The position numbers and the translations under genes were made by a program. 38,051 bases of DNA from Undibacterium sp. (GTDB taxonomy: Bacteria > Pseudomonadota > Gammaproteobacteria > Burkholderiales > Burkholderiaceae_D): assembly GCA_025352365.1 (NCBI GenBank), contig JANXTO010000116.1, forward strand, positions 1 to 38,051. Reading direction: 5' to 3'. Below, piece after piece: positions 1 through 38,051 of the stretch. Below the pieces are notes generated by a model. The model had not been told where the DNA came from, did no database searches, and saw only the letters and a program-made list of their open reading frames with translations. Position 1 is the first letter of the stretch; the number at the start of each line of letters is the position of its first letter.

Positions 1-2
1 AT

Positions 3-1460
3 ACGACCCAAGCCTATGCTATCGCAGTGAAAGCCATTGCCGCCCGCGAGAAAACTAATAGCGCTGATGCGACCAACCGCGCCGCTGCAATGCAGATCAG
101 CCACCAGACTGAGCGCGCCCACGCCGAGGCGCAATATCATCAAGAACTGGCAATGTCGGAGGCAAAGCGGGCAGAGGCTTTGCAACAAACTAGTCTGACG
201 CTTGAGCGTTTGAGTGCGATTGGTCAGGAAATTACAGCACATTTAGACGCAAACGCAGTTTTTCAAACGCTGTATAAGCATGTTCATGGCTTGCTTGATG
301 CGACGCATTTTTCGATATTTTTAATGGAGCCAGATGGCGTTAATTTCAGCTGCGCTTTTGGCGTTGAAGACGGGCAGCCGTTGCCAGCGCTGCGCGGCCC
401 AATATCGCATCCAAGTTCCAATGTGGCTAAGTGCGCGCGCGAGCGGGTAGAGGTCATCAGAGAGCAGGCGTCGCAAGGATATAACCCGAATCAGATTCCT
501 GGCACGCGTACTTCCTCTAGCGCCTTATTTTTTCCTTTAACCATAGGGCAGCGTTTGTTAGGTGTAATGTCGATTCAATCACCGCAGACTCAGGCATATG
601 CAGAGCGTGAGCGTTTGATCTTTCGTACTCTGTGTGCGTATGGCGCGATTGCGCTAGAGAATGCGACGGCCTACCGACAGCTAGAGGCAACCTTAAAGAC
701 GCTGCGTGATACTCAATCCCAATTGGTCGATAAAAATATTGAACTGGAACATGCTTACCGAGAGCAGCAGCAAGCTAGTCTTACCGATCCGCTGACAGGC
801 TTACGTAACCGACGCTTTTTGTTGCAGCATATCGATAACGATGTTGCCATGACTTTACGTCGTAATAAAAAGCGTCTGCAACGTGCCGCAGCAGAGATGC
901 CCGCCGATATTGATCTGGTGTTTTTTATGATTGACATCGATCATTTTAAGTTGATCAATGACAAATACGGTCATGCAGCAGGTGATCTGGTTTTAGTGCA
1001 AATGCGGGAACGCTTACAAAAAGTAGCGCGCGAAACCGATTACATTATTCGGTGGGGCGGTGAAGAGTTTTTGTTGGTAGCGCGTGGTACTGACCGTAGC
1101 GAAGCAAAAATAATTGCAGAGCGCTTACGTACGGCGGTAAGCAGTTTGGTATTTGATTTGGCGGATGGCGTCAAAATCGCAAAAACTTGTTCGGTCGGCT
1201 TCGCCTGTTTCCCCTTTTTGACCGAGCATCCAAGACAGTTAAGCTGGTCTCAAGTAGTAGAGTTAGCAGATATTGGTTTGTACCACGCCAAACAAAGTGG
1301 TCGTGATGCTTGGGTAGGAATGTATGCGACTTCGCAATCCAATTCTGAGGGATTATTTCATCGCATAACGCATGAGACTGAGCAAGCTTTACGCAGTGGC
1401 GAAATACATGCTGTGAGTAGTGTAAAAAATGCGCTGACGATGAAGACGCTGACTGGATAA
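3..1460 (+). CDS. GAF-GGDEF diguanylate cyclase, 5' end cut by window
   Basis: The frame is open from the first bases of the window, so the GTG at 27 is probably not the true start and the N-terminus (in relatives often a TPR sensor region) lies outside. Residues below are counted from 27. A charged, alanine- and glutamate-rich coiled coil fills about 1-60. A GAF domain follows at about 65-215. A GGDEF domain starts near residue 252 (TDPLTGLRNRRF) with DIDHFKLIND for metal binding and an intact GGEEF near 342-346. An RETD motif sits five residues before GGEEF and matches the product-inhibition I-site. The protein should make c-di-GMP from two GTP, controlled by whatever the GAF and missing N-terminal region sense. 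No EAL domain is present. It is separated from pqiA by a 350-bp spacer and appears to be transcribed alone. Confidence 0.9.
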   Translation, partial: TTQAYAIAVKAIAAREKTNSADATNRAAAMQISHQTERAHAEAQYHQELAMSEAKRAEALQQTSLTLERLSAIGQEITAHLDANAVFQTLYKHVHGLLDATHFSIFLMEPDGVNFSCAFGVEDGQPLPALRGPISHPSSNVAKCARERVEVIREQASQGYNPNQIPGTRTSSSALFFPLTIGQRLLGVMSIQSPQTQAYAERERLIFRTLCAYGAIALENATAYRQLEATLKTLRDTQSQLVDKNIELEHAYREQQQASLTDPLTGLRNRRFLLQHIDNDVAMTLRRNKKRLQRAAAEMPADIDLVFFMIDIDHFKLINDKYGHAAGDLVLVQMRERLQKVARETDYIIRWGGEEFLLVARGTDRSEAKIIAERLRTAVSSLVFDLADGVKIAKTCSVGFACFPFLTEHPRQLSWSQVVELADIGLYHAKQSGRDAWVGMYATSQSNSEGLFHRITHETEQALRSGEIHAVSSVKNALTMKTLTG

Positions 1461-1509
1461 AAGGTTGCCATTTTTTTGCGTCAGCAGAAAGGATAAAAAA
1501 GCTCAAGAC

Positions 1510-1593
1510 CTTTCACGACAGAGGTATAGAGACACAGAGGAGCAACCAATGCAGAGAAAAGTGCTGATTTTCTCTTTACCTCTTTCGTGAGAG
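1510..1593. repeat. Large imperfect palindrome after the GGDEF gene
   Basis: Arms 1510-1526 and 1577-1593 are inverted copies matching at 15 of 17 positions (CTTTCACGACAGAGGTA against the complement of TACCTCTTTCGTGAGAG). A perfect 8-bp inner stem, AGAGAAAA 1553-1560 with TTTTCTCT 1568-1575, has a 7-base loop. It may act as a weak bidirectional terminator, or be a dispersed intergenic repeat. The CACAGAGG-type sequence resembles repeats I have seen in other proteobacterial intergenic regions, but that is recollection rather than a search result. Confidence 0.6.
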
Positions 1594-1640
1594 ATTTAGA
1601 TTTTTGTGTAAATTCTATGAATATTTGTATTCATCATTTA

Positions 1641-1712
1641 CAGTCCTACTGTAAGTTCTACTGTAAGTCCTATTGTAAGTCCCTTTGTAAGTCCTATTGC
1701 CAGTCCCATTGT
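1641..1712. repeat. Six-unit 12-bp tandem repeat upstream of pqiA
   Basis: Six consecutive 12-base units with consensus AAGTCCTATTGT occupy exactly 72 bases, with one to three substitutions per unit. The array lies about 100 bp before the first pqi gene. A repeat of this kind can vary in copy number by slippage and could alter promoter spacing. In one frame it lies inside a 33-codon open frame (ATG 1617, TAG 1716-1718), described in the findings. Confidence 0.9.
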
Positions 1713-1810
1713 CGCTAGCAATTTTCGGGTTTGTCGGCAATAATTGATTGCCTTATCAGTAGTCGCGGCTTATCTACATACTTACCTACAATGCAGCAAT
1801 AGCAAGGACG

Positions 1811-2494
1811 ATGAACACATCCACTTCGCCAGTCAAGCAAACTAATATTAAGCAAACTACTGCCAAGCTCATTGTCTGTCATGAATGTGACCTGATTTGT
1901 CGTGACCTGGAGCTGGTCGTCGGCGAGACGGCCAGTTGTCCTCGTTGCCAGGCCATGCTGTACAAAAATAGCCGCGCTACGTTAGATCAAGCGCTGGCGA
2001 TTGCGGTAACATCGGCGATTTTGCTGCTGATATTAAATAGCTTTCCGCTGCTCACACTCAAGGTGCAGCAAGCCACTAACAACACAACTTTGTTTCATGC
2101 TGCTTTATCGATGTGGAACGACGGTATGCACGCAATATCAATTCTGGTTGTCGTCACAACGATGCTAGCTCCGGCCTTGCAAATTATGATGGCTTTATAT
2201 GTTTTATATTCATTAAAATTTGGTGATCCAGATAAAGCCGTCGGCGCACCTATGAGGTTTTTACAGAAGCTGCGTCCCTGGAGCATGGTAGAAGTATTTA
2301 TGCTGGGTTTGCTGGTGTCGCTGGTCAAACTGCAACAGATGGCAGATATTATTATTGGCCCCGCCTTGTGGTCATGTGCTGCAATGATTTGTGTGAGTGC
2401 GGGACTGACATCCATACTGACGCCGCGTAATGTCTGGGTCTGGGCACATCAGCAAAGCACAAGGCGGACTTCTGCTGAGGTCAGGCATGTCTAA
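1811..2494 (+). CDS. pqiA: PqiA-type membrane protein, N-terminal half homologue
   Basis: A 227-residue inner-membrane protein of the paraquat-inducible protein A family, part of the Pqi lipid-transport system. Near the N-terminus CHEC and CPRC pairs (about residues 24-47) form the zinc-ribbon-like module typical of each PqiA half. About four hydrophobic segments follow. E. coli PqiA is one chain of roughly 420 residues with two such halves; here each half is its own gene. The start at 1811 has AAGGA only two bases upstream, an unusually tight spacing, but no better in-frame start is visible. Its last 8 bases overlap the next gene, so translation is probably coupled. Confidence 0.85.
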   Translation: MNTSTSPVKQTNIKQTTAKLIVCHECDLICRDLELVVGETASCPRCQAMLYKNSRATLDQALAIAVTSAILLLILNSFPLLTLKVQQATNNTTLFHAALSMWNDGMHAISILVVVTTMLAPALQIMMALYVLYSLKFGDPDKAVGAPMRFLQKLRPWSMVEVFMLGLLVSLVKLQQMADIIIGPALWSCAAMICVSAGLTSILTPRNVWVWAHQQSTRRTSAEVRHV

Positions 2495-3146
2495 GCATGA
2501 TGCCGTATGTGTAGCAGAAAACCTGGCAGGCAAAAACGGTGCCGAGGCCAATCTTGTAAGTTGCGATATCTGCGAAACCTTATGCTCGACTAAAGATGCA
2601 TCGCTTACGCATTGCCCATGCTGTGGTGCGTCTTTGCATTTGCGTGACAAAGACAGTCTGGCAAAATCTGCGGCTTATCTTTTGGCTGCGGCTATTTTGT
2701 ACATCCCCGCTAATTTATTGCCTGTCATGCATACCGAAACCATCTTCGGCGGACAAGACGATACTATTATGAGCGGGGTATTGTTGTTGCTAGAAACTGG
2801 CTCGTGGCCGTTGGCTCTGCTGGTATTTTTTGCCAGCATCATGGTACCCATGCTGAAGCTATTTTCAATCAGCTTATTATTGCTGACTTGCTGGAGAAAA
2901 TCGACTTCAAATCCATTACCCCGCACCCAGTTATTTCGACTTATTGAGGCGGTTGGTCGTTGGTCGATGTTGGATGTGTATGTGGTGACTGTGCTGGTTG
3001 CGCTGGTACAGTTTCAGTCGCTTGCCTCGGTGCATCCGGGCGGTGGCGCGTTAGCCTTTGGTGCTGTTGTCGTGTTGACGATGCTGTCGGCGCAAAGCTT
3101 TGATTCTCGCTTAATTTGGTCTGCTATAGAAACTTCTCATGAGTGA
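2487..3146 (+). CDS. pqiA: PqiA-type membrane protein, C-terminal half homologue
   Basis: A 219-residue second PqiA unit. It has its own cysteine pairs (CDIC and CPCC, about residues 23-47), then about four membrane segments and the family's conserved GRWSMLDVYVV stretch. I chose the ATG at 2487 over the upstream alternative at 2430. It overlaps the previous stop in ATGTCTAA, has GAGG at 2477-2480, and puts the first cysteine pair at a position like that in the first half. Its 3' end overlaps pqiB by 8 bases. In E. coli the two halves are fused; here they presumably assemble as a heterodimer with PqiB in the inner membrane. Confidence 0.85.
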   Translation: MSKHDAVCVAENLAGKNGAEANLVSCDICETLCSTKDASLTHCPCCGASLHLRDKDSLAKSAAYLLAAAILYIPANLLPVMHTETIFGGQDDTIMSGVLLLLETGSWPLALLVFFASIMVPMLKLFSISLLLLTCWRKSTSNPLPRTQLFRLIEAVGRWSMLDVYVVTVLVALVQFQSLASVHPGGGALAFGAVVVLTMLSAQSFDSRLIWSAIETSHE

Positions 3147-4905
3147 TCTAACATCAAAAAAACCAGATGGTGCAAGTGGTACGGATAGCGCGGATAGTAC
3201 AGACGGCGCCCCAGCCGCTACGCCACTGACAAGCCAGACAGCGTCAAATCCGCAGTCTGGAGCTGAGTCTGTAACCGTCGGAGAGTCCAAAGACATCCCT
3301 AATGTCAAAGTGAGGCAGCGTCGTCGTTTGCCTTCCTTCGTTTGGGCAGTCCCGATTATTGCGGCGCTGATCGGTATTTGGTTAGTCGTACATAGCATTA
3401 CCAGCCAAGGGCCGGTGATCACGATTAGCTTCAAATCCGCAGAAGGCTTAGAGGCAGGTAAAACGAAATTACGATATAAAGATGTGGATGTCGGTCACGT
3501 CACTGCAATTACTTTATCGTCGGATCGCAAGCGCGTGCTGGTGTCTGCCCAGTTGATCAAAAGCGCCTCCGATATTTTAGCGACGGATACGCGTTTCTTT
3601 GTGGTCAAACCACGTATCTCCGGTGGCTCGGTATCGGGCTTAAGCACGCTGTTATCCGGTAACTATATTAGTGTTGATGTCGGTGTAGCGGAAGCGACGA
3701 CGGATGAGTTTGTCGGACTGGAAGAGCCGCCCCTGGTGACCCGTGATTCTGCTGGTCACGAGTTTGTATTACATGGTACCCAGACTGGCTCGGTCAATTA
3801 TGGATCGCCGATTTTTTTCCGACATATTAACGCCGGACATGTCACCAAATTTACGCTGGATCAAGACGGCAAGGGCGTCACGATCAGAGTATTTATTGAT
3901 GCACCTTATGATCAATATGTGACCGCTGATACGCGCTTCTGGCATGCCAGCGGGGTGGATATGCAACTCGATGCAAATGGCCTGCGTATCACTACAGAGT
4001 CACTGACATCACTGATTGAAGGTGGCTTAGCCTTCCAGGATCATGATGATGCGCTGCCAGGGGGTAAGCCTGCATTTGAAGGCTCAATTTTTACCTTGTT
4101 TGAAGACAGAGAACAAGCGATGCGTGCACCGGATACCAAGGTGCGTAATTTCTTGATGTACTTCCCGGAATCCTTGCGCGGTTTATCAAAAGGTGCACCA
4201 GTAGATTTGCGCGGTATTGTCATCGGCGAGGTCAAATCGGTGGGCGTAGAGTTTTCCGACAATGGCCGGGTGCCGCGCTTCCCAGTCGAGGTTAATATAT
4301 TCCCAGATCGCCTCAGGTCCAGAGTCAGATCAGGTACCAAACCACCCGATGATGATACCGAGGCAAAAGAGCGCGCTATGGTCGATCATTTATTGGCCAG
4401 CGGTTTGCGTGCCCAATTGCGCAGCGGTAGTTTGCTGACTGGGCAACTCTATATCGCGTTGAATTTTTTTCCCGATGCAAAGCCCGCCAAAATGGATTGG
4501 AGCGCTGCATACCCAGTATTGCCGACTGTCGGCGGCGGCTTAGGCGAGATCCAGGATACCGTTGGTCGTATCGCTAAAAAAATCGATAAGCTGCCGATGG
4601 AGCAAATGTCTGCTCAGCTCGTACAGGCTTTAGAAAAACTTAACACCACACTAGCTAGTACTGAAAAACTGGTACGCCGTCTGGATACTGACGTTACGCC
4701 AGAACTTACTTCCACCTTAAAAGAGGCGAAAGCAACTTTAGCCAATGCCAATGCAATCCTGGCTGAGGATGCACCTTTGCAGCAAGACGTGCGCGAATCC
4801 TTAAAACAAGTCGCCAAATCTGCCCGAGCCTTGGCTAATCTGGCCGATATGTTAGAGCGCCATCCTGAAGCGCTGCTCTTTGGCAAACAAAAGGTAAAGC
4901 CATGA
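3139..4905 (+). CDS. pqiB: PqiB, MCE-domain lipid transport protein
   Basis: A 588-residue MCE protein. The proline- and threonine-rich cytoplasmic N-terminus (about 1-55) precedes a single membrane anchor (about 57-80). Three MCE modules follow at roughly 95-190, 205-310 and 330-455, seen by the recurring pattern of GLxxGxxVxxRGxxVGxV. The C-terminal part (about 480-575) is heptad-rich and helical, matching the needle-like coiled coil of E. coli PqiB, which forms a hexameric channel across the periplasm. It moves phospholipid or other hydrophobic molecules between the membranes with PqiA and PqiC. The start overlaps the previous gene by 8 bases and the end overlaps pqiC by 4 (ATGA). Confidence 0.93.
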   Translation: MSDLTSKKPDGASGTDSADSTDGAPAATPLTSQTASNPQSGAESVTVGESKDIPNVKVRQRRRLPSFVWAVPIIAALIGIWLVVHSITSQGPVITISFKSAEGLEAGKTKLRYKDVDVGHVTAITLSSDRKRVLVSAQLIKSASDILATDTRFFVVKPRISGGSVSGLSTLLSGNYISVDVGVAEATTDEFVGLEEPPLVTRDSAGHEFVLHGTQTGSVNYGSPIFFRHINAGHVTKFTLDQDGKGVTIRVFIDAPYDQYVTADTRFWHASGVDMQLDANGLRITTESLTSLIEGGLAFQDHDDALPGGKPAFEGSIFTLFEDREQAMRAPDTKVRNFLMYFPESLRGLSKGAPVDLRGIVIGEVKSVGVEFSDNGRVPRFPVEVNIFPDRLRSRVRSGTKPPDDDTEAKERAMVDHLLASGLRAQLRSGSLLTGQLYIALNFFPDAKPAKMDWSAAYPVLPTVGGGLGEIQDTVGRIAKKIDKLPMEQMSAQLVQALEKLNTTLASTEKLVRRLDTDVTPELTSTLKEAKATLANANAILAEDAPLQQDVRESLKQVAKSARALANLADMLERHPEALLFGKQKVKP

Positions 4906-5621
4906 TGAAGAAAAATATGATGAGTAAAATAATGATGGCTAAAGTGTTGGTCAGCAGAGTCGTGGCTTCGGTTTTAAATATTCAGGCTCGCAAAGCGCAA
5001 GCATCAAAAATCATTTTGACGCTTTTTACTTTAGCGCTGACAGCATGTGCCACGCCCTACACCGAGCGTTACTATCAACTTACCTATCCGCTCAATACTA
5101 CAAGCGGTGCACAGACTGATGACGCTAACGCCGCCAAAATCACCTATGAGTTAATCGTGGCTGATGTGCGTATTCCGGATTCGATCAACAGAAACCAATT
5201 GGTGGTACAAAAATCGGCGACAGAATCGGTCATCTCAGATGATCAGCGTTGGGTCGCATTACTGGACGAGCAGATTGGGCAGGCGGTAGTTGCCAATTTG
5301 CGAAGCCAGTTGCCTGGGGCGTGGATTGCAAACAGGGTTGCTGTTAGCAATACCAGTGCAGCGGGACAAAATTTGCCGCGCTACCATTTGGCTATACAAG
5401 TAGCCCAGCTATTGATACAGAGCGGAGATAAGGTGACATTAGAGGCAATCTGGATACTACAAGATGGCAGTAAAAATACACTCAAGCGCGAGCGCACTGC
5501 CATCACCGTCCCTGTTGGCGGTGCAGGTTACGACCCGATTGCACCCGCTGTGTCTGAGTCAGTCCGGCAATTATCCGAGCAAATAGCCAAAGGCATGTTA
5601 GCCGCCAGAGCGACTCAATAG
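4902..5621 (+). CDS. pqiC: PqiC, outer-membrane lipoprotein of the Pqi system
   Basis: A 239-residue member of the PqiC/YmbA (DUF330, ABC-type transport auxiliary lipoprotein) family. A lipobox LTAC places the lipidated cysteine at about residue 48. The preceding n-region is unusually long and rich in Met and Lys, so translation may begin at one of the internal ATGs (for example 4919 or 4932) rather than at 4902. The motif YTERYYQLTYPL just after the cysteine is typical of the family. The protein should sit in the outer membrane as the partner of the PqiB channel. It is the last gene of the pqi operon; the repeat element at 5683 begins about 60 bases after its stop. Confidence 0.88.
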   Translation: MMKKNMMSKIMMAKVLVSRVVASVLNIQARKAQASKIILTLFTLALTACATPYTERYYQLTYPLNTTSGAQTDDANAAKITYELIVADVRIPDSINRNQLVVQKSATESVISDDQRWVALLDEQIGQAVVANLRSQLPGAWIANRVAVSNTSAAGQNLPRYHLAIQVAQLLIQSGDKVTLEAIWILQDGSKNTLKRERTAITVPVGGAGYDPIAPAVSESVRQLSEQIAKGMLAARATQ

Positions 5622-5682
5622 CATTGGTGCAGGTATCTCGGTTAAATAAATTCTTTGATCTGTGTTTACCCGTCTCTATTCA

Positions 5683-5765
5683 ATATACTCCCCATTATTT
5701 TTTACTAATCCGCCTTATAAGGCAGTAAATGATTGGACGATTAAATTATACTAATTGGGAGTATA
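5683..5765 (+). repeat. 83-bp MITE-like element, copy 1
   Basis: The left end is ATATACTCCCC (5683-5693) and the right end TTGGGAGTATA (5755-5765), so the outer 8-9 bases are inverted copies. Inside are a GCCTTATAAGGC palindrome and TGGACGATTAAA (5734-5745). The last 32 bases match copy 3 at about 27 positions. The element is 83 bp, like the other two copies, and shares their orientation. If TA is the duplicated target, the ends would fit a small Tc1/mariner-IS630-type non-autonomous element; that is inference. Confidence 0.75.
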
Positions 5766-6110
5766 AAAAATACTTGTATGAATTAAACTCCGTCGAAAGG
5801 GCGGAAATCATATGCAAACTAAAATACTTATACGAGTCGTCCGGCGTATTTCTAATGTTAGAGCAGACTGCATTTTTCTTCTTCATCCTCTTTAATAATT
5901 CGCTTAATACTTCGCTAAAAATAAAACTTGTAGATGTCATTTTCAGTTCGACGATGCGCAAGACACTCTGTTGGAATCCGGTCAAATTGAACTGAAATAA
6001 AAAGACGATACGTCTTCGTTTAACAATATAGTTGTGAAGTATATTTTTTATCTGCGACTTATCTTGCCTGATCTAAGTTAAGAAAATTTTTGATGGGTTC
6101 GTTCTATCTC
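5766..6110. other. AT-rich spacer between repeat copy 1 and the amidase gene
   Basis: No gene can be supported here. An 88-codon frame on the plus strand (5729-5995) starts inside the repeat and reads as low-complexity Phe/Leu/Asn-rich sequence. An opposing 79-codon frame begins with TTG. A 9-bp perfect inverted repeat pairs TTTCAGTTC (5941-5949) with GAACTGAAA (5989-5997). It is followed by a short hairpin AAGACG-ATA-CGTCTT (6002-6016) which, read leftwards, runs into T-rich sequence. The amidase promoter should lie in the right part. Confidence 0.5.
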
Positions 6111-6125
6111 TAGCTGGAGTAATCT

Positions 6126-7739
6126 ATGCATCGTCGGAATTTTATGAAGTTGAGTGTAATCGCTAGCGCCACTGGTGCCGCTAGTGTCGCTGATGTCGTT
6201 AGTGCTTCCGGCACACTTGCTGCGTCCTCAGCAGCGGCTGAAAAAGCTCATAACATCGTTGAAGCCAGCATCACTGATCTGCAAGCGGCAATGACGACGG
6301 GATCGCTGACATCAAAAAAACTAGTCACGGAATACTTAGCGCGGATCAAAGCTATCGATAAAGCGGGTCCGAATTTAAACGCAATTATTGAGCTCAATCC
6401 GGATGCACTAGCCATCGCCGATGCCCTGGATCGTGAGCGCAAAGCCAAAGGACCACGTGGCCCTTTGCATGGTATTCCTGTGCTGCTCAAAGATAATATT
6501 GCTACTGCCGATAAAATGCAGACCACTGCAGGATCGCTGGCGTTGGTCGGCGCCAAGGCGCCACGCGATGCTTTTTTAGTCGCTAGATTGCGTGAGGCTG
6601 GTGCAGTAATTTTAGGTAAAACTAATCTGAGTGAATGGGCCAATATGCGGTCTACCCGTTCTACTTCTGGCTGGAGCGCACGCGGTGGTTTGACCAAAAA
6701 CCCGTATGTATTAGACCGTAACACCAGTGGCTCCAGCTCCGGCTCCGGTGCGGCAATTGCGGCTAGCCTCGCTGCAATTGCGGTAGGTACTGAGACAGAT
6801 GGATCAATTACTTCACCCGCATCGATTTGTGGATTAGTTGGTCTCAAACCGACGCTAGGGCTGATCAGTCGTGACGGCATTGTTCCTATCGCCCACTCGC
6901 AAGATACCGCCGGACCAATGACACGTTCTGTCAGCGATGCCGCGGTAATGTTAACTGCCATGACCGGCGTCGATACGCATGATGCAGCGACGGCAGCTAG
7001 TGCCGGCAAGGCAGTTGACTACGCAAAATATCTGAATATAGATGGTTTAAAAGGTGCACGTATCGGCGTCGCGCGTAATGCGATGGGTAGCAATATGCGT
7101 CTACAGCCAATTGTTGATGCCGCCTTGGAGGTAATGAAAGCCAAAGGTGCCATTCTGATCGATGTTGAAGTACCTAATATGAGTAAATATGGTGATTCAG
7201 AATTAGAGGTTTTACTGTACGAACTGAAAACCGATCTGAATAAATATTTAGCGGAATTTGGTGTTGGTGCTCCGGTTAAAACCTTGAAAGATGTGATCGC
7301 ATTTAACGAGCGACATCGTGATAAGGAGATGCCTTATTTTGATCAGGAGCTATTGATCCGTGCAGAAGCCAAAGGCGGTTTGGACAGTAAAGAGTATCTC
7401 GATGCCTTAGAAAATAATCATCGATATTCACGCCAAGAAGGTATCGATAAAGTCATGAGCGAGAATAAACTAGACGCACTTTTTTCCCTGACAGGTGGCC
7501 CGGCATGGTTGACCGATTATATTAACGGTGATCATTCTGGCGACAGCTTCTCATCACCGGCAGCGGTTGCAGGGTATCCGCACATTACGGTGCCTGCTGG
7601 ATTTTTTAATGGTTTGCCGATTGGTGTGTCGTTTGTCGCGGGCGCCTATGCAGAACCAACTCTGATTAAACTAGCCTACGCGTTTGAGCAAGCGACCAAG
7701 CATCGCCGTGCCCCAGCATATTTAAAACATAGTACATAG
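6126..7739 (+). CDS. Tat-exported amidase (amidase signature family)
   Basis: A 537-residue amidase-signature hydrolase, acting on C-N bonds of an amide whose identity cannot be read from sequence. The catalytic triad is visible: Lys122 in PVLLKDN, cis-Ser203 in the GSSSGSGA run, and nucleophile Ser227 in TETDGSITSPA. The 24-residue spacing between the two serines is as in characterised members. The N-terminus carries a twin-arginine motif, RRNFMK, followed by an alanine-rich hydrophobic stretch, so the enzyme is probably exported folded to the periplasm, unlike GatA. GGAG at 6116-6119 supports the ATG at 6126. It stands alone after the repeat element, 72 bp before the ABC operon, and is not obviously part of either neighbouring operon. 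Confidence 0.9.
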   Translation: MHRRNFMKLSVIASATGAASVADVVSASGTLAASSAAAEKAHNIVEASITDLQAAMTTGSLTSKKLVTEYLARIKAIDKAGPNLNAIIELNPDALAIADALDRERKAKGPRGPLHGIPVLLKDNIATADKMQTTAGSLALVGAKAPRDAFLVARLREAGAVILGKTNLSEWANMRSTRSTSGWSARGGLTKNPYVLDRNTSGSSSGSGAAIAASLAAIAVGTETDGSITSPASICGLVGLKPTLGLISRDGIVPIAHSQDTAGPMTRSVSDAAVMLTAMTGVDTHDAATAASAGKAVDYAKYLNIDGLKGARIGVARNAMGSNMRLQPIVDAALEVMKAKGAILIDVEVPNMSKYGDSELEVLLYELKTDLNKYLAEFGVGAPVKTLKDVIAFNERHRDKEMPYFDQELLIRAEAKGGLDSKEYLDALENNHRYSRQEGIDKVMSENKLDALFSLTGGPAWLTDYINGDHSGDSFSSPAAVAGYPHITVPAGFFNGLPIGVSFVAGAYAEPTLIKLAYAFEQATKHRRAPAYLKHST

Positions 7740-7811
7740 AGTTATCGCAAATAGTGATTGGCAAGCTGGAGCTAATAATCAAATGAAATCACATGAAAGA
7801 ATGGTCGATAA

Positions 7812-8516
7812 ATGACTGAAGTCCCCGCACTAGAGTGCCGCGCCCTAAAGAAAAGTTATGCCGATGGACGCATTGTGTTATCCGGTTTGGATTTCACACT
7901 ACAGGCGGGTGAATACATTGCGATCATGGGCGAATCTGGTGTCGGTAAATCTACCTTGCTCAATATGATTGCCGGACTGGATACGCCAGATTCTGGAAGC
8001 GTTTTGATCGATGGTGCGATCATGTCGCAACTGACCGATGACCAAGCGACCCGCTTACGCCGTCAGAAGCTAGGATTTATTTTTCAGGCTTTTCATGTCT
8101 TACCCCACTTAACTTTGATGCAAAACATCAGCCTGCCACTCTTGCTCAATGGCGAGTCGCCTGTGCGTGCTGTACAGATGCTCAAAGCAGTTGGTCTGGA
8201 TGGACGAGGCAGTGATTTTCCTCGTCAATTGTCCGGAGGAGAGCTACAGCGTGTCGCCATTGCCCGCGCACTGGTGCATCGACCTACACTGGTCATGGCT
8301 GATGAACCGACCGGCAATCTGGACCCGGCCACGGCGCAGGGGATCTTAAAATTATTGCGTGATGAAATTAAAGCCAATGGTGCGTCCGCCATCATGGTGA
8401 CCCATTCCATGGCAGCGGCATCGACGGCAGACCGGATTTTGATATTGACCAGTGACGGGCTGCATCCGCTGGCTCCGAGAACAGAGCACATTGCTGCATC
8501 TCTCCATGCTGAGTAG
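7812..8516 (+). CDS. ABC transporter ATPase, LolD/MacB/YbbA type
   Basis: A 234-residue nucleotide-binding subunit with Walker A GESGVGKST (about residues 38-46), Q-loop in FIFQAFHVLP, signature LSGGE, Walker B LVMADEP and an H-loop MVTHS. The LPHLTLMQNI stretch and the downstream FtsX permease place it in the LolD/MacB/YbbA subgroup. These use ATP for mechanical work on envelope substrates rather than ordinary import. The gene overlaps the permease gene by 11 bases, which makes this pairing firm. It resembles AttE of AttEFGH-type systems because a lipocalin gene of the AttH/CrtC family follows the permease. Confidence 0.92.
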   Translation: MTEVPALECRALKKSYADGRIVLSGLDFTLQAGEYIAIMGESGVGKSTLLNMIAGLDTPDSGSVLIDGAIMSQLTDDQATRLRRQKLGFIFQAFHVLPHLTLMQNISLPLLLNGESPVRAVQMLKAVGLDGRGSDFPRQLSGGELQRVAIARALVHRPTLVMADEPTGNLDPATAQGILKLLRDEIKANGASAIMVTHSMAAASTADRILILTSDGLHPLAPRTEHIAASLHAE

Positions 8517-11097
8517 TTTACACACGCAACTAATGAAATGGCTAGTGTTTGGCGAATGGCGTGCGCATCCAGTACGCGCCATGGCTGCGATCGCCGCGAT
8601 TGCCTTGGGCGTTGCTTTGGGCTTCGCAATTGACCTGATCAATGGTACTGCATTAAATGAGTTTTCTGCCGCCGCCAAAAGCTTGACAGGGCAATCTGAT
8701 TTGCAAGTACGTGGTAGCCAAAGCCTGTTTGATGAGTCGGTTTATCCTTTGCTTGCCGAGCACCAAGGCGTAACTCTGGCGAATCCTGTTTTAGAAATTG
8801 ACGCAACAGTGCCAGGACAGCGCAGTGCCCTGAAGATACTTGGGATTGATGTTTTTCAGGCGATGGAATTGGCTCCGGATTTAATCGGAGTACCGCAGAT
8901 TGACCATCCGTTTGATACCTTGTCTGATGACGCCATCTTTTTATCGCCAGCCGCGCAAGAATGGCTTGCGGTCAAGCCTGGAGATCAGTTGCGCTTACAA
9001 AGTGGTACTGACGTCGTCTCACTACGGGTAGCTGGTGGCATTGTCAGGGCACGTCCCGGACAACGGATTGCTGTGATGGATATCGCTACTGCGCAGTGGC
9101 GCTTTGGGCGAATCGGTAAGTTGTCGCGGATTGATTTGAAACTGGACAGCGGCATCTCCCGTGATGCTTTTCGTCGCAGCTTATCTAAAGAATTTGCGAA
9201 TGAATCGACGAACGAATTTGCGAATAAACTTAATAAGCATTTATTGATCACAGAGAGTGCAGATCAGGAGACGCGCAGTGCCAACATGTCGCGTGCTTAT
9301 CGCGTTAATTTGAACGTGCTTGCTTTGGTCGCCTTATTCACCGGCGCATTTTTGATTTTTTCAACACAGGCTTTATCGGTGTTGCGTCGGCGTTCTCAGT
9401 TTGCATTGTTGCGTGTGATTGGAATGACACGGTCATTGTTGCTGCGTCAAATTTTGTTAGAAGGCGGAGTGCTTGGCGCACTCGGATCCCTGATTGGACT
9501 TGGCGCCGGATATGCTATGGCCGCACTGGCGTTACGTTTTTTTGGTGGCGATTTGGGTGGAGGTTATTTTCCCGGCGTCCAGCCTAGTGTGCAGTTTGAT
9601 CTACTGTCTGCTGTGATTTTCTTCGTGCTTGGAACAGGTATCGCATTGCTTGGGAGTTTGGTGCCGGCTTTAGAAGCGGCACGTGCGCAGCCTGGACCTG
9701 CATTAAAGTCCGGTAGTGAGGATGTTGCGATGACGCGCTTCGCATCGCCTTGGCCGGCGATGATATGTCTGGCTTTGGGTGGCGTGCTGACGCAATTGCC
9801 GCCCGTATCCGAATTGCCGGTATTTGGTTATCTGGCGGTCGCTTTATTGCTCATCGGCGGTATTGGATTAATGCCTCGCTGTTCCGCAGTGGTATTCACG
9901 TCTCTCCTGAATTTTCTACAAAGCCGCGCTGCTTTGCTCAGAAAAAATCAGGTCATGTTGCTGGTTCTTGCTCGCCTAGCTAACACGCCAAATCAAGCCT
10001 CAATTGCACTGGGAGGTGTGTTATCGAGTTTTAGTCTGATGGTGGCGATGGCGATTATGGTGTCGAGCTTTAGGGTGTCGGTAGATGATTGGCTGGCGCA
10101 AATATTGTCTGCCAATTTATATGTGCGCACAGCGTCCAACGGTGAGACTGCGGCGATTAGTCCTGCACAACAAAACATGATCAGCACATTGGCAGGTATA
10201 AAGCGCGCAGAGTTTTTGCGCACAAATCCCTTGACGCTAGATATAACACGGCCACCCGTCATCATGATCGCCCGCACGATTGATGCCGCAGATCCCGGGC
10301 GCACCTTGCCGTTGACTGAGGATGTGATAGATGCTACCAAGATCGCAGCAGAGACCATGCCGGTCTGGGTGTCTGAGGCGATGCTGGATTTGTACGGATA
10401 TCGTGTCGGGCAACGCGTGAATTTGCCTGTGGGTACAGGCGTGCATCCATTTACAGTAGCAGGCGTGTGGCGTGACTATGCGAGGCAATCTGGCTCGATA
10501 CAAATTCGCCTATCAGATTATCAGCGGTTGACGTCGGACCTTACTGTGACAGATGCCGCGCTATTTTTTAATCCTGATATAAGTACGGTGTCCGTTATTA
10601 AACAGGTGAGGACGCTACCATTTGGGAATACGGTTGAGTTCGCCGATCCTGGAGAAATACGCGCAATCAGTCTTAAAATTTTTGATCGTAGTTTCGCAGT
10701 CACTTATCTATTGGAAATCGTTGCGATGATGATCGGTCTGTTCGGTGTCGCGGCGACATTTTCAGCGCAAACACTGGCGCGTACCAAAGAGTTTGGGATG
10801 TTGCGCCATGTTGGGGTGACGCGTACACAGATATTACAAATACTGGGTGCAGAGGGAAGTTTGCTGACAGGATTGGGGATTATGGTCGGCTTCGTACTCG
10901 GTTGGATTATTAGTCTGGTGCTGATTTTTATTGTTAATCCTCAGTCATTTCATTGGAGTATGCAAATGCATATTCCGTGGTTGATGCTGGCATCGGTCGC
11001 CGTTTTATTATTGTTATCGTCTGCCGCGACGGCGATGTTGTCAGGTGCGCGCGCCGTAGCCGGTGATTCGGTGCGGGCGGTGAGGGAGGATTGGTAA
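8506..11097 (+). CDS. FtsX-family ABC permease, large fused form
   Basis: An 863-residue permease with an N-terminal membrane helix (about 25-45), a periplasmic domain, and FtsX/MacB-like helix groups near 280-400 and 740-860. Further hydrophobic segments near 430-540 separate two tandem halves, as in YbbP-type proteins. ALLRVIGMTRSLLLRQILLEG and the later GMLRHVGVTRTQILQILGAEG are the repeated FtsX signatures, showing the internal duplication. I chose the ATG at 8506, overlapping the ATPase stop; an in-frame start at 8452 would overlap by 65 bases. In AttEFGH-type operons the permease is two proteins; here it is one. Its TAA overlaps the next ATG (TAATG). Confidence 0.88.
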   Translation: MLSSLHTQLMKWLVFGEWRAHPVRAMAAIAAIALGVALGFAIDLINGTALNEFSAAAKSLTGQSDLQVRGSQSLFDESVYPLLAEHQGVTLANPVLEIDATVPGQRSALKILGIDVFQAMELAPDLIGVPQIDHPFDTLSDDAIFLSPAAQEWLAVKPGDQLRLQSGTDVVSLRVAGGIVRARPGQRIAVMDIATAQWRFGRIGKLSRIDLKLDSGISRDAFRRSLSKEFANESTNEFANKLNKHLLITESADQETRSANMSRAYRVNLNVLALVALFTGAFLIFSTQALSVLRRRSQFALLRVIGMTRSLLLRQILLEGGVLGALGSLIGLGAGYAMAALALRFFGGDLGGGYFPGVQPSVQFDLLSAVIFFVLGTGIALLGSLVPALEAARAQPGPALKSGSEDVAMTRFASPWPAMICLALGGVLTQLPPVSELPVFGYLAVALLLIGGIGLMPRCSAVVFTSLLNFLQSRAALLRKNQVMLLVLARLANTPNQASIALGGVLSSFSLMVAMAIMVSSFRVSVDDWLAQILSANLYVRTASNGETAAISPAQQNMISTLAGIKRAEFLRTNPLTLDITRPPVIMIARTIDAADPGRTLPLTEDVIDATKIAAETMPVWVSEAMLDLYGYRVGQRVNLPVGTGVHPFTVAGVWRDYARQSGSIQIRLSDYQRLTSDLTVTDAALFFNPDISTVSVIKQVRTLPFGNTVEFADPGEIRAISLKIFDRSFAVTYLLEIVAMMIGLFGVAATFSAQTLARTKEFGMLRHVGVTRTQILQILGAEGSLLTGLGIMVGFVLGWIISLVLIFIVNPQSFHWSMQMHIPWLMLASVAVLLLLSSAATAMLSGARAVAGDSVRAVREDW

Positions 11098-12251
11098 TGT
11101 GGAATCAAAAGAAAAGGAATCTTAGCGCTGCTTCGTATTTTTCCATTATTTTCGGCTTGTTATTAGCAGCGTTTGGTGGCGTCAGTCATGCTGCCCCGCC
11201 TGATTTTAGTGTAGTGCAACCGGGCACATCGCTACAATTTCCCACCGACTTTGGTGCCCATCCCACGTTTCGTACTGAATGGTGGTACGTCACTGGCTGG
11301 CTAGACACACCGGATCATCAAGCGCTCGGCTTTCAGATTACGTTCTTCCGTTCGGCAACCGATCACGACCGTAACAACCCCAGCGCGTTTGCACCATCGC
11401 AGCTAGTGATTGCGCATGCCGCTCTCTCTGATCCTAAGCTCGGGCATCTGTTACATGATCAAAAAAGCGCTCGCTCCGGTTTTGGTCTCGCGTATGCCAA
11501 AGTAGGGAATACGGATGTGAAATTGAGTGATTGGCATTTGCTGCGAAACACTGATGGTAGTTATCAGGCGCAAGTGCGTACGCGTGACTTCTCACTACAG
11601 TTACAGCTCACACCAACACAGCCACTCTTGCTGCAAGGCGAGGCCGGTTATTCCCGTAAAGGACCAAAACCAGAGCAAGCAAGCTATTACTATAGTGAAC
11701 CTCAACTGAAAGTGTCGGGTAAGCTGATGCGGTCAAATAGCTCTGCTGCTGTGTCTGAAAGTGCCGTCAAGTTGGGATCACCTAACATGGAGGTGCAGGG
11801 TAAAGCTTGGCTAGATCACGAATGGTCTACCAGCGTACTGGATGCGCAAGCCACAGGCTGGGATTGGCTCGGTGCCAATCTGGATAATGGTGACGTGCTG
11901 ATGGCGTTTCAAATCCGTAATCAACGCGGTGAGACTGTCTGGTCACATGCAACGTTGCGCGATAAATCTGGCCAAGCTACACAATTTTTGCCAGAGCAAA
12001 TTCGCTTCCAACCTGTGCGCACATGGCGCTCACCTCGCACTAATGCAACTTATCCGGTTGCCACCACGATCTCTACTGCAAATACACAGTGGCAAATCAC
12101 GCCTCTACAAGACGATCAGGAATTGGATTCGCGTCGCTCAACTGGGGCGGTATATTGGGAAGGAGCTGTCACGATCCAGAAAGATGGCAAGCGAGTCGGT
12201 CAAGGGTATTTGGAGATGACTGGCTATGTTAAACCGATGAAATTGCAATGA
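11097..12251 (+). CDS. Secreted CrtC/AttH-type lipocalin-like protein
   Basis: A 384-residue protein of the family often labelled carotenoid 1,2-hydratase or hydroxyneurosporene synthase. A signal peptide (about 1-34, ending SHAA) is followed by the family motifs FRTEWWYVTGWL, then DHEWS and GWDWLGANLDNGDVL; the two lipocalin-like halves cover the rest. The start ATG 11097 shares a base with the permease stop and has GAGGGAGGA six bases upstream. A TTG at 11091 is less likely. No carotenoid genes are nearby, so an enzyme role in carotenoid synthesis is doubtful. The context instead suggests a periplasmic partner of the ABC transporter, as proposed for AttH. Confidence 0.85.
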   Translation: MWNQKKRNLSAASYFSIIFGLLLAAFGGVSHAAPPDFSVVQPGTSLQFPTDFGAHPTFRTEWWYVTGWLDTPDHQALGFQITFFRSATDHDRNNPSAFAPSQLVIAHAALSDPKLGHLLHDQKSARSGFGLAYAKVGNTDVKLSDWHLLRNTDGSYQAQVRTRDFSLQLQLTPTQPLLLQGEAGYSRKGPKPEQASYYYSEPQLKVSGKLMRSNSSAAVSESAVKLGSPNMEVQGKAWLDHEWSTSVLDAQATGWDWLGANLDNGDVLMAFQIRNQRGETVWSHATLRDKSGQATQFLPEQIRFQPVRTWRSPRTNATYPVATTISTANTQWQITPLQDDQELDSRRSTGAVYWEGAVTIQKDGKRVGQGYLEMTGYVKPMKLQ

Positions 12252-12272
12252 GGAATAGCCAATGCGAATTAG

Positions 12273-12355
12273 ATATACTCCCAATCAGTATATTTAGTTG
12301 TCCATATAATGATTGGACGATAGGGTGTATTTATTAAAATTCATGGGGAGTATAT
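12273..12355 (+). repeat. 83-bp MITE-like element, copy 2
   Basis: Left end ATATACTCCC (12273-12282) and right end GGGGAGTATAT (12345-12355) are near-perfect inverted copies, the best pair of the three. The core holds a GTCCA/TGGAC stem and the shared GATTGGACGAT motif (12311-12321). This copy is also 83 bp, but its core motif lies ten bases further left than in copies 1 and 3. It sits 21 bases after the lipocalin stop, between convergent genes. Confidence 0.75.
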
Positions 12356-12455
12356 AGAAATTGATGTGCAAATTTAGTTTTTTACATTAAAAATCCCATC
12401 GCCTGCAAGTCGATTCAGACTGTCCCGTTTAAACTCAATTTTCGCTCTAAAAAAC

Positions 12456-13922
12456 TCAACGCCTGTTCGATTTACTATCTTCGCTACTATCCCATCCGCC
12501 ACCCATGGCCTTGATCAGATACACCGACGTCAGCATTTGCTGACCGTTGATTTGTACTGCCTGACGTTGATTATTTAACAGAGTTTGCTGCGCTGTGATG
12601 ACGTTTAAATAGGTGTCCAGGCCGCCTGTGTAGCGATCGTTAGCGAGATCTAGCACGCGTTGCGAGCTGCGTACACTGGCGTTTGCTTGTTTGCCGGCGT
12701 CGTTTAGGATGCTTAATCCGGTCATGCCATCTTCAACCTCTTGCATGGCAACCAGTACGCTTTGACGATAACTGGCGACGGATGCTTTGTAGGACGCCTC
12801 GCTGATTTTAACCGTCGCGTTAGTTTTACCTGCATCAAACAGGGTTTGTGTCAGTGCTGTGCCTAAAGACCATAATAAGCTGGGGGCGCTAAATAAATTG
12901 CTGATCTGATTGGCATCCCAGCCGCCGTTGGTTTGTAGCAGCAGGGTAGGAAAATAAGCAGATCGGGCGACACCGATATTGGCATTGGCTGCGGCAACGG
13001 CGCGTTCGTTTGCGGCGATGTCGGGACGTCGCTGCAACACATCAGAGGGCAAACCTACCGGCAATGTGGTTAGTAGCATTTTAGCCATCGACGGCGCTAG
13101 CTTAAAATTGGCTGCTGGCGTACCTGTCATGGTGGCTAAGGCATGTTCATATTGTGCGCGGCGGTTCTGCAATAAACTGAGTTGCGTTTTACTCGCGTCA
13201 AGCAAGGCCTGTTGTTGTGCCAGATCGAGGCCGGATGCAATGCCCAATTCGTGTCGGGCATCAATGAAGTTCAACGCTTTTTCCTGCAAAGTAACACCTT
13301 GATTCAACACATCGATTTCGTTATCAAGGGCACGCAGATTAAAGTAATCAGCAGCGAGTTCTGAAGTCAGTACTAAGCGTGTATTTTCAAAATCGGCAGC
13401 CGCTTGCTCTGAGCTTGCCCGTGCGCTGGCCACGGTGTTGCGGACACGACCAAATAAGTCGGCTTCATAATTCACCGCGAATCCAAGCTGAAAATTATTT
13501 TGTACTGTCGATTGGTTTGCCGTGTTGTAGGACGCGAGCGGGCGGTCAGCCGAGGTTTTTTGGCGCGCAGCACCAGCTTGTAATCCGACTTGCGGAAATA
13601 AGCCAGCCGCGCTAACACTCACCTGGGCACGTGCCTGTTCCAGATGCGCAACCGCTACTTGTAATGTTTGATTTTGGGTGATCGCTTGTTGTTCTAGCTG
13701 GTTTAGTTGCGGGTCCTGAAATATCAGCCACCACTGTCCTTTGGGGATGTGATCTGCTGGCACACCTTGCACAAAGGGTGCGGTGGATTGCCATGCAGCC
13801 GGCATCACGATTTCTGGCTTTTTGTAGTCTGGTGCACTGGAGCAACCAGCTAACAATGCTATCGGTACCAACAACGCTAGGATGGTTGGTGCTCCTGTGG
13901 AAGAAATGCGAGCTGCCTTCAT
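12456..13922 (-). CDS. NodT-family outer-membrane efflux lipoprotein
   Basis: A 488-residue TolC-like outer-membrane factor of the NodT/OprM family. The signal peptide ends in a lipobox, LLAGC, with cysteine at about residue 26, followed by SSAPDYKKPEI. The two OEP repeats are visible as long heptad-rich helices around 70-270 and 290-470, including GLPSDVLQRRPDIAANERAV, which is highly typical. It forms the trimeric exit duct for the adjacent RND pump. The start overlaps the membrane-fusion gene stop by 4 bases (ATGA on the minus strand), so all three subunits come from one message. No clear intrinsic terminator follows. Confidence 0.94.
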   Translation of the reverse strand: MKAARISSTGAPTILALLVPIALLAGCSSAPDYKKPEIVMPAAWQSTAPFVQGVPADHIPKGQWWLIFQDPQLNQLEQQAITQNQTLQVAVAHLEQARAQVSVSAAGLFPQVGLQAGAARQKTSADRPLASYNTANQSTVQNNFQLGFAVNYEADLFGRVRNTVASARASSEQAAADFENTRLVLTSELAADYFNLRALDNEIDVLNQGVTLQEKALNFIDARHELGIASGLDLAQQQALLDASKTQLSLLQNRRAQYEHALATMTGTPAANFKLAPSMAKMLLTTLPVGLPSDVLQRRPDIAANERAVAAANANIGVARSAYFPTLLLQTNGGWDANQISNLFSAPSLLWSLGTALTQTLFDAGKTNATVKISEASYKASVASYRQSVLVAMQEVEDGMTGLSILNDAGKQANASVRSSQRVLDLANDRYTGGLDTYLNVITAQQTLLNNQRQAVQINGQQMLTSVYLIKAMGGGWDSSEDSKSNRR

Positions 13923-15238
13923 GAGCCTGCCTTCTTTGGTGAGGCATCACTATTAGCTGACTTTTCGGACATTTTTTCTGCCGCTTTTTCCGCCACCTTT
14001 GTCGGTATCACGGTTACCGCGTCGTTATCCGCCAGCGAGTCTGCTGGATTGAGTATGAGTTTGTCAGATAAGCTGATGCCATCTAAAATTTCCAGAGCAT
14101 TACCCAGATCATGTCCGATGCTGACAGTCCGCAGCTTGACATGACTTTGCGCATCTACGACGGCAATTTGAGTACCTTCTGGACGGAACAAAATCACATT
14201 AGACGGAACAATCATGGCATTGGATGTGCCGCTCACAGGGAGCGCAACTTGCACGTAAGAGCCAGATAATAACTTGCCATCTTTATTGTTTAAATTGATT
14301 TCCATCTGCATGGTGCGGGTCGCCGCATCAATCGCACCGGCTGTGCGTGCGACCGTACCCTGGAAAGTCTGACCCGCCATTTCACTCTGAGTCACTTTGA
14401 CCGTGTCGCCAGCCTTGATGCGTTGCGCATAGGCTTGCGGCACATACACATACACTCGCAAAGTATCAACTTGTGCCAGCGTGAACAGCGCACGTCCTGC
14501 ACCGCCATTGCCTGCATCAATCAAGTCGCCGATTTCTACATTGCGCCGTGTTACCACTCCAGAAAACGGGGCGGTAATTTTTTTAAATTCTTCCAGTTTT
14601 TGCAGGCGACGTACGTTAGCTTCGGCGGAGGCAAAGTTTGCCTGAGCCTGCGTAAATGCGCTGGATCGTTCGTTCAATTCTTGCTGGGTTACGGCATCTT
14701 TTTTGCGTAAGGCTTCCCAACGTTCTGCGGACGATTTTGCCAGTTCTAAACTGGATGCAACTTGTTGGCGGGCGGCGATGGCTTGCGCTAATTGCTGGTC
14801 GATTTCTGGTGTGTCGATCTCTGCCAGTACGTCTCCTTTATTCACTTTACTGCCGATGTCTTTATTCCAGCGCAATACATAGCCGCTGCTACGCGCATAA
14901 ATAGGCGATTCGATCATGCCTTGTAGCGTGCCAGGCAAGATTAAGGCGTCGGTATTTCCAGACGCTTTGGCGTTCACCGTAGTGACATAGATTTTGGCGT
15001 GCTCTGCGGTTGATTCTGCTAGTGCGCTCGATTGAATAACGCGCAATCCCATAGTGATGATTGCACCCAGTACCAGCAGCGCTAGCGTTGAGGCACCGAT
15101 CAATTTAGCTCGCTTCAAGATAGGGCCCCGGAGGTGATGTGGATGCTCAGGTGCATGAGGATTGGAATGTTGCTCAGCATTTGCCTCATGGCTTTGCGCG
15201 CTATGTATGCCAAGGACGGCGTGGCGTTGATCAGACAT
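13919..15238 (-). CDS. RND efflux membrane-fusion (periplasmic adaptor) protein
   Basis: A 439-residue HlyD/AcrA-type adaptor. A histidine-rich cytoplasmic segment (about 10-35) precedes one membrane helix (about 45-68). The barrel-sandwich/lipoyl halves (GYVLRWNKDIGSKVNKGDVL and ITAPFSGVVTRRNVEIGDLI) flank an alpha-hairpin at about 145-210. A beta-barrel follows. The C-terminus is a Lys/Ser/Ala-rich tail without domain features. It links the RND pump in the inner membrane to the NodT duct. The gene follows the pump gene with a single-base gap and overlaps the outer-membrane gene by 4 bases. Confidence 0.93.
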   Translation of the reverse strand: MSDQRHAVLGIHSAQSHEANAEQHSNPHAPEHPHHLRGPILKRAKLIGASTLALLVLGAIITMGLRVIQSSALAESTAEHAKIYVTTVNAKASGNTDALILPGTLQGMIESPIYARSSGYVLRWNKDIGSKVNKGDVLAEIDTPEIDQQLAQAIAARQQVASSLELAKSSAERWEALRKKDAVTQQELNERSSAFTQAQANFASAEANVRRLQKLEEFKKITAPFSGVVTRRNVEIGDLIDAGNGGAGRALFTLAQVDTLRVYVYVPQAYAQRIKAGDTVKVTQSEMAGQTFQGTVARTAGAIDAATRTMQMEINLNNKDGKLLSGSYVQVALPVSGTSNAMIVPSNVILFRPEGTQIAVVDAQSHVKLRTVSIGHDLGNALEILDGISLSDKLILNPADSLADNDAVTVIPTKVAEKAAEKMSEKSANSDASPKKAGS

Positions 15239-15239
15239 A

Positions 15240-18200
15240 TCAGGACTTTCCTTCTTCTACAACAGGCGATGATGGAGATGCGGGTGGAGTGTTATTTGTG
15301 ACAGCGCTAGTTTGCTTACGATGTTCCAGATAGCGATGGATGCTGGCAAAGACGATCGGTACAAAAAATAAAGTAGATACCGTCGCAAACAGTAAGCCGC
15401 CGATCACTGCGCGACCGAGCGGGGCATTTTGTTCTGCTCCTTCACCAAGGCCGATTGCCATCGGGATCATACCGATGATCATTGCCAGCGCAGTCATTAA
15501 TACAGGTCTGATGCGGGTAGCACCTGCTTCCAGTGCCGCCGACAGCGGTGGTAATCCATCGTTAAGGCGCTGCCTAGCAAACGAGACCATCAAAATACTA
15601 TTGGCGGTGGCGACCCCCATGGTCATAATCGCACCAGTCAGGGCGGGAACGTTCAGTGTAGTTCCCGTTAAAAATAACATCCAGACGATACCAGCCAAGG
15701 CAGCAGGCAATGCCGTAATGATGATAAAGGCATCTACCCACGATTGGAAATTGACCACGATGAGTAAATACACCAAAACGATCGCCATCAGCAAACCAAT
15801 TCCCAAACCGATGAAAGACGACTTCATCGTTTGTACCTGACCACGGATATCAATCCGCGTGCCGCGTGGCAATGTTGGTCGTAAGTCGTTCACCAGTTTT
15901 TCTACTTGATTGGATACACCGCCCAGATCACGGCCTTCTACGCTGACATACAAATCAATCACAGGTGTGATGTTGTAATGCGAGACCACCGCCATTTGTT
16001 GCGCTGGTTTTACGCTGACCAGATTGCTCAGAATTTGCGAGGGGACGATACCATCGCCCGCTGTATTTGCGACCGCACTGGAGCGTACAGGTATGCGCAG
16101 TAGGGAATTTAAATCACTGATCTGATGTTGTGGCGTTTGCACGGCGATGCTATACACAATGCCATTTACCGGATTGAGCCAGAAAGCAGGTGCAGTCTGG
16201 AAGCTGCCTGACAAAGACACTAGCAGATTCTGTGCGACATCAACCGGATTTAAACCTAGCTGTTTGATCTGGCTACGATCTACGTTTAAGGCTAAGGTAG
16301 GCTGATCCATCCTTTGCTGGATATGTACATCCACTGCACCAGGTATCTGTTTAATCTGCTTCATCAGATCACTGGCGTAGCGGTAATTGGACGGAAGATT
16401 ATTGCCAGCGATCTGGATATCCATTGCTGCCGGTAAGCCGAAGTTCAGAATCTGCGTCACGATATCGGCGGGTTGGAAAAAAAATTCCACACCGGGAAAA
16501 CGCTTTGGCAGTTCACGACGCAGACGCTCGATATACGTCGCGGTCGGACGATGATCTTCGTTCAGTGAGATCAGAATTTCGCCATCCAGTGTGCCTATCG
16601 TGCCTGCATTGCTATAGGACAGATTAATACCGCTATACGGTAAGCCAAGGTTATCGAGTACGGTACCGATTTCTTCTTTTGGGGTCATCTCGCGGATGAC
16701 TTTTTCCACCTCATCGGCGATACGGGCAGTCTCCTCAATCCGAGTACCTGTCGGCGCACGCATATGCAGACGGATCTGACCAGAATCGACGCTAGGGAAG
16801 AAATCTCTTCCTAAGCCAAATACCAAGCCTAAAGACAAGATACAAAATCCGAGGAACATGCCGCCAAACATTTTTCTATGCGTGAGCAGCGTGGATAAGA
16901 TGATGATGTAGCCACCACGAAATTGTTCAAATGCAGCATCAAATTTGCGATATACCCGTTGCAGCAAACTCGGCTTGGCCGCCGGATCAATATGCGAATG
17001 ATCCATCATCAGCATGACCATGGTCGGTACCAGAGTACGTGATAACACATACGATGCCAGCATCGCAAAGACCACGGCTTCTGCCAACGGCACAAACAAA
17101 TAACGTGCAACGCCTGTTAGGAAGAACATTGGCAAAAACACGATACAAATACACAGCGTAGAGACCAGCGCGGGGATGGCGATTTCACCAGCGCCATCCA
17201 GAATAGCTTTATGCAAATCAGAGCCTTGGTGTAAGTGCCGCTCGATATTTTCTATCGTGACGGTCGCATCGTCTACCAGGATGCCGACCGCTAGCGCCAA
17301 TCCGCCCAGAGTCATAATATTGATGGTTTCTCCCATCGCATACAAGGCCAGTATCGATGCCAGAATAGACAAGGGAATCGAGACGGCAATGATGCAGGTG
17401 CTGCGCCAGTTTCCCAAAAATAGCAAAATCATGGCAGCGGTCAATACCGCAGCGATCAGCGCCTCGTGGATAACGCCTGTGATGGCCGCTTTGACAAACA
17501 CAGATTGGTCAAACAGCTGAGTGATCTTTAATTCTTTAGGTAGGGTTTGTAAGGCGGTCGGCAAGATGTTGCGCAGATTATTCACGATGTCCAGCGTTGA
17601 TGAGCCACCGTTCTTGAGTACTGATAACAGTACGCCGCGCTCGCCATTCTGCCGGACAATATTGGTTTGGGGCGAGAAGCCATCGCGTACGCGTGCGACT
17701 TCTGACAGATAAGTCATGGTGCCATTTTTATTCAATACCGGAATGTTGTTCAGCCCGGCAATCGTATCGGGTGAGCCATTCATATTGACGTTGAATTCGG
17801 TCGCACCGATTTTGGCGGTACCGGAGGGCAGTGCTAGATTTTGCGCATTGACAGCGTTGACCACATCGGTTGGCGTCAGCCCTTTTGCCAGTAGCGTTTG
17901 CGTATCCAAATCTACGGACACCAGCCGCGATTTGCCACCAAAAGGGAAGGGCACCGCAGCGCCTGGAATGGTGATTAATTGAGGACGTAAAAAATTGACC
18001 GCGGTATCAAACAGTGATTGCTCATTCATCGTCGCACTCGACAAACCAAGCTGAATGACAGGGATGCTGGATGCCGAATATTTAATCACTAGCGGCGGTG
18101 TAATACCTGCAGGTAGCTGGCGTAATTGCGCTTGTTCGATAGAGACTACTTGTGCAATCGCCGTCTGGATATTGGCATTGGGCTGGAAAAAAATCTTGAT

Positions 18201-18473
18201 GATGGAAATGCCAGCCAGCGATTGGGACTCGATATGTTCAATATCGTTGACCGTGGTGGTCAAACTGCGCTCATTGACAGCGGCAATCCGTTGTCCCATT
18301 TCTTGTGCAGACAGGCCGTTGTAGTTCCAGATAATACTGACAACGGGGATATTAATTTCTGGAAAAATATCGGTCGCCATTTTGGTCAGCACCAGTGGCG
18401 TTGATAACAAAATCAATAACGCCATCACGATAAACGTATAGGGCCTTCGCAATGCAATTTGAACGATCCACAT
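15240..18473 (-). CDS. RND efflux pump, inner-membrane subunit
   Basis: A 1077-residue RND transporter, normal length for the family. Twelve membrane helices are expected; the first is at about 12-32, with large periplasmic loops after helices 1 and 7. The helix-4 proton relay is present as ILVDDATVTIEN with adjacent aspartates. In helix 10 the AcrB lysine position in the (A)KNAI motif appears as TANSI, so that lysine is absent. This is probably subfamily-specific and means the substrate class (drug or metal) cannot be assigned from motifs. It is the first gene of a pump-adaptor-duct operon. AGGGA lies about 13 bases before the ATG. No linked regulator gene is present. Confidence 0.93.
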   Translation of the reverse strand: MWIVQIALRRPYTFIVMALLILLSTPLVLTKMATDIFPEINIPVVSIIWNYNGLSAQEMGQRIAAVNERSLTTTVNDIEHIESQSLAGISIIKIFFQPNANIQTAIAQVVSIEQAQLRQLPAGITPPLVIKYSASSIPVIQLGLSSATMNEQSLFDTAVNFLRPQLITIPGAAVPFPFGGKSRLVSVDLDTQTLLAKGLTPTDVVNAVNAQNLALPSGTAKIGATEFNVNMNGSPDTIAGLNNIPVLNKNGTMTYLSEVARVRDGFSPQTNIVRQNGERGVLLSVLKNGGSSTLDIVNNLRNILPTALQTLPKELKITQLFDQSVFVKAAITGVIHEALIAAVLTAAMILLFLGNWRSTCIIAVSIPLSILASILALYAMGETINIMTLGGLALAVGILVDDATVTIENIERHLHQGSDLHKAILDGAGEIAIPALVSTLCICIVFLPMFFLTGVARYLFVPLAEAVVFAMLASYVLSRTLVPTMVMLMMDHSHIDPAAKPSLLQRVYRKFDAAFEQFRGGYIIILSTLLTHRKMFGGMFLGFCILSLGLVFGLGRDFFPSVDSGQIRLHMRAPTGTRIEETARIADEVEKVIREMTPKEEIGTVLDNLGLPYSGINLSYSNAGTIGTLDGEILISLNEDHRPTATYIERLRRELPKRFPGVEFFFQPADIVTQILNFGLPAAMDIQIAGNNLPSNYRYASDLMKQIKQIPGAVDVHIQQRMDQPTLALNVDRSQIKQLGLNPVDVAQNLLVSLSGSFQTAPAFWLNPVNGIVYSIAVQTPQHQISDLNSLLRIPVRSSAVANTAGDGIVPSQILSNLVSVKPAQQMAVVSHYNITPVIDLYVSVEGRDLGGVSNQVEKLVNDLRPTLPRGTRIDIRGQVQTMKSSFIGLGIGLLMAIVLVYLLIVVNFQSWVDAFIIITALPAALAGIVWMLFLTGTTLNVPALTGAIMTMGVATANSILMVSFARQRLNDGLPPLSAALEAGATRIRPVLMTALAMIIGMIPMAIGLGEGAEQNAPLGRAVIGGLLFATVSTLFFVPIVFASIHRYLEHRKQTSAVTNNTPPASPSSPVVEEGKS

Positions 18474-18474
18474 C

Positions 18475-18886
18475 TTAAATCGACTTCCCTAGGAAATATT
18501 CGGTTTGATTAGGCTTAACGGTAATAGCTAGATAAGTGACTGCGGTAATGGCTAGCTTAGTTATAAGCTTGGTGACTGTCATCATCAATGAGATCATTGC
18601 CATAGAAATGGCAGCGGAGTTTGCGGTGATGGTGGTGCAAAAAAACAGTACAAAAAACAATAAAAAAACAGCACAAAACAGCGTTTAAATTACTAGAAAA
18701 TTGCTACAGTATCAGCCGATGAAAAGTGTAAATGAATTTGGCGACCAACGTCTAAATATGAACCGGGAAGTTATGACCTGACATGCGCAATTTTTGCGGC
18801 AAAGGTACTCCATTACCGATAAAGACAATTCGCTTGATGGAGTAGGATTTTTGTAAATTGGTTAAGACTCAAGTTGTTCGATATGA
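18475..18886. other. Upstream region of the RND operon
   Basis: The RND promoter should lie here on the minus strand. A 61-codon frame (18475-18660, minus) ends one base before the pump's ATG and would encode a hydrophobic Ile/Thr/Ala/Met-rich peptide with about two membrane-like stretches. I cannot distinguish a leader peptide from chance. A 20-codon frame at 18719-18781 (plus) lacks a ribosome-binding site. Nothing else is recognisable. Confidence 0.4.
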
Positions 18887-18969
18887 ATATACTCCCCGTA
18901 AATTTAGTAAAAATATCCTTATAGTCCAAAGAATATATGGACGATTAAAATATACATGGTGGGAGTATA
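18887..18969 (+). repeat. 83-bp MITE-like element, copy 3
   Basis: Left end ATATACTCCCC (18887-18897) and right end GGGAGTATA (18961-18969). The core has AGTCCA (18923-18928) opposite TGGACGATTAAA (18938-18949), as in copies 1 and 2. The 83-bp length and the position of TGGACGA (offset 51) agree exactly with copy 1. It lies 235 bp beyond the regA stop and about 410 bp upstream of the RND operon. Confidence 0.75.
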
Positions 18970-19203
18970 ATTATTGCGTAGATAGAATGAAACACTAGAC
19001 AGTAAGCCAAAAACTGCTAAAAGCCTAGGCAGTCATGGCCGCTATGATGTGACTTGCGTTTTTGTAACGAAATGTTTTGCGATGCACAAATCACGACAAT
19101 GTCGCAACCTGCCAAGTTGCGCTTAAGTGAATTTTTCTTAGTGCAGTAGACCTTGTGTCTGTTTATAGCATCTTGCCGCGGTGTGTCATTGCGTAAGGTC
19201 TGA
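18970..19203. other. Spacer downstream of regA, no gene seen
   Basis: I see no open frame worth reporting. AGACCTT (19148-19154) and AAGGTCT (19195-19201) are inverted 7-base copies flanking a 40-base loop just past the regA stop. This is too long-range and short to call a terminator with confidence. Confidence 0.4.
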
Positions 19204-19740
19204 TTACTTAATTCTTTGTTTCTCCAGCTTGCGTGCTAGCGTGCGTCTGTGCATGCCTAGTCTTCGAGCTGTTTCTGAAATATTAAAGTCGGTTTCGGCC
19301 AGAACTTCGTGAATCCTTTCCCACTCCAAATTTTTGATGGAGGTGGAGCGGTTTGTAATTTCTACATCCGCTGTGCCGGCGATATGCCCGAAGGCAGCTT
19401 CAATATCATCCGTGTTGGATGGTTTAGACAGATACTGGCATGCCCCTAGTTTGACTGCTTCTACAGCAGTGGCGATACTGGCAAAGCCTGTCAGCACCAC
19501 AATCAGCATCTGGGGATTGTGGTGGTGTAGAAGCTGCACGCAGGCCAGACCGGATGAGTGACCGTTTAACTTCAGATCAACGACGGCATAGGCGGGGGAA
19601 TGATCAGATAGTAATTTCTCAGCATCCTCCATACTGGTCGCGTGCAAAACGGTGTAGCCGCGTCGCTCAAACGAGCGGCTTAGTGTGCGGGCAAAAGCAG
19701 TATCGTCTTCGATAATGAGTAACAGACGACTCTCTGACAT
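19204..19740 (-). CDS. regA: RegA/ActR/PrrA-family redox response regulator
   Basis: A 178-residue regulator. The receiver domain (about 4-120) has the acidic pair EDD at 11-13, phospho-acceptor Asp55 in VVDLKLNG, Thr84 in VLTGFAS and Lys106 in LSKPS. The C-terminal Fis-type helix-turn-helix ISETARRLGMHRRTLARKL (about 153-171) is the near-invariant RegA recognition region. In photosynthetic and respiratory proteobacteria RegA orthologues switch terminal oxidases and other redox genes. Here it is the last gene after cyoABCD, SURF1 and regB, 30 bp past the regB stop, so it likely controls the oxidase operon it sits in. DNA targets cannot be read directly. Confidence 0.93.
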   Translation of the reverse strand: MSESRLLLIIEDDTAFARTLSRSFERRGYTVLHATSMEDAEKLLSDHSPAYAVVDLKLNGHSSGLACVQLLHHHNPQMLIVVLTGFASIATAVEAVKLGACQYLSKPSNTDDIEAAFGHIAGTADVEITNRSTSIKNLEWERIHEVLAETDFNISETARRLGMHRRTLARKLEKQRIK

Positions 19741-19770
19741 AGTGAATAAATTCCTGAGGTTAAATCTCGG

Positions 19771-21150
19771 TTAAAGCATGATCGCTGCGAGTGGCAATAT
19801 TAATTGTACGACGGCTCCGCCCTCGTCGCGATTAGATGCCGTGACATGACCACCTAGTTTGCGTGCCACATTGATGACAAAAAATAGCCCTAGTCCGCTA
19901 CCCGGACGACCTTTGGTCGATTGATAAGGTTCACCGATGCGTGACAAGATGGTGGGGTCGAAACCATGCCCACTATCTGCGACCGTAAATATGAGTGCAT
20001 CGTTTTCACGCCGGACTTCCATGCGCAGCCAGTCTGGGGAGGCTTCTAAGGCATTGTCGAGTACGTTACAGACCATTTGCTTGAGAGCGGTGTCAAAGAC
20101 GATAGGAATATCCTCTTCAATCTGATTATCAAAACCAAACGAGACGATTGGTCTGGTTGAGATAAATTCTCTGGTGAGATCGTTTAAAAAAGTATTGATC
20201 GTAGTTTTGACTGCGGATTCGCCACGTGCTTCTCCGGCCGATAGCAAGATGCCGCTGACGATACTTTTACAGCGTTGTAACTGTGTTTCCATCTCGCTGA
20301 TTTCTTCTAGCAGTTCGGCGTTATTGCTGAATTCTGGCATGCGTCGCCAGTCTCCCAGTATGACGGAGAGTGTCGCCAGTGGCGTACCTAATTCATGCGC
20401 TGCACCAGAGGCGAGCAGACCCATGCGTACAATATGATCTTCCTCTACCGCCCGTTGGCGCAGATCGGCGAGCTGGGCATCACGTGCACGCAGGTTGTGG
20501 CCAATCCGGGTGATGAAAAAAACCAGCAGGGCGGCATTCAACATGAAGCAAATGATTAAGCCACCGACATACAAGTGCGATAGCCCGCCGTTTTCAGCCG
20601 GCGGTAAAGTCAAAGGCTCAGAAAATAGTGATAGTCCGGCCAGACAGGCACTGGTGAAGATGACGATGATCCAGGTTGACCAGGCTTCCAGCAAGACGGC
20701 ACTTAAAATGACTTGTAACAGATAAAGGAAGGCAAAGGGATTAGAGGTGCCGCCACCAAAATAGAGCTGCGCCGTCAGACTAAACACATCAATGAGTAAT
20801 GCAAAAACCAGTTCACCATTGGTCACATACACGCGCTCATGCCAGCGCAAATGACTGGCAATATTGAAAGCGACTAAGCACACCAGTACAACCAGCATTT
20901 TGACTAAGGGCAAATGGATGCCAAAGCCAAGCATCACGATCAAAATGGTGGATAGCTGCCCAAATACGGCAATCCAGCGCAGCTGAATCAGCTGCAGCAT
21001 ATTCTTGTGCCCAGCGGAGTTTTTGTACTCGATGGCGATGGCGGATTGTTCTGCCAGTGTTTTAGTCGCTGACTTCGTTACCGACTTAGCTGCGGTCTCT
21101 TGTTCAGTTTTTTGAGGGACGATCTTTTTTACCATGCTCACTATGTTCAC
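19771..21150 (-). CDS. regB: RegB/PrrB-family redox sensor histidine kinase
   Basis: A 459-residue sensor kinase. A Lys/Thr-rich cytoplasmic N-terminus (1-50) is followed by about six membrane helices between 52 and 218. The GGTSNPF heptapeptide at 133-139 fits GGxxNPF, the ubiquinone-sensing motif of RegB. The H-box AAHELGTPL places the phosphorylated histidine at 252. Cys294 in QRCKSI sits where RegB has its redox-active cysteine. N-, G1- and G2-box sequences (NVLDNALEAS, DSGHGFD, GSGLGLFF) complete the kinase core. It should sense quinone-pool redox state and phosphorylate RegA. It lies 73 bp after the SURF1-like gene, in the same direction as the quinol oxidase genes. Confidence 0.94.
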   Translation of the reverse strand: MNIVSMVKKIVPQKTEQETAAKSVTKSATKTLAEQSAIAIEYKNSAGHKNMLQLIQLRWIAVFGQLSTILIVMLGFGIHLPLVKMLVVLVCLVAFNIASHLRWHERVYVTNGELVFALLIDVFSLTAQLYFGGGTSNPFAFLYLLQVILSAVLLEAWSTWIIVIFTSACLAGLSLFSEPLTLPPAENGGLSHLYVGGLIICFMLNAALLVFFITRIGHNLRARDAQLADLRQRAVEEDHIVRMGLLASGAAHELGTPLATLSVILGDWRRMPEFSNNAELLEEISEMETQLQRCKSIVSGILLSAGEARGESAVKTTINTFLNDLTREFISTRPIVSFGFDNQIEEDIPIVFDTALKQMVCNVLDNALEASPDWLRMEVRRENDALIFTVADSGHGFDPTILSRIGEPYQSTKGRPGSGLGLFFVINVARKLGGHVTASNRDEGGAVVQLILPLAAIML

Positions 21151-21223
21151 TTATTCTGATTATTCTGGAATGTTTGCAGATCTTAAATCATATTTAAAAT
21201 TAAGTGCTGAAGCTCCTGGCGGG

Positions 21224-22102
21224 CTAGGGCATGTACTGACGAGGCTGATATTTTTTATCTCTGATGACATAAAACCAGGCGGCTCCCGTCATGATTGCGA
21301 GTAAAAACCAGACCACAGCATAAACTAAATGGTTGTTATGGAAGTTGATTACAGTCAAGCCTGCGACTGGGTAATTGCGTGAGTCCTCATTACGCTGGGT
21401 ATTCAGTTTATCTTGTGATGACGTATTGGTGGCATTAGTACCAGCGTCGGCATCGATAAAAAAGGGAGCTACCTTTGTCAGACCATTTGCAGTTGCAATC
21501 GCCTGCACATCACGTGAATACCAGCGATTACCAGCAGGGTCATTTTTTCTTAAAAAACCTCCACCCGGTTCGGTCATACGCATTAACCCGCTGACATTGA
21601 CCGTGCTAGGGCTAGTCAAATCGGAGTGATTTTTTTGGGATAATGTCCGATACGATTCAGCCATTTGTTCTGGGATAAAGCCGCGATTAATCAGGACGAT
21701 ACTTTGATCTATTGTCTTGAATGGCGTCAGTGCCCAGAAGCCGCTTCCCAATTCTGTGGACGCTTGTACCAGAGTGTTTTTTTTAACCAAAAAATTACCG
21801 GTAACTTGGACATGGCGATATTCATCTGCACTTGCATTGATGCGGGGCCATTGAGCAGAAGTAGGGGCGGGTGTTGCAGCAGCATGAACACGTTGTTCAA
21901 CACGTTCAATTAAATCAAGCTTCCACTGAAGACGTTTAACTTGCCAGGTTCCCAGAGAAATAAAGCCTGCAAAGATAATGCCCATGCAGGCAGTGAAGGC
22001 TAATCTAAATAACATGGAATGGCGGCTAGCACGATTGGGTGATTCTACTATTAGCGTCAGGCCTACGTCTTTGTCTACCATTCCTTGTTCTGGCTTACTC
22101 AT
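21224..22102 (-). CDS. SURF1-like oxidase assembly protein
   Basis: A 292-residue SURF1-family protein. A membrane helix at about 33-52 is followed at once by GTWQVKRLQWKLDLIERV, the family's hallmark. GFWALTPF and VLINRGFIP come next. A second helix near the C-terminus is preceded by NNHLVYAVVWF. SURF1 proteins help insert haem into subunit I of haem-copper oxidases; here the partner should be CyoB. The start ATG overlaps the cyoD stop by 4 bases (ATGA). The Thr/Asn/Ser-rich stretch at about 224-245 is longer than in typical members and probably an exposed loop. Confidence 0.9.
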   Translation of the reverse strand: MSKPEQGMVDKDVGLTLIVESPNRASRHSMLFRLAFTACMGIIFAGFISLGTWQVKRLQWKLDLIERVEQRVHAAATPAPTSAQWPRINASADEYRHVQVTGNFLVKKNTLVQASTELGSGFWALTPFKTIDQSIVLINRGFIPEQMAESYRTLSQKNHSDLTSPSTVNVSGLMRMTEPGGGFLRKNDPAGNRWYSRDVQAIATANGLTKVAPFFIDADAGTNATNTSSQDKLNTQRNEDSRNYPVAGLTVINFHNNHLVYAVVWFLLAIMTGAAWFYVIRDKKYQPRQYMP

Positions 22103-22608
22103 TGCATAGACGGCATAGTCTTCAAGTTGTCCGGCGCGGGTAACGGTGATGATGCTGGTGTTGATTGTGTCGCTGGCATTGGCATCACGCTAATCGATTC
22201 CGGTTTGGTTTCTGTTTCATGCATCATGCCAGGCATCATATTGTGATTTAAGTGATACATGACCCAGAGCGAGCCACTCATCATAATGAAGACTAGCATA
22301 CCGGTGAATAACAACGCCAGCATTGACCAGCCGCCTTCAGACTTGGTATTCATGTGCAGAAAATACACCATATGCACCACGATCTGTACAGCCGCAAATC
22401 CCAGCAGAATAAATCCGGTCGTACTTGATTTATCAAAGACTTTGCCCATGACTAACCAGAATGGGATTGCTGTCAAAATCACTGCCAGGATAAATCCTGT
22501 AGCATAGCTTTTCAGGCTGCCATGATCGGCGTGCATATGACCGTGCTCGTGGTGAGCATCATGATGGCCGCTGTGACCGTGAGCCATGTGTTCTTGGTTT
22601 GCGCTCAT
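22099..22608 (-). CDS. cyoD: CyoD, cytochrome bo3 quinol oxidase subunit IV
   Basis: A 169-residue subunit IV with three membrane helices (about 35-55, 63-83, 96-118). E. coli CyoD is about 110 residues; this one is longer at both ends. The N-terminus holds about ten histidines within 23 residues, from [20 protein letters not shown] onward. The C-terminus has [10 protein letters not shown] followed by a Pro/Ser/Met-rich tail. These His/Met runs look able to bind copper and could help load CuB, but that is inference. The gene overlaps cyoC and the SURF1-like gene by 4 bases each. Subunit IV is not catalytic; it assists assembly. Confidence 0.9.
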
Positions 22609-23282
22609 GGCAAGACTCCCATCAAATAAACAAAGGTAAATACGCCGATCCAGACCACATCAAGAAAGTGCCAGAACATTGACAGGCACATCAGTCTTCT
22701 ATCGTTTTCGGGTGTAAGACCATGACGGCCAACCTGAAACATCAATGTAATCAGCCAGATAATACCGAAGCTCACATGCAAACCATGCGTGCCGACTAAA
22801 GCAAAGAATGAAGTCAGAAAACCGCTACGCTGAGGGCCAGCACCTTCATGTATCAGATGTACAAACTCATATAATTCCAAGCCAATAAAGCAAGCCCCAA
22901 GTAAGCCGGTAATAGCGAGCCAGATCAAGGTGGCTGGGACGCGCTTACGCTGCATTTCCAACATGGCAAAGCCATAAGTGATCGAAGATAACAACAGCAA
23001 CGATGTGTTGATCGCAACTAGGGGCAGGTCAAATAATTCAGCACCGGTAGGGCCACCTGCATAGTTACGACCAAGTACCGCATAGGTTGCAAACAGGCAG
23101 GCGAAGATCAGGCAGTCGCTCATCAGGTAGAGCCAGAAACCGAGCAAAGTGCCGTTTTCCGGATGGTGCTCTTTGACATAAAAATCGCTGCTGGCATGCA
23201 TGCCAGCGTGTGACGTTGCACTGGTGTTCAAACTGGTATTCAAGTTCGTGCCCTCGTTTGGAAAAGTTATAGTATTAGACAT
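22605..23282 (-). CDS. cyoC: CyoC, cytochrome bo3 quinol oxidase subunit III
   Basis: A 225-residue subunit III with five membrane helices after a polar, Asn/Thr/Ser-rich N-terminus of about 45 residues. Characteristic stretches are [23 protein letters not shown] and, near the end, [28 protein letters not shown] chose the ATG at 23282, which overlaps the cyoB stop in ATGTCTAA and has AAGG eight bases upstream. An ATG three codons earlier (23291) is the alternative. The gene overlaps cyoD by 4 bases. It belongs to the proton-pumping quinol oxidase of the inner membrane. Confidence 0.93.
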
Positions 23283-25296
23283 AGCTTGCACCTTGGCCGG
23301 TACCTAACAAGTGGGTACGTTCGCCTTCAGTACGGACAACATCAGCAACAGGGATGTAGTAATCACGTTTGTAATTGAAGGTGTGAACAATAATTGCCAC
23401 CATCATTGCAGTAAAGCCCAAGCCTGCCAGCAACCACATTTGCCAGATCAGGGCAAAACCGCATACGGCACTCAGTAAGGCGATGATAAAACCGGCACCA
23501 GTATTCTTTGGCATATGGATCGCCACAAAACCATCTTGAGGGCGAGCGTATTGGTTGCTTTTCATATCCGCCCACGCATCGTTGTCATAGACTTTTGGTG
23601 TGAACGCAAAGTTATATGCTGGTGGTGGTGAAGATGTCGACCATTCCAGTGTACGGCCACCCCAAGGATCACCAGTAAAGTCACGCAGGGAGTCACGGCG
23701 CTTGAAGCTGACGTATAACTGAATGATGAAAGAAGCGATACCCAAAGCAATCAGGAAAGCACCGAATGCAGCGATCTGGAACCAGATTTGCAAAGACGGA
23801 TCTTCAAAATGGCTCATGCGTCGTGTCACACCCATTAGGCCGAGTACATACAACGGCATGAATGCGAAGTAGAAACCGATAGTCCAGAACCAGAAGCAGC
23901 ATTTACCCCAGAAATCATCCAATTTGTAGCCGAAAGCTTTTGGAAACCAGTAGTTGATTCCAGCGAACATACCAAACAATACGCCACCGATAATCACGTT
24001 ATGGAAGTGAGCGATCAGGAACAGACTATTGTGCAGAACAAAATCGGCTGGCGGTACCGCCAACAACACGCCTGTCATACCGCCGATGACGAATGTGATC
24101 ATAAAGCCGATGGTCCACAACATAGGTAATTCAAAACGAATACGACCACGGTACATTGTGAACAACCAGTTAAATATCTTCGCACCAGTCGGGATAGAAA
24201 TAATCATGGTGGTGATACCGAAGAACGAATTGACACTCGCACCAGATCCCATAGTGAAAAAGTGATGTAGCCAGACTAGGTAGGACAAGATTGTGATCAC
24301 GACAGTCGCATACACCATAGAGGTGTAGCCGAACAAGCGCTTGCTACAGAAGGTTGATACGATTTCAGAGAAAATACCGAATGCAGGCAAGACCAGAATA
24401 TAGACTTCAGGATGACCCCAAATCCAGATCAGGTTCACATACATCATGGCGTTGCCGCCCATATCGTTGGTGAAGAAGTTAGTGCCGACCATACGATCCA
24501 GCGACAACATACCTAATACCGCTGTTAAAACAGGGAAGGCTGCAACGATCAACACGTTGGTGCACAGAGCAGTCCAGGTGAACACAGGCATCTTCATCAT
24601 GGTCATGCCAGGGGCGCGCATTTTAACGATTGTCGCAATCAGGTTAATCCCCGAGAGCAAAGTCCCGACCCCCGCTATCTGTAGCGACCATATGTAATAG
24701 TCCACACCCACATCCGGGCTGGACATAATGCCAGAGAGCGGTGGATATGCCAGCCAGCCAGTACGGGCGAATTCACCGACGAACAATGACGCCATCACCA
24801 AACCACCGCCAAACGCGGTCATCCAGAAACTAAAATTATTCAAGAAAGGAAAAGCCACATCGCGTGCGCCTATTTGCAGCGGCACTACGTAGTTCATCAA
24901 GCCAGTGACCAACGGCATGGCGACGAAAAAGATCATGATGACGCCGTGTGCGGTAAAAATTTGGTCATAGTGATGTGGCGGCAAAAAGCCGGCAGAATCA
25001 CCAAACGCCAACGCCTGCTGTAGTCGCATCATGATCGCATCAGCAAAGCCGCGTAGCAGCATCACCAGTGCAAAAATTACATACATAATGCCGATTCTTT
25101 TGTGGTCGATACTGGTAAACCAGTCACGCCACAACATGCCCCATACGCGGAAATAAGTCAGTGCTGACAGAACTGCTACGCCACCGATACCGATAACAAT
25201 AAATGTCGCCAGCAAGATAGGTTCATGGAAGGGAATTGCATCCCAGGTGAGACGGCCGAAGATCAGCTTCGTCAAATCGATATGGTCTTGCATCAT
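23275..25296 (-). CDS. cyoB: CyoB, cytochrome bo3 quinol oxidase subunit I
   Basis: A 673-residue haem-copper oxidase subunit I that oxidises ubiquinol, reduces O2 to water and pumps protons. Arg82, Asp86, His109 and Gln112 correspond to the E. coli quinol-site residues R71, D75, H98 and Q101, and are all present. His117 in TAHGVIM is the low-spin haem ligand. WGHPEVYI contains the CuB histidine and its cross-linked tyrosine, HHFFTMG the other two CuB ligands, and HFHNVIIGG the two histidines of the haem pair. I start at 25296, where ATGA overlaps the cyoA stop; the frame is open upstream to 25329 but that would invade cyoA. The end overlaps cyoC by 8 bases. Confidence 0.97.
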
Positions 25297-26348
25297 TGTT
25301 TTCCGATGGTAAGAGGGGATGCTGTACAAATTTCAGCGTCGGTATTGAAGGACAATCGTGTTGCGTTATCTTGCTTAAGGCGTTGCGTAAAAATACTGGT
25401 GAAATCTGCTTTGGCATTGGATGCAACATAGGTTTTTGCGTTAGCTCTGGCATCGCTCATCATCATTTTGTCCATGCAGACGTCGCCCGCGCCAACGCAC
25501 CTATTTAAGATCGCGTGATACAAATCTGCATCAACGCTCGCGTAATGACGCACCGGGTCACGCTGACTCGGTTTTTCTAGTTCCAAATAATTTGCCCGAT
25601 CCAATGTTTGTACTTTCGCTTTGGTAGCCTGTACCCACAGATCGAAGTTCTTGGCGCTCATGCCATGAAACTTAAAGCGCATATCCGAGAAACCTGCACC
25701 ACTATAATTTGCAGAGAAACCCTCAAACTCACCCGGTTTATTGATGACCGCGTTGAGTGAGGTTTCCATTCCAGGCATGGCATAAATCTGACCAGCCAGC
25801 GCAGGAATGAAGAAAGAGTTCATGACACTGGATGCTGTGATCTTGAAGTGAACAGGTACATCCACTGGTGCCGCCAGCTCATTTACCGTAGCAATGCCAA
25901 GATCGGGGTAGATGAACAACCATTTCCAGTCCAGCGCTACTACTTCGACATTTAAGGTCTTGGTGCCCATAGGAATGGGGCGGTTTTCATCCAGGCGCGA
26001 CAGCTTACGGTAAGGATCTAAGGTGTGCGTGCTGATCCAGGTGATCAGACCTAGAGCGATAATAATCAGCAGCGGTGCGCCCCAGATTACGAGTTCCAAC
26101 TGGGTTGAATGATCCCAGTCAGGTTCATATGTCGCGGCGGTATTGCTTTTCCGGTAGCGCCATGCAAATACGATGGTGAGAATGATCACCGGGACGATGA
26201 TCAGTAACATCAGTAGTGTTGAAACCCAGATTAGGTGACTTTGCTGAGCAGCAATATCACCTGATGGATTCATTACTACCGTGTTGCAGCCTGCCAACAA
26301 AACTGCAGGGAGGAGAGCTAATCCGCGACGTACAAATAATGGAATCAT
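25293..26348 (-). CDS. cyoA: CyoA, cytochrome bo3 quinol oxidase subunit II
   Basis: A 351-residue subunit II. The signal peptide ends in LLAGC, a lipobox with cysteine at residue 21, and two membrane helices follow (about 38-60 and 85-105). The cupredoxin-like domain carries [21 protein letters not shown] but lacks the cysteine/histidine CuA ligands of cytochrome c oxidases, which assigns it to quinol oxidation. The C-terminal tail beyond about residue 265 holds several cysteines and methionines ([14 protein letters not shown]). This gene leads the cyoABCD-SURF1-regB-regA cluster. Its promoter must lie in the 147 bp shared with the divergent MFS gene. Confidence 0.96.
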
Positions 26349-26495
26349 GATGTGATAAGCCAGTAGGTATTGAAATTTATGCTAATGTACTCTTACCGGT
26401 ATGCCTTGGCGATTGGACGTTTTGTCCTAGTTTTCAAATAAGCACGAAAAAAAAGAGTAACGTTCAACGACCTAACTAAAATTCGAGAGACAACT

Positions 26496-27845
26496 ATGGC
26501 CAGCATTAATACAAACGATAACGAACTGCCTTCCAACTATATGACAGATTCTACAATTAGGAATGTCAGAAATACTAAATCTGATCATTCTTCGATTGCC
26601 CCGGGCGAGATCGCAATTGGTGTTGTGATCGGCCGAGCATCAGAATATTTTGATTTCTTCGTGTATGCGATCGCATCGGTGCTGGTTTTTCCCCAGGTTT
26701 TTTTTCCTTTTGAGCAACGATTGGAAGGCACTCTTTATGCGTTCGTGATTTTTTCATTTGCATTTTTAGCCCGTCCTTTTGGCACGGTGACTTTTATGGA
26801 AATTCAGCGGCGATTAGGGCGTGAAGCGAAGCTCACCATTGCCTTATTTTTGCTTGGCATTTCCACCGCTGGTATCGCGTTCCTCCCGACTTACTCCCAT
26901 CTTGGCGTAACTTCTATCGTGTTACTTTCTTTGCTGCGGATAGGGCAGGGCATTGCGCTGGGCGGCTCTTGGGACGGTTTGCCTTCTTTACTCGCCCTCA
27001 ATGCACCACAAAATAAACGTGGCTGGTATGCGATGTTAGGGCAATTAGGCGCGCCAGTGGGCTTCATGATTGCCGCTGGTCTGTTCGCTTATATGGTCAC
27101 AAATTTGTCTAGCGAAGACTTCTTGGATTGGGGCTGGCGCTATCCATTTTATGTCGCGTTTGCTATCAACGTGGTGGCATTATTTGCCCGCTTGAGGTTG
27201 GTCTCTACCAATGAATATAAACGTCTATTGGATGAGCGTGAGCTGGAGCCGACTAATATTGTTGAGATGACTCGGTCGCAAGGTCGTAACTTGCTAATTG
27301 GTGCGCTTGCAGCTTTGGCCAGCTACGCACTGTTTCATCTTGTCACGGTGTTCCCATTATCCTGGATTACGATTTATTCAAAACGCTCGTTGAGCGGGTT
27401 TTTGGAGATACAGATGATAGGTGCGGTGTTGATGATCGTTGGCATTGTTATCTCTGGCTTGGTCGCAGATCGCATCGGCCGTCGTAAGATGTTATTCACC
27501 TTGGCGCTGATGATTGCCGTGCTGAGCGGATTTGTTCCAGCTTTGTTAGGCGGTAGCGAGCTGGGGCAAGATATTTTTATCTTGTTAGGCTTTAGTATAT
27601 TGGGGTTATCGTACGGCCAAGCTGCCGGTGCCGTGACTGCCAACTTTGCGCCTAAGTATCGCTACACTGGTGCGGCCTTAACTTCTGATCTGGCATGGCT
27701 GGTGGGTGCAGGCTTTGCACCATTAGTTGCACTTGGACTGTCTTCTCATTTCGGTCTTGAATACGTCAGTCTGTACCTGTTATCCGGTGCCGCGTGCTCG
27801 ATGGCAGCACTTAGCTTGAATCGCGCTTTAGAGATTAGGAATTAA
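26496..27845 (+). CDS. MFS transporter, metabolite:H+ symporter type
   Basis: A 449-residue major facilitator with about 12 membrane helices after a 35-residue polar N-terminus. FDFFVYAIAS in helix 1, the FLARPFG stretch at the end of helix 2 and RIGQGIALGGSWDG in helix 4 place it in the MHS branch, which imports organic acids or osmolytes. VADRIGRRKMLF is the repeated loop 8-9 motif. The canonical G-D-R-x-GRR in loop 2-3 is changed to EIQRRLGREAK, a moderate departure. The substrate is unknown. It is divergent from cyoA by 147 bp and is followed by an inverted repeat that may end transcription. Confidence 0.88.
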   Translation: MASINTNDNELPSNYMTDSTIRNVRNTKSDHSSIAPGEIAIGVVIGRASEYFDFFVYAIASVLVFPQVFFPFEQRLEGTLYAFVIFSFAFLARPFGTVTFMEIQRRLGREAKLTIALFLLGISTAGIAFLPTYSHLGVTSIVLLSLLRIGQGIALGGSWDGLPSLLALNAPQNKRGWYAMLGQLGAPVGFMIAAGLFAYMVTNLSSEDFLDWGWRYPFYVAFAINVVALFARLRLVSTNEYKRLLDERELEPTNIVEMTRSQGRNLLIGALAALASYALFHLVTVFPLSWITIYSKRSLSGFLEIQMIGAVLMIVGIVISGLVADRIGRRKMLFTLALMIAVLSGFVPALLGGSELGQDIFILLGFSILGLSYGQAAGAVTANFAPKYRYTGAALTSDLAWLVGAGFAPLVALGLSSHFGLEYVSLYLLSGAACSMAALSLNRALEIRN

Positions 27846-27876
27846 GCTAGTTTTGTTGTTTTTAAGTGGAACATTA

Positions 27877-27910
27877 AAATACACGGCTCATTGTCTTGAG
27901 ACGTGTATTT
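27877..27910 (+). terminator. Inverted repeat after the MFS gene
   Basis: AAATACACGGCTCA (27877-27890) pairs with TGAGACGTGTATTT (27897-27910) at 13 of 14 positions, leaving a 6-base loop. The stem ends in only three T residues, so termination is plausible but not textbook. It lies about 30 bases past the MFS stop and between convergent genes (MFS and envZ), so it may serve both. Confidence 0.55.
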
Positions 27911-28053
27911 CAGTCTAGATATAAGCTGATCGCTAACAATGCTAGTTCTTATTTTTATATTTTGGTTTGACAATCCATAAACGTCAGATTTTTATAAGAT
28001 CTATTCAAAGTGCTTGGTGCCTCAATACTGTATTTAGGCATTTTCATATGAAT

Positions 28054-29397
28054 TTACAGGAAAATTGTTACAACGAATCCACCGTTGCTATGATTTGAGA
28101 TACGTAGCGTACCATCATGTCGTTGAGTAATTTTTTCTACAATAGCTAGTCCCAACCCCGAACCATTTGCCTGACTTCTTGATACGTCACCTCTTGTGAA
28201 GGGGCGCAATAACCTGCTCAAGTCCTCCTCATTCACCCCATTGCCGTAGTCTCTTAAACTAATAATAAAGCCTTGTTTTTTTTCTTTATTTCTATATTCA
28301 CATTGAACATCGATGTTGGCTAAATTAGTGCCGGATGTTTTTCCATAGCGCCTAGCATTTTCAATAATATTGTTGAATAGTCGTTTCAATTCGATGGCAT
28401 TGCCATTAATCCACATATCAGGAAGTATCGACGAATTTATTTGAACATCTGTTAATCGTGAAAATTCTTCTATTACCCGCAAAAGTAAATCGCTTAGATC
28501 GACTTGATTTAGTGTTGCTGCATCAATTGGTTTAGCGTAGTCAAGAAATTGCCCTATGATCTCGTCCATTTGACCCAAATCAGATTGCATGCCTTGTCTG
28601 GATTCATCAGATAAATTTGCCATTTCTACTTCAAGTTGCATACGAGCTAACGGAGTTCTGAGATCGTGTGATATACCTGCAAGAATAATTGTACGGTCTA
28701 AATCTATTCGCTCTAAGTCGTCCATCATTTGATTGAAACTGGAGTTGGTTTCCCTAATTTCTTTAGGTCCTTTTTCTGGTAAAGGCCTGGGCTGTTTTCC
28801 TTTGGCTAGCATGCGCGCCGCAACACTGATTCTTGCTAATGGGTCATTAATAAGTTTTGAAATAATTGCTGCACCTATCAATGTTAAAAATAAAGTAATT
28901 GCAGCCCAACCTAATACCTGTATTCCAGTTGCTTGTTCTATTCGCTCTTGATCTAGTCTCAGCCAGTATCTATCGTCATCAATTTCAAAGCTAACCCAAA
29001 ATCCGCCTACGCCATTCATTTTTTTAGCAAAACGAGTATGAGTTCCTAATTTTTTTTGAATTGATACGCGCAATTCATCAAATGCTGGAGTCCTGTCTTG
29101 CGATTCAATGTCATCGGTTTCTTCTAATAAGTAGACACGAATTCCGTCATTACTTGCTAAGTCAAACAGTAGCTCGCGTCGCTTATCTGGCGCTGAATGA
29201 GTCAGAGCCGCACGGGTAATAGTGACAATGGAGGATATTTGGGCGGCTATTTGCTGGGCTCTTGGTGCGCGTTCCACCATTCTAAAACTGGCGAACCAAA
29301 CTGCCATACTACTCATGACGAGTAGGGCTAACAAAAAAAATGTACGCCAAAACAGGCCACTTTTTGGCCATTCGAAACTATTCAGATAAGAGCGCAT
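28054..29397 (-). CDS. envZ: EnvZ-type osmosensor histidine kinase
   Basis: A 447-residue kinase with two membrane helices (about 18-38 and 158-180) around a periplasmic sensor region. A HAMP linker follows (about 181-232). The H-box GISHDLRTPLARMQLEVEM (His near 244) is characteristic of EnvZ. N-box NNIIENARRYG and G-boxes DYGNGV and GSGLGLAI are intact. It phosphorylates and dephosphorylates OmpR. The gene lies 97 bp after ompR on the same strand. That is an unusually wide gap for this pair, and it contains a strong hairpin. The gene is more AT-rich than the cyo cluster but shows no sign of being foreign. Confidence 0.92.
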   Translation of the reverse strand: MRSYLNSFEWPKSGLFWRTFFLLALLVMSSMAVWFASFRMVERAPRAQQIAAQISSIVTITRAALTHSAPDKRRELLFDLASNDGIRVYLLEETDDIESQDRTPAFDELRVSIQKKLGTHTRFAKKMNGVGGFWVSFEIDDDRYWLRLDQERIEQATGIQVLGWAAITLFLTLIGAAIISKLINDPLARISVAARMLAKGKQPRPLPEKGPKEIRETNSSFNQMMDDLERIDLDRTIILAGISHDLRTPLARMQLEVEMANLSDESRQGMQSDLGQMDEIIGQFLDYAKPIDAATLNQVDLSDLLLRVIEEFSRLTDVQINSSILPDMWINGNAIELKRLFNNIIENARRYGKTSGTNLANIDVQCEYRNKEKKQGFIISLRDYGNGVNEEDLSRLLRPFTRGDVSRSQANGSGLGLAIVEKITQRHDGTLRISNHSNGGFVVTIFL

Positions 29398-29445
29398 TGA
29401 GTGATGGCTTGGGTAGCATTAGTTGAATTGCTATGTCATCACGAG

Positions 29446-29479
29446 TGGTTGCAAAGTGAGTACAATAATTTTGCAACCA
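29446..29479 (-). promoter_or_regulatory. Perfect 10-bp inverted repeat between ompR and envZ
   Basis: TGGTTGCAAA (29446-29455) and TTTGCAACCA (29470-29479) are exact inverted copies with a 14-base spacer. In the minus-strand transcript this folds between the ompR stop and the envZ start. No T-run follows, so it is not a simple terminator. It could shield the ompR message end or reduce read-through into envZ. A protein-binding operator is also possible. Confidence 0.6.
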
Positions 29480-29494
29480 TTCTACCAAAAGGAT

Positions 29495-30250
29495 TTAGCG
29501 TGACTGGCCGTCGGGGATGAATACATACCCTAAGCCCCAAACTGTTTGTATATACAAAGGATTTGAGGGATCTGGCTCAATTAATTTTCTAAGGCGCGAG
29601 ATCTGGACGTCCAGGCTGCGATCAAAGACTTCGTATTCACGGCCACGTGCCAATTCCATTAATTTTTCGCGTGAGAGAGGTTGTCTTGCGTGCCGCGCGA
29701 ACACTTTAAGTACTGAAAATTCACCAGTAGTTAAGCTGATATTTTCGTGATCTTTTTTCAGTGTGCGAGTGGCCAGATCTAGTATAAAATCACCAAATTC
29801 AAATGTTTGAGGCCCTTCTGATGGAGCGCCAGGCAATTCGGTTGGAACTTTTCGACGCAAAACAGCATTAATACGTGCTACTAATTCACGTGGGCTGAAA
29901 GGTTTGGGTAAATAATCATCTGCTCCCATTTCTAAACCGATAATACGATCAACCTCTTCCCCTTTTGCAGTTAACATAATGACCGGCGTTTGATCTCCTG
30001 CCCCTCGAAGACGACGACAAATCGCAAGTCCATCTTCTCCTGGCAACATTAAATCTAACACTAATAAATCATAGCGCTCGCGGATCCATAGCTTATTCAT
30101 TGCTTGAGCATTCTCGGCACTGACAACATTAAAGCCTTGTTCTGTGAGGTAGCGGCGTAATAAATCTCTTAAGCGAACGTCATCGTCCACAACTAAGATT
30201 TTAGCTTTACTAACATTTGGACTGTCCATAGAGGAATTTATATTATTCAT
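29495..30250 (-). CDS. ompR: OmpR response regulator
   Basis: A 251-residue OmpR orthologue. The receiver has VVDDD (21-24), phospho-acceptor Asp66 in VLDLMLPGEDGLAICRRLR, Thr at MLTAKGEEVDRI and Lys at YLPKPFSPREL. The C-terminal winged helix ends SLDVQISRLRKLIEPDPSNPLYIQTVWGLGYVF. Large blocks are near-identical to E. coli OmpR as I recall it, so porin and osmotic control is likely. The start at 30250 gives an extra 15 or so N-terminal residues; the internal ATG at 30229 has no ribosome-binding site. TTAC repeats at a 10-bp period lie about 55-75 bp upstream. Confidence 0.94.
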   Translation of the reverse strand: MNNINSSMDSPNVSKAKILVVDDDVRLRDLLRRYLTEQGFNVVSAENAQAMNKLWIRERYDLLVLDLMLPGEDGLAICRRLRGAGDQTPVIMLTAKGEEVDRIIGLEMGADDYLPKPFSPRELVARINAVLRRKVPTELPGAPSEGPQTFEFGDFILDLATRTLKKDHENISLTTGEFSVLKVFARHARQPLSREKLMELARGREYEVFDRSLDVQISRLRKLIEPDPSNPLYIQTVWGLGYVFIPDGQSR

Positions 30251-30301
30251 AGTGTTATGTTACCGCTAGAAATAAAATTGATTAACTTTTTTTGCGAGCC
30301 A

Positions 30302-30325
30302 TTACAAACTGTTACACACTTTACC
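30302..30325. promoter_or_regulatory. Possible OmpR-binding direct repeats
   Basis: TTACA at 30302 and 30312 and TTACC at 30321 recur at one helical turn (10 and 9 bases), inside ATTACAAACT GTTACACACT TTACC. OmpR dimers bind tandem half-sites at about 10-bp spacing with a GTTACA-like core. The location upstream of ompR and of the divergent small exported protein fits autoregulation. Sequence alone cannot prove binding. Confidence 0.35.
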
Positions 30326-30476
30326 GATTTGCTGCGTGGTTTGAATATAACAAGGCATAGACTGAATGTAATCTATGAAATATAGTGAGTTATAGATAAT
30401 AAATAGGTTATTTTTATTTTTCTGATAAGTCAAAAATTTTTTACATCAAATCTTCCTCATTTTGTGAGCATTAAAT

Positions 30477-30833
30477 ATGCTGTATTCAAGATACTCCTTT
30501 GTTTTTGCACTAGCGCTATTTGCCTCATCTGAGGTAATTGCCGAGCCTGGGCACGCCAAAGTGGGTTTTCTTGGATTTGGCAAGGCTCAAAATAATAAAC
30601 CAGCAGAACACAAAGACGTTCAAGTACTGCGCCAAGAAGAAAAAAAAGCCAACAAAGAAGTTAGCATTGACTCTGCAATGGAAGATGTTAACGCGGATAA
30701 AAAAAATTTAGGTCGTACTGATGGTAAATTTGGCGCAAATCAAAAACGTAGCCGTCTTACGGCAGGCGAGCGCCGTGCTTTAAGGCGGCAAATTCAAGAT
30801 GCAGGACAAGAAATTTATATTCCTGCAAAGTAA
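30477..30833 (+). CDS. Small basic exported protein, function unknown
   Basis: A 118-residue protein with a signal peptide (about 1-22, hydrophobic FVFALALFASS, likely cleaved at VIA/EP). The mature part is lysine-, asparagine- and glutamine-rich without a recognisable fold, ending in a helical basic segment RLTAGERRALRRQIQDAGQE. I recall similar C-termini on hypothetical proteins next to smpB in related Burkholderiales, but cannot name a family. It is divergent from ompR, sharing the TTAC-repeat region, and convergent with smpB, whose stop lies 12 bp away. The ribosome-binding site is weak (GTGAG). Confidence 0.65.
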   Translation: MLYSRYSFVFALALFASSEVIAEPGHAKVGFLGFGKAQNNKPAEHKDVQVLRQEEKKANKEVSIDSAMEDVNADKKNLGRTDGKFGANQKRSRLTAGERRALRRQIQDAGQEIYIPAK

Positions 30834-30845
30834 ATTATTTTTTCA

Positions 30846-31295
30846 TTACCGACGATTCTGTTTCATGATTTTTTGCTGTTCTCTCTGCCAGTCACGATCC
30901 TTTTCAGTGTCTCTTTTATCATGCTGTTTTTTACCTTTAGCTAAACCGATCTGACACTTAATTCTTCCATTGGTGTAGTGCATATTAAGAGGAATCAATG
31001 TATAGCCAGCTCGCTCGACTTTCCCGATCAACTTCTTAATTTCTTCTGCATTTAATAATAGTTTGCGAGTGCGTACAGAATCTGGATGGATGTGAGTTGA
31101 GGCTGTTGGCAAGGCGCCAATGTGCGCGCCGAATAGAAAAATCTCCCCACCCTTGACGATCACATAGGCTTCTTTTAGTTGGACGCGTCCAGCTCGAATG
31201 GATTTGACCTCCCAGCCTTGTAACACAATGCCAGCCTCGAATTGTTCTTCCACAAAATAATCGTGGAAAGCTTTTTTGTTATCAGCAATACTCAT
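30846..31295 (-). CDS. smpB: SmpB, tmRNA-binding trans-translation protein
   Basis: A 149-residue SmpB, the usual length. [28 protein letters not shown], then [10 protein letters not shown] and the C-terminal basic tail [25 protein letters not shown], are family hallmarks. It binds tmRNA and delivers it to ribosomes stalled on broken messages. The C-terminal tail enters the empty mRNA channel. It is divergent from ratA (136 bp between start codons), an arrangement common in proteobacteria. The tmRNA gene itself is not in this window. Confidence 0.97.
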
Positions 31296-31431
31296 GCAGT
31301 ATAAAAATTAGTTTTATATTCACTTTCGTCATGTTTTGATGCGAACAACGTGCATTTTTTCATTTGAAAAGGGAATGAGTCGGTTAAAATTTCAGATACG
31401 AAAATATGATTTTAGCAAATGGGTCTTATCA

Positions 31432-31863
31432 ATGGCAGTCGTACATAAAACGGTTTTTGTTACTTATAGCGCAGCGCAAATGTTTGCATTAGTTGAGCGA
31501 GTAGAAGATTATCCTCAGTTTTTGCCTTGGTGCGGTGATGTCAGCGTGGCACAAAGAACCAAGCAAGATTTAGTCGCTACATTATCCATCAATTACCATG
31601 GTATCAAGCAAAGATTTACGACTAAAAATACTAATACCCCACCGAATTTTATGGAAATGAGTTTGGTTGATGGTCCGTTCAAGCAGTTGCTTGGCCGTTG
31701 GAAATTTAGTGAATTGCGAGAGGATGCATGCAAAATTGAGTTCGATTTAACCTACGAATTTTCCAGCACGATATTAGAGCATTTGATTGGACCCGTGTTC
31801 AGTAAAATCGCGAATAGCTTTGTCGACTCTTTTTGTACTCGTGCCGAGAAGCTGTATGGGTGA
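31432..31863 (+). CDS. ratA: RatA/UPF0083, START-like (Coq10-type) protein
   Basis: A 143-residue START-domain protein of the RatA/Coq10 family. VEDYPQFLPWCGDVSV and IEFDLTYEFSSTILEHLIGPVFSKIANSFVDSFCTRA are typical. I begin at the ATG at 31432, which gives the normal length; the frame runs upstream to a TTG at 31336, adding 32 residues with no family match. E. coli RatA was described as a ribosome anti-association factor, while the fold resembles the quinone-binding Coq10, so the true role remains open. It overlaps ratB by 8 bases. Confidence 0.92.
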   Translation: MAVVHKTVFVTYSAAQMFALVERVEDYPQFLPWCGDVSVAQRTKQDLVATLSINYHGIKQRFTTKNTNTPPNFMEMSLVDGPFKQLLGRWKFSELREDACKIEFDLTYEFSSTILEHLIGPVFSKIANSFVDSFCTRAEKLYG

Positions 31864-32188
31864 AGCCGACATGATTGCTGTGCAGGTATGCTATTGCGAT
31901 CAACGAGAAGTAACTCTTCTCAATATTTGTGTTTCAGAAAAATCGACCTTATTAGATGCAATTAAGGAAAGTCGAATCTGTGAATTGCCTAAGGGAATTA
32001 ATCTGGACAAGTGCAAAACCGGAATCTTTGGTAAGTTGAAAACAGAAAACACTATTTTGCGAGCTGGTGATCGAGTTGAAATTTATCGGCCATTAGTGGC
32101 CGACCCAATGGAGGCTCGCCGCCGCAGGGCAAAAAATATTCAACATAAACTACTTGCAATCAGCAATCGCTCGCTTGACGTCCGCTGA
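31856..32188 (+). CDS. ratB: RatB/RnfH-family protein (ubiquitin-like fold)
   Basis: A 110-residue RnfH/RatB protein with the family end LRAGDRVEIYRPLVADPMEARRRRAKN and central GINLDKCKTGIFGK. The beta-grasp fold is inferred from the family. I start at ATG 31856, which overlaps the ratA stop (ATGGGTGA); the ATG at 31871 is also possible. The function is unknown despite the partner name RatA. The last 39 bases overlap the 3' end of the convergent DUF4124 gene. Confidence 0.9.
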   Translation: MGEADMIAVQVCYCDQREVTLLNICVSEKSTLLDAIKESRICELPKGINLDKCKTGIFGKLKTENTILRAGDRVEIYRPLVADPMEARRRRAKNIQHKLLAISNRSLDVR

Positions 32189-32671
32189 TTCTTTAGCCCT
32201 TTGGCCGTCGTCCATGTAATTCCTTTCTCCGTTTTTATCTGTAGTCGCTATTCTTGTTCCTGAGTCTAATGTCTGCTGATAAGACTTGGCCCGTTCGCAG
32301 TTTTTTGCTTTGTCTGCTTTGTTTTGTGTCTCTTCAGCAACTTTTTTTTCCGTTTCTGTTTGCTCTGTCCGCCTTTTCTGAAAATCTTCGTTTTTGGTCG
32401 CAATAGTTACCGGTCTTTCGAGTTTTTTTGGCGTATTGCTTGTATCTATATTTTCTGAAACGCTAGTTGCTGCTGATTTATCTTCTGCGGTTTTAAATGG
32501 TGTTTTTAAAATACGACTCTTCGGTGTGTTGATTGGTGGCGGCATATCAGAAAATTGTTTGCTACCTTTTTCATCCAGCCATATATATTGAGCACATGCT
32601 GATACATGTACCGTAGCAGAAGTTAAGGCGATCAACGCACTTCCAAGTATGAAGGTTTGATATTTAGACAT
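32150..32671 (-). CDS. DUF4124 exported protein
   Basis: A 173-residue periplasmic protein with a signal peptide (about 1-26). A DUF4124 module follows: YIWLDEKGSKQFSDMPPP, the usual tryptophan-aspartate pattern then PPP. The remainder is low-complexity Lys/Glu/Thr, with a coiled coil at about 95-130. The C-terminal segment is RIATTDKNGERNYMDDGQRAKE. Such proteins occur widely in Burkholderiales, often beside guaB; the biochemical role is unknown. It overlaps ratB by 39 bp at the 3' end and is divergent from guaB. Confidence 0.85.
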   Translation of the reverse strand: MSKYQTFILGSALIALTSATVHVSACAQYIWLDEKGSKQFSDMPPPINTPKSRILKTPFKTAEDKSAATSVSENIDTSNTPKKLERPVTIATKNEDFQKRRTEQTETEKKVAEETQNKADKAKNCERAKSYQQTLDSGTRIATTDKNGERNYMDDGQRAKESADVKRAIADCK

Positions 32672-32773
32672 ATTCGGCTTTCAGGTTTTACAAACAACTG
32701 TAATTATAAACATTGCATAGGCAATCATTTATAAGAGTTTTACATACGGCAAGACGAGTCCGCAAGTTTTCTG

Positions 32774-34266
<1,493 letters not shown>

Positions 34267-34326
34267 TTAAGACATACCGGTGGACGGCCCGCTTGGCTCA
34301 GTTTGCATAAAAATAGAAGGCGAGAC

Positions 34327-35376
34327 ATGGCAACACAGCTAGAACGTTCTAGCCTGACGACATCAATTCAAATGAACGTGGGCAGTAGCGGCCTTCCTTC
34401 TGAGACGTTTGAAGTCAAGATCGCAAGGTTTGAACGCGTCGCATTAAGACTGTTTAATGTGTCAAATTGCCTTATTAATTTGGGTGATTTTTCTACCAGA
34501 TTTGATCCCAACGAACGTTCTATGGCGTCATTTGAAGCTATGTTTTGCCAGAGTCTTCCGCTAGCCAGCGATTTGTTAGTCGCCGGAGATGCGGCAAATC
34601 ATCCTGTTCTATCGACGCATGAGTTGGTATTGGGCGCGCCATATATTCGTTTTTATGTCGCGTACCCGGTTACGGATCAGGCTAATAATATTATTGGCAA
34701 TATTGTACTGATCGACTATCAGGCGCGTGAATTCGACGATGAATCTCGCCTCTTGCTCGCTGATTTAGCTGTTTTGATTGAGCGTGAAATAGCATTTGGC
34801 GTCATGCATCAGGCTCAGCTGGAATTGATCAAACAAAATCGCAGTCTCAAGCGCGATTCATTAATTGATCCGGTTTTAGGTACCTGGAATAAAGCCGCGA
34901 TTGTTCGCTCGCTCAAAATTGAGATGGAGCGATGTAACAAGGCTGAAAAGCCACTGTCATTGATTTTTTCTACTCTAGATCAGATACTCAGCATCAGAGA
35001 TAAGCACGGGATAGCTTTCAGCGATATAGCAATGATCCGGGTTGTAAGTCGTATTCGCTCATGTGTTCGTCCGTTTGATGCATTGGGTCGGTTTGGCAAC
35101 GATATTTTTTTGATCGTCTTGCCCGGCGCCTCGCATTTGGTTGCAACTGCTGTTGCTGAGCGTATCAGAATATCAGTGATGTCACACTCGGACACTATAG
35201 AGCAAGAGTTAGTCAGCTTGACCGTCAGTGCTGGCATCGTTTCGACCGATATGTTTCCTACTGCGGAACCAGAGGTTTTAATTAGCCTCGCAGAAAAAGC
35301 GCTGTTATCAGCTAAACGAGCAGGCTGCAATCATGTGGCGCAAGCGACAATTGATCAGCCCGACATCATTATTTGA
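34327..35376 (+). CDS. GAF plus degenerate GGDEF protein with RxxD I-site
   Basis: A 349-residue protein between guaB and guaA. A GAF domain covers about 15-170 and a GGDEF-like domain about 185-340. The catalytic motif GG(D/E)EF is altered to GNDIF, and the metal-binding DIDxFK stretch to TLDQIL. The inhibitory-site motif is intact: RPFD, then five residues (ALGRF), then GNDIF, the canonical RxxD spacing. It should therefore not make c-di-GMP but may bind it. I start at ATG 34327 with AGAAGG at 34315-34320; the frame runs back to a TTG at 34303. PelD has a related GAF/degenerate-GGDEF layout, but no pel genes are present. Confidence 0.88.
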   Translation: MATQLERSSLTTSIQMNVGSSGLPSETFEVKIARFERVALRLFNVSNCLINLGDFSTRFDPNERSMASFEAMFCQSLPLASDLLVAGDAANHPVLSTHELVLGAPYIRFYVAYPVTDQANNIIGNIVLIDYQAREFDDESRLLLADLAVLIEREIAFGVMHQAQLELIKQNRSLKRDSLIDPVLGTWNKAAIVRSLKIEMERCNKAEKPLSLIFSTLDQILSIRDKHGIAFSDIAMIRVVSRIRSCVRPFDALGRFGNDIFLIVLPGASHLVATAVAERIRISVMSHSDTIEQELVSLTVSAGIVSTDMFPTAEPEVLISLAEKALLSAKRAGCNHVAQATIDQPDIII

Positions 35377-35397
35377 CCGGGCTATCAATCTAATTTA

Positions 35398-35440
35398 TTG
35401 ACTGAGCTTGCAAACCGAATTACTAATCGAACTACTAATC
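35398..35440 (+). promoter_or_regulatory. Candidate guaA promoter region with 12-bp tandem repeat
   Basis: TTGACT (35398-35403) is a good -35 box, followed after 17 bases by TACTAA, a poor -10. Two consecutive units GAATTACTAATC and GAACTACTAATC (35417-35440) form a one-mismatch 12-bp tandem repeat across the expected -10. The unit duplication could create alternative -10 positions. Confidence 0.3.
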
Positions 35441-35459
35441 AGATTTTACATCCAAAGCC

Positions 35460-37055
35460 ATGCACTCCAAAATTCTCATTCTTGACTTCGGTTCACAAGT
35501 AACCCAACTGATCGCTCGCCGCGTCCGCGATGCAGGCGTATTTTCTGAAGTACATCCTTACGATGTCAGCGACGAATTTATTCGTAACTACGGTGCTGCC
35601 GGTATTATTTTATCTGGTGGTCCAAATAGTGTGACCGAGGGCGATACTCCACGTGCACCAATGGCTGTATATGACGCTGGTGTTCCCGTATTAGGAATTT
35701 GTTATGGCATGCAAACCATGGCAGAGCAATTAGGTGGAAAGGTGGAAACCGGTAAAGTCCGCGAGTTTGGTTATGCAGAAGTAAGGGCGCGCAGCCATAC
35801 CGCTTTGCTTAAGGATATCCATGATTTCGTCACGCCAGAAGGTCATGGCATGCTCAAAGTCTGGATGAGCCACGGCGATAAAGTAAATGAAATGCCGGCC
35901 GGTTTTAAACTCATGGCCTCAACAGACAATTGCCCGATCGCCGCAATGGCCGACGAAGATCGTCGGTTTTATGCGGTGCAATTCCACCCTGAAGTTACTC
36001 ATACTCTGCAAGGCGAGGCGATTATTGCCCGTTTTGTACATGATATTTGTGGCTGTACATCGGATTGGAATATGCCTGACTATATCGCCGAAGCCGTCAT
36101 GTCTATTCGTGCACAAGTTGGTAGCGATGAAGTCATTCTGGGTTTATCTGGTGGCGTCGACAGCAGCGTGGCTGCTGCATTGATCCATCGCGCAATCGGT
36201 GATCAATTAACTTGCGTATTTGTCGACCATGGCTTGTTGCGTCTGGATGAAGGCAAAATAGTCATGGAAATGTTTGCCAATAATCTCGGTGTCAAAGTGA
36301 TTCATGTCGATGCGACTGCCCAGTTTATGGGACATTTGACTGGTGTTACTGATCCAGAGGCCAAGCGTAAAATCATTGGTCGTGAGTTTGTTGAAGTGTT
36401 CCAGGTAGAATCCGCCAAGCTCGAAAACGCAAAATGGCTGGCGCAAGGGACGATTTATCCCGATGTGATTGAAAGTGCAGGCAAGGGCAAAAAAGGTTCG
36501 CACACGATCAAGAGTCATCACAATGTAGGTGGCTTGCCAGATACGCTAAATTTGAAATTGCTTGAACCTCTGCGTGAATTGTTTAAAGATGAGGTCCGTA
36601 AACTCGGTGTAGCACTTGGTTTGCCGCATGCCATGGTGTATCGCCATCCTTTCCCAGGTCCAGGTTTGGGCGTCAGGATTTTGGGCGAAGTGAAAAAAGA
36701 ATTTGCCGATTTACTGCGTCGTGCTGATGCGATTTTTATTGAGGAATTGCGTAACACTCAAGTTGAAGGCTTGGCCGCGGACAAAGCCATGTCCTGGTAC
36801 GACGCGACCAGTCAGGCATTTGCCGTATTTTTGCCGGTCAAATCAGTCGGCGTGATGGGCGATGGCCGTACTTATGAATATGTAGTCGCGCTTCGTGCAG
36901 TACAAACACAAGATTTTATGACAGCACATTGGGCACATTTGCCGCATGAGTTGTTAGGTAAAGTATCTAACCGTATCATTAACGAAGTACGCGGCATCAA
37001 CCGCGTTGTTTATGATATCTCCGGTAAACCACCAGCCACGATCGAGTGGGAATGA
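35460..37055 (+). CDS. guaA: GuaA, glutamine-hydrolysing GMP synthase
   Basis: A 531-residue GMP synthase converting XMP to GMP with glutamine and ATP. The class I amidotransferase half (about 1-200) has nucleophile Cys81 in GICYGMQ and the His of FHPEVTHT. The ATP-pyrophosphatase half begins [13 protein letters not shown] (P-loop, about 226-238). [10 protein letters not shown] and the C-terminal dimerisation domain ending [18 protein letters not shown] follow. The 3' end is intact and in its usual form. The region just downstream leads into an integrase gene; the 3' end of guaA is a known target for tyrosine-integrase islands. Confidence 0.98.
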
Positions 37056-37102
37056 TTTGATGTCTGGCAACTGCTGGCATTGACAGGCAGAAAACACAAC
37101 AT

Positions 37103-37135
37103 AAGCCCCTGATTTTAGGGGCTTTTTTTCTTTTT
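37103..37135 (+). terminator. Intrinsic terminator after guaA
   Basis: AAGCCCCT (37103-37110) pairs perfectly with AGGGGCTT (37117-37124) around the loop GATTTT, followed by a T-rich run. This is a textbook rho-independent terminator 48 bases past the guaA stop. Confidence 0.92.
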
Positions 37136-37214
37136 GGCCTGGCATTGACTGGCATCGCAAAGCACCGGCAAGCACACTTTTCTTATGGTACGGCGGATGG
37201 TACTATCTCAGCCG

Positions 37215-37337
37215 ATACCATGAGAGACACGCGATACCATGCCATGATTTTTAGACTTGGCATGGTATTGAAAACTCATAACATATTGATTTATAAGTAG
37301 AAAAATCGTTTATTTCTGCTGATTTTTATCATGGTAT
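37215..37337. repeat. ATACCATG boxes upstream of the integrase gene
   Basis: ATACCATG occurs at 37215-37222 and 37234-37241; its complement CATGGTAT occurs at 37261-37268 and 37330-37337. The central pair forms an 11-base inverted repeat (37234-37244 with 37258-37268) around a 13-base loop. Repeated short boxes beside an integrase are compatible with arm-type integrase or excisionase sites, or with an operator for int. Assignment is inference. Confidence 0.6.
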
Positions 37338-37362
37338 TTTGAACCTAGATAGGACGAATGCC

Positions 37363-38051
37363 ATGCTCACCGATACCAAGCTGCGCAACATCAAGCCGCA
37401 GGACAAGCTCTACAAAGTCAACGACCGCGACGGCCTCTATGTGGCCGTCACACCGGCCGGAGTGATCTCGTTCCGCTACAACTACTCGATCAACGGCAGG
37501 CAGGAAACCATCACCTTCGGCCGCTACGGCACCGGGGGTATCACCTTGTCGGAAGCACGCGAGCAGTTGGGTGAAGCCAAGAAGATGATTGCGGCAGGCA
37601 AGTCACCGGCCAAGGAGAAGGCGCGAGACAAAGCCCGCGTAAAGGATGCCGAGACATTCGGTGCCTGGGCCGAAAAGTGGCTACGCGGCTACCAAATGGC
37701 CGACTCAACCAGAGATATGCGCCGTGCAATCTATGAAAGGGAGTTGAAGCCGAAATTCGGCAACCAAAAGTTGGTAGAAATCACCCATGAGGACTTGCGG
37801 ACGCTGACCGATACCATTGTTGAGCGCGGCGCACCAGCTACGGCGGTGCACGTGCGCGAAGTAGTCATGCAGGTTTTTCGGTGGGCAATCGAGCGTGGCC
37901 AGAAGGTGGAAAACCCGGCCGATATGGTCCGGCCAACCACCATTGCCAAATTTGAGCCCCGTGATCGTGCGTTGACGCATGACGAAATCGGGTTGATGTA
38001 CCAGTACATGGAGCGCATCGGCACGACACCCTCGATTCGGGCTGCGGCCAA
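37363..38051 (+). CDS. int: Tyrosine integrase, P4/DUF4102 type, 3' end outside window
   Basis: The frame is open from ATG 37363 to the window end (229 complete codons). AGGA (37351-37354) lies eight bases upstream. The N-terminal arm-DNA-binding domain shows DRDGLYVAVTPAGVISFRYNY and ITFGRYGTGGITLSEARE, as in phage P4-type integrases. A core-binding SAM-like domain follows at about 105-195 (FGAWAEKWL, FRWAIERGQKVENPADMV). The catalytic domain begins ALTHDEIGLMYQY and is cut before its active-site residues, so activity cannot be judged. The gene is clearly richer in G+C than guaA and its neighbours, which suggests a recently acquired island inserted at guaA. Confidence 0.93.
   Translation, partial: MLTDTKLRNIKPQDKLYKVNDRDGLYVAVTPAGVISFRYNYSINGRQETITFGRYGTGGITLSEAREQLGEAKKMIAAGKSPAKEKARDKARVKDAETFGAWAEKWLRGYQMADSTRDMRRAIYERELKPKFGNQKLVEITHEDLRTLTDTIVERGAPATAVHVREVVMQVFRWAIERGQKVENPADMVRPTTIAKFEPRDRALTHDEIGLMYQYMERIGTTPSIRAAA

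Follow-up and report, generated by a model that had tools for sequence, protein, structure and literature searches.

Bacterial intergenic repeats are often taken for transposon debris. ERIC elements are 127 bp in length, and the attC sites of integrons possess the core sites RYYYAAC/GTTRRRY. Where PMC10969869 treats them, ERIC sequences or intergenic repeat units (IRU) are characterized as short intergenic inverted-repeat elements that number 30 to 711 in each genome and, in Yersinia, lie in some cases at the 3′-ends of genes; the part of PMC2759123 concerned with such repeats names a 127-bp RU-1. The Correia elements are presented in the relevant part of PMC10969869 as MITE-like with inverted ends, 204 bp in size, numbering more than 120 copies in N. 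gonorrhoeae and located predominantly directly upstream of genes. RAYTs are described, in the portion of PMC8049555 dealing with them, as single-copy and vertically inherited.

The window analyzed here, 38,051 nucleotides comprising contig JANXTO010000116.1 of the water bacterium Undibacterium sp., contains three copies of a repeat of which no description was found, judging by titles, in the open-access literature searched. It resembles the ERIC/IRU elements in being short, intergenic, composed of inverted repeats, and present in many copies per genome; it differs from them in genus, apparently in sequence, in length (approximately 80 bp versus 127 bp), in its two fixed layouts, one of which has the end box flipped, and in a measured depletion of indels. 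With the Correia elements of Neisseria it shares a MITE-like organization with inverted ends; however, those are 204 bp long and lie upstream of genes, whereas the Undibacterium repeat of about 80 bp avoids divergent regions in the host and its sister species. Individual copies conserve both their length and their end boxes, and the two layouts are maintained at fixed spacing. The features of the window are as follows, the boxes and dyads being read from the window sequence.

5683..5765, plus strand: copy 1, type I element; TACTCCC...GGGAGTA spans 78 bp at 5686-5763; orthologous copy in the sister genome (G015)
5685..5692, plus strand: left box ATACTCCC of copy 1
5747..5765, plus strand: right-end dyad TATAC-N9-GTATA of copy 1
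12273..12355, minus strand: copy 2, reversed type I element; the same span is 77 bp at 12276-12352; orthologue in G015
12274..12292, minus strand: right-end dyad of copy 2 (left side on the plus strand)
12346..12353, minus strand: left box of copy 2 (GGGAGTAT on the plus strand)
18887..18969, plus strand: copy 3, type I element; span of 78 bp at 18890-18967
18889..18896, plus strand: left box ATACTCCC of copy 3
18951..18969, plus strand: right-end dyad TATAC-N9-GTATA of copy 3

The presence of three similar elements at these positions, claimed in an earlier note on this DNA, is confirmed by the window sequence, and the called ORFs agree that all three lie outside genes. They were also said to point in the same direction; copy 2, however, is inverted, as revealed by its AT-rich left arm and right-end TATAC-N9-GTATA dyad. 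The motif TGGACGAT is indeed found on the plus strand in copies 1, 2, and 3, and in the inverted copy 2 as well because its core, GTCCA...TGGAC, is nearly symmetric. A GTCCA partner had been attributed to copies 2 and 3 only, and copy 1 does lack one. Flank mapping did not place copy 3; a copy is found at the corresponding coordinate of the sister genome (G015:C1:758230).

The search for further copies in the host and its relatives, which the note had suggested, revealed a large multi-copy family with conserved boundaries. Exact TACTCCC-N50-75-GGGAGTA sites number 83 in the host genome versus 0 with the reversed-pattern control. Strict pattern matches, in which a symmetric copy may score on both strands, amount to 313 of type I and 47 of type II in the host (G000), 332 and 48 in its sister species (G015), and 66 and 83 in U. 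aquatile (G034), while reversed-pattern controls gave 0 in all 43 Undibacterium genomes. One genome per species was compared, including U. rivi (G028), U. griseum (G030), and U. oligocarboniphilum (G013). The family is carried by 15 of the 43 genomes, with 18-332 type I matches each, and is nearly absent from the remaining 28 (0-2 matches per pattern), such that the protein acting on it can be sought by direct comparison of gene content. The contigs sampled from the host and several G015 regions were picked for carrying copies, which biases the density of the samples and leaves the whole-genome counts unaffected. No match to copy 3 was found in the plasmids and phages searched; viral contigs gave four matches of 74-89 bp, which were taken as chance.

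The element combines an end box, L, of sequence ATACTCCC, and a dyad at the right end, R (TATAC-N8/9-GTATA), with a core that is TNTC...GG in U. aquatile and GTCCA...TGGAC in the host. In the type I layout the left box faces inward, usually 78-80 bp from the right end; in type II it is flipped, and its inner edge is usually 61-64 bp from the right end. Both types occur in the identical set of 15 genomes. The spacing is tightly held: the 43 L boxes in the host sample lie 79 bp (13) or 80 bp (30) from the right end, with none elsewhere in the scanned range, and flipped boxes lie at 63 bp (one) or 64 bp (three). Alignments of paralogues end near the reported 83 bp. The terminal inverted repeats are flanked by TA, and the right-end G run is missing in 11 of 44 type I copies in the host and 10 of 33 in G015; hence conservation of the complete inverted repeat is not strict.

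Comparison of the host with its sister reveals that the middle of the element changes almost as fast as flanking noncoding DNA and the end boxes barely: substitutions affect 4/217 positions in the first seven bases and 1/124 in the last four, versus 467/3238 in the near flanks, the conservation of the ends being biased upward by the demand for the motif in the first genome's copy. Gap events occupy 6 of 2964 columns inside copies versus 43 of 3888 in noncoding flanks (Fisher p 3.7e-6), that is, indels are approximately five-fold rarer within the element, which counts against neutral decay.

None of 111 units lies within a gene called by a purpose-written gene finder, which designated approximately 75-84% as coding. 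Divergent, promoter-bearing regions are avoided in G000 and G015, with 5 observed versus 13.1 expected in the former (p 0.003). Between tandem genes, orientation in the host is even (17 same, 17 opposite), whereas it is uneven elsewhere: 5 same and 15 opposite in G015, 3 and 7 in U. aquatile, and 0 and 3 in U. griseum. Copies in tandem pairs are nearer the stop codon in 27/35, 14/20, 6/10, and 0/3 cases in these four genomes, respectively.

All 24 mappable host copies are present in G015 with orientation unchanged (29 were unmappable, and six of the 24 had served to choose the regions), and examination by eye found 15/15 sites of U. rivi and 16/16 mappable sites of U. aquatile to be shared, which shows that copies are now inherited in place between sister species. 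No empty-site allele or TA target duplication was seen among these 24 and 16 mappable copies. Sharing is partial between U. aquatile and U. griseum, where a copy is present at five of nine mappable sites and absent at four, none of the latter exhibiting a readable empty site in U. griseum. One site of the aquatile clade lacks a copy, by eye, in the carriers G021 and G023 and in eight non-carriers; being occupied in that clade and element-free in other carriers, it suggests that the family spread in the past.

The note judged the ends to fit a MITE of the IS630/Tc1-mariner type, while allowing for a family-specific RNA or regulatory repeat. The MITE reading is partly supported. A dispersed multi-copy repeat whose boundaries are conserved and whose inverted ends adjoin TA was indeed recovered, in contrast to the empty-site allele, of which none was seen, and to the IS630/Tc1-mariner source: the DDE_3 profile (PF13358) gave 0 matches in 15/15 carriers. 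Decaying copies of such a MITE, although in keeping with the TA-adjoining ends, intergenic location, and high copy number, are therefore very improbable, given also the absence of empty sites among mappable copies of sister species and the depletion of indels. As traces of an autonomous parent, orphan left and right ends separated by 100-4000 bp were sought in sampled sequence of five genomes; among those listed, the candidates resembled type II units, or else nested copies or weak matches. Copying by the single RAYT-like Y1 transposase that nearly all Undibacterium seem to carry, in the manner of a REPIN, strikes us as highly doubtful. The element is likewise a non-autonomous repeat population in a genus possessing a RAYT-like gene, and it lies within approximately 140 bp downstream of that gene in G000, G015, and G021, that is, in three of 14 examined carriers, including a pair of sisters. 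However, its presence does not follow the gene: Y1_Tnp matches, which take in other IS200-type genes, occur in 42/43 genomes (in 41 they exceed the cut-off) and the element in 15; the RAYT-like gene is also present in six non-carriers examined; no element profile match surrounds it in 11/14 carriers examined; and its own downstream repeat, CTGACCCTA-like, has 0-1 occurrences per sample in five samples of 359-400 kb.

A structured RNA or intrinsic terminator at gene 3′-ends is the least probable of the explanations considered. It would account for tandem copies lying mostly nearer the stop in G000, G015, and G034, for the depletion of divergent regions in G000, for the ability of the L and R boxes to pair, and for the polarity of R tracking the orientation of L in U. 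aquatile, but not for the 0/3 in U. griseum or the lack of orientation preference in G000. Furthermore, Rfam gave 0 matches at gathering score in the window, none of 22 terminator-like sites falls within a window copy, single folds differ between copies, and covariation in the inner hairpin is weak (n=183) or nearly absent (n=56). A family of chromosomal protein-binding sites of non-transposon origin, each copy useful in nucleoid organization or as a recombination boundary, is possible though on the unlikely side. The strong constraint under which single copies hold their length and ends, vertical inheritance, even gene orientation in G000, and the two layouts at fixed spacing all fit with it, but 18-332 type I matches per carrier, 28 of 43 congeners without the family, and the clade-specific site look like amplification, and no binding protein is known.

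On balance we favor genus-limited miniature intergenic repeats, ERIC/IRU- or Correia-like, which probably spread in trans and are now maintained as rigid two-end platforms. The repeat is multi-copy and intergenic, has a conserved unit length, and occupies orthologous positions in sister species, partly so for U. aquatile and U. griseum (5/9). An enzyme acting in trans would have copied the element to many AT-rich intergenic sites in each carrier clade, after which copies were inherited in place. Each would constitute a rigid DNA platform of L box, core, and R dyad; from the near-fixed spacing we infer that both ends may be recognized at once by a DNA-binding protein, either the mobilizing enzyme or a host protein that took the sites over. 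Judging from sequence, the two boxes perhaps serve as a protein-binding site. Against this reading stand the failure to find a transposase source with the DDE_3 profile in 15 carriers or an empty site or target duplication in the sister-species comparisons, the sequence-based nature of the case for protein binding, the upward bias in end conservation, the missing G runs in part of the G000 and G015 type I copies, the uneven tandem-gene orientation in G015, G034, and G030, and the four of nine G034/G030 sites without a copy. A bolder and rather unlikely extension is a new class of repeat, a rigid two-box platform in two layouts, the end box facing inward or being flipped and displaced by about 16 bp, which a genus-specific protein complex would keep under selection at fixed positions numbering dozens to hundreds in each genome; its copies in U. 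aquatile and U. rivi would also bound exchangeable blocks of accessory and phage-defense-like genes and thereby constitute a novel type of recombination site.

The integron integrase (TIGR02249) scored over the cut-off in 12/43 genomes but in only three of the 15 carriers, in one of which it is broken, and the family differs further from attC in that dispersed single sites dominate. The likeness to attC is found in a U. aquatile subfamily, the copies of which separate variable gene blocks and share one orientation.

The family of ~80-bp intergenic repeats to which the three sequences of the window belong is real, large and constrained. It resembles the ERIC and Correia elements in kind, relative to which its two layouts and its measured rigidity are new features, and as far as literature searches reach it is undescribed. 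The earlier note had placed the three window copies outside genes, which agrees with the gene calls, and had them all pointing the same way, which is incorrect for copy 2.

Copy 1: 5683-5765, between genes
Copy 2: 12273-12355, between genes, inverted relative to copies 1 and 3
Copy 3: 18887-18969, between genes

In a scan of the window, none of the three overlaps any predicted promoter-like or terminator-like site. Further copies are present in the host genome (G000; 4.02 Mb in 362 contigs), where an exact search for TACTCCC-N50-75-GGGAGTA returned 83 sites and the reversed-pattern control none. A looser pattern, in which the terminal G run is optional, gave 313 matches. In contigs totalling 400 kb, picked because they carry copies, a profile search located 53.

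The matches listed in an open-genome scan were mostly from Undibacterium (aquatile, rivi, griseum, oligocarboniphilum, jejuense, strain Jales W-56 and MAGs), together with two Burkholderiales MAGs; scattered other taxa were taken as chance matches. The strict pattern was matched in 17 of 60 genomes searched, the host genome included, with one single match outside Undibacterium. The family is present in 15 of 43 Undibacterium genomes, each carrier having 18-332 matches of type I and 5-83 of type II; the other 28 have 0-2 matches per pattern.

From the left, the element consists of ATACTCCC(C), an AT-rich arm (~TTTTTATnAAAA), a core and the right-end dyad TATAC-N8/9-GTATA. The core is clade-dependent, being GTCCA...TGGAC in the host and its sister species (G015) and TNTC...GG with GGGC in U. 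aquatile (G034). Within the scanned range, all 43 host copies have 79 or 80 bp between the box and the right end; in the sister species 30 of 32 have 78-80 bp, the others 81 and 95 bp. In the type II layout the left box is flipped, and 61-64 bp separate its inner edge from the right end; U. aquatile and U. rivi (G028) each gave one extra match at 74 bp. Shuffled sequences gave 0-1 matches per genome. Type II is the rarer layout in the host (47 matches versus 313 of type I) and is no less frequent than type I in U. aquatile (83 versus 66). In the latter species right-dyad G/C polarity goes with left-box orientation (Fisher p 1e-4, treating copies as independent): type I dyads (n=64) comprise 30 G-only, 24 both and 10 C-only, and type II dyads (n=81) 42 C-only, 22 G-only, 16 both and 1 other. 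Since there are exceptions, these data show a preference for this box-dyad pairing but no strict requirement. Type II copies sampled from the host, the sister species and U. griseum (G030) were few (5, 5 and 3) and display no clear polarity rule. We infer that both ends are recognised by a protein. In the type II unit at G034:C1:856848-856917 and its U. rivi orthologue, both arms of the right-end hairpin have changed between the species, in a paired manner (CGGTCTGAATATAC/GTATATTCAGACCG versus AGGTCAGAATATAC/GTATATTCTGACCT).

Constraint was measured on 38 orthologous pairs (31 type I, 7 type II). Gap events number 6 over 2964 columns within the element versus 43 over 3888 in the noncoding flanks, and substitutions are fewer inside than in the flanks for both type I (9.7% versus 15.3%) and type II (3.9% versus 13.1%). 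The first seven bases changed in 4/217 comparisons and the last four in 1/124; the motif was required in one genome of each pair, which inflates this end conservation and should have little effect on the indel result. Among the 23 host/sister pairs, per-site change in the middle is 10-17%, against 5/138 in the right-dyad TATAC. In the eight U. aquatile/rivi pairs, change is slower across the entire element (41/612 versus 120/793 in near flanks).

None of 111 units from four sampled genomes lies within a called gene. Divergent regions are avoided in the host (5 versus 13.1 expected, p 0.003) and the sister species (6 versus 11.7, p 0.03), not clearly so in U. aquatile (p 0.09) or U. griseum (p 0.43). 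Convergent regions are enriched in the sister species (p 0.0045) and U. aquatile (p 0.002), with no enrichment in the host (p 0.33) or U. griseum (p 0.27). Same/opposite orientations to tandem genes number 17/17 or 18/17 (two counts) in the host, 5/15 in the sister species, 3/7 in U. aquatile and 0/3 in U. griseum.

The host and sister genomes are 92% identical (4.1 kb tested). All 24 mappable host copies (of 53) are present in the sister species in the same orientation, six of the 24 having themselves been used to select the regions compared, and conversely 24/24 mappable copies (of 43) are present in the host; the unmapped copies are attributed to comparison of only parts of the sister genome. 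U. aquatile and U. rivi have all mappable sites in common (15/15 and 16/16, by eye), with two lacking a mappable flank. From U. aquatile to U. griseum, a copy occurs at five of nine mappable sites and none at four (nine unmappable); the reverse comparison gave 5/5 (one unmappable). One aquatile-clade site examined in detail holds a copy in U. aquatile and U. rivi and, judged by coordinates, in griseum and oligocarboniphilum, and none in two further carriers (G021, G023) or eight non-carriers. This clade-specific site, together with clade-specific copy numbers, suggests that spread within clades preceded the present vertical phase.

As to the enzyme responsible, the IS630/Tc1-mariner source implied by the MITE reading of the earlier note is not supported: none of the 15 carriers has an IS630 DDE_3 gene. 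A RAYT-like Y1 transposase gene occurs at G000:C224:7157-7441, G015:C1:4129355-4129639 and 18 other loci, in 14 of the 20 just upstream (by eye) of one conserved gene, presumably gltB; the host and sister proteins are identical from MAR onward. Most of these loci have a CTGACCCTA-type downstream repeat, which is not dispersed in the genome samples searched. This widespread gene does not track the element and was rejected as its source. Integron integrases above the curated cut-off were found in 12 of 43 Undibacterium genomes (3/15 carriers, 9/28 non-carriers), including the following.

G015:C1:1821734-1822684, integron integrase gene
G021:C93:17483-18427, integron integrase gene

A U. aquatile subfamily with longer shared flanks has six copies lying in one orientation across an 11-kb block of small genes.

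G034:C1:64362-75681, U. aquatile block, small genes, mostly minus strand
G028:C5:64404-72626, U. rivi counterpart, small genes, mostly minus strand
G034:C12:193596-196676, two-copy slot in U. aquatile
G028:C10:193217-197026, two-copy slot in U. rivi, same place, different cargo

The U. aquatile block encodes a small multidrug resistance transporter, a fatty-acid hydroxylase, a GDSL lipase, a polyketide-cyclase-like protein and unknowns, and several of its gene starts are closely preceded by a second shared motif. The U. rivi counterpart has four copies and a partly different gene set. This variable block looks like a cassette array, and neither genome has an integron integrase above cut-off. 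Flanked by a gene we take to be kup-like and a response regulator, the slot contains a 170-aa gene and one for a NACHT protein in U. aquatile; its U. rivi cargo comprises an Abi_alpha protein alongside three ORFs, of which the two that were scanned had no Pfam match. Because shared sequence extends 45 and ~135 bp beyond the copies into the slot block, the cargo swap is equally well explained by ordinary homologous recombination between the repeats or by a site-specific event. No such exchange was noticed at the 16 U. aquatile/rivi sites mapped for copy presence.

Elsewhere in the window, positions 1642-1689 hold four tandem copies of a decaying 12-bp unit (AGTCCTACTGTA-like) between two genes.
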